From positions 868,001-932,000 of the forward strand of contig NZ_CP134499.1 in NCBI RefSeq assembly GCF_031764535.1: a DNA stretch of 64,000 bases, read 5' to 3'. Shown in pieces: positions 1 to 64,000 of the stretch. The notes below the pieces were generated by a model, which worked only from the letters and a program-made list of their open reading frames with translations, had not been told where the DNA came from and did not search any database. A program made the position numbers and the translations under genes. Numbering within the stretch: the first letter of the stretch is position 1; every line of letters begins with the position of its first letter. This stretch comes from Pseudomonas sp. SG20056 (GTDB lineage Bacteria; Pseudomonadota; Gammaproteobacteria; Pseudomonadales; Pseudomonadaceae).

Positions 1-688
1 AGAGTACGATATCCGGCTGGTACAGCGGCAGCAGGTAGTTGAGGCTGTCGTTGACCACCTTGAGGTAGTCGTCATCGCCCATACCGTTGGGCAGGGGAAT
101 GTCCCAGTCGCTGGCGGCCTTGCGCGCCGGGTAATTCTTCTCGCAGTGCAGTGATACGGTGATTGCTTCCGGGGTGTTCTCCAGCAGGCGCGCGGTGCCA
201 TCGCCCTGGTGCACGTCGCAGTCGAAGATCAACACGCGCTGCGCTTTGCCGCTGGCCAGCAGGTAGTGGCTGATTACCGCCAGGTCATTGAAGATGCAGA
301 ACCCGGCCGGGTGATCGTAATGCGCATGGTGGGTGCCGCCGGCCAGGTGACAGGCCAGACCGTGTTGCAGCGCTTGCTCCGCCGCCAGCTGCGAGCCGCC
401 CACGGCGCGAATGGTGCGCTGCGCCAGAGCGGCGCTCCACGGTAGGCCGAGGCGGCGTTGTTCCTCATACGCCAGTTCGCCACTGGCAAAGCGCTGGATA
501 TAGTCCGGACAGTGGGTCAGGGCGAGTACGTCGGTGGGGCATAGCTCGGGGCGCAGCAGTTCGGCATCGGTGTTCAGGCCGCTTTCCACCAGGTGATCGC
601 GCAGCAGGCGAAACTTCTCCATGGGGAAGCGATGGTTGGCCGGGAAGGGCGGGCTGTAGTCGTCGTGGTAGACCAGCGGCAGGCGCAT
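1..688 (-). CDS. Histone deacetylase family protein (partial, C-terminus outside window)
   Basis: This is a zinc-dependent amidohydrolase of the histone deacetylase/acetylpolyamine amidohydrolase superfamily; 229 residues from the start are visible and the rest lies beyond the left edge. Family landmarks are clear: a His pair in GGTHHAHYDHPAGFC (about 119-131), the FND motif (about 133-135) and the metal-binding FDCDVHQGDG (about 155-164). Bacterial members deacetylate small acetylated amines or other acyl compounds, and the substrate cannot be told here. The ATG at 688 opens the conserved MRLPLVYHDDYSPPFP segment typical of this bacterial subgroup. Transcription runs leftward, divergent from the thioesterase gene. 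The family call is firm; the substrate is unknown. Confidence 0.9.
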   Translation of the reverse strand, partial: MRLPLVYHDDYSPPFPANHRFPMEKFRLLRDHLVESGLNTDAELLRPELCPTDVLALTHCPDYIQRFASGELAYEEQRRLGLPWSAALAQRTIRAVGGSQLAAEQALQHGLACHLAGGTHHAHYDHPAGFCIFNDLAVISHYLLASGKAQRVLIFDCDVHQGDGTARLLENTPEAITVSLHCEKNYPARKAASDWDIPLPNGMGDDDYLKVVNDSLNYLLPLYQPDIVL

Positions 689-856
689 GGTGGCGGGCTC
701 GGGTGGAAGTGGCCGAAGTATGGCTGCAGGCTCTGCTTGCGCTCAAGCCCAGCGGCCGATTGGCTAGAATGCTGCCATTATTGTCCACATCCATCTTTCA
801 GTCGGGCCGACAAGCGTTGGCAAAGTCTTTACCATCTCGCCCGCACTACCCCATAC

Positions 857-912
857 AGGGCACCTCTAAAAACGTCGGCGATGGAAACGCAGGTGGTTTT
901 TAGAGGTGCCCT
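857..912. repeat. 56-bp perfect terminal inverted repeat, MITE-like
   Basis: Two perfect 17-nt arms (857-873 and 896-912, reading AGGGCACCTCTAAAAAC and its complement) flank a 22-nt centre. It sits between the deacetylase and the thioesterase, about 30 nt upstream of the tesB start. There is no clear U-tract, so it is not an obvious intrinsic terminator. The size and perfect ends suggest a mobile palindromic unit or a solo pair of IS ends; no transposase is nearby. Confidence 0.6.
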
Positions 913-944
913 ACACAGCCAGATGCGTTAACAGGAGAGCATGC

Positions 945-1814
945 ATGAGTCAGGTGTTGAATGAGTTGGTCGCCCTGCTGACCCTGGAAACCATCGAGGA
1001 AAATCTATTTCGCGGCGTCAGCCAGGACCTCGGCTTTCGCCAGTTGTATGGTGGTCAGGTGCTCGGCCAATGTGTATCGGCGGCCAGCCAGACGGTCGAA
1101 GCCGCGCGCCATGTGCACTCCATGCACGGCTACTTCCTACGCCCCGGCGATGCCACGCTGCCGGTGGTGTATCAGGTTGAGCGCGTGCGTGATGGCGGTA
1201 GCTTCAGTACGCGGCGGGTGACGGCGATCCAGAAGGGCAAGCCGATCTTTACCTGCAGCGCATCGTTCCAGTTCGATGAAGAAGGTTTTCATCATCAGAA
1301 TCTGATGCCAGAAGTGCCAGGGCCTGAAGAGCTGAAGTCGGAAACCGAACTGGCGCGCCTAGTGGTGGATGCCTTGCCGGAGCGTATGCGTGAGCGGGCA
1401 GTGAGCGACAAACCGATTGAGATTCGTCCGGTCACGGTGGGCAATCCTTTTGCGCCCAAGCCCAGCGATCCGGTCAAGCATGTATGGTTTCGCGCCGCTG
1501 GCGAGCTGCCGGATGAGCCGCAACTGCACAAGCTGCTGCTGGCTTACGCCAGTGACTTCAATCTGCTGACCACCTCGATGCTGCCGCACGGCGTCTCGGT
1601 GTGGCAGAAGTTTATGCAGGTTGCCAGCCTCGACCACTCGCTGTGGTTCCACGGCAACCTGCGCATGGACGACTGGCTGCTCTACAGCATGGACAGCCCC
1701 TGGGCCGGCAACGCCCGTGGTTTCTCCCGTGGCAGCATCTTCAACCGCCAGGGCCAGTTGGTCGCCTCGGTCGCCCAAGAGGGGCTGACCCGGGTCCGTG
1801 AGGACTGGAAATGA
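945..1814 (+). CDS. tesB: Acyl-CoA thioesterase II (TesB)
   Basis: This 289-residue cytoplasmic double-hotdog thioesterase hydrolyses acyl-CoA to free fatty acid and CoA; E. coli TesB has 286 residues. The sequence shows the N-terminal hotdog with LYGGQVLGQC and MHGYFLRPGD, and the C-terminal hotdog with LAYASDFNLLTTSMLPHG (the catalytic-Asp region) and HGNLRMDDWLLY. The ATG at 945 is chosen because an AGGAGA ribosome site lies 6 nt upstream and the family begins MSQVLNELV; an in-frame upstream extension overlaps the palindrome and is not conserved-looking. The HAD gene starts 16 nt after the stop and is probably cotranscribed. Confidence 0.95.
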   Translation: MSQVLNELVALLTLETIEENLFRGVSQDLGFRQLYGGQVLGQCVSAASQTVEAARHVHSMHGYFLRPGDATLPVVYQVERVRDGGSFSTRRVTAIQKGKPIFTCSASFQFDEEGFHHQNLMPEVPGPEELKSETELARLVVDALPERMRERAVSDKPIEIRPVTVGNPFAPKPSDPVKHVWFRAAGELPDEPQLHKLLLAYASDFNLLTTSMLPHGVSVWQKFMQVASLDHSLWFHGNLRMDDWLLYSMDSPWAGNARGFSRGSIFNRQGQLVASVAQEGLTRVREDWK

Positions 1815-1830
1815 GCCGTGAGGATTGCAA

Positions 1831-2427
1831 GTGAATCTGAGCGCTGCCCGCCATTGGGTGTTTGATATGGACGGCACCCTGACCCAGGCGGTGCATGACT
1901 TCGAGGCGATCAAGCGGGCATTGGATATTCCGCTGGCGGACGACATTCTTGGTCATCTGGCGTCGCTGCCTGAGGCTGTGGCCGCCGCCAAGCACGCCTG
2001 GTTGCTGGAGCATGAGCGTGAGCTGGCTGTGGCTTCGCAGCCTGCCCCGGGGGCGATTGAACTGGTGCGCGAGCTGCACGGACGTGGCTGCCGCCTCGGC
2101 ATTCTCACCCGCAATGCCCATGAGCTGGCGCTGCTGACCTTGCGCGCCATCGGTCTGGACGACTGCTTTGCCGTGGCGGACGTGATCGGCCGTGACGAAG
2201 CGCCGCCCAAGCCTGATCCGGGTGGCCTGCTGCATTTCGCTCGCACCTGGCAGGTGGCGCCGAGCGAGCTGGTGATGGTGGGCGATTACCGCTTTGACCT
2301 GGAATGCGCCCGCGCTGCCGGGGCGCGCAGTGTGCTGGTCAACCTGGCAGAAAACCCCTGGCCGGAGCTGGTCGATCATTTCGCGGTGGATTGCCGGGCC
2401 TTGCAGCAGGCTCTAGGCCTTCAATGA
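1831..2427 (+). CDS. HAD-superfamily hydrolase (phosphoglycolate-phosphatase-like)
   Basis: A 198-residue haloacid-dehalogenase-type phosphatase. All four HAD motifs are visible: FDMDGTLT near residue 12 (nucleophile and acid Asp), ILTRN (motif II), the Lys in PPKPDP (motif III) and MVGDYRFDLECARAAG (motif IV). A small helical cap after motif I places it in subfamily IA, so it should dephosphorylate a small phospho-metabolite. The GTG at 1831 is preferred because TGAGGA lies 6 nt upstream; a TTG two codons earlier is possible. It follows tesB closely and overlaps the end of the convergent cueR by 7 nt. The exact substrate cannot be read from sequence. Confidence 0.88.
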   Translation: MNLSAARHWVFDMDGTLTQAVHDFEAIKRALDIPLADDILGHLASLPEAVAAAKHAWLLEHERELAVASQPAPGAIELVRELHGRGCRLGILTRNAHELALLTLRAIGLDDCFAVADVIGRDEAPPKPDPGGLLHFARTWQVAPSELVMVGDYRFDLECARAAGARSVLVNLAENPWPELVDHFAVDCRALQQALGLQ

Positions 2428-2819
2428 CAACAGCCGGACTCCAGATCCTTGAGGATCGGGCAGTCCGGGCGGTCGTTGCCCTGGCAGTTGTCCATCAACT
2501 CCTTGAGGGTGTCGCGCAGGCCGCTGAGTTCGCTGATTTTGCGTTCCAGTTCGGCGATATGGGTAGCGGCCAGGGCTTTCACATCGGCACTGGCACGTTG
2601 GCGGTCCTGCCACAGGGCCAGTAGCTGGCTGACTTCGGCCAGGGAAAAGCCCAGATCGCGCGAGCGTTTGATAAACGCCAGGCGATGCAGGTCCTGCTGG
2701 CTGTACTGACGGTAACCGCTGTCGGTGCGGCCGGCCTCGGGCAGTAGGTCGATGCTTTCGTAGTAGCGAATCATCTTGGCGCTAAGGCCGGTTTTCTTGG
2801 CGGCTTGGCCGATGTTCAT
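2421..2819 (-). CDS. cueR: Cu(I)-responsive MerR-family regulator CueR
   Basis: A 132-residue MerR-family regulator. The N-terminal winged helix reads MNIGQAAKKTGLSAKMIRYYE, followed by the dimerisation coiled coil. The C-terminal metal loop has two Cys separated by seven residues (CQGNDRPDC), the arrangement CueR uses for Cu(I), and the protein ends in a CCH tail. CueR activates promoters with an over-long 19-bp spacer by twisting the DNA. The gene starts 22 nt after copA on the same strand, so copA-cueR is probably one operon, and CueR-type promoters are visible before copA and copZ. Ag(I) response is also usual for this family. Confidence 0.93.
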   Translation of the reverse strand: MNIGQAAKKTGLSAKMIRYYESIDLLPEAGRTDSGYRQYSQQDLHRLAFIKRSRDLGFSLAEVSQLLALWQDRQRASADVKALAATHIAELERKISELSGLRDTLKELMDNCQGNDRPDCPILKDLESGCCH

Positions 2820-2841
2820 GGTTTTTCTCCTGCCCTGCGGC

Positions 2842-5229
2842 TTATTCGTGGTCCTTGGGCTTCCAGGTTTTCAGCAGCAGAGCATTGCTCACCACGCTGA
2901 CGCTGCTTAGCGCCATGGCCGCCCCAGCGAGCATCGGATTGAGCAGGCCGGCGGCCGCCAACGGAATGCCGACCAGGTTATAGGCGAAGGCCCAGAACAG
3001 GTTCTGGCGGATCTTGTTGTAGGTGCGTCGGCTGATATCCAGGGCGTCGGCCACCAGGCGCGGGTCGCCGCGCATCAGGGTGATGCCGGCGGCGTGCATG
3101 GCCACATCGGTGCCGCTGCCCATGGCGATGCCGACATCGGCAGCGGCCAGCGCGGGCGCGTCGTTGATGCCGTCGCCGACCATGGCCACCACCGCGTGTT
3201 TTTTCAGCTCGCTGATGATCGCCGCCTTGTCCGCCGGCAGCACCTCAGCATGCGCGGCGCTGATGCCCAGGGTCTCAGCCACCGCCTTGACGCTGCCGGG
3301 GTTGTCGCCGCTGATCAGGTGGCTGGCAATGCCTTGAGCGGTCAGCGCGGCGATGGCATCGGCTGCACCTGGCTTGAGCGTGTCACCAAAGGCAAACAGG
3401 CCGAGCACCTGCGGTTGCGGCGCCAATTCCAGCAGCCAGGACAGGGTGCGGCCTTCGGCCTCCCAGGCCAGGGCGTCGGCGGCCAGTTCATCGTGGTGCA
3501 GGAAGTGTTCTTCCAGCAGGCGCAGGTTGCCCAGGGCTAATTGCCGCTCGCCGATCTGCCCGGTGATACCGCGGCCGGCCAGTGCTTTGCTGTTGCTGAC
3601 TTCTGCGAGGCTCAGCTGCTGCTCCGTGCTCTGATCCAATACCGCCTTGGCCAGCGGATGTTCGCTGCCACGCTGCAGGGCGCCGGCCAGTTGCAGCAGC
3701 TGAGTTGTGTCGCCATCGACCGCGCGCAGATGGGCGATACGCGGGCTGCCTGCGGTCAGGGTGCCGGTCTTGTCGAAGGCCACCAGGGTTACTGAGTGGG
3801 CGATTTCCAGGGCTTCGGCGTCCTTGATCAGAATACCGTGGCGCGCCGCCACGCCGGTGCCGGCCATGATCGCCGTGGGCGTGGCCAGGCCAAGGGCGCA
3901 AGGGCAGGCGATGACCAGCACGGCCACGGCATTGAGCAGTGCGGTTTCGATACCCGCGCCAAGCAGCAGCCAGCCGAGCAGGGTAGCCAGGGCGATCAGC
4001 AGCACGCTGGGCACGAAGACCTGGCTGACTTTATCCACCAGCTTCTGGATCGGCGCTTTCGCGGCCTGGGCATCTTCGACCAGGCGAATAATCCGCGACA
4101 GCACGGTTTCCGCGCCCAGAGCTGTGGTTTCCACCAGCAGGCGGCCTTCGCCGTTGATGGCTCCGGCCGTGACGCGATCACCCGGCTGTTTGGGTTGTGG
4201 CAGGCTTTCGCCGCTGATCAGCGCTTCATCGGTGTGGCTCTGGCCTTCGCGAACCAGGCCGTCGACCGGGAAACGCTCGCCGGGCTTGACCACAATGCAG
4301 TCGCCCAGCTGCAGCTCAGCCAGCGCCACCCATTGCTCGACGCCATCCTGCAGGCGCATGGCGCGTTCCGGACGCAGCGCCTGCAGAGCGCGGATGGCGC
4401 TGCTGGTCTGGCGTTTGGCGCGGCTTTCCAGGTATTTGCCGAGCAGGATCAGCGTGATGATCACTGCCGAGGCTTCGAAGTACAGGTGCGGCATGCTGTT
4501 GGCCGGACTTACCGCCCACTGATACAGGCTCAGGCCGTAGGCGGCGCTGGTGCCGATGGCCACCAGCTGGTCCATATTCCCGGCACGGGCGCGCAGGGCA
4601 CTCCAGGCCGCGCGGTAGAAGCGCGCGCCGAAGATAAATTGCACCGGCGTGGCCAGGGCGAACTGCAGCCAGGCCGGCAGCATCCAGTGCAGACCGAAGG
4701 GTTCGACGAGCATCGGGATGACCAGCGGTACGGTCAGCACAATCGCCAGCAGCAGCGACCAGCGCTCGCGTTGCAGATGCCGGTCAGCTGTTGGTTGGGC
4801 CTGGGATGCATCGTCTCGCAGGCTGGCGCGGTAGCCGGCCTGGCTGACGGCACGTAGCAACACCTGATGATCAGTGCCGCGCAGCACCTGCAGCTGCGCC
4901 CGTTCGCTGGCCAGGTTGACACTGACCGAGAGCACCCCAGGTTGCTGCGCCAGGGCGCGCTCGATACGCCCGGCACAGCTGGCGCAGGTCATGCCAGAAA
5001 GCGCCAGCTCCAGGCGTTCGCTAGGTACCTCATAACCGGCTGCGCTAACGGCATTGACCAGTTGCTCCAGGCTGTCTGCGGGCGCTTCGACACGCGCCTG
5101 TTCACTGGCCAGGTTGATGCTGACGCTGGCGACATCGGTCACCTTGACCAACGCGCGCTCGACCCGCCCAGCGCAGCTGGTGCAGGTCATACCGCTGATG
5201 GGCAGGTTGAAGGTGGTGAGGCTGGACAT
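2842..5229 (-). CDS. copA: Cu(I)-exporting P1B-type ATPase CopA
   Basis: A 795-residue inner-membrane ATPase that pumps Cu(I) from cytoplasm to periplasm. In order it shows two HMA domains with CxxC motifs (Cys16/19 in GMTCTSC and Cys82/85 in GMTCASC), membrane helices from about residue 158, the actuator loop ISGES (about 339-343), the transport motif CPC (442-444), the phosphorylated Asp in DKTGT (486-490) and the hinge [10 protein letters not shown]. The start at 5229 is preferred over a frame extension of nine codons because GGAGGA lies 6 nt upstream. It heads the copA-cueR operon and is preceded by a CueR box; copZ, on the other side, supplies the matching chaperone. Confidence 0.96.
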
Positions 5230-5260
5230 GGGTGGTCCTCCATTGAGCTCCAGCACAGGA

Positions 5261-5288
5261 TCAACCTTGCCATGCTGGCAAGGTCAAG
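5261..5288 (-). promoter_or_regulatory. CueR-type promoter/operator for copA
   Basis: Reading leftward, a -35 TTGACC is followed by a 19-bp spacer and a -10-like GATCCT. The spacer region carries a perfect dyad, ACCTTGCCA and TGGCAAGGT, separated by 3 nt (5264-5272 and 5276-5284). A 19-bp spacer with this dyad is the known layout of CueR-activated promoters. It lies 32-59 nt before the copA start. Confidence 0.85.
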
Positions 5289-5294
5289 CGTTGT

Positions 5295-5446
5295 TTTATG
5301 GCGTTGCCATCCATGGCCGCCACCCTGCGGGCCGTCGCTGCGCGACGTTAAAAATCGCTCCCGGCGATTTTTTATGGCTTTGCCATCCATGGCCACTACC
5401 CTGCGGGCCGTTACTGCGCGACGTTAACAATCGCGCCCGACGATTT
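5295..5446 (+). repeat. Two tandem 76-bp copies of a structured repeat
   Basis: Units 5295-5370 and 5371-5446 each consist of a 12-nt direct repeat (TTTATGGCGTTG / TTTATGGCTTTG) and a 64-nt core beginning CCATCCATGG; a partial third direct repeat follows at 5447. Each core can form a weak hairpin around CCCTGCGGG, a hairpin around GCTGCGC (clean in the first unit, GTCGC/GCGAC) and a terminator-like hairpin (AAAATCGC with GCGATTTT) followed by a T-run on the plus strand. The two units differ at many loop positions. They separate the copA and copZ promoters. A third copy lies inside a gene at 20077-20151. Confidence 0.85.
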
Positions 5447-5453
5447 TTTATCC

Positions 5454-5482
5454 CTTGACCTTATCCTTATGGCAAGGCCAAG
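5454..5482 (+). promoter_or_regulatory. CueR-type promoter/operator for copZ
   Basis: TTGACC at 5455-5460 is followed by a 19-bp spacer and an AAGACT -10-like hexamer. The spacer holds an imperfect version of the CueR dyad (ACCTTATCC with TGGCAAGGC). It lies about 50 nt before the copZ start and immediately after the tandem repeat units. The dyad is weaker than at copA, so regulation is inferred from layout and neighbours. Confidence 0.7.
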
Positions 5483-5532
5483 ACTGCATCTATCCGTTTA
5501 CCATGGCGGCTTATTTATTCAGGAGGTTGTTT

Positions 5533-5745
5533 ATGCAGGTTTCTCAGGTTCACGCATTCCGTGTCGATGGCATGACTTGCCAGGGATGCGTCAAAACCAT
5601 CAGCGAGGCGCTGTTGGCTTGCGACCCGGCGGCTGATGTGAAAGTGAAGTTTCCCGGTGGTGAAGTGCGCGTGAGCAGCAGTGTGCCGGTCGATCAGCTG
5701 ATGGTCGCCATCGTCGAGCAAGGCTACGGCGTCAGCCTGGCGTAA
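5533..5745 (+). CDS. copZ: Copper chaperone CopZ (HMA domain)
   Basis: A 70-residue single heavy-metal-associated domain with the Cu(I)-binding motif GMTCQGC (Cys near residues 16 and 19). Such proteins bind cytoplasmic Cu(I) and hand it to CopA or CueR. The ATG at 5533 is supported by AGGAGG seven nt upstream; the frame runs further upstream but without domain sequence. It is transcribed divergently from copA under its own CueR-like promoter. Its 3' end overlaps the end of the convergent tetR gene by 14 nt. Confidence 0.92.
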   Translation: MQVSQVHAFRVDGMTCQGCVKTISEALLACDPAADVKVKFPGGEVRVSSSVPVDQLMVAIVEQGYGVSLA

Positions 5746-6376
5746 AAGCTGCGACGTTTGGCCAGTCGCGGATCAACCCGCGAAAGCAGGCGTCGATCAT
5801 CGGCGCGGCGTCGCTGAGCGGGTCGAACAGATTGGGGTCGCGCGACCAGTCGTAGAACAGGCCGATCAGCAACGCATGCACGGTGCGCGCGGCCAAGCGC
5901 GGCGTCAGCCCTTCATGCAGGCGCAGACGCACTGACTGCGTGTTGAACTGTTGTTCGCAGAGCGCGATAAACAGGTTGATAAAGGCTTCTTGGCGCTCTT
6001 CGGCTTCGCGCAGTTCTTCGGTGAATTCACACCTGCGCAGCAGGATGGTGAAGATGCGCTTCTTCTGTGGCTCACGGGCCAGGTTCTCGATAGCCTCGAT
6101 ACACAGCTCGCGCAGGGTCTGTAGTGGGTCGTGCTCGGGACAGCCGCGCATGCGTTCGGCGAGCTGTTCCGGCGGTAGCCGCACCTGATTGAGCATGGCG
6201 TTGAACAGGTCGGCCTTGTTGGCAAAGTGCCAATACACCGCACCGCGCGTCACCCCCGCGTGCCGGGCGATGTGCTCCAGGCTGGTGTGCGCCACACCTT
6301 TTTCCAGAAACAGCGTTTCGGCGGCCTCAAGGATCGCGCAACGGGTTTTCTCGGCTTCTTCTTTGGTTCGACGCAT
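5732..6376 (-). CDS. TetR-family repressor of the RND pump (TtgR/AcrR-like)
   Basis: A 214-residue TetR-family protein. The N-terminal helix-turn-helix reads HIARHAGVTRGAVYWHFANKADLF (about residues 31-54), very like TtgR and AcrR, and the C-terminal region is the TetR_C_2 type found in multidrug-efflux repressors. The start MRRTKEEAEKTR at 6376 matches the MRRTKEEA opening of this group; a longer frame upstream runs across the operator. It is divergent from the RND adaptor/pump genes with a TtgR-like operator between. The likely role is ligand-relieved repression of that pump; the inducer is unknown. Confidence 0.9.
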   Translation of the reverse strand: MRRTKEEAEKTRCAILEAAETLFLEKGVAHTSLEHIARHAGVTRGAVYWHFANKADLFNAMLNQVRLPPEQLAERMRGCPEHDPLQTLRELCIEAIENLAREPQKKRIFTILLRRCEFTEELREAEERQEAFINLFIALCEQQFNTQSVRLRLHEGLTPRLAARTVHALLIGLFYDWSRDPNLFDPLSDAAPMIDACFRGLIRDWPNVAAFTPG

Positions 6377-6441
6377 GGCGGTAGGCGTATTTCTGGCTAG
6401 GCTCAGCACAAAGTGTAATGAACTTAAGGGTAATGTTCTAT

Positions 6442-6463
6442 TTACAAACACTTGTGTATGTAA
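6442..6463. promoter_or_regulatory. TtgR/AcrR-like operator
   Basis: The partial dyad TTACAAACA / TGTATGTAA with a 4-nt centre lies between the divergent repressor and the RND operon. It closely resembles the TTACAAACA...TGAATGTAA operator known for TtgR. Its position, 66-87 nt before the repressor start and 52-73 nt before the adaptor start, would let one dimer pair control both directions. Confidence 0.7.
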
Positions 6464-6514
6464 CTAGCATTGCCGGTCTCAAACGTTGCGCCTTGCGTTT
6501 ATTCGGAGACATCC

Positions 6515-7654
6515 ATGCTTTTTCCCCGTCGTCTGCCGGTCACTGCCGGTTCCTTGCTGTTGGCTTTTTTGGCCGCCCCGCTGTTTGCCGCCGATGCTCC
6601 GCCAGCACCCGAGGTGGTGGTAGAGACTGTCAAGGCCGAAGCATTGCCGCTGGAGCTTGAGTATTCCGCGCGTACTGCCGGTTTCCGTGAAGTGCAGGTG
6701 CGGGCCCAGGTCAGTGGCATCCTGCAGGAGCGCACTTATCTGGAGGGTAGCCAGGTCAAGAAAGGCCAGGTGATGTTTCGCATTGATCCGCGTACCTACC
6801 AGGCCGCACTGAGCCGTGCCAAGGGTGCTCTGGCGCAGGAACAGGCGCGCTATCGACAGACCGAACGTGACCTTAAGCGTATCCGCGAGCTGCAGAAGAA
6901 GGGCTTTGCCAGTGAAAGCGAACTGGACAATGCGGTCTCCAATTTCGAGCAGAGCAAGGCAAATATCCAGGCTGCCGAAGCCGAAGTGCAGTCCAAGCAG
7001 ATCGACCTCGACTACACCACGGTAAAAGCCCCTATCTCCGGGATTACCAGCAAGGAAACCGTCTCCGAAGGCAGTCTGATGGTGGCCGGTGATCCGAGTG
7101 CCAGTCTGCTGAGCAATATCACTCAGCTGGACCCGATCTACGTCAACTTCGCCGCCCCCGACTCTGATGTGGAGAGCGTGCGCAGTGGCCTGCAGAACGG
7201 CAGCCTGGTGCTGCCGGAAGACGGCAAGATGAGTGTGCAGATCAAGCTCGGTGACGGCAGCGTTTACCCACTGGAAGGCAAGGTGGACTTCACCGACAGC
7301 CTGGTGGATCGCGGTACCGGTACTGTCAGCGCGCGTGCGGTGGTGCCTAACCCGGATCAGACGCTGTTGCCGGGTCAGTTCGTTCGGGTGCAGGTCAAAG
7401 GCCTGAGCATCCCCAACGCCATGACCCTGCCAGAGCGCGCGATTGCCCAGGGCCCAGGTGGCACCTTTGTTTATGTGGTGGATGAAGGTGGCGTGGCGCG
7501 CATGCGTCAGGTTACTACCGGACACACCGCCAAAGGCCGCTGGGTGATTGTCTCCGGCATCAGCGCCGGTGATCGGGTGATCGTCGAGGGCCTGCCGAAG
7601 GTGCGTCCAGACAGCCCGGTTAAAGTCGCCGCCCCAGCCGCCAGCCAATCCTAA
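6515..7654 (+). CDS. RND efflux periplasmic adaptor subunit (AcrA/MexA family)
   Basis: A 379-residue membrane-fusion protein that bridges an RND pump to an outer-membrane channel. It has a signal peptide (MLFPRRLPVTAGSLLLAFLAAPLFAADA), a lipoyl half-motif around VRAQVSGILQERTYLEGSQVKKGQVMFRID, a long alpha-hairpin (about 95-165) and the second lipoyl half plus beta-barrel from DYTTVKAPISG. There is no lipobox Cys at the cleavage site, so unlike MexA or AcrA it seems not to be lipidated. The ATG at 6515 follows CGGAG and begins the signal peptide. The pump gene starts 12 nt after its stop. Confidence 0.92.
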   Translation: MLFPRRLPVTAGSLLLAFLAAPLFAADAPPAPEVVVETVKAEALPLELEYSARTAGFREVQVRAQVSGILQERTYLEGSQVKKGQVMFRIDPRTYQAALSRAKGALAQEQARYRQTERDLKRIRELQKKGFASESELDNAVSNFEQSKANIQAAEAEVQSKQIDLDYTTVKAPISGITSKETVSEGSLMVAGDPSASLLSNITQLDPIYVNFAAPDSDVESVRSGLQNGSLVLPEDGKMSVQIKLGDGSVYPLEGKVDFTDSLVDRGTGTVSARAVVPNPDQTLLPGQFVRVQVKGLSIPNAMTLPERAIAQGPGGTFVYVVDEGGVARMRQVTTGHTAKGRWVIVSGISAGDRVIVEGLPKVRPDSPVKVAAPAASQS

Positions 7655-7666
7655 GGAGCGTCCCCG

Positions 7667-10600
7667 GTGATCTCACGCTTCTTTATCGACCGCCCGGTAT
7701 TTTCCGCGGTCATCTCGATCATCATCGTGCTGGCGGGCCTGATGGCCATGCGCTCGTTGCCGATCGCCCAGTATCCGCAGATTCTTCCGCCGCAGGTGTC
7801 GGTCAGCGCCAGCTATGCCGGTGCCAGCGCCCAGGTGATTGCCGAAACGGTGGCCGCGCCACTGGAGCAGTCGATCAACGGCGTGGAAGGGATGATCTAC
7901 CAGCAGTCCAACTCCGGCGGCAACGCCATGAGCCTGTCGGTGTACTTCGAAGTGGGCCGCGACCCCGATCAGGCCACCATCGACGTCAACAACCGGGTGC
8001 AAGCCGCCCTGGCCAAACTGCCGGAGGAAGTGCGCCGGCAGGGCGTCAAGGTGCAGAAAAAGTCTTCGGACATTCTGCAAGTCGTGACCCTGTACTCGCC
8101 GGATGGCTCGCGCGACCCGGTGTATATCAGCAACTATGCGCTGATCAACGTGATCGACGAACTCAAGCGTCTGCCTGGCGTGGGCGATGTCAGCCAGTTC
8201 GGCTCGAAAGACTACTCCATGCGCATCTGGCTGCGTCCGGACAAGTTGGCGCAGTACAACCTGACGCCGACCGATGTGGTCAATTCGATCCGTGAGCAAA
8301 ACTCGCAGTTCGCCGCCGGCAGTTTCGGCCAGCAGCCGCTCAAGCAGAAGCAGGATTTCACCTACACGGTGACCACCCAGGGCCGCTTCACCGACCCGAA
8401 AGAGTTTGAGAACGTCATTCTGCGCACCGATGAAACCGGTGCCAGCCTGTTGCTCGAGGACGTTGCACGGATCGAGCTGGGTGCCCAGGATTACTCGCTG
8501 ATGACCTCGCTCAACGGTCAGCAGAACGCTGCTTTCGGTGTGTACCTGCAGCCCGGCGCGAATGCTCTGAACACTGCCGAGGCAGTGAGCAAGACGCTCG
8601 ATCGTTTGTCGAAGAACTTCCCCAGCGGCATGACCTATAAAGTGCCGTACGACACCACCAAGTTCGTTCAGGTGTCGATTGATGAAGTGATCAAGACCTT
8701 CTTCGAAGCCTTGATCCTGGTTGTGCTGGTGGTGTTTATCTTCCTGCAGAACTGGCGCGCCACGCTGATCCCGGTGCTGGCAATTCCCGTTTCGCTGGTC
8801 GGTACTTTCGCCGGCATGTACATGCTCGGGTTCTCGATCAACCTGCTGACCCTGTTCGGCATGGTGCTGGCCATCGGTATCGTGGTGGACGACGCCATTG
8901 TGGTGATCGAAAACGTCGAGCGGGTAATGGCCACCGACAAGATCGGCCCGCGTGAAGCGACCATCAAGGCCATGGAAGAAGTGACCGGGCCGATCATTGC
9001 CATCGTCCTGGTGCTCTGCGCGGTATTCGTGCCGGTGGGCTTCCTCGGCGGCCTGGCGGGGGAGATGTATAAACAGTTCGCCATCACCATTGCCGTGTCG
9101 GTGGTGATCTCCGGTATCGTCGCCCTGACTCTGAGCCCGGCGCTCTGTGCATTGTTGCTCAAGCCTGGGCATCACGAGCCGGCGGCACCATTCCGCGCCT
9201 TCAACCGGGTCTTCGACAAACTGACCAATGGCTACACCGCAGGTGTGCGTTTCTTCCTCAAGCGTTCGGCGGTCGGGTTGTTGCTGTTCGGCGCGATGAT
9301 CGCGGTGATGGTGCTGCTGTTCAACCGGGTGCCCAGCTCCCTGGTGCCCAATGAAGATCAGGGCTATGTGATCAACGCTTACTTCCTGCCGCCTGCCGCG
9401 TCGCTGACCCGCACCGAGAAACTCACCGGTGACGTGACCCAGCAGTTGATGGCGCACCCAGCGGTGCAGGATGTAGTGACCTTCGCCGGCTTCGACGTGC
9501 TGACCTTCGGCACCCGCAGCAACGCAGGGGTGTCCTTCGTGCCGCTGAAAGACTGGAGTGAGCGCACCACGCCTGAATTGGACGCGCGTAACCTGACCGG
9601 TGAATTTATGGGTATGGGCGCCGCGCAGAAGGACGGCGTGGTACTCAGCTTCAACCCGCCACCGATCACCGGTATGAGCACCACCGGCGGTTTTGAAGGC
9701 TTTATTCAGGACCGCAGTGGCGGCACCACTGCCGAACTGGCGGCCAAGGTTCAGGCCTTCCTCGCCGCCGCCGCGAAGCGCCCTGAGCTGGCAGGGGTGC
9801 AGAGCACCTTCAGCGCCAACGTGCCGCAATACTTTATCGATCTGGACCGGACCAAGGCGCGCGCCCTGGGTGTGGCAGTGAATGATGTATTCACCGCCAT
9901 GCAAGCGACCTTTGGTAGCTACTACGTCAACGATTTCAGCCTGTATGGCCGTACCTTCCAGGTCAGCCTGCAGGCCGAAGCGGAGTTCCGCAGCAAGCCA
10001 GAAGATTTGTCCCAGGTCTATGTGCGCGCGGGCAGTGGCGAGCTGGTATCGCTGGCCAGCCTGGTCAAGGTTGAGCGGATTCTCGGCCCGGATACCTATG
10101 CACGCTTCAACGTCTACCCAGCGGCGAAGATCCTTGGCGGGCCGGCACCTGGCTACAGCTCAGGTCAGGCGCTGAGCGCGATTCAGCAAGTGGCGGATGA
10201 GGTGCTCGGTAGCGATTACAGCATCGGTTGGACCGGCTCGGCTTTCCAGGAAGTGGCATCGCAAGGTTCGGGCAGCAGTGCCTTTATCTTCGGCCTGATC
10301 ATGGTGTTCCTGATCCTCGCTGCCCAGTATGAACGCTGGACCCTGCCGCTGGCCGTGGTTACTGCGGTGCCGTTTGCGGTGTTCGGGGCGATTCTCGCGG
10401 TGTGGTTGCGCGGTATCGAGAACGACCTGTACTTCCAGGTTGGTCTGGTCACCCTGATCGGCTTGGCGGCGAAGAACGCCATTCTGATTGTCGAGTTCGC
10501 CGTGCTTTGCCGGCATCAGGGCATGGGCATCTTTGAGTCGGCACTGGAGGCTTCGCGCCTGCGGTTCCGTCCGATCATCATGACTTCGCTGGCCTTCATT

Positions 10601-10795
10601 CTCGGTGTTGTGCCGTTGGCGATCAGCTCGGGCGCAGGCTCTGCGAGTCGTCACTCGATTGGCACCGGGGTGATCGGCGGGATGATGGCGGCGACCTTCC
10701 TGGCGATCTTCCTGATTCCGATGTTCTATCTGCTGGTGGAGTCGCTGGCAGAGAAAATCGGCAAAGGCCGGAAAAAGGCCGATACACCGGTCTGA
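7667..10795 (+). CDS. RND multidrug efflux permease (HAE1 family)
   Basis: A 1042-residue inner-membrane proton/drug antiporter of the AcrB/MexB type. It opens [27 protein letters not shown]4 holds the proton-relay pair in [15 protein letters not shown] and TM10 the relay Lys in [12 protein letters not shown]. Two large periplasmic loops are present and length matches the family. GTG is the start, with AAGGAG 9 nt upstream. No outer-membrane factor gene follows, so it probably borrows an OprM/TolC-type channel encoded elsewhere. Substrates cannot be read from sequence; nearness to copper genes does not by itself make it a copper pump. Confidence 0.94.
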
Positions 10796-10820
10796 CCAGC
10801 AGCCCGTTGGTAAGGGCAAA

Positions 10821-10888
10821 CCGTAGCCCGGTACACGCCGGGAGCGCTTTGTCAGCCTGCCGTAGCTCCGGGTTTATCCGGGCTACGG
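10821..10888. repeat. Imperfect palindromic intergenic repeat
   Basis: Outer arms CCGTAGCCCGG (10821-10831) and CCGGGCTACGG (10878-10888) are perfect complements, with internal ACGCCGGGAG and AGCTCCGGG segments giving further pairing. It fills most of the 126-nt gap between the RND pump and the MFS gene. It resembles the GTAGCCCGG-type repeats scattered in gamma-proteobacterial intergenic DNA; there is no terminal T-run. Confidence 0.65.
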
Positions 10889-10921
10889 CGGCACCTTCTG
10901 TTATTTCATTTCTGGACATCC

Positions 10922-12106
10922 ATGCCGTTACGTCTTCTGTTGATTCTTGGCGCGTTAAGCGCCTTTGGCCCGTTGGCCATCGATTTTTATCTGCCAAGCT
11001 TCCCAACCCTGGCGCGCGCGTTTTCCACCGATGTGGAGCACGTGCAGCTGTCGTTGGCCGCCTACTTTGCCGGTCTGGCCATCGGTCAGCTGGCGTATGG
11101 TCCGCTGGCCGACCGTTTTGGCCGGCGTAAACCGCTGCTGGTCGGGGTTATGCTGTTCAGTCTGGCGTCACTGGCCTGCGCCCTGGCACCAAGTCTGGAA
11201 TGGCTGATTGCCGCGCGCTTTGTGCAGGCGCTGGGTGGCTGTGCCGGGATGGTGATTTCGCGGGCGGTGGTGCGTGATCTGTGTGACCCAATCAGCTCGG
11301 CCAAGGTGTTTTCCCAGTTGATGCTGGTGATGGGCCTGGCGCCGATTCTCGCGCCGCTGGGCGGTGGGCTGCTGCTTAGCACGTTGGGCTGGCCGTCGAT
11401 TTTTGTCTGCCTGACGCTGTTCAGCTTTGTCTGTCTGCTGGCGGTGGCTCAGTGGCTGCCGGAAACCCTGGCCAAGGATGCGCCGCCTGCGCCTTTGCGC
11501 GGCGCGTTGGGGGAGTACAAGCGGCTGTTTACGGACCTGCCTTTTCTCGGTTATGCGCTGACCGGTGGCTGTGCGATTGCCGGGATGTTTGCCTATATCG
11601 CCGGCTCACCGTTCGTGTTTATCGAACTCTATGGCATACCCGCCGAGCATTACGGCTGGCTGTTCGGCAGCAATGCCCTGGGCTTTATTCTGGTGGCGCA
11701 GTTGAATGCCTGGCTGGTGGCGCGACACGGGCCGGCGTACTGGCTGGGTAAGACCGTGTGGTTCTATCTGGCGTGTGGCCTGGCGCTGCTGCTGGTGGCA
11801 CTGGCCAAACCACAGGCCCTGTGGCCGTTGCTGATTCCACTGTTCGGCTGCATTGCCAGCCTGGGCATTCTTCTGCCCAACGCCTCAGCCTGCGCCATGG
11901 CCGGGCAGGGTAGCCATGCCGGCAGTGCGTCAGCGCTGTTGGGTAGCCTGCAATTTGTGATCGCTGCCAGTGCCGCCGCCATGGTGGGTGTGCTGCATGA
12001 CGGCAGTGCCTGGCCGATTGCCGTGGTGATCTTCGCCTGCGGGGGGCTGGCCGTGAGTTTTTCTCTGTTTACCCGGTGGGTCGAGCGCGGCGCGATCCGC
12101 GCATAG
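10922..12106 (+). CDS. MFS multidrug exporter, Bcr/CflA (DHA1) family
   Basis: A 394-residue, 12-helix major facilitator carrier. The opening ALSAFGPLAIDFYLPSFPTLARAF is the Bcr/CflA signature, followed by the MFS loop motif LADRFGRRKPLL and the motif-C-like segment of TM5. Family members expel drugs, sulphonamides or small peptides by proton antiport. It lies 126 nt after the RND pump on the same strand but is separated by a palindromic repeat, so joint transcription is uncertain. The ATG lacks a strong ribosome site (only GGA nearby), but the N-terminal match to the family fits this start. Confidence 0.9.
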   Translation: MPLRLLLILGALSAFGPLAIDFYLPSFPTLARAFSTDVEHVQLSLAAYFAGLAIGQLAYGPLADRFGRRKPLLVGVMLFSLASLACALAPSLEWLIAARFVQALGGCAGMVISRAVVRDLCDPISSAKVFSQLMLVMGLAPILAPLGGGLLLSTLGWPSIFVCLTLFSFVCLLAVAQWLPETLAKDAPPAPLRGALGEYKRLFTDLPFLGYALTGGCAIAGMFAYIAGSPFVFIELYGIPAEHYGWLFGSNALGFILVAQLNAWLVARHGPAYWLGKTVWFYLACGLALLLVALAKPQALWPLLIPLFGCIASLGILLPNASACAMAGQGSHAGSASALLGSLQFVIAASAAAMVGVLHDGSAWPIAVVIFACGGLAVSFSLFTRWVERGAIRA

Positions 12107-12108
12107 GC

Positions 12109-12288
12109 TTAACTTGCCGCGCGCTGCTGCTCGAAAGGCAGCCTATGCGGCGCGTTCAAGCGCGCTTGCAGGGTGCTGACAAACTGGCGGGCCTCGCTTT
12201 CACTGCGGAAGGTCACGCTCTGCTTGCCAAAGCTTACTTGCCAGCCTGGACCTGTGGCTGTTTTTACCGGTTGGGTCATGATGTTCAT
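12109..12288 (-). CDS. Small conserved-looking protein, 59 residues, function unknown
   Basis: A short gene on the strand opposite the MFS exporter. It starts MNIMTQPVKTATGPGWQVSFGK and continues with a segment rich in Ser/Arg/Glu and a predicted helix (SESEARQFVSTLQARL). Support for a real gene is a perfect AGGAGG seven nt before the ATG, codon use like its neighbours and a two-nt gap to the convergent MFS stop. Similar short proteins are common in Pseudomonas, but no function can be assigned. It is cytoplasmic by sequence (no signal or membrane segment). Confidence 0.7.
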   Translation of the reverse strand: MNIMTQPVKTATGPGWQVSFGKQSVTFRSESEARQFVSTLQARLNAPHRLPFEQQRAAS

Positions 12289-12357
12289 CGACGAGCCTCC
12301 TATGCAAGAAAGGCCAGTCTAGTCGCTCAATATGAACTTTCATTGACCTGTAACAAA

Positions 12358-14235
12358 TCAATCAAGGCTGGCATACCGCTGGTCTGATTGGCTCACTTCA
12401 GTTGTGCTGGTATTGAATTGCACGGCCAGCCCCGCCAGTCGGGTGAATTCGGTTACCAGGGCGATATCGGCAGCGCTCGGCCGGTTTGGCTGCGGGTAAT
12501 AGATGCCAAATGTGCCGAGTACCTGGCCGCTGTCATCCTTGAACGGCAATGACCAGCAAGCCTGCAGTCCCGCCGCCAGGGCGACGCTGTGGTAGTCGCG
12601 CCAGTAGGGATGCCGGCTGAGGTCTTCGGCGATCACCAGTTCGCCACTTGCTGCAGCATGCCCGCATGAGCCAACTTCCAGTGCTGCTGCAATCCCTTCG
12701 ATGGCCTGGCAATAAGCCTCCGGCAGGCTCGGTGCGGCACCAATATGCAGGCGCTGGTGGGCATCGAGCAGCATGATCGATACGCGCATCTGCGGTTGCA
12801 GGCTTTCCAGGCGTCGAGTGATACCGCTGAGGATGCTGCGTAGTGGGCGCAGGCCGAGCAGCTCGTCGAGTACCGCATTGCGCGCTTGTTGCAGATGTTG
12901 GTCCTGATGGCGCTCATGTACGTCGTGCAGGCTGCCGTGCAGGCTGTGTTCGGGCAGGCTCAGGTTGAGGTGCAGCTCAACTCGACGCGCCTGTCCGCTG
13001 TGGGTGAGCAACTGGCACTCCAGGCGCAGGCTGCCGAGTTTGCCGCTGCGCAGTTCTTCCAGCCGTTGGCGCAGCGTGGCCTGACCGAGTTCCGGCATGA
13101 AACGCTGTAATGGGCGGCCCAGGCTTTCATGGATCGGGTAGCCGCTGATCTGCTCCCAGGCGGGGTTGAGGAAGCTCAGTTTGTCGTCGGCATCGGTGAT
13201 AAAGATCGCATCGCCGAGGTGCTCGACCAGCGAGCGGTAGCGGGTCTCGCTGACCTGCAGTTCGCTGTCGATTTTCTTCTGTTCGGTCAGATCGATGTCG
13301 ACGCAGTACAGCTCCAGCTGATCAAGGCTGTTACGCAGCATCAGGTGGCTGGAATAGACCCACACCAGGCTGCCGTCCTTGCGCTGCAACTGCACCTCAG
13401 CCGCCGGGATTGGTGGGCCGCCGAGCTGCCACAGGTTGATCGCGCTGGCTACTTTGCTGCGTGCCGGCAGCGGTACGATCAACTCTTCCAGGCGGCGTCC
13501 CATGACCTCGTGCACGGCATAGCCGTAGAGCAGGGTGCTGGCCTGGTTCCAGTAAATCACCCGGCGTTCGCGGTCATAGCCTTGCACGGCAATCCGTGGG
13601 GTTTGCTCGAACAGCAGACGAAAGCGCTGCTCGCTTTCGCGCAAGGCGCTTTCATCACGCTTCTGCGCGCTGATGTTCTGTACGGTGCCGAGGATGCTGC
13701 CGTGCTCGTCGACCTCGCCGCGCAGCATCAGCCAGGTAACCTGATGTGGCTGGGGTTGCAGCAGGCGAGCGCTCACCATCATCGGGGTGTGCCCCTCCAG
13801 CAAGGCTAGCAGGGCGCGTTGCACGACTGCGCGTTCGGCGGGGTGCAGCCAGCTGAGCAGCTGTTCGATGGTGCTCTGTTGGCTATCCGTGGCGCGGCCA
13901 AGCAGGCAGAGGGCTTCTTCGCTCCAGAGGAAGGCGTTGTGGTACTCCCAGCTGCCGAGCCTGGCGTTGCGCTGAGTGTGTTGTAGCAGGCGGCTTTTAT
14001 GGGTGAGTTCTTCCAGTAACTGGTGTTGCGCCTGACGATCACGCTGGGTGAACAGAAAGATCAGCCCTGCGCTGAGCAGAATAAACAGCAGGCCTTTGCC
14101 TGTTTGCAGCTCGGCCACCAGCTCGCTGTCCTTGACCAGTGCATGCAGCAGGTAGTCGCTGCCGAAAATCCACAGGGCGCTGAACAGCATATATACGCCA
14201 GCCAGGCGCAGTGGGCCTTGAAGATCGGGTCGCAT
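12358..14235 (-). CDS. Membrane PAS-PAS-PAS-GAF sensor protein without a visible output domain
   Basis: A 625-residue protein with two N-terminal membrane segments (about 12-32 and 46-63), three PAS-type regions (about 85-200, 205-325, 330-450, including WNQASTLLYGYAVHEVMGR and FLNPAWEQISGYPIHESLGR) and a C-terminal GAF domain (about 460-610, with SCGHAAASGELVIAEDLSRHPYW). PAS and GAF domains sense ligands, redox state or light. Such proteins usually end in GGDEF, EAL or histidine-kinase modules; here the frame stops right after GAF. Either it works by protein contact or it is a truncated ancestor of a GGDEF/EAL protein. It is monocistronic. Confidence 0.85.
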   Translation of the reverse strand: MRPDLQGPLRLAGVYMLFSALWIFGSDYLLHALVKDSELVAELQTGKGLLFILLSAGLIFLFTQRDRQAQHQLLEELTHKSRLLQHTQRNARLGSWEYHNAFLWSEEALCLLGRATDSQQSTIEQLLSWLHPAERAVVQRALLALLEGHTPMMVSARLLQPQPHQVTWLMLRGEVDEHGSILGTVQNISAQKRDESALRESEQRFRLLFEQTPRIAVQGYDRERRVIYWNQASTLLYGYAVHEVMGRRLEELIVPLPARSKVASAINLWQLGGPPIPAAEVQLQRKDGSLVWVYSSHLMLRNSLDQLELYCVDIDLTEQKKIDSELQVSETRYRSLVEHLGDAIFITDADDKLSFLNPAWEQISGYPIHESLGRPLQRFMPELGQATLRQRLEELRSGKLGSLRLECQLLTHSGQARRVELHLNLSLPEHSLHGSLHDVHERHQDQHLQQARNAVLDELLGLRPLRSILSGITRRLESLQPQMRVSIMLLDAHQRLHIGAAPSLPEAYCQAIEGIAAALEVGSCGHAAASGELVIAEDLSRHPYWRDYHSVALAAGLQACWSLPFKDDSGQVLGTFGIYYPQPNRPSAADIALVTEFTRLAGLAVQFNTSTTEVSQSDQRYASLD

Positions 14236-14342
14236 CCCTCACCACCAATGGCTAGCCAAGTCGAAAGATTTGAGTAGGTGTTGCCTGACCATAGGCAATG
14301 TAATGAGTCTAGCTGGCCGCTTATCGAATGCAGGGCGCGCGG

Positions 14343-14378
14343 AAAAAAAGCTGCCCGACGCGCGATGTGCGCGTCGGG
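14343..14378 (-). terminator. Intrinsic terminator after the MDR oxidoreductase gene
   Basis: A perfect 10-bp stem, CCCGACGCGC with its complement, has a 5-nt loop. On the minus strand it is followed within 4 nt by a run of seven T. It lies 15-50 nt past the stop of the leftward oxidoreductase gene. Confidence 0.85.
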
Positions 14379-14393
14379 CTTGCTTTGGACCGT

Positions 14394-15410
14394 TTAGAAC
14401 CCTTCGAGAACGATCTTGCCCTTGGCTGTACTGCTCTCCAGCAGAGCATGGGCGCGGCGCAGGTTGGCCGCGTTGATGCTGCCGAAATGCTCACCCAGGG
14501 TGGTGCGCAGGGTGCCGGCATCCACCAGTTCAGCGACCCGATCCAGCAGGCGATGCTGTTCGACCATATCGGCGGTTTCGAACAGCGAGCGGGTGAACAT
14601 CAGTTCCCAGTGCAGCGACAGGCTTTTGCGTTTGAGTTGCATGATGTCCAGTGGCTGCTCCGGGTCATCGATCAATGCCAGGCGACCTTGCGGTGCCAGG
14701 GCTTCGACCAGTTGGGCGAAGTGCTGGTCGGTCTGGGTCAGGCTGGCGACGTGGGTCACCTGATCGATACCGATGCGTTTCAGCTCTTCACTCAGCGGCT
14801 GGCGATGGTCGATTACATGGTGCGCGCCCAGTTCGCGGACCCAGGCATGGGTTTCCGGGCGGGAGGCGGTGCCGATCACTGTCAGGCCGGTGAGTTGACG
14901 GGCCAGCTGCACCAGAATCGAACCAACACCACCGGCGGCACCGACGATCAGCAGGCTCTGGCCCAGGTCAGTGTTGCCCTGAGTGATCTGCAGGCGCTCG
15001 AACAGCAGCTCCCAGGCGGTGATCGCGGTCAGCGGCAGAGCGGCGGCTTCGGCAAACGGCAGGCTGTTGGGCATGTGCCCGACGATGCGCTCATCCACCA
15101 CATGCAGCTCGCTGTTGGCCCCGGCACGGTTGATCGCCCCGGCGTAATACACCCGGTCGCCGGGCTGGAACAGGCTGACTTCGCTGCCCACTGCCTTGAC
15201 GATACCGCTGGCATCCCAGCCGAGTACCTTAGCGGCGCCGTCTTCAGGGGCGACGTTGCGGCGGATCTTGGTGTCCACCGGGTTGACCGAAATGGCCTTG
15301 ACCTCAACCAGCAGGTCGCGCGGGCCGGGCGTTGGCGTCGGCAGTTCGACATCCAGCAGCGCGTCAGCGTGGTCAGCGGGCAGGGAGTGGTAATAGGCGA
15401 CAGCTTTCAT
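14394..15410 (-). CDS. Zinc-binding-type alcohol dehydrogenase family (MDR) quinone/enone reductase
   Basis: A 338-residue medium-chain dehydrogenase/reductase. The N-terminal GroES-like domain reads VEVKAISVNPVDTKIRRNVAP, and the nucleotide-binding domain contains LLIVGAAGGVGSILVQLARQL. The structural and catalytic zinc Cys clusters of classical alcohol dehydrogenases are absent, which places it with the zinc-independent NADPH quinone/enoyl reductases (ZADH/YhdH-like). The ATG at 15410 is chosen over one six codons upstream because GGAG sits about 6 nt before it. It follows the ABM-domain gene by 10 nt; with the divergent LysR regulator this looks like a small electrophile/quinone-response unit. 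Confidence 0.88.
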   Translation of the reverse strand: MKAVAYYHSLPADHADALLDVELPTPTPGPRDLLVEVKAISVNPVDTKIRRNVAPEDGAAKVLGWDASGIVKAVGSEVSLFQPGDRVYYAGAINRAGANSELHVVDERIVGHMPNSLPFAEAAALPLTAITAWELLFERLQITQGNTDLGQSLLIVGAAGGVGSILVQLARQLTGLTVIGTASRPETHAWVRELGAHHVIDHRQPLSEELKRIGIDQVTHVASLTQTDQHFAQLVEALAPQGRLALIDDPEQPLDIMQLKRKSLSLHWELMFTRSLFETADMVEQHRLLDRVAELVDAGTLRTTLGEHFGSINAANLRRAHALLESSTAKGKIVLEGF

Positions 15411-15420
15411 AAAGGGCTCC

Positions 15421-15714
15421 TTAGACAATGCGTTGCATCAGTTGATGATCGACCTGTTCCAGCAGGCTGCCGCAGGTCTGTACGAAATGCAGGAAGTGCA
15501 CGGTTTGCTGGTGCGCGCTGAGGGCGGCGGCATCCAGCCATTGCTCAACCATGATGAAGCGGTTCGGCTGCTCCTGATGCAGGTGCAGGTTGTATTGCAG
15601 GCAACCGGCTTCGGCCTGGCTGGGCGGCACCAGCTGGCGCAGACCGGCCTCAACCGCCTCGGCATGGCCGGGGCGTGCGGTGATGGTGGCAATCAAAGTC
15701 AGTGGCGTGGTCAT
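15421..15714 (-). CDS. ABM-domain protein (putative quinol monooxygenase, YgiN-like)
   Basis: A 97-residue protein made of one antibiotic-biosynthesis-monooxygenase domain: MTTPLTLIATITARPGHAEAVEAGL, then EAGCLQYNLHLHQEQPNRFIMVEQW, then a His-rich helix HQQTVHFLHFV. Relatives (YgiN) act on quinols without cofactor. It precedes the MDR quinone-type reductase in the same operon and faces a LysR regulator across a 104-nt gap, which supports a joint role in handling quinones or aldehydes. The start at 15714 has GGAG upstream; the frame extends further but loses the domain. The precise substrate is unknown. Confidence 0.82.
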   Translation of the reverse strand: MTTPLTLIATITARPGHAEAVEAGLRQLVPPSQAEAGCLQYNLHLHQEQPNRFIMVEQWLDAAALSAHQQTVHFLHFVQTCGSLLEQVDHQLMQRIV

Positions 15715-15818
15715 GGCGGACTCCGGTTCAAGTGCTGCACATGCTCGGTTATTTGATTGACGAGAAAAACAGGCGGCTACTAGAGTCTCTTTCAATACTT
15801 TTTTGATAATGAGCCGCC

Positions 15819-16736
15819 ATGCTGCGTTTTGATGATCTGCAGTTGTTTGTCACCACCGCTGACCTGGGCAATCTCTCGGCCGCCGCCCGGCGCCTGGATA
15901 TTTCCCCGGCGGTGGCCAGCGCCGCGCTCAAGCGTCTGGAGCAGCAACTGGAAGCGCGCCTGTTCAGCCGCTCCACCCGCAGCCTGCGCCTGACTCCCGA
16001 GGGCGAGCTGTTTCTCGGCCATGCGCGCCTGGCTTTGCAGAGTCTAGATGATGGTAGGCAGCAATTAGCCGGCAGCAAGATTGGCATCAGCGGGCCGTTG
16101 CAGCTATCTGCGCCCTCGGACTTTGGCCGCAATACCTTGCTGCCCTGGCTGGATGAGTTCCAGCAAGCGCACCCGCAGGTACAGCTGCGTCTGCTGCTCG
16201 GTGATCGCGTGGCCGATCTGTTTCGCGAGCCGGTGGACATCGCCCTGCGCTACGGCGCCCCAGAGGACTCCAGCTTGGTCGCCTTACCAGTGGCCGCGTC
16301 CAACCGCCGCGTGTTGTGCGCCGCACCGCAGTACCTGCACAAGCACGGAACGCCGCAAACGGTCGATGAACTGAGCGAGCACAACTGCCTGCTCTATATG
16401 CTCGGTGGGCGGCTGCATGACCGCTGGCGTTTCAGCGACGGCAAGCGCGAGCAGGGCATCAGCGTCAAAGGCGACCGGGTCAGTGACGATGCCGACGTGG
16501 TGCGGCGCTGGGCGGTCAGCGGTGCCGGGCTGGTCTACAAATCCTGGCTGGATGTAGCCGGCGATGTGCGTGCCGGACGGCTTCAGGTGCTGCTACCTGA
16601 GCTGCGCGGTGAGCCGACACCGCTCAACCTGATCTGCGCGCACCGGGCGCAACTGAGCAAGCCGGTGCTCTTGCTGCGTGAGTTTGTGCAGGCACGCTGT
16701 GCGGAGTTGTTGGCGCAGGCACCCTGGCCGAACTAA
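15819..16736 (+). CDS. LysR-family transcriptional regulator
   Basis: A 305-residue LysR-type regulator with an N-terminal winged helix (LFVTTADLGNLSAAARRLDISPAVASAALKRLE, about 8-40) and an effector domain from about residue 92. It belongs to the CrgA/DsdC-like group that commonly sits divergent to oxidoreductases. It is transcribed away from the ABM and MDR genes across a 104-nt gap, the usual arrangement for LysR control of the neighbour operon. The gap holds an AT-rich stretch before the ATG, suitable for a promoter, but no operator is certain. Confidence 0.92.
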   Translation: MLRFDDLQLFVTTADLGNLSAAARRLDISPAVASAALKRLEQQLEARLFSRSTRSLRLTPEGELFLGHARLALQSLDDGRQQLAGSKIGISGPLQLSAPSDFGRNTLLPWLDEFQQAHPQVQLRLLLGDRVADLFREPVDIALRYGAPEDSSLVALPVAASNRRVLCAAPQYLHKHGTPQTVDELSEHNCLLYMLGGRLHDRWRFSDGKREQGISVKGDRVSDDADVVRRWAVSGAGLVYKSWLDVAGDVRAGRLQVLLPELRGEPTPLNLICAHRAQLSKPVLLLREFVQARCAELLAQAPWPN

Positions 16737-16818
16737 GATTGCCGCCAGCGCGCTGCGGCAATCCATCGCAGTGCCGCTGTGTCACATGCGCCCCGGAGCA
16801 ATGCTAGAGTCGCGCCCC

Positions 16819-17205
16819 ATGAAAATGACCCGTACTGACCGTCGCCTGCTGGCCTGGATGCTGTATTTCAGCGTTCTGTTCAGTGCGTTCGCCTGCAGTA
16901 TTGGTCACGGCCAGATGGCTGGCCTGCAACTCAGCGGGTTAGGCAGCCAGTACTGCTCCTTCGAGGGCAACTTCGGTGCCGGCGCGGATCTGGATGGCTC
17001 CGGTGTGGTGGCGCCCAATCCTGCCACCGGCTCCGGCTGCTCCCTGAGTTCCACGTTCAGCGCGATTATCCTGGCGGCGTTCTTCGGTCTGCTGGGCCTG
17101 CTGGTGCCCAGTCGCGCGCCCCTGCTGACCTTCTTCTTCACCCCGCGACCTGTCCGCTACCTCTGGCCCTCGGCCAACCCCCGCGCATCCCCTGTTCTGG
17201 CTTGA
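16819..17205 (+). CDS. DUF2946 family protein (copper-cluster associated)
   Basis: A 128-residue protein with an N-terminal signal/membrane segment (about 13-30), a variable periplasmic stretch with a few Cys (YCSFEGNF and GCSLSS) and a second membrane segment (about 84-106). It fits the DUF2946 family, whose members neighbour TonB receptors and PCu(A)C chaperones in Pseudomonas. The function is not known. ATG 16819 is chosen because the frame upstream overlaps the lysR end and has no matching sequence. It opens the probable copper-uptake operon, 112 nt before the TonB receptor. Confidence 0.75.
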   Translation: MKMTRTDRRLLAWMLYFSVLFSAFACSIGHGQMAGLQLSGLGSQYCSFEGNFGAGADLDGSGVVAPNPATGSGCSLSSTFSAIILAAFFGLLGLLVPSRAPLLTFFFTPRPVRYLWPSANPRASPVLA

Positions 17206-17317
17206 GTTGCTGTTGCTGCGGCCGTATTTGCGACCGCGCTGATTACTTGAAACCAGATAAAAAACCGCGTCTGTCGGTGCTTGAAGAGCGCCCGATGGAC
17301 CGAAGTTGGGGAAGTCC

Positions 17318-19363
17318 ATGCGTCAGATATCCGTATTCAGCCTGCTGGCTGTCAGCATCAGCCTGGCCAGTTCCGCCTATGCCGAGCATCTCAAACTAGA
17401 AGACAGCACAGTGGTCGGCCAGCAGCATGGGGATGCCACTGCGCCGAGCATTGCCGAGAAGCGCGCCGAGTTTGCGCGGATTCCCGGTGGTGCCAGTGTC
17501 GTCGATGGCGAAACCTACAAGACCGGCCGCGCCAGCTCGCCGCAGGATGCTTTGGGCCAGGCCACGGGGGTGTATATCCAGTCGCGCTCCGGCGCCGAGG
17601 AATCGCGCCTGTCGATCCGTGGCTCGGGCCTGCAGCGCACCTTCCATCAGCGCGGTATTCTGCTGATGCAGGACGGCGCACCGCTGAACCTGGCGGATGG
17701 CAGTGGTGACTTCCAGAGCATCGAACCGATTGCCCTGGACCATATCGAGGTCATGCGCGGCGCCAACGCCTGGCGCTACGGCGCCGCCAACCTGGGCGGG
17801 GCGATCAACTTCGTCACGCCCACCGGCAAGACCGCGCCCAAGGTGCAGCTGCGCGCCGAAGCGGGCAGCTTTGATTACCAGCGCATCTTCGGTGCGGTGG
17901 CCGAAGACTTTGGTGATTGGGATGCCTACCTGAGCTTCTCCGATTACTCCCAGGATGGTTTCCGCGATCACGCGCGCCAGGAGAACCAGCGCTACTTCGC
18001 CAATATCGGCGGGCGGATCAACGAGCGGCTGTCGACACGCTTCTATATCAGCCACGTGGAAACCGATTCGGAAATCCCCGGCAGCCTGACCAAGGCGCAG
18101 CTGCGGCGTAACCCCGAGCAGGCCGCGCTGAGCACGGTGACCGGCGATAACAAGCGTGACTTCACCCTCAACCGCATCGGCAATATCACCACCCTGCAAC
18201 TGGACGGCGGGCACAGCCTGGAGCTGTCGAGCTTCTACAGCGAGAAATCGCTGTGGCACCCGATTTTCCAGGTGCTGGAAGTCGACAGTGAAGATGTCGG
18301 CGTACGCCTGACCCACAAATGGCAGAGCACGGATGGCTGGCGCTGGAGCGGTGGCGTGGAAGCGCTGCAAGGCCGTAACCAGGCAGAAAACTACGTTAAC
18401 GTGCGCGGTAAACGCGGCAACCTAGTGGACCGTCAGGTGCAGACGGCGCGCAGCCTGAATGCCTTTACCGAGCTGGAAGTGCCGCTGGCCGAGGACTGGG
18501 CGCTGATCGGCGGCCTGACCTGGCTGCACAGCGAGCGCGATATCGATGACAAGCTGAAAAGCAGCTTCAACTTCGTCGGGGTGCCGACGGGTTTCCAAGA
18601 TGCGTCATTCAACCGTAGCTACAGTGCCCGGATTGGCCGGATCGGCCTGCGTCATGACCTGGCCGACGGTGTGCAGCTGTTCACCAACCTCAGCCAAAGT
18701 TACGAGCCGCCGACCTTTAGCGAGCTGACCGGGGGCGCCATCGTCACCGAGAACGAGGCGCAGAAGGCCAACACCCTGGAAGCCGGTATGCGCTTCACCC
18801 AGGGCAATCTGGACCTGGACCTGGCGGTTTACCGCAGCGAAATTCGCGACGAGCTGCTGGGTTACGTCAACCCGCTGGCCCCGACCCAGGTGATCACCAC
18901 CAACGCCGACCGCACCGTGCACCAGGGCATCGAGTTCGGTGGTGCCTGGCAGCTGGGTGAGGTGGTGTTGCGCGGTCAGTACCTGCTCAATGACTTCCGC
19001 TTCGACAACGACCCGGCCTACGGCAACAACCGCATTGCCGGCGTGCCGAGCCAGTTCCTCAAGGGTGAGGCGCTGTGGCAGCGCAATGGCTGGTATGCCG
19101 GCCCAACCGTCGAGTGGGTGCCGGTGCACTACGCCGCCGACCACGCCGAGTCGCTGTATGCCGAAGCCTATGCAATCTGGGGCCTGAAGGGCGGTTATCG
19201 TCCACGTGAAGGTCTGGGCTTCTTCGTCGAAGGGCGCAACCTCTCGGACAAGACCTACATCTCCACCACGGGCGTTGTGGCCAATGCCCGTGGCCAGGAT
19301 GCCGCGCTGTTTATGCCCGGTGACGGTCGCAGCTTGTATGTCGGCCTGGAGTGGAAGCTTTGA
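17318..19363 (+). CDS. TonB-dependent outer-membrane receptor (metal-chelate type)
   Basis: A 681-residue TonB-dependent receptor with a signal peptide (MRQISVFSLLAVSISLASSAYA), a plug domain (IPGGASVVDGETY, LSIRGSGLQRTFHQRGILLMQDG, IEVMRGANAWRYGAANLGGAINF) and a 22-strand-type barrel ending in LYVGLEWKL with no terminal aromatic. ATG 17318 starts the signal peptide; an in-frame TTG four codons earlier is less likely. The PepSY membrane gene overlaps its end and is surely cotranslated. Substrate: the neighbouring PCu(A)C, DUF2946 and OprC genes point to a copper chelate, but ferric-siderophore receptors have the same fold and also pair with PepSY proteins, so this is inference. Confidence 0.88.
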   Translation: MRQISVFSLLAVSISLASSAYAEHLKLEDSTVVGQQHGDATAPSIAEKRAEFARIPGGASVVDGETYKTGRASSPQDALGQATGVYIQSRSGAEESRLSIRGSGLQRTFHQRGILLMQDGAPLNLADGSGDFQSIEPIALDHIEVMRGANAWRYGAANLGGAINFVTPTGKTAPKVQLRAEAGSFDYQRIFGAVAEDFGDWDAYLSFSDYSQDGFRDHARQENQRYFANIGGRINERLSTRFYISHVETDSEIPGSLTKAQLRRNPEQAALSTVTGDNKRDFTLNRIGNITTLQLDGGHSLELSSFYSEKSLWHPIFQVLEVDSEDVGVRLTHKWQSTDGWRWSGGVEALQGRNQAENYVNVRGKRGNLVDRQVQTARSLNAFTELEVPLAEDWALIGGLTWLHSERDIDDKLKSSFNFVGVPTGFQDASFNRSYSARIGRIGLRHDLADGVQLFTNLSQSYEPPTFSELTGGAIVTENEAQKANTLEAGMRFTQGNLDLDLAVYRSEIRDELLGYVNPLAPTQVITTNADRTVHQGIEFGGAWQLGEVVLRGQYLLNDFRFDNDPAYGNNRIAGVPSQFLKGEALWQRNGWYAGPTVEWVPVHYAADHAESLYAEAYAIWGLKGGYRPREGLGFFVEGRNLSDKTYISTTGVVANARGQDAALFMPGDGRSLYVGLEWKL

Positions 19364-20877
19364 CGGCGGCTCTGCAAGCACAAGAGCTGCCGCGCCTGAC
19401 CTGGCGCCAGCGCCTGCTGCGGTTGATGCCGTGGCACAAGCGCCTGGCGCTGCTGGCCTGCCTGGGCATCTTCAGCTGGGCGGGCAGCGGCATGCTGCAC
19501 CCGCTGATGGGCTTCCTGCAGCCGCGTCCGCAAACCATGGCCACACCACAACAGGTGTTGCCGCTGGATAACCTGCGCAGTCCCGCGCAGGTGCTCGGTG
19601 CGGCGGGTGTTGCCCAGGTGCAGGGCTTGCGCCTGCTGGTGCTGGCCGCTGAGCCGTATTACCAGGCGCGTCTGGCTGGCGAACTGCAGCCACGTTACTG
19701 GCATGCACGCAGTGGTCAGGCAGTCGAGCTGGCCGGCGCTCATGCCGAAAGCCTGGCGCGGCACTACCTGGGCAGTGACGAGCCGCTGGCCTACGCCGGC
19801 AGCATCGAGCGCTTTACCAGCGAATACGCCTTTATCAACCGCCTGCTGCCGGTGGCGCGGGTCGATACCCAGCGTGATAACCAGTTGCGCCTGTATGTCG
19901 ACCTGTTTCATGACCGCCTCGGCACCCTGGTGGATCAGCGCAAGGCTTGGTTCAGCGCGTTCTTCCAGACGATGCACAGCTTTCGCTGGCTGGATGCGGC
20001 GGGCCCGTTGCGGCCGGTGCTGATGCTGGTACTGCTGGCCTCGATTGTCTCGGCGACGCTGTTTGGTGTGGCGCTGTTTATCGCCCGCCATCCATGGCGG
20101 CGACCCTGCGGGTCGTCGCTGAGCGACGTTAAAAATGGCTCCCGGCCATTTTTTATCGCCCGTCGGCGTGCCCGGACCTTCAACCGGCGGCTGCATGGCT
20201 GGTGGGGGCTCGGGCTGGCCTTGGCGACCCTGAGTTTTGCCAGCAGCGGTGCCTGGCACCTGTTGCATAAGCAGAGCGCACAGCCCTGGCCAGCGCCGTT
20301 TGTGCCGAGTTTTAACGTGGCCGAGTTGGATATGGCACCGGCGGCCAACTGGCTGCTGGCCGGTGAAGAGCTGTACATGCTCAGCCTGCTTGAACTCGAC
20401 GGCAAGCCGATCTGGCGCGCCCAGGGGCAGCAGTTCGCCAGCATGCCCAGCCTGCACTACCTGGATGCTCAGGGCCGTGAGCTGGGCAATGACACGCCGC
20501 GCCGTTATGCCCAGCAGCGCCTCGATCATTACGCCAAGTCCCTGGGCCTGGGTGAGGCACAGGCGCTTACGCTGCAGCACAGCTTCGACCACGAATACGG
20601 CTTCGTCTTCAAACGCCTGCCGGTGTTCAAGGCCAGCTATGCCGATGCGCACAACACCGCGCTGTTTATTGATCCGCTGGACGGTGCTCTGGCCAGCCGC
20701 GTGCAGGATGCTGACCGCACGGAAGGCTGGACCTTCGCCTACCTGCACAAGTGGGAGTTTCTCGCAGGTCTGGGCAATGGCTACAAGCACCTGATTCTGG
20801 GCCTGTTGGCTCTGGCTCATGTGCTGCTGGCGCTGGTGGGATTGAGCTTGATAGGTAAATCCCGTGCGTCATATTGA
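19351..20877 (+). CDS. PepSY-associated transmembrane protein, interrupted in frame by a 25-residue repeat-derived insert
   Basis: About 508 residues with four hydrophobic membrane segments (near 28-50, 222-245, 285-305 and 475-500) and two periplasmic PepSY-like regions, as in PepSY_TM proteins that accompany TonB receptors. Relatives are thought to reduce metal chelates after import. GTG 19351 overlaps the receptor end; TTG 19360 is an alternative start. Residues 243-267 come from a 75-bp repeat unit whose relatives lie between copA and copZ; removing it leaves LFIARRRARTF, a seamless join. The insert (HPWRRPCGSSLSDVKNGSRP) adds basic residues right after a membrane helix. The rest of the frame is intact. 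Confidence 0.85.
   Translation: MEALTAALQAQELPRLTWRQRLLRLMPWHKRLALLACLGIFSWAGSGMLHPLMGFLQPRPQTMATPQQVLPLDNLRSPAQVLGAAGVAQVQGLRLLVLAAEPYYQARLAGELQPRYWHARSGQAVELAGAHAESLARHYLGSDEPLAYAGSIERFTSEYAFINRLLPVARVDTQRDNQLRLYVDLFHDRLGTLVDQRKAWFSAFFQTMHSFRWLDAAGPLRPVLMLVLLASIVSATLFGVALFIARHPWRRPCGSSLSDVKNGSRPFFIARRRARTFNRRLHGWWGLGLALATLSFASSGAWHLLHKQSAQPWPAPFVPSFNVAELDMAPAANWLLAGEELYMLSLLELDGKPIWRAQGQQFASMPSLHYLDAQGRELGNDTPRRYAQQRLDHYAKSLGLGEAQALTLQHSFDHEYGFVFKRLPVFKASYADAHNTALFIDPLDGALASRVQDADRTEGWTFAYLHKWEFLAGLGNGYKHLILGLLALAHVLLALVGLSLIGKSRASY
20077..20151 (+). repeat. Structured repeat unit (64-bp core) inserted in frame in the PepSY gene
   Basis: The 64-nt core (20088-20151) is flanked by perfect 11-nt direct repeats TTTATCGCCCG (20077-20087 and 20152-20162), so one unit adds exactly 75 bp or 25 codons. 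The core begins CCATCCATGG like the units at 5295-5446. Its three hairpins are CGACCC/GGGTCG, GTCGC/GCGAC and AAAAATGGC/GCCATTTTT. The last stem has TGGC/GCCA where the other copies have TCGC/GCGA or ATCG/CGAT, a compensatory change that keeps pairing. Confidence 0.88.
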
Positions 20878-20930
20878 ATTAACCGACTGTTAACCTGGAC
20901 ACTGCGTCCACCCCAAGATGGAGTTTGCTG

Positions 20931-21410
20931 ATGTTGAAAAAGACCCTGCTGATTGCCGCTCTGCTGAGCCCAAGCCTGTTTGCCAATGCCCACGAATACA
21001 CCGCCGGCGAGCTGCATATCGAACACCCCTGGTCGCGGGAAATGCCGGCCGTAGCGCCGACGGCGGCCGCTTATTTTGTGGTGCACAACAAGGGCGCCGA
21101 GGCTGATCGCCTGCTCAGCGTCAGTACCCCAGTGGCCGGTAAGGCCGAGCTGCACGAGCATATTCACGCCGATGGCCTAATGAAAATGCAGCAGGTACAG
21201 AACGTGGCCATCCCAGCCGGTGGTGAGGTGAAGTTCGAGCCCATGGGCTACCACGTCATGCTGTTCAACCTGAAGCAGCAGGCCAAGGACGGTGAGCGCT
21301 TTCCGCTGACCTTGACCTTCGAAAAAGCCGGTGCGGTCGAAGTGGAAATCGCCGTACACAAGGACGCCCCTGCCGGTGAGAAGACCCATGGCGAAGGCCA
21401 CGCGCACTGA
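20931..21410 (+). CDS. Periplasmic copper chaperone PCu(A)C
   Basis: A 159-residue exported copper chaperone. The signal peptide MLKKTLLIAALLSPSLFANA is followed by the PCu(A)C fold: HIEHPWSREMP, AAAYFVVHNKG, then the Cu(I) ligands in LHEHIHADGLMKMQ and FEPMGYHVMLF, matching the His/Met-rich site of the family. The C-terminus is His-rich (HGEGHAH), an extra copper-binding tail seen in some members. These proteins deliver Cu(I) to cytochrome oxidase or hold it in the periplasm. ATG 20931 with GATGGAG 7 nt upstream is preferred. It sits between the PepSY gene and the second DUF2946 gene. Confidence 0.92.
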   Translation: MLKKTLLIAALLSPSLFANAHEYTAGELHIEHPWSREMPAVAPTAAAYFVVHNKGAEADRLLSVSTPVAGKAELHEHIHADGLMKMQQVQNVAIPAGGEVKFEPMGYHVMLFNLKQQAKDGERFPLTLTFEKAGAVEVEIAVHKDAPAGEKTHGEGHAH

Positions 21411-21541
21411 TCTGCGCACCCAGCCCCGCTGCGTTGTAGCGGGGTTGCTGTTGTTCGGTGATGTTTACCGTCATTGATTTGCATCAGCCGTCCTGCTCAG
21501 GCCATTAGCCATACTCGGCACAGGATTCTTGAGTTGCCGTA

Positions 21542-21913
21542 ATGCCCCGCAATCGCTTCTTCACCGCCGATTACTGCGCAAGCTGGCTGGCCCTGTTGGC
21601 CATGCTGTTGCTCAATGTCGGGCCGTTGCTGTCGCAGCTCACTGCACCGGCTGAACCGGCCTGGCTGACGGAGCTGGCTTGCGGCGAGCATGCCGGTAGC
21701 CATAACAACCCGCTGGATCACGACGCGCTGTGGGCCAAGTGCGGCTATTGCACCCTGTTGCTCAACAGCCCGGCCACCGGTTGTGTCAGTCCAGCGCTAG
21801 CCCTGACGGCCGTTGCGTCTGCGGATCGGCATCGTGCGCCGGTGCGCAGCGGCGTTGCCCGCTCAGCTATTTTCCCCGGTTCGCGCAGCCGCGCACCGCC
21901 TGCCTATTCCTGA
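21542..21913 (+). CDS. DUF2946 family protein preceding OprC
   Basis: A 123-residue protein of the DUF2946 family with an N-terminal membrane segment or signal anchor (WLALLAMLLLNVGPLLSQL) and the motif HDALWAKCGYCTLLL with two Cys separated by two residues. P. aeruginosa has a DUF2946 gene in the same place before oprC (PA3789-PA3790). The function is unproven; the CxxC-like motif and repeated pairing with OprC suggest a role in handling incoming copper. It ends 76 nt before the oprC start. It is the second DUF2946 member in this cluster. Confidence 0.78.
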   Translation: MPRNRFFTADYCASWLALLAMLLLNVGPLLSQLTAPAEPAWLTELACGEHAGSHNNPLDHDALWAKCGYCTLLLNSPATGCVSPALALTAVASADRHRAPVRSGVARSAIFPGSRSRAPPAYS

Positions 21914-21989
21914 TCGCCATTGCCCTGTTGCTGGTGCCGCGCATGCGGTGCTGGCCATTCCCTGGTTCTGTCTCGATTCTGGAATAGTC

Positions 21990-24086
21990 ATGTCTACTCG
22001 TTCGCTTTTGATCAGCACTGCACCTTTTCGACTGGCGCCGCTGTGCGTCGGCCTGCTGTTGGCCACTCAGGCGCATGCCGCGCAAACTACTGAACACGAC
22101 CCGGAGCAGCATGCACTGCAATTGCCGCCCTCGGTGGTCACCGCCGTGCAGCAAAGCTCGCCGCTGACCGTGGTGGCCGACCCCAAGGACCCGCGCCAGC
22201 CGGTGCCGGCCAGTGATGCAGCGGATTATCTGAAGACCATCCCCGGTTTCTCCGCGATTCGCAGCGGCGGCAGCAACAGTGATCCCGTGCTGCGCGGCAT
22301 GTTCGGCTCGCGCTTGCTGCTGCTCACCGACGGCGGGCAGATGTTTGGTGCCTGCCCGGGCCGGATGGATGCACCCAGCTCCTATATCTCGCCGGAAACC
22401 TTTGACCTGCTGACCGTGACCAAGGGCCCGCAAACGGTGATCTGGGGCCCAGGTGCCTCGGCCGGTGTGGTGCGTTTCGACCGTGAGCCGGAGCGTTTCG
22501 GTGAGCTGGGTGCGCGTCTGCATGCCAGCGTGCTGGCGGGCTCCAACGGCCGTTTTGACCAGACCCTGGATGGTGCTGTGGGCGGTGAGCAAGGCTATCT
22601 GCGGGTGACCGGTAACCGCTCGCATTCGGACGATTACGACAACGGAAACGGCGACACCATCCCCTCGCGCTGGGACAAATGGAACGGCGACGTGGCCCTG
22701 GGCTGGACGCCGGATGACGATACGCTGATTGAGCTCACCGCCGGCCGTGGTGATGGCGAAGCACGCTATGGTGGCCGCAGCATGGACGGTACCCAGTTCA
22801 AGCGTGAAAGCCTGGGCCTGCGCGTGGAGCGCAGCAACCTCGGTGGCGTGCTGGATAAGGTCGAGGCCAAGGTCTACTACAACTACGCCGACCACATCAT
22901 GGACAACTTCCGCCTGCGCATGCCCGATCCAACCAGCATGATGCCTGGCCCAATGGCCGCGCAGGTTGACCGCCGCACCCTGGGTGCACGCCTGGCCGCC
23001 ACCTGGGCGTGGGAGGATGTCGAGTTGATCACCGGGGTCGATGCGCAGCGCAGCGAACACCGCCAGCGCGTTTCCGACGGCGGCATGATGGGTATGCCCT
23101 ATGTCGATGCTGATCGTTTCCCCTGGGACAAGGACGCGCTGATGCACAACTACGGTGTGTTTGCCGAATCCACCTGGCGCCTGGCCGAGCGTGATCGACT
23201 GATCTCCGGTGCCCGTCTGGATCGTGCTTCGGCCAAGGATTACCGACCCAACTTCAGCGGCATGATGGGCATGACCACGCCCAACCCGACGGCTGGCGAG
23301 ACTCGTGCCGATACCCTACCGAGTGGCTTTGTGCGCTATGAGCACGACTTGTCCGGCTCGCCGACCACCGTCTATGCCGGCATCGGCCATGTGCAGCGTT
23401 TCCCTGACTACTGGGAGCTGTTCTCCGCCGGGCTCAATGGCCCGGCTGGCGCGGACAACGCCTTCGACGGCATCAAGCCGGAGAAGACCACCCAGCTCGA
23501 TGTCGGCATCCAGTACAAGGGTGACGCTCTGCAGGCCTGGGCCTCGGCTTATGTCGGCCAGGTGCGTGACTACATTCTGTTCGACTATCGCGGTATGAGC
23601 ACCCAGGTCGACAACGTCGACGCGCGCATCATGGGCGGCGAGTTGGGTGTGGCGTATGACCTGACGAGCAACTGGAAAACCGATGCCACCCTGGCCTATG
23701 CCTGGGGCAAGAACAGCAGTGACGGCGAAGCACTGCCGCAGATGCCGCCACTGGAAGCACGCCTGGGGCTGAGCTATCAGCGTGACGGCTGGAGCGTTGG
23801 CGCCCTGTGGCGGGTGGTTGATGGCCAGGGCCGCATTGCGGACGGGCGCGGCAACGTGGTGGGGCAGGATTTCAGCGACAGCGCTGGCTTCGGCGTGCTC
23901 TCGCTCAACGGTGCTTACCGTGTGACCAAGCAGGTCAAGCTCAGCGCCGGGGTGGATAACCTGCTCGACAAGCAATACGCCGAGCACCTCAACCTGGGCG
24001 GTGATGCCGGTTTCGGCTTCCCTGCCGATACCCGGATCGACGAGCCAGGCCGCACCCTCTGGGCCAAGGTCGATTTCGACTTCTGA
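21990..24086 (+). CDS. oprC: TonB-dependent copper receptor OprC
   Basis: A 698-residue outer-membrane copper importer. After a signal peptide ending TQAHA come the plug (PGFSAIRSGGSNSDPVLRGM) and the barrel, closing with RTLWAKVDFDF. The Cu(I) site established for P. aeruginosa OprC, CxxxM plus HxM, is present as Cys122-Met126 (CPGRM) and His302-Met304 (HIM), so copper binding should be retained. Surface loops are rich in Met (SMMPGPMA, GGMMGMPY, SGMMGM). The ATG at 21990 opens the signal peptide; the frame upstream overlaps the DUF2946 gene. An REP pair follows the stop. Confidence 0.95.
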   Translation: MSTRSLLISTAPFRLAPLCVGLLLATQAHAAQTTEHDPEQHALQLPPSVVTAVQQSSPLTVVADPKDPRQPVPASDAADYLKTIPGFSAIRSGGSNSDPVLRGMFGSRLLLLTDGGQMFGACPGRMDAPSSYISPETFDLLTVTKGPQTVIWGPGASAGVVRFDREPERFGELGARLHASVLAGSNGRFDQTLDGAVGGEQGYLRVTGNRSHSDDYDNGNGDTIPSRWDKWNGDVALGWTPDDDTLIELTAGRGDGEARYGGRSMDGTQFKRESLGLRVERSNLGGVLDKVEAKVYYNYADHIMDNFRLRMPDPTSMMPGPMAAQVDRRTLGARLAATWAWEDVELITGVDAQRSEHRQRVSDGGMMGMPYVDADRFPWDKDALMHNYGVFAESTWRLAERDRLISGARLDRASAKDYRPNFSGMMGMTTPNPTAGETRADTLPSGFVRYEHDLSGSPTTVYAGIGHVQRFPDYWELFSAGLNGPAGADNAFDGIKPEKTTQLDVGIQYKGDALQAWASAYVGQVRDYILFDYRGMSTQVDNVDARIMGGELGVAYDLTSNWKTDATLAYAWGKNSSDGEALPQMPPLEARLGLSYQRDGWSVGALWRVVDGQGRIADGRGNVVGQDFSDSAGFGVLSLNGAYRVTKQVKLSAGVDNLLDKQYAEHLNLGGDAGFGFPADTRIDEPGRTLWAKVDFDF

Positions 24087-24097
24087 TGTGTCCAGTT

Positions 24098-24150
24098 GTG
24101 GGAGGGGCTTTAGCCGCGAGCTTTTGAGTCGCGGCTAAAGCCCCTCCCAC
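24098..24150. repeat. Inverted REP pair
   Basis: Two 22-nt arms (24098-24119 and 24129-24150) of the GTGGGAGGGGCTTTAGCCGC type face each other across 9 nt. The same arm appears in four more pairs in this window. It lies 11 nt after the oprC stop, where such hairpins can protect the 3' end of the transcript. Confidence 0.9.
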
Positions 24151-24252
24151 ATCCGCGTGATGAATTTGTGCAGGCTAATACAGCCTTAAGGTTAAAGCGC
24201 GAAAGTAGTCCCCGCAGACACACAACTTCCCCTGCATTACGAGGACTTCACC

Positions 24253-24519
24253 ATGCGCAAATTGCTTCTGCTGTCTCTGGTACTGGCCAGCCCGCTGACC
24301 TTCGCCGCCACTCAATGCACCACCGCCGACAAGGCGCAGTGGCAGGACCAGGACAAATTCCAGGCTGACCTCAAAGCCCAGGGCTACGAGATCAAGAAGT
24401 TCAAAGTGACTGGCGGCAATTGCTACGAAATCTACGGTTTCAACAAAGAAGGCCAGAAGGTCGAAATCTACTTCGATCCGGTCGATGGCAAGGTCATCAA
24501 AAGCGAAATCGACGGCTGA
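24253..24519 (+). CDS. Small periplasmic PepSY-domain protein
   Basis: An 88-residue exported protein: signal peptide MRKLLLLSLVLASPLTFAA, then one PepSY domain (LKAQGYEIKKFKVTGGNCYEIYGFNKEGQKVEIYFDPVDGKVIKSE). Two Cys (in QCTT and NCYE) may form a disulphide. GAGGA sits 8 nt before the ATG. Its stop overlaps the cytochrome b561 start in a TGATG arrangement, so the two are translationally coupled. PepSY/b561 pairs are common in Pseudomonas and other proteobacteria and may act in periplasmic electron transfer; this role is inferred. Confidence 0.85.
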   Translation: MRKLLLLSLVLASPLTFAATQCTTADKAQWQDQDKFQADLKAQGYEIKKFKVTGGNCYEIYGFNKEGQKVEIYFDPVDGKVIKSEIDG

Positions 24520-25052
24520 TGAACGCTACCACCACACGCCTCTGGGACCCGCTGGTCAGGTTGTTCCATTGGTCTCTGGCGAGCGCTTTCCTGGCCAATT
24601 ACTTCTTCACCGAAGAGGGCGAGAACTGGCACCGCTGGTTCGGTTACTACGCCGTGGCCTGGTTGGCGATCCGCCTGGTGTGGGGCTTTATCGGCACACC
24701 GGCAGCGCGCTGGGCGGACTTTTGGCCGACCCGGGCGCGCCTGGCCGAACACCTGCGGGCATTGCTCAGCGGCCGTGATTACCACCGCATGGGGCATTCC
24801 CCGCTGGGCGGCTTGGTGATGATCGGCATGATGCTGTTGATGCTCGGCCTGGGCGTGACCGGCTTTCTGATGGAGGAGGTCGATTACTTCTGGGGCGTTG
24901 ATTTACCGCTGGATATCCATGAATTCTGCGCCGATGGGCTGATGGCCCTGGTGGGCCTGCACATCGTGGCGGCGCTGTTTGAAAGCTACCGTCTGAAGGA
25001 AAACCTGCCGTTGTCGATGGTCACCGGCAAGCGGCGCAAGCTGGATCACTGA
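24519..25052 (+). CDS. Cytochrome b561 family membrane protein
   Basis: A 177-residue, four-helix di-heme cytochrome b. The opening LWDPLVRLFHWSLASAFLANYF carries one heme-ligand His, with others in GENWHRWFGYYAV, HSPLGGLVMIGMM and ALVGLHIVAALFE. Family members pass electrons between the quinone pool and periplasmic partners. Its start overlaps the stop of the PepSY gene. In this setting it could power reduction of Cu(II) near the copper importer, but a general role with the PepSY protein is as likely. Confidence 0.9.
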   Translation: MNATTTRLWDPLVRLFHWSLASAFLANYFFTEEGENWHRWFGYYAVAWLAIRLVWGFIGTPAARWADFWPTRARLAEHLRALLSGRDYHRMGHSPLGGLVMIGMMLLMLGLGVTGFLMEEVDYFWGVDLPLDIHEFCADGLMALVGLHIVAALFESYRLKENLPLSMVTGKRRKLDH

Positions 25053-25062
25053 GTTTTTATCT

Positions 25063-25123
25063 GTCGCGGCTAAAGCCCCTCCCACGGTACGCGCGCTGAT
25101 GTGGGAGGCGCTTTAGCGGCGAC
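25063..25123. repeat. Inverted REP pair (one diverged arm)
   Basis: Arms at 25063-25085 and 25101-25123 belong to the same REP family as the pair after oprC. The second arm has changes (GAGGCGC and GCGGCGAC). It lies between convergent cytochrome b561 and adenine deaminase genes and may serve as a shared 3' boundary. Confidence 0.85.
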
Positions 25124-25131
25124 TTTCAGCC

Positions 25132-26091
<960 letters not shown>

Positions 26092-26219
26092 TTATCAGGC
26101 GTGGTCGCGACAAAGTTTAACCGTAAGGACAGGATTTCGCCGAATCAGCCGGGTGCTAAATCGCCTTGGCCGCGCAACGCTCTCGCGGCCAAGGCCGTTC
26201 CTCCGGGGCGCGGGCGGAG

Positions 26220-27188
26220 TTATGCGCCCGCCTGTTCTTCACGCCTGTAAGCGTAGGTGTCGGCAAAGCGCGAGAGTAGGTATTCGGCGCTGGTTACTGA
26301 CGGATACTTGGGTGGGTTGCTGGCGTCCGAGCAGTTCGGTAGGCAGCTGATTTCGGTATCCGGGTGCGGTTCGGCGAAGAACGGCATGGAGTAGCGATCA
26401 ACCCCCAGCGGGCTGATCACCCGGTGCGGGGTCGAGGTGTAACGGTCATTGCTCCAGCGCGCCAGCATGTCGCCGATGTTCACCACAAAGCTGCCAGCCA
26501 TCGGCGGCGCGTCGATCCACTGGCCATCGCGGGCACGCACTTGCAGACCGCCGGCGTTGTCCTGGTAGAGCAGGGTGATGCAACCGTAATCGGTGTGTTC
26601 ACCCGCGCCTTGCTGTTCGGCACTGCTGGCAGTGTGGCGCGGCGGGTAGTGGATCATCCGCAGCACGCTGATTGGCTCATTGAAGCGCGTGTCGAAAAAG
26701 TCGCGGTCGATGTCCAGAGCAATCGTCATGGCGCGCAGCAGGGTTTGCGCCAGCGCCTGCATATCGGCGTAGTGCTGTTCCATCAGTGTTTCCCAACCGG
26801 GCAGGTCGGGATGCCGATTGGCGCCGCGCAGCGGTTTGCCGGCCAGCACCTCGGGGTGATTGAGGTCCATATGGAAACCCATATCGAAGGTTTCCTTGAG
26901 ATCGCTCGGTTTGCTCGGGTCCAGTTGCTCGGTGGCAATCGCGCCGTAGCCACGGTGATGGGCGGTCTGGGTGATATCGATTTTGAGTTTGTCCGCAGCC
27001 GGCAGGGCGAAGAAGGTTTTGGCGGCGCTCAGCAGTTCGGCAATACGCGCCGGGCTGATCGGGTGGCCGGTGATATAGAAGAAACCCCAGTCGCGGCAGG
27101 CTCGGTCAATCTGCTCGGCCACGGCGGGCCAGGCGGTTTGGTTGTCGCTGTAGAGCGGGGCGATATCGATAATCGGTAGGCGGTTCAT
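26220..27188 (-). CDS. 2-oxoglutarate/Fe(II)-dependent oxygenase, isopenicillin-N-synthase-like
   Basis: A 322-residue non-heme iron dioxygenase with the DIOX_N region (LPIIDIAPLY...WGFFYITGHPI) and the catalytic core EHTDYGCITLLYQD (HxD of the iron facial triad), then the distal His in TSTPHRVISP with the Arg/Ser pair that binds 2-oxoglutarate. Its place between the BMP binding protein and adenine deaminase mirrors PA0147 in P. aeruginosa and suggests oxidation of a purine or related base. ATG 27188 starts the conserved domain and follows GGAG; the longer frame overlaps untranslated sequence. The substrate is not known. Confidence 0.9.
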   Translation of the reverse strand: MNRLPIIDIAPLYSDNQTAWPAVAEQIDRACRDWGFFYITGHPISPARIAELLSAAKTFFALPAADKLKIDITQTAHHRGYGAIATEQLDPSKPSDLKETFDMGFHMDLNHPEVLAGKPLRGANRHPDLPGWETLMEQHYADMQALAQTLLRAMTIALDIDRDFFDTRFNEPISVLRMIHYPPRHTASSAEQQGAGEHTDYGCITLLYQDNAGGLQVRARDGQWIDAPPMAGSFVVNIGDMLARWSNDRYTSTPHRVISPLGVDRYSMPFFAEPHPDTEISCLPNCSDASNPPKYPSVTSAEYLLSRFADTYAYRREEQAGA

Positions 27189-27325
27189 AAAAAGCTCCGG
27201 GATGTTGCTGCGAGTCTTCTCGTACCCAGGGCAGCGAGTAAGAGCGCCCCGTATCCAGGGCGCCCTTTTGATGCGGTTCTGCCGGTGAGGCAGGGACGGC
27301 ATCGGTTTGATGTGTGTGAGGGGGC

Positions 27326-28408
27326 TTACTTCGGCAGTTCAGCCTTTACGTTTTCCACGTAGTAGTTCATCGAGGCCAGTTCGGCGTTGGTCGCGGCGAC
27401 GCCGGCCGGGATTTTCTCGACGCCGCTCTGGTCCTTGATTGGGCCGGTGAACGGGTGGAAGGTGCCGCTCTTGATGTCGGCGATGATCTGCTCGGCTTCG
27501 GTTTTCACCTCGGCCGGCACCAGGTCGCTGATCGGCAGTTTGATGGTGTCTTCCGCCAGGCCGCCCCAGAAGTCTTCAGATTTCCAGTTGCCGTCGATCA
27601 CCGCCTGTGTGGATTTGACGTAGTGCGGGCCCCAGTCGTTGACGATCGAGGTCAGTACGGCCTTCGGCCCGAAGTGCGCCATGTCCGAGGCGTAGCCCAC
27701 GGAGTAAACGCCGCGACGTTCGGCAGTCTGGATCGGCGCAGGGCTGTCAGTGTGCTGGAACACCACGTCGACACCCTGGTCGATCAGCGCGTTGGCCGCA
27801 TCGGATTCCTTGCCCGGATCGAACCAGGAGTTGACCCACACCACCTTGATCTCAGTGCCGGGGTTGTACTTGTCCAAAGCCAGCTGGATGGCGTTGATAT
27901 CGCGGATCACTTCCGGGATCGGGAAGGAGGCGACGTAGCCGACTTTCTTGGTCTTGGTCATCTTCGCCGCGAGAAATCCGCCGACATAACGGCCCTCATA
28001 GGAACGCGACAGGTAGGTGCCGAGGTTCTTGTCCTGCTTGTAGCCGGTGGCGTGCTCGAAGGTCAGCTTGGGGAACTGCTTGGCGACTTTCAGCGTCGGG
28101 TTCATGTAGCCGAAGGAGGTGGTGAAGATCAGGTCATAACCACCCTTGGCCATGTTGCGAATCACCCGCTCGGCGTCCGCACCTTCCGGGACGTTTTCCA
28201 CGTAGCTGGTTTCAACCTTGTCGCCGAGCTGTTTGATCACCGCCTGACGGCCCTGCTCATGCTGGTAGGTCCAGCCGTGGTCGCCAATCGGGCCAATGTA
28301 GACAAAGCCGACCTTCAACGGATCGGCGGCGGATGCGCCCAATGTGGCGCTAAAGCCAAGGGCGGCAACGAGTGTGCGCAGCAGCGGTTTTTTGCTCTTC
28401 TCGAACAT
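27326..28408 (-). CDS. BMP-family purine/nucleoside-binding periplasmic protein
   Basis: A 360-residue exported binding protein of the PnrA/Bmp family. After a signal peptide ending GASAA comes LKVGFVYIGPIGDHGWTYQHEQGR, then IFTTSFGYMNPTLKVAKQFP and VVWVNSWFDPGKESDAANALIDQGVDVVFQHTDSPA, the ligand-pocket segments that hold the base. It provides ligand to the ABC permeases encoded just upstream on the same strand, but a terminator-like hairpin and an own promoter region separate it, consistent with higher expression of the binding protein. The start at 28408 opens the signal peptide. Confidence 0.93.
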   Translation of the reverse strand: MFEKSKKPLLRTLVAALGFSATLGASAADPLKVGFVYIGPIGDHGWTYQHEQGRQAVIKQLGDKVETSYVENVPEGADAERVIRNMAKGGYDLIFTTSFGYMNPTLKVAKQFPKLTFEHATGYKQDKNLGTYLSRSYEGRYVGGFLAAKMTKTKKVGYVASFPIPEVIRDINAIQLALDKYNPGTEIKVVWVNSWFDPGKESDAANALIDQGVDVVFQHTDSPAPIQTAERRGVYSVGYASDMAHFGPKAVLTSIVNDWGPHYVKSTQAVIDGNWKSEDFWGGLAEDTIKLPISDLVPAEVKTEAEQIIADIKSGTFHPFTGPIKDQSGVEKIPAGVAATNAELASMNYYVENVKAELPK

Positions 28409-28475
28409 GGTTGGCGGAACTCCGATGTGTGTGGGTACGTTGTTGTTAAACAGCTGCCAGTTGTATTGCAAAAAG

Positions 28476-28491
28476 CTGACCAACTGGACAA
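28476..28491. promoter_or_regulatory. Candidate RutR-like operator before the BMP gene
   Basis: The near-palindrome CTGACCA / TGGACAA with a 2-nt centre resembles the TTGACCA-N2-TGGTCAA site of RutR-type TetR regulators (12 of 14 positions). It lies 68-83 nt before the BMP start. A RutR-like gene is at 33133-33804 in this window. The match is suggestive only. Confidence 0.4.
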
Positions 28492-28510
28492 TTAGCGCTG
28501 CGGGGCGCGT

Positions 28511-28543
28511 AAAAACGCAGAACCCCGCCGAAGCGGGGTTCTG
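28511..28543 (-). terminator. Intrinsic terminator/attenuator between permease and BMP gene
   Basis: A perfect 11-bp stem (CAGAACCCCGC and its complement, loop of 4 nt) is followed on the minus strand by a short CG and a run of five T. It lies about 130 nt past the second permease stop and 100 nt before the BMP start, so it should separate the membrane components from the binding-protein transcript. Confidence 0.8.
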
Positions 28544-28597
28544 TGGAGGTGCTGTGCTGGTGCGGAAGGGAGTAGGTGTGCTGCCTGCTGGTGCGCA

Positions 28598-28661
28598 ATC
28601 GCGGGCATGGCCTCCTCCTATACATATTCTGCCGCCTGTAGGAGCGGGCCATGCCCGCGAT
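28598..28661. repeat. Inverted REP pair of a second family
   Basis: Arms 28598-28620 and 28639-28661 contain TAGGAG(C)GGGCCATGCCCGCGAT in opposite orientations. This differs from the GTGGGAGGGGCTTTAGCC family. A single related copy is at 43643-43665. Confidence 0.8.
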
Positions 28662-28675
28662 AAATACGTCCGCCG

Positions 28676-29602
28676 TCAGTGCCCTGGCTGCCAGGGCTTG
28701 CCCAGTGATACCGGGGCAAACAGGCGAGTCTTGATCGCGTCGCGCGACAGCAGGACCAGCACCAGGATGGTCGCCACATAGGGCAGCATCGCCAGCAGGT
28801 TGGAGGGGATCGACAGGCCGATGCCCTGTGCCACCAGATGGATGATGCTGGCCAGGCCGAACAGGTAGGCGCCGAGCAACACGCGGAATACCCGCCAGCT
28901 GGCAAATACCACCAGCGCCAGGGCGATCCAGCCGCGCCCAGCGGTCATGTTTTCCGCCCACATCGGTGTATAGGCCAGCGACAGGTAACCGCCCGCCAAG
29001 CCGGCCATGGCGCCACCAAACAGCACTGCCAGGGTGCGTACGCGCAGCACCGGCAGGCCCATGGCGCTGGCCGCGTCGGGGTTTTCACCGACCGCCTGGA
29101 TGATCAAACCGATGCGGCTTTTCAGCAGCACCCAGGCCACTAAACCGAACAGGGCGAAGGACAGGTAAACCAGAATGTCCTGGGCAAACAGCATGCGCCC
29201 GATCAGTGGAATCTCGCTAAGCAGCGGAATGGCAATGGGCTCAAAACCGGCCAGCGGTTTGCCGACCCAGGCCGCGCCGACAAAGGTGGAGAGGCCTACG
29301 CCGAAGATGGTCAATGCCAGGCCGGTGGCCACCTGATTGGCGTTAAAGCCCAGGGCCACGGCGGCGAACAGCATCGACAGCAGCATGCCGGCGCTCATCG
29401 CCAGCAGCACGCCGAGCCACAGGTTGCCGGTACTCAGGGCGACGATAAAGCCGATCACCGCGCCGAACAGCATCATGCCTTCCTGGCCGAGGTTGAGTAC
29501 GCCGCTCTTCTCGCAGATCAGTTCACCCAATGCCACCAGCAGCAGCGGCGTACCGGTGCGCACCATGGCGTAGAAAATATTGCTTAACAGGTCGAGGTCC
29601 AT
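28676..29602 (-). CDS. ABC transporter permease for purines/nucleosides (second subunit)
   Basis: A 308-residue inner-membrane permease of the BPD_transp_2 family (YufQ/NupQ type) with about eight to ten helices. Recognisable parts are LLLVALGELICEKSGVLNLGQEGMM, near the N-terminus and typical of this subunit, and GENPDAASAMGLPVLRVRTLAVLFGGAMAGLAGGYLSL, the coupling loop. It forms the channel together with the upstream permease and serves the two-domain ATPase. It starts 23 nt after the first permease stop on the same strand. The call rests on the family; purine specificity comes from the cluster. Confidence 0.92.
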   Translation of the reverse strand: MDLDLLSNIFYAMVRTGTPLLLVALGELICEKSGVLNLGQEGMMLFGAVIGFIVALSTGNLWLGVLLAMSAGMLLSMLFAAVALGFNANQVATGLALTIFGVGLSTFVGAAWVGKPLAGFEPIAIPLLSEIPLIGRMLFAQDILVYLSFALFGLVAWVLLKSRIGLIIQAVGENPDAASAMGLPVLRVRTLAVLFGGAMAGLAGGYLSLAYTPMWAENMTAGRGWIALALVVFASWRVFRVLLGAYLFGLASIIHLVAQGIGLSIPSNLLAMLPYVATILVLVLLSRDAIKTRLFAPVSLGKPWQPGH

Positions 29603-29625
29603 CGGGAGTTCCTACAGATACGTTG

Positions 29626-30723
29626 TCAGGCCATTGCTTCGGCGTTGGTTGTGCGCTGCGCCCATTTCCACTTCAGCCGTGGCCGATAGAGGATCAGCAC
29701 GTCGCAGGCGAGCAGGAAGAACAGCATCATTCCTTGAAACAGCTGGGTGATCGCCTGGGGCAGGTTCATGGTCATCTGCGCGTTCTCGCCGCCCAGGTAG
29801 AGCAGGGCCATCAACAGGCTGGCGAAGACAATGCCGAGCGGATTCAAGCGGCCGAGAAAGGCCACGGTGATCGCCGCGTAGCCGTAGCCCGGCGATACCT
29901 GCGGCACCAGTTGGCCAATCGGTCCGGCCACTTCACCAACACCCGCCAGCCCGGCCAGGCCGCCGCTGACCAGCAGGGCAAACCACACCAGGCGTTTCTC
30001 GCGAAAGCCGACAAAGCCGGCGGCGCGGCGGTCGAGGCCGAGCACCTTGATCTGAAATCCGAGAAAGCTCTTGTGCAGCAACACCCACACCGCCACCAGG
30101 GCCAGCAGGGCGAAGTACAGGCCGGCATGCAGGCGACCGTCTTCACTCACCAGCGGCAGGCGGCTGGCATCGCCGAACATTGCTGACTCGGGGAAGTTGA
30201 AACCGGCCGGGTCCTTTAGCGGGCCATGCACAAAGAACAGCAGCAGGTTCAGCGCGATGTAGTTGAGCATGATGCTGGTGAGGATTTCGTTGGCATTGAA
30301 CTGCGTGCGCAACCAGGCGGTGAGGCCGCCCCAGGCTGCACCCGCTGCCACGCCGGCGAGTACCACCCAAACCAGCGCCCAGCGGCTGTCCCAATCGATG
30401 ATTTGGATCGCCATGGCGCTGCCGGCCAGCGCGCCGAGCAGCAGCTGACCTTCTGCGCCTATATTCCAGATGCGCGCCTGGTAGGCCACGGCCAGGCCAA
30501 GTGCACAGAGCAGAATCGGCAGCGCCTTGACCAGCAGTTCGGATACGCCATACCAGTCGGCCAGCGGCGCGATCAGCAGGGTGTGCAGGGTGTCCAGCGG
30601 GTCGTGGCCGAGCAGGGCGAATAGCAGCGCGCCGCTGCACAGAGTCAGCACGGCGGCGAGCAGTGGCGACAACCAGAGCATGGCGCGCGATTGCTGGCCA
30701 CGCGGTTCGAGGGATAACAGCAT
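29626..30723 (-). CDS. ABC transporter permease for purines/nucleosides (first subunit)
   Basis: A 365-residue permease (YufP/NupP type, BPD_transp_2). Family segments include GLAVAYQARIWNIGAEGQLLLGALAGSAMA and FNANEILTSIMLNYIAL, then VLGLDRRAAGFVGFREKRLVWFALLVSGGLAGLAGVGEVAG. ATG 30723 is chosen because it lies 11 nt after the ATPase stop and begins the hydrophobic N-terminus; the frame upstream lies within the ATPase gene. It is the partner of the second permease, and the two are slightly different in length, as in known nucleoside importers of this class. Confidence 0.92.
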   Translation of the reverse strand: MLLSLEPRGQQSRAMLWLSPLLAAVLTLCSGALLFALLGHDPLDTLHTLLIAPLADWYGVSELLVKALPILLCALGLAVAYQARIWNIGAEGQLLLGALAGSAMAIQIIDWDSRWALVWVVLAGVAAGAAWGGLTAWLRTQFNANEILTSIMLNYIALNLLLFFVHGPLKDPAGFNFPESAMFGDASRLPLVSEDGRLHAGLYFALLALVAVWVLLHKSFLGFQIKVLGLDRRAAGFVGFREKRLVWFALLVSGGLAGLAGVGEVAGPIGQLVPQVSPGYGYAAITVAFLGRLNPLGIVFASLLMALLYLGGENAQMTMNLPQAITQLFQGMMLFFLLACDVLILYRPRLKWKWAQRTTNAEAMA

Positions 30724-30734
30724 GGAAAACTCCG

Positions 30735-32309
30735 TCAGCTCAGGCTGGCAGCAGCGGCTGCCGGCGTGCTTGTGATAGGGGGAAGCGGGGCGAATTCGCC
30801 GGCCATCCACCGACCGACTTCAACCGCTTCGGTTTCTGCGGTGGCGGCCAGGGGCGAGAGCTTGCCGCTGCACAGCGCGCCGATGCGGTCGCTGATCTGG
30901 AACAGCTCGTCGAGGTCTTCGGAGATCACCAGAATCGCCGCGCCGGCATCGCGTAGGGCAATCAGCGCGCGATGGATCGCCGCCGCCGCGCCCACGTCCA
31001 CGCCCCAGGTTGGGTGCGCCGCCACCAGCAATTTGGGGTTCTGCAGAATCTCGCGGCCGAGGAGAAATTTCTGCAGGTTGCCGCCGGACAGGCTGCGCGC
31101 GGGCGCATCGGCGTCCGGTGTTTTCACCGCAAAGCGCTGGATGATTTCGTCGGCCAGGGCGCGCACTTTGCCGCGCTGAATCAGCCCTTTGCTGACTAAA
31201 CCTTGCTGGAACGCGGTGAGCAGCGCGTTATCACTCAGGCTCATGTCCGGCACCGCGCCGTGACCCAGGCGCTCGGCCGGGACAAAGGCCAGGCCCAGCT
31301 TGCGCCGCGCATCCGGGTACAGGTCGGCAATCGGTTGGCTATCCAGGCTGATGCGTTCGCGCTCGCTGCGCGGCAGGCGGGTTTCGCCGCTAAGCAGGGC
31401 CAACAATTCGTCCTGACCATTGCCGGCGACTCCGGCTATGCCAACGATCTCGCCGCTGCGCACCTCCAGGCGGATCTGGCTGAGGGTGCAGCCGAATGGG
31501 TCGGCGTTATGCCAGCTGAGGTCATCCACACGCAGACGCGGCAGACCGCCGTCAGCTTTCGGGTAACTGCTTTCCAGTCCCTCGGCGTCGCCGACCATCA
31601 GCCGCGCCAGCTGCAGATCGCTGCATTCGGCCGGTATGCAATGCCCCGATACCTTGCCGCCGCGCAGCACCGTGGCGTTCTGGCACAGGGCACGCACTTC
31701 GCCGAGCTTGTGGCTGATGAACAGAATGCTGCAGCCCTCGGCAGCCAGGCGGCGCAAGGTTACAAACAGTTCGTCGGCCTCCTGTGGGGTGAGCACCGAG
31801 GTCGGCTCATCAAGGATCAGCAGTTTGATGTCCTGCATCAGACAACGGACGATCTCCACCCGCTGCCGCTCGCCGATGGACAGGCTGTGCACCAGCCGCC
31901 CCGGTTCCAGGGCCATGCCGTAACGCTGCGAGACTTCACGAATCTTCGGCTCCAACTGCTTGGGTGTGCCGGCCGCTGCGCCCATGGCCAAGGCGATGTT
32001 CTCCGCCACACTCAGGGTCTCGAACAGCGAGAAGTGCTGAAACACCATGCCTACGCCAAGGCTGCGCGCCATGGCCGGGTCACGCATTTTCAGCGGTTCA
32101 CCCTGCCAGCGAATCTCACCGCTGTCGGGCTGGGTGACGCCGTAGATGATCTTCATCAGGGTGCTCTTGCCGGCACCGTTCTCGCCGAGCAGCGCATGGA
32201 TTTCCCCAGGCGCGATGCTCAGATCGATACGGTCATTGGCCAGGCAGCCGGGGTAGCGCTTGCTGATACCGCTCAGCTGCAAGCGTGGAACAGAGGGGGA
32301 ACTGGACAT
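30735..32309 (-). CDS. Two-domain ABC transporter ATPase for purines/nucleosides
   Basis: A 524-residue duplicated ATPase (NupO/RbsA-like). The first domain has Walker A GENGAGKS (about 42-49), the signature LSIGERQRVEI and Walker B LLILDEPTSVL. The second has a degenerate P-loop (GVAGNGQDELLALLSGE), a clear LSGGNLQKFLLGREI signature and an altered Walker B, LLVAAHPTWGVDVG, with no catalytic Glu. One active and one degenerate site is normal for this class. It is the first gene of the import operon, followed by the two permeases. It starts at an ATG preceded by AGGGGGAA-like purines. Confidence 0.94.
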   Translation of the reverse strand: MSSSPSVPRLQLSGISKRYPGCLANDRIDLSIAPGEIHALLGENGAGKSTLMKIIYGVTQPDSGEIRWQGEPLKMRDPAMARSLGVGMVFQHFSLFETLSVAENIALAMGAAAGTPKQLEPKIREVSQRYGMALEPGRLVHSLSIGERQRVEIVRCLMQDIKLLILDEPTSVLTPQEADELFVTLRRLAAEGCSILFISHKLGEVRALCQNATVLRGGKVSGHCIPAECSDLQLARLMVGDAEGLESSYPKADGGLPRLRVDDLSWHNADPFGCTLSQIRLEVRSGEIVGIAGVAGNGQDELLALLSGETRLPRSERERISLDSQPIADLYPDARRKLGLAFVPAERLGHGAVPDMSLSDNALLTAFQQGLVSKGLIQRGKVRALADEIIQRFAVKTPDADAPARSLSGGNLQKFLLGREILQNPKLLVAAHPTWGVDVGAAAAIHRALIALRDAGAAILVISEDLDELFQISDRIGALCSGKLSPLAATAETEAVEVGRWMAGEFAPLPPITSTPAAAAASLS

Positions 32310-32482
32310 GGACAGAGGCTCAGGAATGACAACTGCCCTGGCTAAAGCAAAAAGCTGGCCAGGGGGTCAGAAATGCCTCGGCCCGCGCCCGTGCGAGCTT
32401 CGCTGCAACGCCATACCAGCCGCAGGCTCCAGCGTGGTGCGTAGTTTTGCTGGCTGGTACGTTTTGGCGCATTTGCGGGATA

Positions 32483-32543
32483 TCGCGGCTAAAGCCCCTC
32501 CCACGGTTCAGCACAAACCTGTGGGAGGGGCTTTAGCCGCGAC
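32483..32543. repeat. Inverted REP pair
   Basis: Arms 32483-32504 and 32521-32543 belong to the GTGGGAGGGGCTTTAGCCGC family, with a 16-nt loop. It lies in the 239-nt gap between the IMPACT-family gene end and the ATPase start, both on the minus strand; the rest of the gap shows nothing recognisable. Confidence 0.9.
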
Positions 32544-32548
32544 AGGAA

Positions 32549-33133
32549 CTACTGTGGCCGCAACTCAATCCGCCCACGGCTGATATCCGCCAGCAGCCGC
32601 TGTAGCTCGGCGACCCGCGTCGCGGGGATGGCCAGTTGCAGTTCGGCCCCGCTGGCGTCATAGCTCTCGTTTTCCAGCAGGCAGTCGAGTTCTGTAAGCC
32701 GCGCCTTGAGCAGCGGCAGTTCGGCGAACAGGCAATGGCAGCGGAACTGCTCGCGGGCGACTAACTCGATGCGCGGGGCAGCTTGCAGGCATTTGTTTGC
32801 GCTGCCGCCGTAGGCGCGGGCCAGGCCGCCGGTGCCGAGCTGGATGCCACCGTAGAAGCGGATCACCAGCACCGCCACCTTGTCCATCTCCTGGCTCTCG
32901 ATGGCTGCGAGGATCGGCCGGCCCGCCGTGCCACCGGGTTCGCCGTCATCACTGAAACGGTACTGCTGGCCGACTTTCCAGGCCCAGCAGTTATGACTGG
33001 CGCTGGTGTCGCTGTGCGCGGCGATAAACGCCTGCGCCTCGGCCGCGCTGCTAACCGGCGCGGCGAGGGCGATAAAGCGGCTTTTGCGAATCTCCTCGCG
33101 GTATTCGCAAGGGCCGAGCAGGGTGTAGGGCAT
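32549..33133 (-). CDS. IMPACT family protein (YigZ-like)
   Basis: A 194-residue protein of the UPF0029/IMPACT family. The N-terminal domain contains SRFIALAAPVSS, SHNCWAWKVG, RFSDDGEPGGTAGRPIL and VIRFYGGIQLGTGGLARAYG, all family hallmarks; a ferredoxin-like C-terminal domain follows. E. coli YigZ is about 200 residues. The biochemical role is unclear (possibly linked to translation or stress). The ATG at 33133 overlaps the stop of the TetR gene (TGATG), so the two are coupled. Confidence 0.9.
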   Translation of the reverse strand: MPYTLLGPCEYREEIRKSRFIALAAPVSSAAEAQAFIAAHSDTSASHNCWAWKVGQQYRFSDDGEPGGTAGRPILAAIESQEMDKVAVLVIRFYGGIQLGTGGLARAYGGSANKCLQAAPRIELVAREQFRCHCLFAELPLLKARLTELDCLLENESYDASGAELQLAIPATRVAELQRLLADISRGRIELRPQ

Positions 33134-33804
33134 CAGGCGTCTTTGGTTGGCGGGGTCAGGCCACAGCCTTTGAGGATGATGGCGATCAGCTGGTCGGCGG
33201 CCTCTTCGTAATCGGCTTTTACCAGGCGCGAGCGACCGGTGACGCGGCAGATCTGCGAGGAGAAATCGGCGTAATGCTGGGTGCTGCCCCACAGCAGGAA
33301 GATCAGGTGCACCGGGTCGACCGGGTCCATCTTGCCGGCGGCGCTCCAGGCTTCGAATACTGCAGCACGGCCACGGAACCAGGTCTGGTAATCCTGATTG
33401 AGCATCTGCGAGAGGTGCTCGCCACCGCTTATCACTTCCATGGCGTAGATGCGCGAAGCTTTCGGGTGGCGGCGGGAAAACTCCATCTTGGCGCGGATAT
33501 AACCGGCCAGCGCGATGGCGGGATCATCGTCCACGCTCAGGTTGTTGAAGGTGTTGTCCCACAGCTCAAGGATGTTCACCAGCACAGCCTGATACAGCCC
33601 CAGCTTGTTGCTGAAGTAGTAATGCAGGTTGGCCTTGGGCAGGCCAACGTTCTGCGCGATGGTGTTCATGCTGGTGCCTTTGAAGCCGTGGCGGGCGAAC
33701 TCTTCCTCGGCGGCCTTGATGATCGCCTCTTCGTTTTTCTGCCGAATCCGGCCGGCAGGTTTATTGTTCGGATCGGCTCGGTGCGCAAGTACTTCAACAG
33801 TCAT
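33133..33804 (-). CDS. TetR-family regulator, RutR-like
   Basis: A 223-residue TetR-family regulator with the N-terminal helix-turn-helix EFARHGFKGTSMNTIAQNVGLPKANLHYYFSNKLGLYQAV (about 30-70) and a TetR_C RutR-type effector domain. Segments RHPKASRIYAMEVISGGEHL and FLLWGSTQHYADF match the uracil-sensing RutR group, which controls pyrimidine and purine use. The start MTVEVLAH at 33804 is preferred because the frame upstream shows no conserved sequence. Neighbours are an IMPACT gene (coupled) and, further along the same strand, a nucleobase importer with a RutR-like site. Confidence 0.85.
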   Translation of the reverse strand: MTVEVLAHRADPNNKPAGRIRQKNEEAIIKAAEEEFARHGFKGTSMNTIAQNVGLPKANLHYYFSNKLGLYQAVLVNILELWDNTFNNLSVDDDPAIALAGYIRAKMEFSRRHPKASRIYAMEVISGGEHLSQMLNQDYQTWFRGRAAVFEAWSAAGKMDPVDPVHLIFLLWGSTQHYADFSSQICRVTGRSRLVKADYEEAADQLIAIILKGCGLTPPTKDA

Positions 33805-33973
33805 GGGCGGTTCCGCAGTGGTCAGGTTTTCGGACGACTGCACTGATAACCCAGAGCCGCCGAGGTGACAAGCGCGAGGGGCAGAAAATCTGACCTGAAT
33901 ACGCTGCAACTCTGCTTTTGCACCAGGGTTGTGCGTGTAAGAGGCGTGCTGCGGCGCTTTTGGGGCTGGCGGG

Positions 33974-35275
33974 CTACGGTTCTATGCGTTCGCCACCGGG
34001 CCTGCCGCTTTGCTCCCTGCGCCCACCCAGATACCAGCCCAGCGCGCCCCAGGCGGCTGCGCAAATTGCGCCGGCCACGGCGGCGATCAGTACGCCGTTG
34101 GCGAGCATATCGAGCAGGGCTTTGGCCCAGGCGCTGACGGCGTCGCCGGCGCGGTAGACCACGGTGTCGATAAAGTTCTTGGCCTTGTATTTACTCTCGG
34201 CGTCCAGCGGGGCGAAGAGCATTTCCCGGCCGGGCCGGACGAAGGCGTACTCACCGACCCGGCGCACAATCATCAAGGCTGCAAGCATGGCGAAGGTCGG
34301 CGCCAGGGCCAGGCCGATAAAGCCCAGGCAGACCAGCAGCGGCACCCCGGCGAGTAGGGCGCGGATGCCGAAGCGCTGGGCGATGCGCCCGGTGATAAAC
34401 AGCTGCGCGAGCAAGGACAGTGCCTGCACGCTGAAGTCGATCAGGCCGAATACGCGGATCTGTTCATTGCGCTCGGTGAAGGTTTCCGCCACCAGGCGCG
34501 CCTGCTCGAAGTAGAGAAAGGTGCTGGCAGTGGCCAGCAGGATCACGAAAGCGCTGATGCCCAGCAGATAGGGCGAGGCGAGCACACGAGTAAAACCGCT
34601 GAACGGATTGCCCAGCACCGGCTGGCGCGGGTTTTCGCTGGGCGGTGCGCCGGGCCGACCGGCACCGCCGATGGCGCGCCAGGCCATCAGCTGCTGCTTG
34701 GCCAGAATCGCCATGCCTAGCAGCAAGGCCGCCAGCAGGATCAGCCCGCTCTGCCCGAGGCGCTCAATCAGCAGCGCGCCGAGCGCCGGCCCGGCCAAGC
34801 CACCGCAGCTGGCACCAGCGGCGATAAAGGCAAACAGGCGCTTGGCCTGGGCGCTGTCGAACACATCGGCCATCAGGCTCCAGGCCACCGAGACGACGAA
34901 CAGGTTGTAGACCGAGATCCACACGTAAAACACCCGCGCCACCCAGATGTCGTCGCCGCTACGCTGAAACAGCGCGGCGAAGGCCAGCAGGTTGAGGATA
35001 AAAAAGCCGTACACCCAATCGATATAACGCGCCCGCGCCACCGTCGAGTTAAGCCAGGCAAACAGCGGCACAGCGGCGAGCATGACCAGAAAGGTCGCGG
35101 TGAATAGCCATTGCAGGTTTTCCACGCCGCCACGAATGCCCATGGCCTCGCGAATCGGCCGCAGCATGAAATAGCCGCTGAACAGGCAGAAAAACAGGCC
35201 AAACCCGCACAGCACCGCCAGCAGTTCGGCGGGCCGCGCGTTGATCGCCTGGGCCAGGCGTTGCGCCGGGCTCAT
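33974..35275 (-). CDS. MFS-type carrier, NTP/NDP-exchange-transporter-like
   Basis: A 433-residue membrane protein with about 12 helices. The N-terminus FGLFFCLFSGYFMLRPIREAMGIRGGVENLQWLFTATFLVM and the segment FVRPGREMLFAPLDAESKYKAKNFIDTVVYRAGDAVSAW resemble the bacterial NTP/NDP-exchange-like subgroup of MFS proteins. Their true substrates in free-living bacteria are not established. It follows the aldo/keto reductase gene by 36 nt on the same strand, suggesting cotranscription. The C-terminus is short and basic. Confidence 0.75.
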   Translation of the reverse strand: MSPAQRLAQAINARPAELLAVLCGFGLFFCLFSGYFMLRPIREAMGIRGGVENLQWLFTATFLVMLAAVPLFAWLNSTVARARYIDWVYGFFILNLLAFAALFQRSGDDIWVARVFYVWISVYNLFVVSVAWSLMADVFDSAQAKRLFAFIAAGASCGGLAGPALGALLIERLGQSGLILLAALLLGMAILAKQQLMAWRAIGGAGRPGAPPSENPRQPVLGNPFSGFTRVLASPYLLGISAFVILLATASTFLYFEQARLVAETFTERNEQIRVFGLIDFSVQALSLLAQLFITGRIAQRFGIRALLAGVPLLVCLGFIGLALAPTFAMLAALMIVRRVGEYAFVRPGREMLFAPLDAESKYKAKNFIDTVVYRAGDAVSAWAKALLDMLANGVLIAAVAGAICAAAWGALGWYLGGRREQSGRPGGERIEP

Positions 35276-35311
35276 CGTCTGGCTTCCACGTCGCGGGCAG
35301 CCGCGTGCATC

Positions 35312-36229
35312 TCAGCTAAACGCCTGGATAATCTTCTCGCGCAGCGCCGCATCCGGCAGGCGGCCGATGCCGGCCTTGAGGTTGTCGGCCATATAACGCG
35401 GGTTGGAAGTAGCCGGGATCACCACCGTCACCGCCGGGTTGGCGAGGATAAATTTGAGCAGCAGCTGCGCCCAAGAGGTGGCGTCGGTCTCCATCGCCCA
35501 GCTGGGCAGCGATTTGCCTTTGACTCTACTGAGCAGCTGCGCGCGCTGGAACGGCCGGTTGATCAGCGTGGCGATGCCATGGTCGGCGCAGTAGGGCAGC
35601 AGGCGTTTCTCGGCATTGCGTTCGCCCACTGAGTAGTTGAGCTGGACGAAGTCCACCGACTCTTTTTCCAGCACCTCCAGCAGGTCGTCGTGCGCCGATT
35701 CGATGTAATGGGTAATGCCGATATAGCGCACCTTGCCCTCGGCTTTCAGCTCGCGCAACAAGGCCAGTTGGGTGCGGGTGTCCTGCAGGTTGTGCACCTG
35801 CACCAGGTCGAGCTTGTCGGTTTGCAGCGCCTGCAGGCTGGCCTGAACCTGCGCCATGCCGCGCTCACGGCCGGTGGCGGAAATCTTGGTGGCGAGGAAG
35901 GCCTTGCCCTGGGTTTTGGTGCGTTTCAGCAGCTCGCCGGTCACCGCTTCGGAGGCGCCATAACTGGGGGCGGTGTCGATCAGCCTGGCGCCGCCGTTGA
36001 TAAAGGTTCGCATCACCGAATCCAGTGGTTTCAGGCTGTCATTGCTGAGGCTGACATCGAAGGTGCGCGAGGTGCCCAGGCCGATCACCGGCAGCAACTC
36101 ACCGCTGCTCGGGATGGGGCGTTTCAGCAGTTGGCTGGGGTCGGCGTAAGCCAGGGATGGCAGCCAGGGCGTGGCGGCGAGCGCGAGCAGGCTGGCGCTG
36201 CCCTGAATGAAGTGACGACGGCTAGGCAT
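35312..36229 (-). CDS. Tat-exported aldo/keto reductase
   Basis: A 305-residue aldo/keto reductase with a twin-arginine signal (SRRHFIQGSASLLALAATPWLPSLAYA). After it come VIGLGTSRTFD, LIDTAPSYGASEAVTGELL (catalytic Asp and Tyr), FLATKIS (Lys) and DLVQVHNL (His), then the C-terminal cofactor-binding VVIPATSNPRYMADNL. Because Tat carries folded proteins, the NADPH-type fold could be exported with cofactor bound. GGAGG lies 6 nt before ATG 36229; the longer frame adds nothing. It precedes the NTT-like carrier. The physiological substrate is unknown. Confidence 0.88.
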   Translation of the reverse strand: MPSRRHFIQGSASLLALAATPWLPSLAYADPSQLLKRPIPSSGELLPVIGLGTSRTFDVSLSNDSLKPLDSVMRTFINGGARLIDTAPSYGASEAVTGELLKRTKTQGKAFLATKISATGRERGMAQVQASLQALQTDKLDLVQVHNLQDTRTQLALLRELKAEGKVRYIGITHYIESAHDDLLEVLEKESVDFVQLNYSVGERNAEKRLLPYCADHGIATLINRPFQRAQLLSRVKGKSLPSWAMETDATSWAQLLLKFILANPAVTVVIPATSNPRYMADNLKAGIGRLPDAALREKIIQAFS

Positions 36230-36361
36230 AAGCTCCTCCGTGGTGGCACTGCACATATACAAAAGAGTCGAAGCCGCGCCAGGCGCGGCTTTGACCGAGC
36301 ATAGACCTGAGAGTCCCGCCGCCGCCCAGCGTTACGTGGCCAGTTGTTACCTGGTGTGTCG

Positions 36362-37279
36362 CTACGCCTCGGCCAGGGCCTCAAGAAAACTCTCCAGCAC
36401 CAGGTGCGGGCGGCGGCCTTTGCGGGTGACCGAGGCCAGGCTGATGTCGTAGAAGCGGCTGGCCGGCTTGAGCACGCGCAGGCGTCCCTGCTGCACCCAG
36501 GCCTGGGCGTAGTGGTCCGGCAGGTAACCGATATAGCGCCCGGTGAGGATGAGAAAGGCCATACCTTCGCGGTCCGAGGCGCTGGCGGTGCAATTGAGCG
36601 CCTGATAGTGGCTCTGCACTTCGGGCGGTAGGCGGAAGGTCGGTGCGATGGCCTCCTGAGCGTTTAGCCGCGCGTCCTCCAGCTGCTGATCATCGACATA
36701 GAACAACGGATGGCCGACCGCGCAGTAGAGCAGCGAACGCTCGTCGTACAGCGCCTGGTATTCCAGCCCGGACAGCGCGCTGGCCTGGGGCACCACGCCG
36801 ATATGCAGGCGGCCGTCGAGCACGCCTTGTTCGACTTCACTCGGTGGGGTCATGCGGATATGGATATGCACGTCCGGGCCGCGTTCTTTCAAGCGCGCCA
36901 GGGCGTTGGTGATGCGCATATGTTGCACCGTTACCAGATTGTCGGTCAGGCCGATATTCAGCTCGCCGCGCAGGTGCTGGTGCAGGCCGTTGACCTCGGT
37001 GCGAAAGCTCTCCAGCGCTGCCAGCAACTGCTGGGTGCTCTGGTACACCTCGCGGCCTTCTTCGGTCAGGGCAAAGCCGGCGCGGCCGCGTTGGCACAGA
37101 CGCAGGCCGAGGCGTTGTTCCAGGTCGCTCATCTGCTGGCTGATCGCCGAGCGGCCGATGCCCAAAGCGCTTTCCGCAGCGGAAAAGCCGCCGCATTCCA
37201 CCACGCTGCGAAACAGCTTGAGCAGGCGAATATCAAAATCACTGACCTGGGCCAGTGGATCGGGGCGGCGGGTGCTCAT
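36362..37279 (-). CDS. bauR: LysR-family regulator of beta-alanine catabolism (BauR)
   Basis: A 305-residue LysR-type regulator: winged helix LFRSVVECGGFSAAESALGIGRSAISQQMSDLE (about 22-54) and a periplasmic-binding-like effector domain. It is divergent from bauA with a 137-nt gap, the same arrangement as PA0133-PA0132 in P. aeruginosa, where BauR activates bau genes in response to beta-alanine. The symbol rests on that arrangement and family match. A dyad in the gap (37296-37316) is a candidate binding site. Confidence 0.85.
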   Translation of the reverse strand: MSTRRPDPLAQVSDFDIRLLKLFRSVVECGGFSAAESALGIGRSAISQQMSDLEQRLGLRLCQRGRAGFALTEEGREVYQSTQQLLAALESFRTEVNGLHQHLRGELNIGLTDNLVTVQHMRITNALARLKERGPDVHIHIRMTPPSEVEQGVLDGRLHIGVVPQASALSGLEYQALYDERSLLYCAVGHPLFYVDDQQLEDARLNAQEAIAPTFRLPPEVQSHYQALNCTASASDREGMAFLILTGRYIGYLPDHYAQAWVQQGRLRVLKPASRFYDISLASVTRKGRRPHLVLESFLEALAEA

Positions 37280-37295
37280 TGGCTGTCGCTCATTG

Positions 37296-37316
37296 TTTAG
37301 TGAGTGGTTAACTAAA
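37296..37316. promoter_or_regulatory. Candidate LysR operator in the bauR-bauA gap
   Basis: Arms TTTAGT (37296-37301) and ACTAAA (37311-37316) are perfect complements separated by 9 nt, in an AT-rich stretch just before bauR and about 100 nt before bauA. It fits the T-N11-A style of LysR sites. No direct proof. Confidence 0.45.
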
Positions 37317-37416
37317 GATAAGAAGAGTCTGGTTTTCCTGACTGTAAGCCCGTGGCACCTTTACTGGCAACTGCTTCTCCACATAAGAACACCGCCCTTC
37401 CTTGCGAGGCCGCACC

Positions 37417-38763
37417 ATGAACATGCCGCAGACCGAAGTCCCGTCCCTGGCCAGCCAGCTCAAGCTGGATGCGCACTGGATGCCGTTTTCCGCCAACCGC
37501 AACTTCAAGCGCGACCCGCGCCTGATCGTCGGCGCCGACGGCAACTACTTTATCGACGACAAGGGCCGCCGCGTGTTCGACAGCCTGTCCGGCCTGTGGA
37601 CCTGTGGCGCTGGGCACAACCGCAAGGAAATTCAGGAGGCCGTGGCCAAGCAGCTGGGCACCCTTGATTACGCACCGGGCTTCCAGTACGGCCACCCGCT
37701 GTCCTACCAGCTGGCCGAGAAAATCACCGAGCTAACCCCAGCCGGCCTCGATCACGTGTTCTACACCGACTCCGGCTCCGAGTGCGCCGACACCTCAGTG
37801 AAGATGGCCAAGGCCTACTGGCGCCTGAAAGGCCAACCGAGCAAAACCAAATTTATTGGCCGCGCCCGTGGCTACCACGGCGTGAACATCGCCGGCACCT
37901 CGCTGGGTGGCATTGGCGGTAACCGCAAGATGTTCGGCCAGATGATGGACGCCGACCACCTGCCACACACCCTGCAGTCGCACCTGGCCTTCACCAAGGG
38001 CATGGCGGCTACTGGCGGTGTTGAGCTGGCCAACGAGCTGCTGAAACTGATCGAACTGCACGACGCCTCGAACATCGCCGCGGTCATCGTCGAGCCGATG
38101 TCCGGCTCCGCCGGTGTGATCGTGCCGCCAGTCGGCTACCTGCAGCGTCTGCGTGAGATCTGCACCCAGCACAACATCCTGCTGATCTTCGACGAAGTGA
38201 TCACCGCCTACGGCCGTATGGGCAAGTGGACCGGTGCCGAGTTCTTCGGCGTGGTGCCGGACATCATGAACACCGCCAAGCAGATCACCAACGGCGCGAT
38301 TCCGCTGGGCGCGGTGATCGCCACCAGCGAGATCTACAACACCTTTATGAACCAGGCGATCCCCGAGCACATGGTCGAATTCGGCCACGGCTACACCTAC
38401 TCCGGCCACCCGGTGGCTTGCGCCGCCGGCCTGGCAACCCTGGAGCTGCTCAAACGCGACAACCTGATCGAGCAGTCCGCCGCCCTGGCACCAATCTTTG
38501 AAGAGAAGCTGCACAGCCTCAAAGGCAGCAAGAACGTCGTCGACATCCGCAACTGCGGCCTGGCCGGCGCGATCCAGATCGCCCCGCGTGACGGCGATCC
38601 GGTGATCCGTCCGTTCGAGGCCGGTATCAAACTGTGGAACGCCGGTTTCTACGTACGCTTCGGCGGCGACACCCTGCAGTTCGGGCCAACCTTCAACACC
38701 AAGCCCGAGCAGCTGGACTCCGTGTTCAACGCCGTCGGTGATGTGCTGAACAGCCTCGACTAA
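37417..38763 (+). CDS. bauA: Beta-alanine:pyruvate transaminase (BauA)
   Basis: A 448-residue class III PLP-dependent omega-aminotransferase that moves the amino group from beta-alanine to pyruvate, giving malonate semialdehyde and alanine. Visible parts are WMPFSANRNFKRDPRLI, the PLP phosphate loop YTDSGSECADTSVKMA, RGYHGVNIAGTSLGGIGGNR, the cofactor Asp in LLIFDEVITAYGRMG and the Schiff-base Lys in TAKQITNGAIPLGAVI. The ATG at 37417 follows GAGG. The gene is next to bauC and divergent from bauR, completing a route from beta-alanine to acetyl-CoA. An REP pair follows. Confidence 0.95.
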   Translation: MNMPQTEVPSLASQLKLDAHWMPFSANRNFKRDPRLIVGADGNYFIDDKGRRVFDSLSGLWTCGAGHNRKEIQEAVAKQLGTLDYAPGFQYGHPLSYQLAEKITELTPAGLDHVFYTDSGSECADTSVKMAKAYWRLKGQPSKTKFIGRARGYHGVNIAGTSLGGIGGNRKMFGQMMDADHLPHTLQSHLAFTKGMAATGGVELANELLKLIELHDASNIAAVIVEPMSGSAGVIVPPVGYLQRLREICTQHNILLIFDEVITAYGRMGKWTGAEFFGVVPDIMNTAKQITNGAIPLGAVIATSEIYNTFMNQAIPEHMVEFGHGYTYSGHPVACAAGLATLELLKRDNLIEQSAALAPIFEEKLHSLKGSKNVVDIRNCGLAGAIQIAPRDGDPVIRPFEAGIKLWNAGFYVRFGGDTLQFGPTFNTKPEQLDSVFNAVGDVLNSLD

Positions 38764-38768
38764 TTCCT

Positions 38769-38822
38769 GTGGGAGGGGCTTTAGCCGCGACTGCGCAATG
38801 TCGCGGCTAAAGCCCCTCCCAC
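38769..38822. repeat. Inverted REP pair between bauA and bauC
   Basis: Arms 38769-38791 and 38800-38822, perfect copies of the GTGGGAGGGGCTTTAGCCGCGAC type, separated by 8 nt. Located inside the bauA-bauC operon gap, it could stabilise the bauA part of the message. Confidence 0.92.
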
Positions 38823-38877
38823 GACAGAACCCTCTGGCAGCCAAGGCCGCCTCAAAGAATTTGCTAATGGAGTTTTT

Positions 38878-40374
38878 ATGACCCTCGTTAACCACCTGAT
38901 CCACGGCGAACTGACTGCCGGCACCGGCCGCAGCGCAGACGTATTCAACCCGTCCACCGGCGCCGCCACCAAGCAAGTCGCCCTGGCCGACCGCGCCACC
39001 ATGCAACTGGCCATCGACTCGGCCAAGAGCGCTTTCCCGGCCTGGCGCAACACCCCGCCAGCCAAGCGCGCCCAGGTGATGTTCCGCTTCAAGCAGCTGC
39101 TGGAGCAGCACGAAGCGACCATCTCCAAGCTGATCAGCGAAGAGCACGGCAAAACCCTCGAAGACGCCGCGGGTGAGCTCAAGCGCGGTATCGAAAACGT
39201 CGAATTTGCCTGCGCCGCCCCGGAAATCCTTAAGGGCGAGTACAGCCGCAACGTCGGCCCGAATATCGACGCCTGGAGCGACATGCAGCCAATCGGCGTT
39301 GTGGCCGGCATCACCCCGTTCAACTTCCCGGCCATGGTGCCGCTGTGGATGTACCCGCTGGCCATCGTCTGCGGCAACTGCTTTATCTTGAAGCCGTCCG
39401 AGCGTGACCCAAGCTCCACCCTGTATATCGCCCAACTGCTGCAAGAGGCTGGCCTGCCAAAAGGCGTGCTCAACGTGGTGCACGGCGACAAGGAAGCGGT
39501 GGATGCGCTGATCGAAGCGCCGGAAGTCAAAGCCCTGAGCTTTGTTGGCTCCACGCCGATTGCCGAATACATCTACAGCGAAGGCACCAAGCGCGGTAAG
39601 CGCGTACAGGCCCTGGGCGGCGCGAAGAACCACGCCGTGCTGATGCCCGATGCCGACCTGGACAACGCCGTCAGCGCACTGATGGGCGCGGCCTACGGCT
39701 CCTGCGGCGAGCGCTGCATGGCCATCTCCGTGGCCGTGTGCGTAGGCGACCAGATCGCCGATGCGCTGGTCGAGAAGATCGTGCCGCAGATCAAAGCATT
39801 GAAAATCGGTGCCGGCACCTCCTGCGGCCTGGACATGGGCCCGCTGGTTACTGGCGCGGCGCGTGACAAGGTCAAAGGCTATATCGACGCTGGCGTGGCG
39901 CAGGGCGCAAGCCTGGTAGTCGACGGTCGTGACCTGGTGGTTGCAGGAAACGAGAACGGCTTCTTCGTCGGCGGCACCCTGTTCGACAAGGTGACCCCGG
40001 AGATGACCATCTACACCGACGAAATCTTCGGCCCAGTGCTGTGCATCGTCCGCGTCGGCAGCCTGGAACAAGCCATGCAGCTGATCAACGACCACGAATA
40101 CGGCAACGGCACCTGCATCTTTACCCGTGATGGTGAAGCCGCGCGCCTGTTCTGCGACGAGATCGAAGTCGGCATGGTCGGCGTCAACGTCCCGCTGCCG
40201 GTACCGGTCAGCTACCACAGCTTCGGCGGCTGGAAGCGCTCGCTGTTCGGCGACCTGCATGCCTATGGCCCGGACGGTGTGCGCTTCTACACCCGCAAGA
40301 AGGCCATCACCCAACGCTGGCCACAGCGCGCCAGCCATGAGGCGGCTCAGTTTGCTTTCCCGAGTAATGGCTAA
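38878..40374 (+). CDS. bauC: CoA-acylating malonate/methylmalonate semialdehyde dehydrogenase (BauC/MmsA)
   Basis: A 498-residue aldehyde dehydrogenase of the MmsA group, which makes acetyl-CoA from malonate semialdehyde (or propionyl-CoA from methylmalonate semialdehyde) with NAD and CoA. It has PIGVVAGITPFNFPAMVPLWMYPLAI, VGSTPIAEYIYSEGTKRGKRVQALGGAKNHAVLMPDAD and the catalytic Cys in YGSCGERCMAISVAV. In the bau setting it should take the product of BauA; a general MmsA role in valine breakdown cannot be excluded. The start follows ATGGAGTTTTT. A strong terminator follows. Confidence 0.93.
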   Translation: MTLVNHLIHGELTAGTGRSADVFNPSTGAATKQVALADRATMQLAIDSAKSAFPAWRNTPPAKRAQVMFRFKQLLEQHEATISKLISEEHGKTLEDAAGELKRGIENVEFACAAPEILKGEYSRNVGPNIDAWSDMQPIGVVAGITPFNFPAMVPLWMYPLAIVCGNCFILKPSERDPSSTLYIAQLLQEAGLPKGVLNVVHGDKEAVDALIEAPEVKALSFVGSTPIAEYIYSEGTKRGKRVQALGGAKNHAVLMPDADLDNAVSALMGAAYGSCGERCMAISVAVCVGDQIADALVEKIVPQIKALKIGAGTSCGLDMGPLVTGAARDKVKGYIDAGVAQGASLVVDGRDLVVAGNENGFFVGGTLFDKVTPEMTIYTDEIFGPVLCIVRVGSLEQAMQLINDHEYGNGTCIFTRDGEAARLFCDEIEVGMVGVNVPLPVPVSYHSFGGWKRSLFGDLHAYGPDGVRFYTRKKAITQRWPQRASHEAAQFAFPSNG

Positions 40375-40385
40375 GTAACACCCAA

Positions 40386-40417
40386 GGGGGCTGATCGCAG
40401 GATCAGCCCCCTTTTTT
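40386..40417 (+). terminator. Intrinsic terminator after bauC
   Basis: A perfect 11-bp stem, GGGGGCTGATC with its complement, a 4-nt GCAG loop and a run of six T. It begins 12 nt after the bauC stop. Confidence 0.95.
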
Positions 40418-40433
40418 GATGCAACTGCGGCCT

Positions 40434-40484
40434 GTGGGAGGGGCTTTAGCCGCGATAGCACGTCGCGGCTAAAGCCCCTCCCAC
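40434..40484. repeat. Inverted REP pair after the bauC terminator
   Basis: Arms 40434-40455 and 40462-40484 of the GTGGGAGGGGCTTTAGCCGC family with a 6-nt loop. It is the second such pair in the bau region. Confidence 0.92.
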
Positions 40485-40721
40485 AAGAGCCTGCAGACCA
40501 TGCAGCGCTCTAGGATGGGGCGGGCCGCGCAGGTTGAGCGCAGCGATACCCATCAAGCAACAACAGCTTTACGCAACAAACCAGCCGCGCGGGCGCGGCG
40601 TTGGTGCAGTGACCGCAGGTTACGGCACCCCTTGGGTGAGCGGGTTCAGGGTTTCCTGGCCCGTAAGCCCGCTCTCCCAAGGGCAGCCCACTTCAATAAT
40701 TAATGAAGAGGACTCCTTGCA
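40485..40721 (+). promoter_or_regulatory. Upstream region of the gamma-glutamyl-GABA hydrolase gene
   Basis: Together with the terminator and REP pair before it, this makes a 347-nt gene-free stretch. It holds several short inverted repeats (for example around 40623-40700) and an AT-rich patch (CAATAATTAATG) just before a GAGGA ribosome site, so the hydrolase promoter probably lies here. No consensus sigma70 or sigma54 site is convincing. Confidence 0.4.
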
Positions 40722-41504
40722 ATGAGCAAACCCATGATTGGCCTTCCCCTGTGCCGTTGGCAGCTGACCAGCCGTGATATCGGCTGGTTTCACCTGGTCG
40801 GCGAGAAGTACATCCACGCCGTCACCGGCTTCGGTGCCTTCCCGCTGATGATCCCGGCCTTTGGCGATGATCTGGACATGGATACGGTGCTGGATAGCGT
40901 CAGCGGCATCATGTTCGGTGGCTCACTCTCCAACGTGCACCCCAGCTTCTACGGCGACGACCATCCCGGCCTTGGCCTGGCCGACAAACCTCGTGATGAA
41001 ACCGTGCTGCGCCTGATGCGTGCCTGTATTGATCGTGGCATTCCGTTCCTCGGCATCTGCCGCGGCATGCAGGAAATGAACGTGCTGTTTGGCGGCACCC
41101 TGCACCGTGAAGTGCATGAAGTCGAAGGTCGTCTTGATCACCGTGAGGTGAAGGATGTACCGGATGATGTGGCCTACGGCCCGATGCACAACGTGGCCCT
41201 GACCGAGGGCGGCGTGTTGCATTCGCTGTTCGGCGAGCGGCAGATCAAGGTCAACTCATTGCATGGTCAAGGGGTTGATCGCCTGGGTGAGGGCTTGCAG
41301 GTTGAAGCCGTGGCCGAGGATGGGCAGATCGAGGCGGTCAGTGTGATTGGCGCCAAGGCGTTTGCCGTTGGGGTGCAGTGGCATCCCGAGTATCGCTATT
41401 GGGAGAAGGCGGATTACAACGCGCTGTTGGGGGCGTTTCATCAGGCGGCGCGGGAATATCAGGTTGAGAAGTTGGAAAGGAGTAGGGCGCAGGCGGTGGC
41501 CTAA
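40722..41504 (+). CDS. puuD: Gamma-glutamyl-gamma-aminobutyrate hydrolase (PuuD/PauD/SpuA-like)
   Basis: A 260-residue class I glutamine-amidotransferase-type hydrolase that releases GABA, or a related amino acid, from its gamma-glutamyl form in polyamine breakdown. The nucleophile lies in FLGICRGMQEMNVLFGG, and the His-Glu pair of the triad in AVGVQWHPEYRYW. A MSKPMIGLPLCRWQ start follows GAGGA by about 9 nt. It stands alone after the bau genes; P. aeruginosa catabolises spermidine through beta-alanine, so its place here links polyamine and beta-alanine use. Which gamma-glutamyl substrate it prefers is not shown. Confidence 0.9.
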   Translation: MSKPMIGLPLCRWQLTSRDIGWFHLVGEKYIHAVTGFGAFPLMIPAFGDDLDMDTVLDSVSGIMFGGSLSNVHPSFYGDDHPGLGLADKPRDETVLRLMRACIDRGIPFLGICRGMQEMNVLFGGTLHREVHEVEGRLDHREVKDVPDDVAYGPMHNVALTEGGVLHSLFGERQIKVNSLHGQGVDRLGEGLQVEAVAEDGQIEAVSVIGAKAFAVGVQWHPEYRYWEKADYNALLGAFHQAAREYQVEKLERSRAQAVA

Positions 41505-41527
41505 TTTGAGGGGCTGTCTCTCGTCTT

Positions 41528-41566
41528 AAAGTACAAGGCCCCAGATGAAGGGGCTTTGTGCTTTTT
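41528..41566 (+). terminator. Intrinsic terminator after puuD
   Basis: A long stem with a few mismatches (AAAGTACAAGGCCCC with GGGGCTTTGTGCTTT) closes a loop of about 6 nt and ends in a run of T. It begins 23 nt after the puuD stop and marks the left boundary of the AT-rich block that follows. Confidence 0.88.
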
Positions 41567-41614
41567 GAATATAAATAATTTAATGTTGTGCGGGACTTTA
41601 ATAGTCGTTATTAA

Positions 41615-43219
41615 TTATAAGGCTCTTTCCCAGGCTGCTTGTAACGCTTTGTAGAGTATCGATAAGGAAGACTCAAACTGCTCTAGGGTTATCTGGTCGC
41701 CAACTAATTTGGCTAGCTGTTTTTTTTGGCGTCCATTCATGGTGTTCACTTGATTGCTATCTCGTGCCCATGGAGTGTCTTTAGGGTAACACTCCTCAAG
41801 ACTGCCAAATGGAAGCACTAGTATTTGTCCATTATGATTTAAGTCTTTGTGGATTCCCATGAACTCATCAAAGCCTGGACGAGCTCTCGCTGTGGGTTGG
41901 TCGCACAGGATAATTGTACGGTCTTTGTATATGCTAGTTCCCATAGGGGAAAATGCTTTCGATATTGCATTTATTGACCGGTTTGCTTGGTGGGTGTCGC
42001 CTTCGGCTGAAATTATTTGAATTGCTGGTTTTTTTGGGTAGTGGTTTTTTATTACTCTTGTAAGTAGTTCAAATTCACTTGGGCCTTCTACGATCAAGAA
42101 GTTTCTTGGCAGTAGTAGGTCTGCTGGGCTTCCACCGAGAAGCTCGTAGATAATATATGGTTTGTCTTTTTCGTCAGTTTTAAATATCTCGGTTCGGCAT
42201 TCTGATTTCTCTGTCTTGAATACGCTTTCTTCTTGGCTCGAGTCGGCAACGAAGACAGATGAGTGTGTGCTTATGAAAACTTGGTCTAAATCTTCACTTA
42301 GCTCTTTTAGAACGTTTTTCAGTTTTCTTTGCGCTGTAGGATGTAGATGTAGCTCTGCTTCGTCGATAAAGAAAAGGAATGACTTTCCGGCATCCTCTCT
42401 GTTTTTTCTGTAATCAGCATAGGCTTGGATTATTGCAAGCATAAGTGCTCGCTGCATTCCATCGCCTTTCTCGCTAGCGTAAGTTTCGATGCCGTCGTCT
42501 ACTACAGTTTCGAATTTTTTTAGCAGATCACTAAATTCAGGGGAGAGTACTTCGAAGTAAACTTTCGAGCATTCGGAAAACTGTTTTTCCAAATGGTTTT
42601 TTACTGATGCTCCTAGAGCTTTGAAATGTTGGCTTACAGCAGACTCTTCGGAGTTAAATAGGTCGTCAAATTTTTCTCGAAATGCTCTGTATTTAGGGTC
42701 GTCATTTAATATTTCTTCAATTACAGAAGATAGCATGATTCCCACTGCGCTTTTCTGATTATATTTTGTGAACTCTTCGTAGTACTGTCGGGTGTGTATG
42801 TATTCGAATTTTGGTAGGAAGTCGTTTAGCGCTGTGTCAAACCCGGTGGGGTTTTTAATGGTTTCATCATTTATCTCAACGGTTCTCTTTTTGGGTTCGG
42901 TGCTTCTTCTGGTTATTACAAGTTTGTCTGCGCCGTTAAGCACGTTAAGTATTTTTGTCCTGTTCCCTTCGTTTATCATGTTTTCGGCACCGTGCTGAGC
43001 GCCGGAGAACTCTACGCTTACTTCTACTTCTTTCTGAGGGTCTCGACAGAATTTTATGTCGTCGGAAGTTCCTGTGCCAGTATAGAACCAATTTATTGCT
43101 TCAAAGAAATTGGTTTTCCCGGTGTTGTTCTGTCCGATAAGTATGTTGAAGTCTGATGCTTCAATGTTGGCGTTTTCAATGGATCGGAAATTTGTGATTT
43201 TTATTCTGGATATTTTCAT
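41615..43219 (-). CDS. OLD-family ATP-dependent nuclease (ATPase plus Toprim)
   Basis: A 534-residue overcoming-lysogenisation-defect-type protein. The ABC/SMC-like ATPase part shows ITNFRSIENANIE, Walker A LIGQNNTGKTNFF (about 28-40), a degenerate signature near DGMQRALMLAIIQAY and Walker B with catalytic Glu in SFLFFIDEAELHLHPTAQ, then STHSS. The C-terminal Toprim domain has LIVEGPSEFELL (catalytic Glu) and IILCDQP. OLD proteins are nicking or cleaving nucleases that often defend against phages. No UvrD-like helicase, reverse transcriptase or other partner adjoins, so it looks like a standalone class 1 member. AT-rich codon use, unlike all neighbours, points to recent transfer. Confidence 0.9.
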   Translation of the reverse strand: MKISRIKITNFRSIENANIEASDFNILIGQNNTGKTNFFEAINWFYTGTGTSDDIKFCRDPQKEVEVSVEFSGAQHGAENMINEGNRTKILNVLNGADKLVITRRSTEPKKRTVEINDETIKNPTGFDTALNDFLPKFEYIHTRQYYEEFTKYNQKSAVGIMLSSVIEEILNDDPKYRAFREKFDDLFNSEESAVSQHFKALGASVKNHLEKQFSECSKVYFEVLSPEFSDLLKKFETVVDDGIETYASEKGDGMQRALMLAIIQAYADYRKNREDAGKSFLFFIDEAELHLHPTAQRKLKNVLKELSEDLDQVFISTHSSVFVADSSQEESVFKTEKSECRTEIFKTDEKDKPYIIYELLGGSPADLLLPRNFLIVEGPSEFELLTRVIKNHYPKKPAIQIISAEGDTHQANRSINAISKAFSPMGTSIYKDRTIILCDQPTARARPGFDEFMGIHKDLNHNGQILVLPFGSLEECYPKDTPWARDSNQVNTMNGRQKKQLAKLVGDQITLEQFESSLSILYKALQAAWERAL

Positions 43220-43361
43220 TCTTCCTCCTTGAATGAGGTTGGCTCGACCTTACTGCGAATTGATAGCCATGCGCCATAGTTTGCGCATTGGATTTTGGTC
43301 TTGGTGTGTGTCCGCCGCTTATGTGTTGTTCGGGGTAATGGTTCCGCCCTTACGGCGGCTC

Positions 43362-43560
43362 ACTTTTGGCAGACGCCCCAAAAGTAAGCAAAAAGTCTTG
43401 CCCCTTGCATCCGGGTCTCGCTGTGCTCGACTTCCCTCGTTCCATCATTGCTCCAGGGGCCGGCGTACAAGGGCCGTCCCTGGCCCTTTACGCCTCTCGC
43501 CGCATCCATGCGGCTCGTTCCCTTCCACAACGATTCCACTCGGCCTTCTGATGGGGCGTT
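43362..43560 (+). repeat. About 200-bp structured non-coding repeat, copy 1
   Basis: It begins with a hairpin (ACTTTTGG with CCAAAAGT), then GCATCCGGGTCTCGCTGTGC, a GGCC-rich hairpin, GCCGCATCCATGCGGC (another hairpin) and ends near CACTCGGCCTTCTGATGGGG. A diverged inverted copy lies at 43719-43917 with the same blocks in the same order. The open frames across it are by-products of its composition. Confidence 0.75.
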
Positions 43561-43642
43561 TGGCGTCGTCTGTGTAATCGCGGATTGAAAAGCAAAAACA
43601 TGGCGGGTTTCACCCGCCCTACAGGCTACGACTACGAACCCG

Positions 43643-43665
43643 TAGGAGCGGCCCATGGCCGCGAT
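43643..43665 (+). repeat. Single REP unit between the two inverted repeats
   Basis: One copy of the GTAGGAGCGG...CCGCGAT REP family (second family of the window). It sits in the spacer between the two 200-bp repeats, within a short stretch (43585-43640) that otherwise shows no gene. Confidence 0.65.
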
Positions 43666-43718
43666 GCTTTTGCTTTTTTGCCGTCCACAAATCGCCTAGA
43701 CAACGCGATCCCCGAATC

Positions 43719-43917
43719 CCGTCAGGAGGCCGAGCGTAGGTGCTGTGGAGAGGGGCGTTTGGCATGGATGCCAAACGAGGAACGATGGGCCAGGGATGGC
43801 CCACCGTGACGACCCTCGGAACAGCACCGGAGCGAGGGAAGTTGAGCGCAGCGAAACCCGGATGCCGGGCGCGCTTTCTCTTTGGTTACTTTCTCTTTGC
43901 GCGCGCAAAGAGAAAGT
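43719..43917 (-). repeat. About 200-bp structured non-coding repeat, copy 2 (inverted)
   Basis: Read on the minus strand it has the same blocks as copy 1: a terminal hairpin (here a perfect 30-bp palindrome at 43888-43917 built on ACTTTCTCTTTGC), GCATCCGGGTTTCGCTGCGC, CAACTTCCCTCG, a GGCC hairpin, TTGGCATCCATGCCAA and CTCGGCCTCCTGACGGG. The hairpin bases differ from copy 1 but still pair. The remaining 150 nt to the next gene (43918-44068) hold nothing recognisable. Confidence 0.75.
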
Positions 43918-44068
43918 GACTCGGCGTAAAGCCGAAACCAGTAAGTACTGGCAATACACATGCGGCGGGTGTCATTGAACGCCAAGCCACTACAGCCCAT
44001 GCCGTCAGCAAGTAGGGTGGATGACGCTGTATCCATCCACCACTGCGGTCGTTGCCCGAGCGACGGGC

Positions 44069-44653
44069 TTACTTCTGGGCCAGATTGAGCTGGTTATAGT
44101 CCTGAATAAACTCGCGCAGGATGTCGTCCAGGGCCAGTTTGGTGGATTGCTGGATGGCGTTTTTCATGGCGAAGGAGCCGCCCCAGAACATTTTGCCGCC
44201 CTGGCTTTTGCCCTCGACCTTGTAGGTTTTGGAGAACAGTTGCTGTTCGTCCGCGCTGACGTTCACCTTCAAGGTGATGTAGGCGCGGAAGTCGGCGAAG
44301 CGGTATTCCTGCAGCTCGAAGCTCAGCAGCGGCAGATCACCACTCTGGCGCGCTTCGAGGCGGCCGAAGGCTTGTTGTACGTCCGCCGATTGCAGGGTGT
44401 CGTCGAGCATCTGGCCGAAGTTGACGATCCACAGGTTGGCATGGCCCACCACGGCGGAGCGGAATTCGTAATGGTGGCTGCTGGTGGCCGGGCTCAGGGC
44501 GTAGGCGGCAGGGCCGCTGGCGCTGGGCAGTTGGCTGTCCCCGGTGTTGTTGCTCAGGTAGGCGGGGTAGTCCTCGGCAATCGGGTGCTTGATGGTGCAA
44601 CCGGTCAGGGTGGCGAGCAGGGTCAGGGCCAGCAGGTAGGCAATCTTTTTCAT
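44069..44653 (-). CDS. Lipoprotein of unknown function
   Basis: A 194-residue lipoprotein: MKKIAYLLALTLLATLTGCTIKHP has a clear lipobox (LTGC), and residue +2 after Cys is Thr, so outer-membrane sorting is likely. The mature part has no recognised motif; the segment FQDYNQL-like C-terminus and the central WIVNFGQMLDDTLQSADVQQAFGRLE recall the ABC_trans_aux/LptE-like lipoproteins only loosely. The ATG at 44653 begins the signal; the longer frame lacks support. It is transcribed away from the chemoreceptor gene across a 246-nt gap. Confidence 0.8.
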   Translation of the reverse strand: MKKIAYLLALTLLATLTGCTIKHPIAEDYPAYLSNNTGDSQLPSASGPAAYALSPATSSHHYEFRSAVVGHANLWIVNFGQMLDDTLQSADVQQAFGRLEARQSGDLPLLSFELQEYRFADFRAYITLKVNVSADEQQLFSKTYKVEGKSQGGKMFWGGSFAMKNAIQQSTKLALDDILREFIQDYNQLNLAQK

Positions 44654-44838
44654 GGCGAATCCTTGTCGATACAGCGGGTTAGTGCGCAAGGAACGGCCAT
44701 CTGCTATCGCCCGTCCCTGGGCGGCGCACAGGCTAATGACAATGTGCGGTGATGGCAAATTGGCATTGATGATGCTTGGGGCGCTTTTTATGCAGATGGC
44801 GTCAGCTACTGAGTCTCACGCTGGCGCTGTCATAAGCC

Positions 44839-44865
44839 TTAACTATCCTCAACAAGCGCCGATAG
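44839..44865 (+). promoter_or_regulatory. FliA (sigma28)-like promoter of the chemoreceptor gene
   Basis: GCCGATAG (44858-44865) matches the sigma28 -10 GCCGATAA at seven of eight positions, with TTAAC 15 nt upstream as a -35-like element. It lies 35 nt before the chemoreceptor start, the expected distance for flagellar-regulon control. Confidence 0.65.
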
Positions 44866-44899
44866 AGCGTATTACTAGACAGCTAGAAGGCGACATTCC

Positions 44900-46867
44900 A
44901 TGAGCATCAAATCCAAATTGCTGGTGAGTTTTCTGGTTGCAACCCTGATTCCGGTTCTGGTGGTGGCGCTGCTGACGATTCGCAATGTCACGCAGCAGGC
45001 CAAAGAGAACTTTCTGGTGTCCAGCAGCCTGGATATGAAACTGGTGAACAACAGCTTCGCCACCTTCTTTGATTCGGTGGGCCATACCGTTTCCGCTCTG
45101 GCGGAATACCCTGCCGTGCAGGATGCGCAGAACGGCGAGCTGACCACCTACTTCGGTGAGGCGCGCAAGCCGGGCGAGGTGGCCACTGCCAATGGTGGGC
45201 GCGAGAAGCAGATCTTCGATTACTTCTCCAGCATCGGTAAGAACAACCCCACCTTCGGCTACGTGTACATGAGCGATACCAAGGGCGGCTATGTGGAGTG
45301 GCCGGGCACCGGTGATTACGGTGATTGGGACCCGCGCACGCGTGAGTGGTATCCGATTGGTCGCGACGCCAATTTCACCCTGGCCCGCCGCGACGGTTAT
45401 TACTGGGAGCCGGATGACGCGGTGTATGTCTCGGTGCTCAAGGGCTTCAAGGACACCGCCGGGCAGTTTGCCGGGGTGGTGGCGGTGGATGTGTCGCTCA
45501 AGGCGCTCACCGATATGGCGCAGAAGGTGCGCTTCGGTGAAACCGGTTTCCTGATGCTGGCAGAGAGCAGCGGCACCTTGCTGGTGGATGGTTTGACGCC
45601 GGACAACAACTTCAAGAAGGTCAGCGAGCTGCCCGGCGAGCATTTCGCGGTTATCGGTAAAACCGAGAACGGCCTGGTGGAGGTGGAGATCGACGGGGTG
45701 GCGTATATGGCCAACGTCTATACCTCGCCTGAGCTGGGCTGGAAGTTTGTTGGCTTCAAGCAGGCGGACGAGATTTACGCCAGCGCCCGCGAGCTGACCT
45801 GGATCACCCTGATTGTCTGTGTGGTGCTGGTGCTGGTATTCGGTGCGGCGGGGGTGATTATCGCCAACCGTATCGTCAACCCGATCAATCTGGTGAAGGA
45901 TGGGCTGCGTACCATCGCCCAGGGTGAAGGCGACCTGACCCGTCGGCTGGAGTTGCTCAGCAGTGATGAAACCGGCGAGCTGGCCAAGTGGTTCAATCAA
46001 TTTATCGCGTCGATCCAGGGCATGATCAAGGTGATCAAGGAAAACGCCATCAGCATGGATGGGGTTTCCAGTGATACCAACAAGCGCACCACGGCGATGT
46101 CCGCCACGCTGCAACGCCAGCTGAGTTCGGTGGAGCAGATCGTCACGGCGGTGACCGAGATGTCTTCGGCGGCCAACGAGGTGGCCAAGACCTGTGTGCA
46201 GACCGCCGAGGTGTCGGAGCAGGGCCTGGTGGCCACGCGCAATGGCAAAGAGGTGATTGGCCGTAGTACGTCTGGGGTCAACAAACTCGGCACCAGCATC
46301 CAGAACTCCAGCAAGGTGATTCAGGAGCTGGAGAAGGAAACGGTCAATATCAACAACATCCTCTCGACTATTCAGCAGATCGCCGAACAGACCAACCTGC
46401 TGGCGTTGAACGCGGCCATCGAAGCCGCCCGCGCGGGCGAGCAGGGGCGCGGGTTTGCGGTGGTGGCCGATGAGGTGCGCAACCTGGCCAAACGCACTCA
46501 GGACTCTACCGAGCAGATCAACAGCATCCTCAACCTGCTGGTCAACCGCATCAAGGAAGTGACGGTGAGCATGGACCAAAGCCTGGTCGAATCGGGCAAG
46601 GCCATCGTGCTGTCCGAGGAGGTCATGGCCGCCTTCGAGAGTATTGAAGGCAAGGTGCAGATGATCCGCGACATGACCATGCAGATCGCTACTGCGACTG
46701 AGGAACAGCATCTGGTGACTGAGGAAATCAACCAGAACATCGTCGCCATCAACGACGCAGTGACGCAGATATCCGCGCAAGCCGCCGAGGTGGAAAGCTA
46801 CGCCCAGGAACAAAGTGGCCTAAGCAGTGAACTGAAACAACTGGTGGTGCGTTTCCGCACGGAGTGA
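44900..46867 (+). CDS. Methyl-accepting chemotaxis protein with dCache sensor domain
   Basis: A 655-residue transmembrane chemoreceptor. Order: TM1 (about 8-30), periplasmic dCache domain (about 35-295, with [30 protein letters not shown] and [14 protein letters not shown]), TM2 (about 300-325, [19 protein letters not shown]), HAMP ([28 protein letters not shown]) and the signalling tip with [35 protein letters not shown]. The DPRxREWY segment is shared by amine- and amino-acid-binding dCache domains, so such a ligand is possible but not shown. There is no C-terminal pentapeptide for CheR/CheB. It has a FliA-like promoter. Confidence 0.94.
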
Positions 46868-46931
46868 GGCAGGCCGGCGTATTGCGCTGGTTAATCCGTA
46901 GAAAGTCTCACAGATGGTTTGCTGCTGTGCC

Positions 46932-46960
46932 CGTGGGCCGCTCAATTTTCGCGGCCCACG
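46932..46960 (+). terminator. Hairpin after the chemoreceptor gene
   Basis: A perfect 10-bp stem, CGTGGGCCGC with its complement, and a 9-nt AT-rich loop, 64 nt past the stop. No T-run follows, so it may act only as a 3' stabiliser. A single degenerate REP arm (TCGGCTAAAGCCC) lies further on near 47026-47040. Confidence 0.5.
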
Positions 46961-47056
46961 CTTCAAGGGGGCCTGGGCTGCTGGCAATGCGCCATGCCAT
47001 CATTAATAATCGCCAGACCTGTCGGCTAAAGCCCCCCCCATCCAAGGAGATCTGCA

Positions 47057-47833
47057 TTGCGCCATTCCTATCTCGCCGCCCTCAGCCTGTTCAGTGCTGC
47101 CAATCTGCTTCCCGCTCTGGCTTATGCCGATTCTGCCCGCGACTGGTCCGGGGCTTACTTCGGCGGCAGCCTGGGCGCTGCTGAGGGTAAGGGTGATACT
47201 TCGACGCGTGCTTCTGTTGGCGGCCCTAGCGATTACTTCACCACTACCGACCCACAGCAATTACGTGATGCGGGCGATGGCAGTGTCTCGCAATGGAACG
47301 CCTCGGGCGGCCTGTTTGGTGGCTATGGGCTACAGCAGGGCAATCTGTACTGGGGCGTTGAGGCCAGTATCAATAGCTTGAGCTTCGATGAGGCACGCAG
47401 TGAGTCAGCGGTATACCTGAGCGCCCCAGCAGACAGCTTCATCCTTGAGCAGTCTGTCGAAGCCGACTGGCAAGGCACCCTGCGCGCCCGTTTGGGGTTG
47501 GCCCAGGATCAGTGGTTGGCTTATCTGACCGCCGGCATAGCGGTGACCCGGCTCAAGCTGGACTCTCAGCACAGTGATACATTTCTCGACGATGCTCGCG
47601 GCCAAGGTTCCAGTGAAGAGACCAAGACCGGCTGGGTTGTGGGGGCTGGTGGTGAATATGCGCTGAGCGAGCGCCTGTCCCTGCGGGGCGAGTACCTGTA
47701 TGCCGATTACGGTTCGGTGGATACCTCGTACGCCGTCACCAACCCGGGCAACCCCGGTCTGAGCAGCACTATCAGGGATAAGGTGGACTTCAAGACCCAG
47801 ACCGTGACACTGGGCTTGGCGTACCGCTTCTAA
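47057..47833 (+). CDS. Outer-membrane beta-barrel protein (Omp25/OmpA-like porin family)
   Basis: A 258-residue exported protein with signal peptide MRHSYLAALSLFSAANLLPALAYA and an eight-strand-type barrel: SGAYFGGSLGAAEG near the N-terminus, GGLFGGYGLQQGNLYWGVEAS, TLRARLGLAQDQWLAYLTAGIAVTRL and the C-terminal aromatic strand TVTLGLAYRF. It begins with TTG: AAGGAGA ends 6 nt before it, and no in-frame ATG precedes the signal peptide. Function is unclear; relatives are small porins or surface antigens. Confidence 0.88.
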   Translation: MRHSYLAALSLFSAANLLPALAYADSARDWSGAYFGGSLGAAEGKGDTSTRASVGGPSDYFTTTDPQQLRDAGDGSVSQWNASGGLFGGYGLQQGNLYWGVEASINSLSFDEARSESAVYLSAPADSFILEQSVEADWQGTLRARLGLAQDQWLAYLTAGIAVTRLKLDSQHSDTFLDDARGQGSSEETKTGWVVGAGGEYALSERLSLRGEYLYADYGSVDTSYAVTNPGNPGLSSTIRDKVDFKTQTVTLGLAYRF

Positions 47834-48014
47834 GCTATATCTGGCCCGTTGTTCTGGCGGGCCTTCTTTTTGCTCCATCTATTTCCTGCCCTGACCGCGC
47901 ACATCCCTATCGCTAAGAGTTGGGCGAGTTGGCAGGACGCTTCTGTTGTGCATGACGTTGCTCTATCCAGCCCCATAACCGCGTACAGCGGAAATCGATT
48001 CGATGGGCGCATGC

Positions 48015-48171
48015 ATGCGCATCCTCAAGGATCAGATCCAGATGTCCACCCTGAGTGTTGAGCTGCGCCAGCAGATGCCGGCCAAGCCCCGCCACTATCT
48101 ACGGGCCGCTTGGCTATCTGTACAAGGGCGCCGAGTGGTTTGTCACTAAGCTGTTCATCATCCGCGAATAG
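48015..48171 (+). pseudogene. Frameshifted remnant, possibly of a DUF4349-like protein
   Basis: One frame reads MRILKDQIQMSTLSVELRQQ, like the segment after the coiled coil in DUF4349 proteins. A shift of frame near 48101 is needed to continue as GPLGYLYKGAEWFVTKLFII, which resembles their C-terminal membrane end and closes with a TAG. No intact start or N-terminal part is present in the 180 nt before it. This explains part of the 442-nt gene-free stretch 47834-48275; nothing else was recognised there. Confidence 0.4.
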
Positions 48172-48275
48172 CCAGCGGAAAGGCTTCCAGCTGATTGTAT
48201 TGCGTGCGGGGTTTTACAAGGGGTTGCCATCCGCAAATGCGATGGCAGCCCCTAACCTGCACAAGGAAGCCGATC

Positions 48276-48935
48276 ATGGACATCACTCCCGTTTCATTTT
48301 CTACACCGTTGTCTTTTTCACGCCTGCTGGGCGGGCTGGCGTTGCTGTTGGCGCTGGCGCAGCCGGCTATGGCGGTAAACATCGTTTACGACGGCTCATG
48401 CGCTAACGCGCCTGATCGCCTTGCGGTTGCCAATGCGGTGGCGCGCGCCACGACCTGGTCAAATGATGCCTACAACCTGGTGAACAACAATGAGCAGGCA
48501 CTGCGTAATAACGGGCCGAGCTCTTATCTCACCTGGTTCGGCACCTTTGAACAGGGCCGCTATCAGCGAGTGCGCAGTGTGCTGGACGGTGTGCGTTTCA
48601 AGCTCAGCTCAAACAGCACGCTGACTGCCTATTGCCGGGTCAATCCGGCTGTGCCTTGCAATAACCCTGGTTATGTTGCAGCCACTAATGCGCGCGTGCG
48701 GGGTGATTTTGATGTGTGGTTCTGCAATGCCTTCTTTGCGCTGCCTGCCAACGTCGGGTTTGATACCCAGGCCGGTAGCGTGCTGCATGAGATGACCCAC
48801 TCGATTGGTAATACCGAGGATATTCTTGGTGGTTATGGCCCAGCTAACGCGGCGAATCTGGCCACAAATACCCCAGGTCGTGCTGTCGATAATGCGGACA
48901 ATTACGAGTTCTTTGTCGAGCAGCTTTATGACTGA
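48276..48935 (+). CDS. Secreted M35-type (aspzincin) metallopeptidase
   Basis: A 219-residue exported protein with signal peptide ending AQPAMA and a single protease domain. The zinc motif HEMTH is followed by GNTEDILGGYG, matching the aspzincin third-ligand motif GTxDxxYG (Asp/Glu ligand) of deuterolysin and peptidyl-Lys metalloendopeptidases. CANAPDRL and the two or three Cys pairs suggest disulphides. No propeptide of the size seen in fungal deuterolysins is present. ATG 48276 follows AAGGAAG. It likely acts outside the cell or in the periplasm. A strong terminator follows. Confidence 0.85.
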   Translation: MDITPVSFSTPLSFSRLLGGLALLLALAQPAMAVNIVYDGSCANAPDRLAVANAVARATTWSNDAYNLVNNNEQALRNNGPSSYLTWFGTFEQGRYQRVRSVLDGVRFKLSSNSTLTAYCRVNPAVPCNNPGYVAATNARVRGDFDVWFCNAFFALPANVGFDTQAGSVLHEMTHSIGNTEDILGGYGPANAANLATNTPGRAVDNADNYEFFVEQLYD

Positions 48936-49008
48936 TGCCGCCTTCCTGCGCTGTGGATGAGCTGCAGCGCAGGGTGCCAGTGATGTGTTCTAGCTGGCTG
49001 ATACTGAT

Positions 49009-49037
49009 AAAAAAGCCCCGCATTTGCGGGGCTTTTT
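49009..49037. terminator. Bidirectional intrinsic terminator
   Basis: A stem with AAAAAGCCCCGCA and its complement on the other side, flanked by A-run and T-run, ends both the rightward protease gene and the leftward glycine-zipper gene, whose stop is 6 nt away. Confidence 0.92.
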
Positions 49038-49042
49038 GTTTA

Positions 49043-49396
49043 TCAGCGATAGCCGTGGCCATGGCCGTCGTGGCGACGGTGTTTGTGGCCATGCCAGCGT
49101 TTGTGGCGCGGCCGTTCCTGCACGTAATACACCGGGGCTGGTTGGTAGTAGACCGGCTGGCGTTCGTAGTACACGCGGCGTGGAGGGTAATAAGCCGGTG
49201 GCGGCGGGTAGTACTCGCGCGGTGGCGGGGTGTAGACCTGTACGGGGCGGCTTTGGCTGACGATAACGCCACCAATCACCGCGCCCACCACGGCTCCGGC
49301 AATCGCTGCGTCACGGTTGGAGGCCTGCGCTGGGGCCTGGGCAAACAGCGCCAGACTGGCCACTAGGCCGGTGATAAGGGGGATACGCGACAGCAT
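49043..49396 (-). CDS. Exported glycine-zipper, Tyr/Pro/His-rich small protein
   Basis: A 117-residue protein: signal peptide MLSRIPLITGLVASLALFAQAPAQA, a glycine-zipper-like hydrophobic stretch (AAIAGAVVGAVIGGVIV) and a low-complexity C-terminal half rich in Pro-Tyr (REYYPPPPAYYPPRRVYY) that ends in a His/Arg-rich tail (HKRWHGHKHRRHDGHGHG). The tail could bind metals. Family members are common in Pseudomonas and other gamma-proteobacteria (glycine zipper 2TM-like) but lack a known role. It is alone between terminators. Confidence 0.78.
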   Translation of the reverse strand: MLSRIPLITGLVASLALFAQAPAQASNRDAAIAGAVVGAVIGGVIVSQSRPVQVYTPPPREYYPPPPAYYPPRRVYYERQPVYYQPAPVYYVQERPRHKRWHGHKHRRHDGHGHGYR

Positions 49397-49740
49397 GATC
49401 GAAACTCCTCTGCAAACCGGTCTTTTCCGGCTTGTAGTTTCGACACTGGGTGTTGCCCGGCATTGCAGGGCGCAATGTAAAGCCTGTGTAAAACAGGGCG
49501 GCGTGGGCTGACTGAACGCAGTGCAGAACGGCCAGAACGATACTGTCTGTTTTATGCCTGGCTGGGAGGTGCAGTTTTGATCAGAAGGCAGTTCGGTTGT
49601 GTGGTGGCAAGAAATATTTGGCAGTATCGGCAGGCTGGCGGAGCAAAGAACAATTCAATCCGTCGCCTTTGCTTCTGTACTTCAGCCTCGGGCCTGGAGG
49701 CTGAAGTGAAGAGGATTCTTCCTCAATAAAGGAGTCGCTT
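49397..49740. other. 344-nt gene-free region with a 5' UTR hairpin
   Basis: Mixed sequence with no frame that looks coding. Near the right end a perfect 10-bp stem (CTTCAGCCTC, 49680-49689, with 49697-49706) and a 7-nt loop lies 34 nt before the next start, inside the likely leader. The AATAAAGGAG ribosome site follows. Nothing else was recognised. Confidence 0.5.
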
Positions 49741-50853
49741 ATGTTGAGCCGCAAAGGATTTCTGCTTGTCGCAGCCGCTGGGCTGTTGGCCTGTCATGCT
49801 CAGGCCGCTGATGTCACGGTCAAGCTTGGCAGTACCGAGCGCGTCACCCGTTTGTTTGCCTATCCCAACAACTGCAATGTGATCTGCTATCGCGATTGGA
49901 CGCTGGAGCAGACCGCTGAGCACTACCTGCGTCAGAGCTTGCAGCGCGATGGTTACGACACCGCCAAGGTCACCGTGCACCGCGAGCAGCAAGACCTCTA
50001 CGCCAAATTTACCGAGGTGCCCGAGGGCTACGGTAAGCCACTCGAGCAACTGCTGAAGACCGGGGAGCTGGCCTACGCCGGCGCCAAATTGCTCAACAAG
50101 GACGGCAAGTGGCAATACAACTGGTCGTTGTTCCTGCCGCTGGGTATGGCGCTGGATAACCGCAAGAGCGTTGAGCTGCTGCATTTCCCACCGGATTACT
50201 CGCTGACCCAGGCGCAGGATTATCTAGAGTCGAGCACCACAAATCGTTGGGCTGACCTACTGACCGAGAACGGCATCAGTGCGGCGCAGACGCCGGCCTT
50301 CCAGACCATCATCGACATTGCGCCGATTGCCGCACCCGCCAACGCCGGCAGCGCGCTTGAGGGGGTTTACAGCTATTTCAACGCCTACCAGACGCAGATG
50401 GTCATGCAGTTGACCGCCGGTGAAGGCGGCCAAACGCTGCCGATGGTGGCTTTCGGCAGCCCGGTGCGCAGCTGGGTTAATCAGCAGTACGGGGTTTCTG
50501 TCGATGTCCTCGGTCTGGCGCAGATCAGCCCAGCCGCTGGGCAGCAAGTGGCCGTGCTCGGCGCCAACCACCCCAGCTACATCTGGTATGCGGCTGACCC
50601 GGAAAACTATGACGGCGATCAGCAGAAAGCCGATGCAGCGGGGCTAAAAGTCATGGGGCAGGACCTCAGTGCCGCCTGCTGGCAGGCGCGTATGGGCGAA
50701 CAACCCAATCAGGACGCGAGCCCGGTGCTGAGCGCCTGCAGCGAGAAGTGGCAGGTCACTGACAAGCTGCAAACCTGCGAGTTGTTCTACACCTCGGTGC
50801 GCAACCTGACTCCCGAGGCCGCTCAGGCCAAGTGCACCCCAGCGAGTAGCTAA
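49741..50853 (+). CDS. Exported protein of unknown function
   Basis: A 370-residue periplasmic or outer-membrane-associated protein with signal peptide MLSRKGFLLVAAAGLLACHAQA (a Cys lies inside it but the context is not a good lipobox). The mature part has five to seven Cys, probably in disulphides (NNCNVICYRDW, SAACWQARMG, SACSEKW, TCELFYTS, AKCTPASS). I do not recognise a family. AAAGGAG is 8 nt before the ATG. It is convergent with the FimV-like gene and separated from it by a 34-bp perfect palindrome. Confidence 0.75.
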   Translation: MLSRKGFLLVAAAGLLACHAQAADVTVKLGSTERVTRLFAYPNNCNVICYRDWTLEQTAEHYLRQSLQRDGYDTAKVTVHREQQDLYAKFTEVPEGYGKPLEQLLKTGELAYAGAKLLNKDGKWQYNWSLFLPLGMALDNRKSVELLHFPPDYSLTQAQDYLESSTTNRWADLLTENGISAAQTPAFQTIIDIAPIAAPANAGSALEGVYSYFNAYQTQMVMQLTAGEGGQTLPMVAFGSPVRSWVNQQYGVSVDVLGLAQISPAAGQQVAVLGANHPSYIWYAADPENYDGDQQKADAAGLKVMGQDLSAACWQARMGEQPNQDASPVLSACSEKWQVTDKLQTCELFYTSVRNLTPEAAQAKCTPASS

Positions 50854-50858
50854 GTGCT

Positions 50859-50892
50859 GCGATCAAAGCCCACAGCTGTGGGCTTTGATCGC
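50859..50892. terminator. 34-bp perfect palindrome between convergent genes
   Basis: A loopless perfect palindrome (17+17, half-site GCGATCAAAGCCCACAG) spans most of the gap between two converging genes. It could fold into a long hairpin in both transcripts and stop them, though no T-run follows on either side; the tail inside the stem (CTTTGATCGC) does not serve as one. Confidence 0.6.
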
Positions 50893-50899
50893 TCTGGGC

Positions 50900-52102
50900 T
50901 TAAGGAATAGCTGGTGTTGCAGCGCCTGCTGTAGCTTCTGGCATGCCAGGCGTCGCCGCTGGCACCTGGTTCTGCGCGGCCAGATGAGCCTGTAGCTGGG
51001 CCATCTGATCGTTTTTCAATTGGATCAGGCGCTGCAGTTTGTCGAGTTGGCTTTGCAGGTCGGCAATACGGCTTTTCAGCTCAGCGTTTTCACGATTGGT
51101 CGAATCGAGGCTCTCCTGGGTTACCGCCAACTGATCAAGCAGGGCCTTGTTGCCTGCGCTGCCTTTGTCACTGCCGGTGCCCGCCTTGTCGCTGCCTTCG
51201 GCAACCAGTTTCAGGTTATCGCGGCGTTCAAGGGTGGTTGGCGTAGCGGCTGCGGTATTGCGCTTGCTGGCATCCAGCTGGCGGGCGCTGGCAGCAACAC
51301 TGCGCGCTTCACGCCAGGCCGCAGTCTGCTGGTTAACCTGAGCAATGGCGGCGCTTTGCGTGCGGCTGTTGATTTGTTGTGCATCGGGTAGGCGCAGCAC
51401 CTGACCGCTTTTCATGCGGTTGATGTTGTTATCGATAAAGGCCTGCGGATTCAGCTCCTGGATCGCCAGCATGGCCTGGTGCACGCTACCGTCACCCCGC
51501 ACACGGTTGGCAATGTCCCAGAGGTTGTCGTTGGCGGTGGTCTTGTACTCATTGCCTGCCTGCGCTGTGGCAGCAGCGCCGAGGGGGGCTTGCTGAGTTG
51601 CAGTAACCGCCGGACGTGCTGCAGGCGGCTGTACCCGTGCAGGAGAAGAGGCTACGGTTGCCGGCTGTTGTACTGCGGCAGGGATAACGCTTTGCGCGGT
51701 GTAGAGCGGCGGGTCCAGCAGCAGGGTGTATTCGCGCTGCAAGCGGCCGTTCGGCCAGAGCACCTGTACCAGGAAGTTCAGGTAAGGCTCGCGCATCGGC
51801 TTATTCGAGGTCACCCGGATAACGCTCTTGCCATTGGCTTTGAGCAGCGGGGTGAATTTCAGGTCGGTCAGGAAGAACTGACGATCAATCCCGGCTTTGT
51901 TAAATGCTTCCGGGGACGCCAGGGTCGGGATCACTTCATTGGCATCCAGGCCACGGCTTTCCAGTAGCTCGATCTCAGCTACCAATGGCTGATTGAGCTC
52001 TGACTGCAGCGTCACTTCACCCAGCCCTAGCGCGTGCGCCATGCCGGATGACAGCGCCGAAGCCGCTGCGATTGCCAGCACCAGTTTACGAACCCGAGCC
52101 AT
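50900..52102 (-). CDS. FimV N-terminal-domain protein with LysM motif (short form)
   Basis: A 400-residue exported protein. Signal peptide ends MAHA; then the FimV N-terminal domain (LGLGEVTLQSELNQPLVAEIELL, FFLTDLKFTPLLKANGKSVIRVTSNKPMREPYLNFLVQVLWPNGRLQREYTLLLDP), a LysM-like domain (YKTTANDNLWDIANRVRGDGSVHQAMLAIQELNPQAFIDNNINRMKSGQVLRLP) and a coiled coil (about 325-375). Full FimV proteins continue with a membrane helix and TPR repeats past 900 residues; this one stops after an Ala/Pro tail. It may be a peptidoglycan-binding paralogue of the pole-organising FimV. Start at 52102 opens the signal peptide. Confidence 0.85.
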   Translation of the reverse strand: MARVRKLVLAIAAASALSSGMAHALGLGEVTLQSELNQPLVAEIELLESRGLDANEVIPTLASPEAFNKAGIDRQFFLTDLKFTPLLKANGKSVIRVTSNKPMREPYLNFLVQVLWPNGRLQREYTLLLDPPLYTAQSVIPAAVQQPATVASSPARVQPPAARPAVTATQQAPLGAAATAQAGNEYKTTANDNLWDIANRVRGDGSVHQAMLAIQELNPQAFIDNNINRMKSGQVLRLPDAQQINSRTQSAAIAQVNQQTAAWREARSVAASARQLDASKRNTAAATPTTLERRDNLKLVAEGSDKAGTGSDKGSAGNKALLDQLAVTQESLDSTNRENAELKSRIADLQSQLDKLQRLIQLKNDQMAQLQAHLAAQNQVPAATPGMPEATAGAATPAIP

Positions 52103-52426
52103 AGCGTTATCCCTTGTTTTATCTGTGTCTTGACCCGCGAGAGGGTCGTGAGCGTTGTTGCCAGCGGCCCGCAGAGGTGAGCGCATTCGGCAAGCAACTC
52201 GGCCAGTATTGGCAGCTGCGAAAGACGTGGGATTTTATTGAGTCGCGCCGATCAATTGTGTTGATCAGCTTGCAAATCTCTCAAGGTTCTTGCTTGGAAC
52301 TGCGCTCAATAGCGTCCATTCGTCGGGTACGTAGCATCCCCACGCTCATTTGCATGGGCGTGGGGACTGAGCTGGATAGATACGCTGTCGTGCCGTCAGG
52401 TGTTCTGGCAGCCCTGCGTTTGTGGC
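52103..52426. other. 324-nt gene-free region with a hairpin
   Basis: Upstream region of the FimV-like gene. A hairpin with arms TCCCCACGC (52337-52345) and its complement (52358-52366) resembles CCCACGC/GCGTGGG intergenic repeats of Pseudomonas. A purine-rich AT patch near 52225-52280 may hold the leftward promoter. No further element was recognised. Confidence 0.5.
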
Positions 52427-53008
52427 TTAGCTGGTTTGCGCGTCTTTGCGGCATTGCGCCTGCAGGGCGGCCCAGCCTTCTGCGCCGAGGTCTTCCAGGG
52501 TCTGGATATTGGCCTCGAAGATCGCCTCCGGGTCGGGGAAGGCGGCTACGGCGCGATCGATGCTGGCTTCACGGAGGATATGCAGGGTCGGGTAGGGCGA
52601 GCGGTTGGTGGCGTTGCTGACATCATTGACGCTGGTGTCAGCAAACTGGAACTGCGGGTGGAAGCTGGCCACTTGCAGAGTCCCGGCATAGCCGAGATCG
52701 TCGAGGGCGTCATCGGCCACGGCGAGAAAGTCGTTGAAGTCGAGAAAGTCGTTGAGCGCGGCGGGGTGGATCAGCAGGGTGGTGTCGGTTTCGCTGGGCT
52801 CGCAGTTGGCCAGGTGGTGCAGCTCATCAATCAGCATGGCGAGCAGTTCCTCCGGCTCGGCGCTGGCACACACCACATAGCGCACTTGTCCTTTGACCTG
52901 CACGGCCTTGGCGAACGGACAGAGGTTCAGGCCGATCACGGCGCGATCAACCCAGGCGCGGGTTTCAGCAATGGCGTGGGCGGCGCTTGGGGCGGCGGTG
53001 CTGGGCAT
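52427..53008 (-). CDS. DUF1415 family protein
   Basis: A 193-residue cytoplasmic protein of the DUF1415 family. Typical segments are TRAWVDRAVIGLNLCPFAKAV, QVRYVVC, ETDTTLLIHP, DFNDFLAVADDALDDLGYAGTLQVASFHPQFQFA and NATNRSPYPTLHILREASIDRAV. Its role is unknown. A GAGTATT-like leader gives only a weak ribosome site before ATG 53008; the frame upstream shows no conserved sequence. The gene is followed only by non-coding DNA and lies 72 nt after the endonuclease gene on the same strand. Confidence 0.88.
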   Translation of the reverse strand: MPSTAAPSAAHAIAETRAWVDRAVIGLNLCPFAKAVQVKGQVRYVVCASAEPEELLAMLIDELHHLANCEPSETDTTLLIHPAALNDFLDFNDFLAVADDALDDLGYAGTLQVASFHPQFQFADTSVNDVSNATNRSPYPTLHILREASIDRAVAAFPDPEAIFEANIQTLEDLGAEGWAALQAQCRKDAQTS

Positions 53009-53080
53009 AGGGCAATACTCGGGCTGGCGTGGTGTGAAGTTTAGCGTCAATAACTGCGCGCAGGCTCTTGGGATTGAGGT

Positions 53081-53806
53081 TTAACCACTGTTGCGTTGCG
53101 GGTTGCCGGCGCGGCGTAGCGGGTTGCAACGGCCAATATCGATGGCGCCGACATAGGGGTTGCCGTGGCCCATTACGCAGCCGACCTGCTGATTGCGCCA
53201 GCGCTCCCACTCGCTGATCGGGTATTGGCGGCTCCAGGCTTCGTAGGTGCGCCGGTCGAGTTTGGACAAGCGCAGCTGATAACGCTCGGCCATATACAGA
53301 TAGATGCGCGCCGCTGCTCCGCGCGCATGGGGCGGCGGCATGGCGGTTTTCGCCTTGAAGTTGACCACCATCGGACAGCTTCCGTACTGCGTGGGTTTGT
53401 CGCTGAGCATGCCGAGGGCGTAGTTGGAGCGGTCACCATTCACCTCACCGATGCTCGGCACCAGGTTATGCAGGTCAGCTTCGGCGGCTTTGAACGTGGC
53501 GTCTGTGCGGGTGCAGTTCTTGCGGCCGCCGTTCTGCCAGCACAGACGCTGATGGCCGATTACCCAGGCTGGCACCACATGTTCCCATTCAAGGCGCTGG
53601 GCACGGCGCAGTTGTTTGCGCGGGCTGTAGCCGCAGCTGCCGAGGTCGACCCGGTTTCCGTTGTAGGCACATTGGCAATAGAAGGTGTTTGGGCGTTCGG
53701 CATACAGCCGCCAGGCAATTTTTTTCGCGGCGTTGAAGGTTTTCGGAGCGTCAGCGAAGGCGGGCAGGGTAACTAGCAGGCAAAGCAGGACAAGCAGACG
53801 CAGCAT
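53081..53806 (-). CDS. Endonuclease I (EndA/Dns family), exported
   Basis: A 241-residue periplasmic or secreted nuclease. The signal peptide MLRLLVLLCLLVTLPAFA is followed by the endonuclease I domain: TFYCQCAYNGNRVDLGSCGYSPRK, the catalytic LEWEHVVPAWVIG (His of the beta-beta-alpha-metal site), DLHNLVPSIGEVNGDRSNY (Asn ligand) and ARIYLYMAERY. Four Cys pairs likely form disulphides, as in Vvn and Dns. It degrades DNA outside the cytoplasm for nutrient use or to limit uptake. The start at 53806 opens the signal peptide. Confidence 0.92.
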   Translation of the reverse strand: MLRLLVLLCLLVTLPAFADAPKTFNAAKKIAWRLYAERPNTFYCQCAYNGNRVDLGSCGYSPRKQLRRAQRLEWEHVVPAWVIGHQRLCWQNGGRKNCTRTDATFKAAEADLHNLVPSIGEVNGDRSNYALGMLSDKPTQYGSCPMVVNFKAKTAMPPPHARGAAARIYLYMAERYQLRLSKLDRRTYEAWSRQYPISEWERWRNQQVGCVMGHGNPYVGAIDIGRCNPLRRAGNPQRNSG

Positions 53807-54123
53807 GGGGCACTCGGCAGCCAAAAAGCTGCGGATCATACCGCTTAAAGCGCTCTGCGACGGGCCTTTTGACAATGCATTGATAAGTGGTTGGAAATCT
53901 TTTGCGCCTCAGACGGTCTGTTGGCAGTCCACCTGAGCTTATGCAGCTAGGTGCTTGATTGTGCTGAAAGTCATGTATTCAGGGAGGAAAACTGGCCAAT
54001 CTGGATTTTGTTGCTAGCGTTACCCCATCACACCGCAGCGGACGACCTCCTCTGATGAGTACTGTGCAGCGTTGGCAATGGCTAAGAAATGGGCCCGTCT
54101 GGTCGGACGGCAATGCTGTGGCA
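53807..54123. other. 317-nt gene-free region
   Basis: Divergent region between the endonuclease gene and the next lipoprotein gene. It contains GGGAGGAAAAC near 53981 with no start codon in reach, and AT-rich patches that could serve as promoters in both directions. Nothing specific was recognised. Confidence 0.4.
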
Positions 54124-54834
54124 ATGCGCCTGTCGTTGCTGGTTGTGCTGTTGCTGGCGGTCAGTGGGTGCTCAACCCGGCAGGACCATCAAACCATTGT
54201 CAGCAACCGCAGTCCGATCAAACCCACCGAGTTCTTCCAGAGCCATGCTGACCGTATGGCTACCCTGGGCATGCGCAACAATCTCAACAGCCTCTACCGT
54301 TTGATGGACAAGTTGTACCTGCGCAATCCGCGTGAGTGGCGTAAAACCGGTTTGGCTGATGTGGAGTCCGCCAAGCGCGCGGTACACCGTGCTATCGAGC
54401 TGGACCAACCATTGCCGCAGCTGGGCGGGCGTACCGATGTGGCGGCGCTGAGTTATGCCCTGAGCGCCGAGTACCAGGGCGATCGCGTGGGAGCGTTTAT
54501 CTATTCGTTGGCGAGCATGCTGATCACTGCCCACGGCGGGCGCACCGAGTACTACCTGAGCGACACGCTGGACCCGCAGTTTATCCATAACGCCGCGCGT
54601 AATTTCGAGAAGGCCAGTTGGATGCTCGCCCAGCGTACGGATGCCGGCGGCAAACCCTGGCTATTGTCCAACGAGATTTCTGCCGAGGGGCATAACCTCA
54701 GCTATGCCGTGGAGTTCGGCAAGATAGTCGCACGTCTGGATCTGCTCACCGATGTGCTGGATGAGCGCTATCGGCGCATGGGCGTGAGCTATGCCCAGGG
54801 GTTGCTATTTATGAACTTCCTACCGGTGCAGTAA
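54124..54834 (+). CDS. Lipoprotein of unknown function
   Basis: A 236-residue lipoprotein: MRLSLLVVLLLAVSGCSTRQ carries a good lipobox (VSGC). The mature part is helical with DRMATLGMRNNLNSLYRLMDKLYLRNPREWRK, LADVESAKRAVHRAIE and LPQLGGRTDVAALSYALSAEYQGDRVGAFIYSLASMLITAHGGRTEYYLSDTLDPQFIHNAARNFEKA, a regular pattern also found in hypothetical Pseudomonas lipoproteins. I do not know its function. The start is set by the lipobox; an ATG 23 codons upstream (54055) has a similar-quality leader and remains possible. Confidence 0.75.
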   Translation: MRLSLLVVLLLAVSGCSTRQDHQTIVSNRSPIKPTEFFQSHADRMATLGMRNNLNSLYRLMDKLYLRNPREWRKTGLADVESAKRAVHRAIELDQPLPQLGGRTDVAALSYALSAEYQGDRVGAFIYSLASMLITAHGGRTEYYLSDTLDPQFIHNAARNFEKASWMLAQRTDAGGKPWLLSNEISAEGHNLSYAVEFGKIVARLDLLTDVLDERYRRMGVSYAQGLLFMNFLPVQ

Positions 54835-54840
54835 GGCCGT

Positions 54841-55035
54841 TCAATAGCCTTCTTCCAAGCGTTTATTGCTCTGCGCATTGGCCGCTTCGATCTGCTGTTT
54901 CAGCTGCTCGGTCTGCTGCTGCAATTGTGCCGCCTGCTCTGCTTGCAGGCTGGCGGTGGCCGCCGTTTCACCGAGGCCGCAGCCGCTCAGGGCTAAGGTG
55001 GTTGATAGCAGTAATAACGAAAGGGCGACGCGCAT
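54841..55035 (-). CDS. Small lipoprotein with coiled coil
   Basis: A 64-residue lipoprotein: MRVALSLLLLSTTLALSGCGLGE (lipobox LSGC), then a Gln/Ala-rich coiled coil (QAEQAAQLQQQTEQLKQQIEAANAQ) and the C-terminal EEGY. Size and shape recall Lpp/OprI-type anchors but the terminal Lys used to bind peptidoglycan is missing. GGAGCC lies before the ATG. It follows the solute-binding gene by 34 nt on the same strand and may share its transcript. Confidence 0.82.
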   Translation of the reverse strand: MRVALSLLLLSTTLALSGCGLGETAATASLQAEQAAQLQQQTEQLKQQIEAANAQSNKRLEEGY

Positions 55036-55069
55036 GGTGGCTCCTGGGCAAATAGATAAAAGACGCGGC

Positions 55070-55792
55070 TTAGTGCCAGCGCTTGTAAATGCTATCCAAG
55101 GTGCCAGCCTGTCTTAAACGCTCCAGCGCTGCCGAGAACTGTTTGGCACGGACGCTATCACCCTTGGCGAAGGCCACATAACGCGGCATTTCCACCAGCG
55201 GTTTGGGCAGGATGTGTATGTTCTCTTCCGCACGTTGCTCGCGTACGAAGTACATCAACTGCACCCGGTCGCCGACTATCACATCAATGCGTCCGGCCAG
55301 CAGCATCGACACCAGCTGACGTGGGTTCTGTGCACTGGTGTCGCGTGATAGTTCAGCTTTGTCAAAGTCCGACTGGTAGGCATAGCCGCGTACCTGGCCA
55401 ATGATGTAAGGCGACAGATCCTCGAGTTGGGTCCAGTCGCTGAGGGTGGTTTTGCGCGAGGTCATAAATACTGTGGAACCGGTGCGAATCGGCCCGACCA
55501 ACTCGTACTGCTGCATGCGCTCAGGGGTGCCTGCGAACTGAAAGGCCATGGCCACTTCGCTGCGGTCGATCATGCGTTTGACCCGCTCCCAGGGATATAG
55601 GCGCAGGCTGTAGGCGATCTTGGCCTCTTGCATAACGGCCTCCACCAACTCGACATCCAGCCCGCGCGGCTGGTCGTCCTCAATGGTGACAAAGCTGTAA
55701 GGCGCAAATTGCTCATCGCCCACCACTTTCCATGGTTCGGCCTGCACAGCCCAGGGCAGTAGCAGCGTCAGGCATAGCGCAACAATACGCAT
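55070..55792 (-). CDS. Periplasmic solute-binding protein, amino-acid type (SBP_bac_3)
   Basis: A 240-residue exported protein with signal peptide MRIVALCLTLLLPWAVQA and a family-3 binding fold: VVGDEQFAPYSFVTIEDDQPRGLDVELVEAVMQEA, LYPWERVKRMIDRSEVAMAFQFAGTPERM and GQVRGYAYQSDFDKA. No permease or ATPase is adjacent. Orphan proteins of this kind in Pseudomonas can serve as ligand-sensing partners. It lies just after the CheC gene (119-nt gap, same strand), so a sensory role with the operon upstream is conceivable. Start 55792 has AGGACC upstream. Confidence 0.87.
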   Translation of the reverse strand: MRIVALCLTLLLPWAVQAEPWKVVGDEQFAPYSFVTIEDDQPRGLDVELVEAVMQEAKIAYSLRLYPWERVKRMIDRSEVAMAFQFAGTPERMQQYELVGPIRTGSTVFMTSRKTTLSDWTQLEDLSPYIIGQVRGYAYQSDFDKAELSRDTSAQNPRQLVSMLLAGRIDVIVGDRVQLMYFVREQRAEENIHILPKPLVEMPRYVAFAKGDSVRAKQFSAALERLRQAGTLDSIYKRWH

Positions 55793-55911
55793 AAGGTCCT
55801 CCAGGCGGGCGCCTTGAACGAGCGACGTGCTCTGTATTGATGCTAGCCAATTACACGGCAGACGTTGCTGGCGATGGGCTGCTTTAAGCGTCTTTATGTA
55901 ACCGTCTGCTG

Positions 55912-56514
55912 TTAACCAAGCGTGGCAATAAAGCGGTTGACCGCTTGTAACAGGTCTTCGTAGGAGGTCGAGTTCATTACGAAGACCACGAAGCCTTCGA
56001 TGTCCTGTTTTTTCAGCTCGAAGCGGATATGGATCAGCATCACCACATGGTTCTGCACGCGGGTGCCGAGCACTTTGCGGGTGTCGCCGGAGTCGACCGA
56101 GGGCATGCTGCATTCAAATGGCGTGCTGGTCATTTCCGCCAACGAGGCCAGGCAGGCGTTGAGCACGACGTTGCCGACTTCCAGCAGGGCGTCGCGCTGG
56201 ATCTGTAGCAGTTCGGTGCCGGGCGGTACGTCGCCGATCAGCATCTTGACCATCTCCAGGCTCTTGTCCTCGGGGAAGATCAGCAGCGCGTTGCCGGAGA
56301 ACATGCCCTGGAATGGTTGACGGATGCAGTACATCGAAGCGCTTTTCTTGCCGAGGTGTTCGGTCACTTCGCTGACCGTGACAAAGTGCAACTCCGGCAC
56401 GCACAGCAGCACTTCATCCTGGAGCATTTCGCTCATGGCAGCTGCCGCGCGACCTATGCCGATGTTGAACATCTCGCAGAGCACATCCGTTTGCAGGCTT
56501 GATAGTTTGAGCAT
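55912..56514 (-). CDS. CheC-like chemotaxis phosphatase
   Basis: A 200-residue CheC/CheX/FliY-family protein. The N-terminal LQTDVLCEMFNIGIGRAAAAMSEML and the central IQRDALLEVGNVVLNACLASLAEM carry the two E-x2-N-type helices that act on phospho-CheY (Glu/Asn in CEMFN and LEVGN). It begins 1 nt after the stop of the receiver gene, so the pair is co-translated; the partner is thus probably that receiver rather than flagellar CheY. Such CheC-receiver pairs are found outside chemotaxis gene sets. Confidence 0.9.
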   Translation of the reverse strand: MLKLSSLQTDVLCEMFNIGIGRAAAAMSEMLQDEVLLCVPELHFVTVSEVTEHLGKKSASMYCIRQPFQGMFSGNALLIFPEDKSLEMVKMLIGDVPPGTELLQIQRDALLEVGNVVLNACLASLAEMTSTPFECSMPSVDSGDTRKVLGTRVQNHVVMLIHIRFELKKQDIEGFVVFVMNSTSYEDLLQAVNRFIATLG

Positions 56515-56515
56515 G

Positions 56516-56878
56516 TCACTGTCCCAGCGCTTGCAAGAGCGCTGGCCCCTTGTCGGCAGTTATCGGTTTGGCCAGAAAGGTTAGGCCAAGGGCTTGGATC
56601 TGCTCCTGGATGGCCGACTGGATGTTGGCTGTGAGCATGACAATTTTGATGCCGGGGTGCTCCTGGCGAATCACTGTTGCGGCTTCCAGGCCGCTGATTC
56701 CGGGCATATTCAGGTCCATGCTGATCAGGTCGATGGGGTGTTGACGGCAGGTATCGATAGCCGCCTGACCGCTGGCGGCTTCAAACACGGTCCAGCTGGG
56801 TTGCAGGTTGGCGAGGATGCTCTTGGTCATCATGCGCGAGACCATGCTGTCATCGACGATAAGAAAGTTCTTTGCCAT
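56516..56878 (-). CDS. Single-domain response regulator (CheY-like)
   Basis: A 120-residue stand-alone receiver: NFLIVDDSMVSRMMTKSIL (acidic pair), phospho-acceptor Asp in LISMDLNMPGISG (about 53-55), the Thr/Ser switch in VMLTAN and the Lys in FLAKPIT. The next gene, CheC, is 1 nt away, and the diguanylate cyclase stops 7 nt before it. It probably relays phosphate within this small system; no histidine kinase is adjacent. Confidence 0.93.
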   Translation of the reverse strand: MAKNFLIVDDSMVSRMMTKSILANLQPSWTVFEAASGQAAIDTCRQHPIDLISMDLNMPGISGLEAATVIRQEHPGIKIVMLTANIQSAIQEQIQALGLTFLAKPITADKGPALLQALGQ

Positions 56879-56885
56879 AGCGGTA

Positions 56886-58478
56886 TCAAATCTCCACGCG
56901 ATTGCGGCCAGTGGTTTTGGCCTTATAAAGCGCCTTATCAGCCGTTATCAACATCTGCTCCAGGGTCGCGTTCTGTTGCGGGTTGAATACGGCCGCACCG
57001 ATTGAAATGGTCATATGCAGATCGTCGCTGGCGCTGTTTATCGGGGTGGCTGCGACGGCCTGGCGCAGCCGCTCGGCGCTTTCCAGAGCCTGTTGCCGGT
57101 CGGTGTGCGGCAACAGCACAGCAAACTCTTCGCCGCCCATGCGGCCAATGATATCGGCATCGCGCAGGGTATCGCGCAAGGTCTGGCTAAGGCTGCAGAT
57201 GGCTGCATCGCCAACCGCGTGGCCGTAGGTATCGTTGATCCGCTTGAAGTGGTCGATATCGATCATCAGTACGCTGCACGGATGTGCGTAGCGTTTGCAG
57301 CCATCCAGTACCTGCTCGCCGAGTTTGTAGAACGCGCGCCGGTTGTACAGCTTGGTCAGTGAGTCGGTATTGGCCTGGGTTTCCAGCAGGTTGAGCAGGT
57401 TGCGATGTTCGCTGACATCAAAGCCCCAGAGCAGGTGAGCGAGTTTTCCTTCGATCTCCACCAGTTTGGCCGACAGTGAGCTCCAGTAAGGCTTGTGCGG
57501 CATGACCTGGGCTTCCCAGTTGTCGACGCGACCGTATTGATCAAGCTCGTCGATAAACGCCTCACCTTGCTCTGGGGCGACCAGCAGGCTTTTCAGGAAC
57601 AGCTGCGGTGGCGGCGAACTGAGCTCCAGCTTGTCGAGCAGCGTCTTGTTGATAAACAGCACATCGCCGGACTCGGCATTCACCAGTGCCGCCTCACTGG
57701 GGCTGGCGTCGAGAATAAACATCAGCAACGCCTTGCTCTCGGCCAGCTGGCGGGTGCGGCGGTTGACGCGCGTTTCCAGGCGCTTGTTCAGCGATTCGAG
57801 GTGGCTGGACAGGCGCTTCATGATTTGCCGGTCCCAGATCAGCTTGATTACCAGGAGGGTGATGCCGACCAGCAGGGCCACCAGAATCCAGGCGAGTAGA
57901 GCGAACTGTTGGTAGTGGCTGATGCGTATATTGTCCTGCGCGATCGAGCTGGCGATATGTACCGCGAGCACCACGTGGCGAAGGCCTTCTGAGAGTTCGT
58001 CGACCTGGGTCGCGATCTCCTGGGTAACCTGGCTTGGATCGGCGCTATTAGCCAGGCGATAACTCCAGGACTCAGTACGTTCGCTGAGCTTTTCCAAGGT
58101 CTGCAAGGCATTGGGCAAGGTCGGCAGGATCGATTTTGAAACTCTTGGGGCGAACTCGGCGGGCTCAAGAAGGCTGCTCAGTACTTCCAGGCGTACGCTC
58201 AGCTCATCGTGATCGGCCTGTGGAGGGTTTGCCGCAGCTGCGCGGGCCACGCGGCCAAGGTTGTGCAGTTCCAGCGCGGTATTGGTGACATACCAGAGCT
58301 CATTGTTCTGGTGCGGTTTGGCGAGGGCATGCATTTCCAGCTGGGTTATGCGCAATGCAAAGAGTGTGGTTGCGGCCATCAGAATAACGGCCAACAGCAA
58401 CATTTCAGTCAACCAACTGTCACGGGCTGGTCGTTTGAATAATCTGTTCAGAAAGAACTTATTCAATATGGATTTCAT
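56886..58478 (-). CDS. Membrane diguanylate cyclase (GGDEF)
   Basis: A 530-residue enzyme making c-di-GMP. Order: TM1 (about 25-45), a periplasmic helical domain (about 46-188), TM2 (about 190-212, LAWILVALLVGITLLVIKLIW), a coiled coil (about 215-245), a PAS-like domain (about 250-360) and GGDEF (about 365-530) with the active GGEEF motif and the inhibitory RxxD site (RDAD) five residues before it. The catalytic site looks competent and feedback-inhibited. Its start overlaps the end of the periplasmic molybdopterin-fold gene by 20 nt, suggesting that protein feeds its sensor domain. Confidence 0.93.
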   Translation of the reverse strand: MKSILNKFFLNRLFKRPARDSWLTEMLLLAVILMAATTLFALRITQLEMHALAKPHQNNELWYVTNTALELHNLGRVARAAAANPPQADHDELSVRLEVLSSLLEPAEFAPRVSKSILPTLPNALQTLEKLSERTESWSYRLANSADPSQVTQEIATQVDELSEGLRHVVLAVHIASSIAQDNIRISHYQQFALLAWILVALLVGITLLVIKLIWDRQIMKRLSSHLESLNKRLETRVNRRTRQLAESKALLMFILDASPSEAALVNAESGDVLFINKTLLDKLELSSPPPQLFLKSLLVAPEQGEAFIDELDQYGRVDNWEAQVMPHKPYWSSLSAKLVEIEGKLAHLLWGFDVSEHRNLLNLLETQANTDSLTKLYNRRAFYKLGEQVLDGCKRYAHPCSVLMIDIDHFKRINDTYGHAVGDAAICSLSQTLRDTLRDADIIGRMGGEEFAVLLPHTDRQQALESAERLRQAVAATPINSASDDLHMTISIGAAVFNPQQNATLEQMLITADKALYKAKTTGRNRVEI

Positions 58479-58989
58479 TGATCTGCCAGACTGATCTGTT
58501 TATATAAATTTGCTGATTAAGTTTCTTAAATTTATTGAATGGGTAGATCAGGATAAATGGTCCCTTATCGCGAATGGTCAGGTTTTGTCCATCGCGCCGG
58601 TAGGCCAGAACGGGATTGAATTGTTCGATATCACTCATTGGGAGTGTTGCGTAATAGCCGTTGAGGGCTTGTATGCGCACGGCCTGAGCGCTGTTGCCGC
58701 TTAGTTTGAGCAGGTCCTGCAGGCTGATGCCTTGCCAGCTGTGGGTGCCCTGAATGCCCAGCGATTCCGGCAGCTGCAGGGTCAGACTGCTCTGCGGCAG
58801 GGCATCGAGGTTTTCCAGATTCAGGCGAGTGGTATTGGCTGCGCCTTGAGTGTCGACCCAGTGCAGCGTCAGCAGTGTTTTGCTGCGAACGGGTAATGGA
58901 GTTTGTGTGGCGCTGGCTGCCATTGAATAGAGCAGAGATAGAATGGTGATAATTCCGATATGTCTAGTTATAAATCGGCTCTTCATCAT
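58459..58989 (-). CDS. Exported molybdopterin-oxidoreductase-fold protein
   Basis: A 176-residue exported protein: signal peptide about 1-27 (ends ASA), then a small Oxidored_molyb-like domain (LTLHWVDTQGAANTTRLNLENLDALPQSSL, GTHSWQGISLQDLLKLSGNSAQAVRIQALNGYYATLPMSDIEQFNPVLAYRRDGQNLTIRDKGPFILIYPF). The cofactor-coordinating Cys of sulphite-oxidase-type enzymes is absent (TGT/THSW in its place), so it is unlikely to bind molybdenum cofactor. Overlap with the cyclase gene by 20 nt indicates cotranslation and a sensory-partner role. AT-rich leader upstream. Confidence 0.8.
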   Translation of the reverse strand: MMKSRFITRHIGIITILSLLYSMAASATQTPLPVRSKTLLTLHWVDTQGAANTTRLNLENLDALPQSSLTLQLPESLGIQGTHSWQGISLQDLLKLSGNSAQAVRIQALNGYYATLPMSDIEQFNPVLAYRRDGQNLTIRDKGPFILIYPFNKFKKLNQQIYINRSVWQINEIHIE

Positions 58990-59225
58990 TGTTTGATCTA
59001 CCTTGGGGTGGCGCCAATATTTATATGTCCAGCGGTATTCTTTTGTTTTCTTATATTTGATTTATACGGTGTGCCAGTGTGTCGCCCTGCGTCTAGGCAG
59101 TTAGCGATCAGCCATTGTAGCCAGAAGGTTAGCCCAGGATTGCAAAGCAGGTAGTTCGACTAGATTGTCAGTAATTTCGGGTAGCGCGTTGCTAGGTAGT
59201 TTTACGGGGTGGCGTACGCGGCGCA

Positions 59226-59257
59226 TAAAAAAGCCCCGGCAGATGCCGGGGCTTTTG
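59226..59257 (-). terminator. Intrinsic terminator after phnA
   Basis: A perfect stem, AAGCCCCGGC with its complement, has a 4-nt loop, flanked by A-run and T-run; it can act in both directions. It lies 17 nt past the phnA stop on the minus strand. The remaining 230 nt to the molybdopterin-fold gene show only an AT-rich, promoter-like patch. Confidence 0.92.
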
Positions 59258-59273
59258 GTTGGCGGGTGCTGCC

Positions 59274-59615
59274 TCAGACTTTGCGCACGAACTCGGATTT
59301 CAGCTTCATCGCGCCAATGCCGTCGATCTTGCAGTCGATGTCGTGGTCTCCGTCGCACAGGCGGATACCTTTGACCTTGGTACCGACTTTGACCACCAGG
59401 GATGAACCTTTGACTTTCAGGTCTTTGATCACGGTGATCGTGTCGCCGTCCTGCAGCACGTTACCCACTGAGTCCTTGATCACCTTGGCGTCATCTGCCG
59501 CGTCACTTGCGCCAGTGGCCGACCATTCGTGGGCGCACTCCGGGCATACCAGCTGGGCGCCGTCTTCGTAGGTGTACTCGGAATTGCATTTGGGGCAGGG
59601 CGGCAACGTGCTCAC
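59274..59615 (-). CDS. yjdM: Zinc-ribbon protein PhnA/YjdM
   Basis: A 113-residue cytoplasmic protein with an N-terminal zinc ribbon ([27 protein letters not shown], four Cys) and the C-terminal domain ([58 protein letters not shown]), nearly the same as E. coli YjdM (111 residues). Despite the old name PhnA it is not phosphonoacetate hydrolase; its role is not settled. GTG 59615 is the chosen start because it aligns with the E. coli start and AAGGAC lies upstream; a longer frame overlaps the LEA-type gene. Confidence 0.93.
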
Positions 59616-59665
59616 GGCGGGTCCTTGATAGGTCGATAGGAAAAGGCCGCATATTGTATAGGGTT

Positions 59666-60160
59666 TTATGGTGTCGCGCCCGGCGCTGGCGGTTGTGGCC
59701 AATTCAGCGTGCCGCGGTCATTAAAGCGCCAGGTGCCGAACAGGCCATTGGCCAGTTTGCCACGCAGCTCATAGGGCAGCCCCTGGCCGTCCTGATAGCC
59801 GGCCATGCCCCAGGCCTGGCGCAGTGCGGCGTAGGCGGAAAGGCTGACCTGAATGCGCAGAATGCTTTCGCCATAACGGGGGACTTGCCCGCGTTGGTCA
59901 CTGACGCCACTGAGCAGCGGGTGCTGATTGACCTGCAGCTCAAGGTCCACACCGTCGAAATCGATGGGCTGGTCATTGGGGTTCTGTATCCGCAGTTTGA
60001 TTGCGAAGCGTGCTTCCAGGCCTTCACCGGGCAGCGGCTCGATACCGACCAGTTCGATGCGCAATGGGTCGCGCGTGGCCAGGGTGCTGCACGCAGCCAG
60101 GGTGAGCAGCAGGCTGACAAGCAGGGCGCGGACGAATGTGTGGTGAAGGGCGTTGGGCAT
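59666..60160 (-). CDS. LEA-type 2 (water-stress/hypersensitive-response fold) lipoprotein
   Basis: A 164-residue lipoprotein with signal [15 protein letters not shown] (lipobox LAAC), then an LEA_2 immunoglobulin-like domain ([54 protein letters not shown] and LPYELRGKL). Similar Pseudomonas lipoproteins are predicted to help envelope stability. Start 60160 precedes the signal. It lies 50 nt upstream of phnA on the same strand, so cotranscription is possible. Confidence 0.85.
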
Positions 60161-60311
60161 GCTGGGTATCCACTGCTGAGTAATCACAGAGTAGAAGACC
60201 CCGAGAGCGCGGCGATTACGCCGCAGCAGGGCAAATTAGCGCGAGCAGGGTTGTTGCAGGAGATGCCCGCCAGCCAGTAATCACAGGTGCTGGCGGGTTT
60301 TCAGCTGATTA

Positions 60312-61106
60312 TCAGAAGTGCGCTTTTACCAGCAGGCTGGCGGTGTTCTGATCGGTCGCGCCGACAAAATTGTCGCTGACAAAACCGCTGTCTTCGATAC
60401 CGTACTTGTCTTTCCAGTAGTCGTATTCGATACCGACATACAGCTGCTTCTCGCCCCAGTTCATGGCCTTGCCCAGGTCGTACTTGATCTGAGGGTTGAA
60501 GTGCAGGTTGGCGTGGTAGCTCTTGTCGTTGTCGACCACCCAATCCATAAAGCCGTCGATGACGATGTCGGATTTACCCACCGGGATGGTGTAGCTCCAC
60601 ACCGGAGTGATCTGCCAGACGTTATCGCCGTCGCGCTTGCCATCGGTCGTGCGGTTGTAGAAGTTCAGCGAGAAGTAGTCGAAGCCGGGAATTGCCAGAT
60701 CAAAGCCTGGGCCGATCAGGTAGGACTCGACATCGTCTTCACCGAATTCATAGGTAGTGGCCAGCAGCACATCCTTGATCGGGCCGAATTCCAGCTTGCT
60801 GTTGAACAGCTTGCCGAACGACAGGCGCGGTGAGAACTCGCCGTAGAAGGTGTGGCCGTCGCCTGCGCCATTGGTGGCGTCGGTGTTGTACTTGATGGTG
60901 TCGACGAAGAAGAACAGGTCGCCGATAGCCCAGCCACTGGCGTGTTCAAAGGTCACGGTCTGCTGGATTTCCGGGTCAATCTTGTAATCCTGGCCATACA
61001 GGTAGGTCAGGCTGTTGTTCTGCCAATGCAGCAGGTCACCCGCGACGGCCTGGCCGCCCGCCAGAAGCCCGCCCGCCAGGACCAGAGAAGAAAGAGTGCG
61101 GTTCAT
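60312..61106 (-). CDS. Tsx-like nucleoside-specific outer-membrane channel
   Basis: A 264-residue outer-membrane channel of the Tsx/nucleoside-specific family: signal peptide MNRTLSSLVLAGGLLAGGQAVA, then LHWQNNSLTYLYGQDYKIDPEIQQTVTFEHASGWAIGDLFFFVDTIKY, the conserved N-terminal signature, GEFSPRLSFGK and the C-terminal strand ASLLVKAHF. It passes nucleosides or small sugars across the outer membrane and could feed the purine importer at 28-32 kb. Start 61106 opens the signal peptide. Confidence 0.9.
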   Translation of the reverse strand: MNRTLSSLVLAGGLLAGGQAVAGDLLHWQNNSLTYLYGQDYKIDPEIQQTVTFEHASGWAIGDLFFFVDTIKYNTDATNGAGDGHTFYGEFSPRLSFGKLFNSKLEFGPIKDVLLATTYEFGEDDVESYLIGPGFDLAIPGFDYFSLNFYNRTTDGKRDGDNVWQITPVWSYTIPVGKSDIVIDGFMDWVVDNDKSYHANLHFNPQIKYDLGKAMNWGEKQLYVGIEYDYWKDKYGIEDSGFVSDNFVGATDQNTASLLVKAHF

Positions 61107-61625
61107 CAAGTGGTGCTCCCCAAAGTGCTGAATTATCGTTTTAAACCTGTCTGAGTGGTCAGGCTGTCGGAGCTTGAGCAAGAACAAGGCCAAGTCCTGC
61201 ATTTGCTCACGACGCCACCACTAGAGCGCTGCGGGCGCGCACTCTAGTGGTTTCCAGGGGAATGTAAATACGCTGCATGCACTGATAACTGACCGGCTGG
61301 ACAGATTCAGCTTTAAGTTGGTGCGTGGTGGCGCAAAGCAGAACACTTTGATGCGCCGCTCCGGTCAAAATCGATCAGCTAGTTTTGTGCGACTGAAAAG
61401 TCCTAGCGTAGCGTGACGGTAGTCTTATTCCTGCACGATGCGCGCATCTGCCCTACATTTCGCCTCAGTAACTGGCTGATTGTTCGCTTGGTAGCACTCA
61501 CGCAGAATGCGCCGCGCGTTTGGGGCTGGCCAGTCGGTTGCCAGGCGTTGCACGATAACCATACCAAGCCAGGGAGCGGTTTCTGTCAGTTGTACCGGGG
61601 TGTGCCCCGTCTGAGGAGTCTGTAA
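61107..61625. other. 519-nt gene-free region between the Tsx-like and NarL-type genes
   Basis: A hairpin with perfect arms CCACTAGAG (61218-61226) and CTCTAGTGG (61242-61250) lies about 115 nt before the Tsx-like start. The rest shows a GAGGAG ribosome site for the regulator and AT patches near 61125 and 61370. A 71-codon open frame ending at 61625 has no visible support. Nothing else was recognised. Confidence 0.5.
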
Positions 61626-62267
61626 ATGTCTGCGCGGGTTGTATTGGTCGATGATCATGAGCTGGTGCGAGCGGGTATTCGCTCGTTGCTGATCGAGGCC
61701 GGATATGAGGTGGTGGCCGAGGGCAGTGATGGTGATCAGGTCGAGGCCTTGGTCGAACGCCATCAGCCGGATGTGCTGCTGCTCGACCTGACCATGCGCC
61801 GCTGTTCGGGGCTGGAGGCGCTGACCACTGTGCGCTCGCGCTGGCCGGTGCTGCCGGTGATTCTGTTGTCTATGCATGACACCCGCGACTATGTGCTCAA
61901 GGCCATGCAGATGGGCGCCAGCGGTTATCTGCTCAAGGATGCGGCAGTGATTGAGCTGCAGCTTGCCCTGCAATCGGTATTGGGCGGCCACCGTTACCTC
62001 AGCCCGCGGGTGGCCGGACAGGTGATTGATGCGGCCTCCGGGCGCAGCGGCGAAGACCCGCTTGAGTTGCTCACCAGCCGCCAGCAGGAAGTGCTGTACT
62101 GGCTGGCCAAGGGTAAGAGCAACAAAGAAGTGGCGTTTATCCTCAACCTTAGCGTGAAGACTGTGGACACCCACCGTGCACAGATCATGGAGCGCCTGGC
62201 CATTCGCGACCTGGCCGGCCTGGTGATGTATGCCTTACGCCGCGGCATTATCAAGCTTGACGAGTAA
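61626..62267 (+). CDS. NarL/FixJ-type response regulator
   Basis: A 213-residue two-component regulator: receiver domain (VVLVDDHELVRAGIRSLL, phospho-Asp in DVLLLDLTMRRCSG, VILLSMHD, GYLLKDAA) and a LuxR-type DNA-binding helix-turn-helix (about 148-205, LTSRQQEVLYWLAKGKSNKEVAFILNLSVKTVDTHRAQIMERL). No sensor kinase is adjacent. GAGGAG lies about 9 nt before the ATG. The chemoreceptor gene starts 247 nt later on the same strand but probably has its own promoter. Confidence 0.93.
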   Translation: MSARVVLVDDHELVRAGIRSLLIEAGYEVVAEGSDGDQVEALVERHQPDVLLLDLTMRRCSGLEALTTVRSRWPVLPVILLSMHDTRDYVLKAMQMGASGYLLKDAAVIELQLALQSVLGGHRYLSPRVAGQVIDAASGRSGEDPLELLTSRQQEVLYWLAKGKSNKEVAFILNLSVKTVDTHRAQIMERLAIRDLAGLVMYALRRGIIKLDE

Positions 62268-62514
62268 ACCCCCGCTTTCTGTCTAGGTAGATTTACCTGC
62301 GCCCACCGGTAAATCACTGATAAGCCTTTTGACGTCAATTTTATAAGCTCCCCTCTGAGCGATGGCAGTCGGCCATCTGCTGGCTTATGGCCATTATCTG
62401 GGTGGTCGCTCGCTGATACTTCGAGCCTGACCTATAGTTTTTTCGGCGCGCGCATTTGTGTTTCGCCACGGCCGGTTTGTGCGGTGACTTCCTTCGTCAG
62501 TACCGAGAGTGTTC

Positions 62515-63648
62515 ATGATCAAGCATCCGCGACTGATTGCTTATGCTTCGCGCCCCTGGTTGGTAGCCGGCGTCGCTCTATTGCCTGCGGCCTGTTTGTT
62601 GCTCGCCAGCGTCTGGTGGCATGGCCTGTTGGCGGCCGGCGTGTTGCTGGTGTGGCTATGGTTCCTGGTCTCCAGCCCGGCGGTCGAGCAAGCGACGCTT
62701 GAGCCTCAGGTATCGGCGCAGGCACTGGGCGAGGTGCAAAGTAGCCTGGCGGCGATGCGCGAACTGCTTGATGCGGTACTGCCGTTGTGGATGCGTCATA
62801 TCGAGCTGGTCAACGGCCAGACGTCCAGCGCCGCTGGTGGCCTGACCGAGAAATTTATCAGCATGAGCCAGCAGATCAGCCAGGCGCTGGATCTCGGTGC
62901 AGATGAAGGCGGTGGCGGGGTGTTCGAAGTGCTGCGCAGCGCCCAGGTCGAGCTGCCGCATGCGGTGAAGATGCTCGACGACACTCAGGGCGAACGCGAG
63001 CGTTTTCTGGTGGAAATCCGCGAACTCAGTCGTTTTGTTACCGAGTTGCATGGCATGGCCGAGGATGTCGCCAAGATCGCCTCGCAGACCAACCTGCTGG
63101 CACTCAACGCTGCTATCGAAGCGGCACGAGCTGGTGAGGCCGGGCGCGGTTTCTCGGTGGTCGCCGACGAGGTGCGCAAGCTGTCGTCGATGTCCGGCGA
63201 GACCGGCACCAAGATCACCGAAAAAGTACAGGTCATGGGCCGCTCCATGGAATCCATGGTGGCGCGGGCCGAGCAGATGGACAGCAGCAGCCACGCCAGC
63301 ATCGAGGCCGCCGAACGCATCGTCGGCAAGGTGCTCGGTGAACTGGGCGATGGCGTAGCGCAGCTGGAACAGCGCCTGCAGATGCTTCAGGAAAACAGCC
63401 GCGAGGTCGAGCAGACGGTCAACGCGGTATTGGTTGACCTGCAGTTCCAGGATCGCGTCAGCCAGATCATTTCGCATATCAGCGAGGACATGCAGCGCCT
63501 GCGCGACAGCCTCGCCGAGCCGGTGGTGCCGGCCAGCCGCGATTGGCTGCGGCGCCTGGAGTCGAGTTACACCACCCTGGAGCAGCAGCGCGTGCACAGC
63601 GGTCAGCGTGCCGCCAGTGTCGAGCAATCCTCGGTCACCTTCTTTTAA
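62515..63648 (+). CDS. Chemoreceptor-like protein without a ligand-binding domain
   Basis: A 377-residue protein with two close N-terminal membrane segments (about 14-30 and 35-50, only a few residues exposed), a coiled coil and the chemoreceptor signalling tip [43 protein letters not shown] (about 185-225), then an extended C-terminal helix with [13 protein letters not shown], typical of one subclass of Pseudomonas receptors. No HAMP or periplasmic domain is visible. ATG 62515 is used; GTG two codons earlier is possible. It is 30 nt before cheY, so it belongs to a chemosensory operon continuing to the right. Confidence 0.9.
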
Positions 63649-63678
63649 CGCAACTTCAGAACCACAGGATGCAGAGTA

Positions 63679-64000
63679 ATGGGAAAGACGGTCTTGGTAG
63701 TGGATGACTCGACCAGTTTTCGGCAAGTTGTTGGCATTGCCCTCAAGGGCGCCGGTTACGACGTGCTGGAGGCCTGTGACGGCAAGGACGCACTGAGCAA
63801 GCTGGACGGTCGCAAGATCAACCTGATTGTCTCGGACGTGAACATGCCGAACATGGACGGTATCACCTTCGTCAAATCGGCCAAGCAGCTGCCGGCCTAC
63901 AAGTTCACCCCGGTGATCATGCTCACCACCGAGGCGGGTGAGGCGAAGAAAGCCGAAGGCAAGGCCGCCGGCGTGCGTGCCTGGGTGGTCAAGCCCTTTC
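63679..64000 (+). CDS. CheY-like response regulator (partial, right edge)
   Basis: The first 107 residues of a stand-alone receiver are visible. VLVVDDSTSFRQVVGIAL gives the acidic pocket, LIVSDVNMPNMDG the phospho-Asp (about 54), IMLTTEA the Thr switch and VVKPF the Lys. It is the usual size of CheY and follows the receptor-like gene by 30 nt. The next genes, probably CheA/CheW as in P. aeruginosa chemotaxis cluster II (PA0173-PA0179), would lie beyond the window. Confidence 0.92.
   Translation, partial: MGKTVLVVDDSTSFRQVVGIALKGAGYDVLEACDGKDALSKLDGRKINLIVSDVNMPNMDGITFVKSAKQLPAYKFTPVIMLTTEAGEAKKAEGKAAGVRAWVVKPF

Follow-up and report, generated by a model that had tools for sequence, protein, structure and literature searches.

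How a gene for a membrane protein can come to carry a structured repeat and still be read through it is the question raised by a locus of Pseudomonas sp. SG20056, which was analysed within a stretch of 64,000 nucleotides (the window). The host gene (19351..20877, plus strand) encodes a PepSY_TM membrane protein (Pfam PF03929, E 1.1e-7) of 508 aa as read from GTG. It retains at 20077..20079 (plus strand) the TTT of the target site, single in the empty sites of two other genomes (G348, G279), and this is followed by an inserted structured unit of 75 nt (ATCGCCCG...GGCCATTTTTT; 20080..20154, plus strand). The open reading frame list shows the frame to stay open from 19351 to 20877, through the whole unit, so that exactly 25 codons are added, as a reading made from the sequence alone (hereafter the sequence-only reading) had maintained. 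That reading had divided the insert into a 64-nt core and a target duplication; the comparisons given below point instead to a 75-nt unit that includes its own left end and a terminal T6. The stretch is one copy of a dispersed structured repeat that shares homology with rrB of E. coli, and it likely moved non-autonomously to the 3' side of the PepSY TTT, adding the 25 codons. The insert is predicted to form the stretch between two helices of the PepSY_TM protein, as in an AlphaFold run on 17 sequences (mean pLDDT 76; five models, 61-76) residues 246-275 were unstructured, with pLDDT below 50, between helices 218-245 and 277-309. A plasmid collection searched for the PepSY gene gave no match.

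The insert is a feature of few proteins by all comparisons with relatives. Protein searches yielded 88 homologues, scored among 7997 candidates sharing most words, and 87 of them span the site (P0079 does not). Alignment of orthologues, which had been proposed as a check, found the 25 residues absent from 86 of these 87; the exception (P0001), a protein of 501 aa from another strain that is 91% identical, has the insert at the corresponding position, followed by a stretch two residues shorter. A motif match in P0035 was discarded as a coincidence elsewhere in that protein. At the DNA level the site is empty in eight of nine orthologous loci, the ninth stretch (G414) ending short of it; CTGTTTATCGCCCGTCGG occurs once at the empty site in G348 and G279, and a diverged, uninterrupted form is found in G208, G099, G390, G324, G309 and G399. 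The idea that the stretch is native coding sequence, resembling the repeats between the copA-type and copZ-type genes by chance, draws on the kept frame and on nothing else; it is contradicted by the absence of the insert from nearly all spanning homologues and by 34 matches in the genome, is refuted by the empty sites, and has a negligible probability.

As had been claimed, the core recurs twice between copA and copZ. The two tandem copies occupy 5298-5449 on the plus strand (5298..5373, found by pattern and blastn matches; 5374..5449, by blastn matches) and are flanked by a copper-type P-ATPase gene (copA-type; 2842-5256, minus strand) and an HMA-domain gene (copZ-type; 5455-5745, plus strand). 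A 29-nt pattern matched the window twice and gave no match in any of 100 shuffles. In the strain's own genome (labelled G000) blastn returned 43 matches at E<=1 and 34 at E<=1e-4, the PepSY copy included and some of them partial. The family extends well beyond this strain: a model built from 26 own-genome copies (R1) matches at least 60 of 398 genus genomes, own included, at E<=0.001, with at most 11 candidates per genome scored under strict filters. A pattern scan of GTDB contigs, which yielded 90 stretches, has among its named carriers P. peli, P. sediminis, P. guineae, P. anguilliseptica, P. benzenivorans, Stutzerimonas kirkiae and Brenneria alni. The last of these (G419) gives 35 blastn matches at E<=0.01 when searched with its own copy; several H1 stem types occur among them with pairing kept (L277), and copies adjoin a PhoQ gene (L327) and an MreC gene (L315), as assigned by Pfam. 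Comparison of 23 own copies with G279 found nine shared, one present as a shortened remnant (L009), nine sites empty and four ambiguous (L004, L007, L013, L023).

Copies in tandem are found at many loci (e.g. L295, L240, L097), where they give rise to long open frames (MACHPWRPPFGPSLRDVKNGSRPFF...) that annotation could take for proteins; 11 of 139 copies are followed immediately on the right by another. Pfam searches with ten long ORFs running through copies gave no match within the element, six having no match at all and four (L327, L052, L043, L315) having matches outside it. The window also contains inverted repeats with TGTGGGAGGGGCTTTAGCCGCGA at 24097-24157 and 25064-25124, which presumably resemble common Pseudomonas REP elements.

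The copies lie in one orientation directly 3' of a T-run, which is often that of an intrinsic terminator. Among 139 unique copies, 70 are preceded by a detected hairpin with its T-run, seven by another copy, 58 by a T-run lacking a detected hairpin, and four have no T3; by eye, several of the 58 follow hairpins missed by the script, and 77 of 139 is therefore a lower count. For background, a hairpin precedes 61 of the 1045 T-runs that the window contains. On the left the T-run is 2 to 8 long, the right one is six long in 99 of the 139 copies, and the two lengths are hardly correlated (r = 0.12). The left T-run is accordingly taken to be that of the host and the right T6 that of the unit. Unit length is similarly uniform, being 75 nt in 78 of 147 units and 74-76 nt in 128.

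Eleven empty sites give net insertions of 71-76 nt, nine of them 74-76: 75 nt at L001, L007, L017, L019 and L021, 76 at L011 and L020, 74 at L012 and L024, 73 at L016 and 71 at L008, where a few host bases were lost. They were drawn from eight genomes for L001, from G324 for L007, from five loci each for L008 and L012, from G279 for L011, L017, L019, L020, L021 and L024, and from G208 for L016 and again L020. The clearest is L020, at which two genomes have GGGGCTTTTTTGTTTCTG and the own genome has an additional 76 nt between T6 and GTTTCTG. At L007, L008, L012, L017 and L020 the unit opens with a base other than the one that follows the T-run in the host, and there is therefore no duplication beyond T at these sites. 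At the other six (L001, L011, L016, L019, L021, L024) unit and right flank start alike, which produces a direct repeat and leaves the junction ambiguous.

The exact 11-nt direct repeats, TTTATCGCCCG, which had been taken to bound the PepSY insert, are indeed present in two identical copies (20077..20087 and 20152..20162, both plus strand, with host coding sequence from 20155 on), but they are atypical of the family. No bases are repeated beyond the T-run in 64 of 122 copies, and 1-8 nt match in the remaining 58; the PepSY repeat thus belongs to a minority, and comparison with the other empty sites led to the rejection of an early view in which 11-nt repeats were an ordinary target duplication. 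The left end equals the right flank over at least 6 nt in 17 of 122 copies, against a shuffled mean of 4.4 and maximum of 9, the shuffle tests treating related copies as independent and so overstating certainty. These matches are unexplained by plain insertion that makes no duplication.

The repeat unit, of the form ATNGCC...T6, consists of four hairpins (H1-H4). When 24 sequences of three genera are aligned, pairing holds in 89.3% of cells, and 45 cells are doubly changed against 14.7 when shuffled, with none of 500 shuffles as high; the signal is lost when the partners are slid. Helix 1 pairs in just 72% of cells of the same 24 sequences, in which further pair types show no excess (27 against 25.6 shuffled; 168 of 500 shuffles). 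The ATNGCC left end pairs with an internal arm, and four of its six positions pair in excess among 139 copies, the two outermost not doing so; some left ends may thus have been rewritten after insertion. The earlier observation of compensated stem changes is accordingly borne out, but RNA cannot be singled out as the selected form: over 115 cores there are 20 G.T and 25 A.C mismatches, and as the two are about equal, they lend no support to selection on the sense RNA. At one further locus (L035, own genome at about 2030972-2030996, minus strand), the left hairpin lies within a long palindrome copying the host flank (TTTATGGGCCGCCA...TGGCGGCCCATAAA), which looks as if it arose by fold-back synthesis.

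The PepSY gene is not the only coding sequence to have been lengthened in this way. DNA comparison of loci identified a second in-frame insertion of 25 codons in a gene for a ShlB/FhaC/HecB-type transporter (Pfam PF03865; L007 1504-1578 in the own genome, also L143 and L059), which is present in G000, G130 and G014 and absent in G324. It adds LWPAIPGGHPAGHRCATLKMASGHF near the N-terminus, ahead of a hydrophobic stretch, and is read in a different frame of the unit from the PepSY insert. Frame 0 of the sense strand is open in 122 of 147 units and frame 1 in 108, compared with about half of mononucleotide shuffles. A further copy (L012; G000:C1:2727512-2727594) is found at the extreme 3' end of a protein gene that runs along the opposite strand, where it supplies a new TAG after PGKKK. 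With two carriers for PepSY and three for the ShlB type, numbers are too small to demonstrate that the extra residues are selected for. The comparison with Rickettsia palindromic elements (RPE) that had been drawn holds in so far as palindromic repeats are located in frame within protein genes in both, according to passages of PMC3733652; the Pseudomonas unit differs from what is described there in its 75 nt, four hairpins and T6 end.

With regard to identity, the sequence-only reading knew of no description of this repeat, a statement that has to be revised. Two class-wide relatives scored 40.6 bits (L383) and 35.1 bits (L377) on the Rfam family RtT (RF00391), below its gathering score of 45, and these near-matches led to a comparison with E. 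coli. Model R1, which contains own-genome copies only, matches the rrnB T1-T2 spacer of MG1655 with 69.7 bits (E 1.6e-18) and a site downstream of a 5S gene in ATCC 8739 with 65.7 bits, and reaches just 16.7 bits on the MG1655 tyrT locus. The Pseudomonas repeat is, on sequence comparison, homologous to the H1-H4 hairpin core of E. coli rrB. In the portions of PMC8144298 drawn on here, the rrnB T1-T2 spacer is the sRNA rrB, a member of the tRNA-linked repeats (TLRs), a family with no known function first described in 1978; these repeats sit in tRNA or rRNA operons and contain 18-19 bp that repeat the RNA 3' end exactly, and rrA, rrB and rrF are the repeat between T1 and T2 of rrnA, rrnB and rrnD. 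Relative to that account, the Pseudomonas copies share with E. coli rrB the four hairpins, the left end TTTATGGC, similar loops and a place downstream of a terminator. They differ from TLRs as portrayed in the same portions in that most are located away from tRNA genes, after terminators or inside protein genes, end in T6, are polymorphic between species, and have the opposite orientation relative to the upstream terminator. In E. coli, rrB points the opposite way from the 5S gene and terminator upstream of it, so that one rule of insertion may not cover the family as a whole.

A tRNA lies within 200 nt at only 3 of 29 own-genome loci, and the PepSY copy is within a protein gene, where it has the 11-nt target repeat in place of the 18-19 bp of RNA 3' identity; a copy after tRNA-Asp (L005) repeats, by eye, the terminator tail and not the tRNA end. 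In the class-wide set, a tRNA or tmRNA is present within 200 nt at 15 of 29 loci. A second model (R2), for which copies from Pseudomonas, Stutzerimonas and Brenneria were combined, finds matches in 125 of 369 class genomes, own included, at E<=1e-4, its E-values being rough. Of the 29 class loci listed from other genomes, 25 are complete and share this type of H2-H3-H4 core, which a few, such as L389 and L400, have in shortened or altered form; their T-run is mostly interrupted by GT, often followed by GAAC, and T6 occurs in L397 and L401. Rfam gave no match at gathering score, RtT included, in window 1-30000, and up to E 1 in window 20000-20250 no RtT and just a 12-nt sR32 match (E 0.35). Unlike RttR/RtT of the E. 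coli tyrT operon, the window copy thus has neither an RtT match nor a repeat of a tRNA 3' end.

Other known repeat families resemble the unit in part, as far as the relevant passages of PMC3733652 describe them. Like GTAG and CGTC REPs it is dispersed, structured and mainly downstream of genes, and RPE-4 and RPE-6 are there grouped with CGTC-type REPs; these are palindromes of 20-40 bp with an unpaired tag, and identity with either REP type was rejected for a 75-nt unit with four hairpins and no terminal tag. Like MITEs, set out in that source as 70-300 bp, the unit is non-autonomous and foldable, and it differs in lacking terminal inverted repeats of 15-30 bp and, apparently, a target duplication of constant length; its consensus has just a 6-nt ATGGCC/GGCCAT, broken (by eye) in L001 and L008. 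The literature searched contained no description of the repeat in Pseudomonas, nor of dispersed, T-run-inserting, protein-lengthening behaviour.

Any mechanism has to accommodate a repeat family with four covarying hairpins, empty sites, near-constant unit length, T-run placement in one orientation, a kept frame and homology to the rrnB spacer. In the scenario that we favour, a trans-acting enzyme would paste a unit ending in T6 after T-runs, the moving form being perhaps single-stranded, hairpin-bearing or circular. Terminators would be favoured as suppliers of T-runs, and a target match to the left end of the unit, TTTATNGCC, would help and would leave the direct repeat seen in PepSY. The protein would tolerate the insert because its 75 nt divide evenly by three, keep the frame open and fall in an interhelix loop able to accept it. 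Searches for RVT_1 and Y1 found no autonomous partner. The main rival requires no dedicated enzyme and invokes template switching or recombination at replication forks, for which the T-run and TTTATNGCC would provide short stretches of homology on either side. It would account for left ends that match the right flank beyond shuffles and covary with the internal arm, for the L035 left hairpin (at about 2030972) extended into a long palindrome of host flank, and for the 11 of 139 copies that directly adjoin another on the right. However, the first base after the T-run is already unlike the host at the five unambiguous sites (L007, L008, L012, L017, L020), and the T6 end, together with the 74-76 nt that 128 of 147 units measure, looks like the mark of defined ends. 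It is on account of these defined ends that the enzyme is ranked above recombination, which we consider rather unlikely.

A small derivative of an IS200/IS605-type (Y1) transposon, mobilised in trans, would also insert 3' of T, make no duplication and have hairpins near both ends, so the geometry fits, and 12 of the 15 genomes searched contain Y1 genes. Nevertheless, no copy of the element was found within at most 1.5 kb on each side at the 30 examined of 59 Y1 matches, and no Y1 match was found in Brenneria alni (G419; 35 blastn element matches, genome completeness not stated) or in G421 and G339, seemingly one incomplete MAG. The sole match in the own genome has just 46 bits (G000:C1:385456-385785), with no element copies in the surrounding 3.3 kb, and this gene could be of the REP-associated type. 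A Y1 origin is accordingly improbable. Least credible among the mobile scenarios is retroposition, in which an RNA with its own U-tract would be reverse transcribed onto a nicked T-run; it is suggested by the terminator-like hairpin and T6 at the end of the unit and by T-runs as targets. An early model of this kind was dropped on the T-run lengths, the left one not being repeated at the right, and on the lack of any RVT_1 (PF00078) match in six carriers (G000, G279, G144, G130, G014, G419), the other 9 of the 15 genomes searched having one or more; as the mismatches also show no RNA-type bias, retroposition appears very unlikely.

The constancy of the loops of the unit may reflect binding by a protein. 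On the opposite strand H1 forms a stem capped by an ANGGAT hexaloop (sense ATCCNT, N variable) in 116 of 133 cores, counted as cores of 63 nt with score >=30, and the PepSY copy carries this sequence as ATCCAT in the sense direction. TCC is found in the H1 loop of 124, the H4 loop of 125 and both loops of 117 of the 133 cores; the TCC/GGA bases of both loops are 96-98% constant, and the adjacent loop base is variable. The opposite strand thus bears the ANGGAX motif on a stem that is named in a passage of PMC4005645 as the high-affinity motif of RsmE, and CsrA is reported in PMC8144298 to bind E. coli RrB in vitro, deletion having just modest effects. By analogy with RrB, RNA of the opposite strand is predicted to present GGA hexaloops to RsmA/CsrA-type proteins, and such predicted binding may be what keeps the loops constant. 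Read from the right, H4 would also terminate, and H1 would then be reached by read-through only.

The repeat family itself is already known as rrB/TLR, and what appears new is its dispersed, T-run-inserting and protein-lengthening behaviour. It is possible, although doubtful at present, that these repeats are class-wide mobile RNA-like modules with CsrA/RsmA hexaloops that insert at the 3' ends of transcription units, namely terminator T-runs here and tRNA, tmRNA and 5S ends elsewhere; E. coli rrB and other TLRs, carried in rrnB T1-T2 vector fragments, might then be resident copies, and in Pseudomonas the modules would also be written into proteins as exactly 25 codons. The polymorphic empty sites in Pseudomonas offer a testable answer to what TLRs are, namely mobile elements or the descendants of one. 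As the rrnB dual terminator is among the most used plasmid terminator sequences (a section of PMC8144298), the nature of the rrnB repeat matters in practice. The 75-nt unit with its open frames provides a clear bacterial case, outside Rickettsia, of a structured repeat lengthening proteins, and a well-known stretch of bacterial DNA that had lacked an explanation now looks mobile and able to lengthen proteins.
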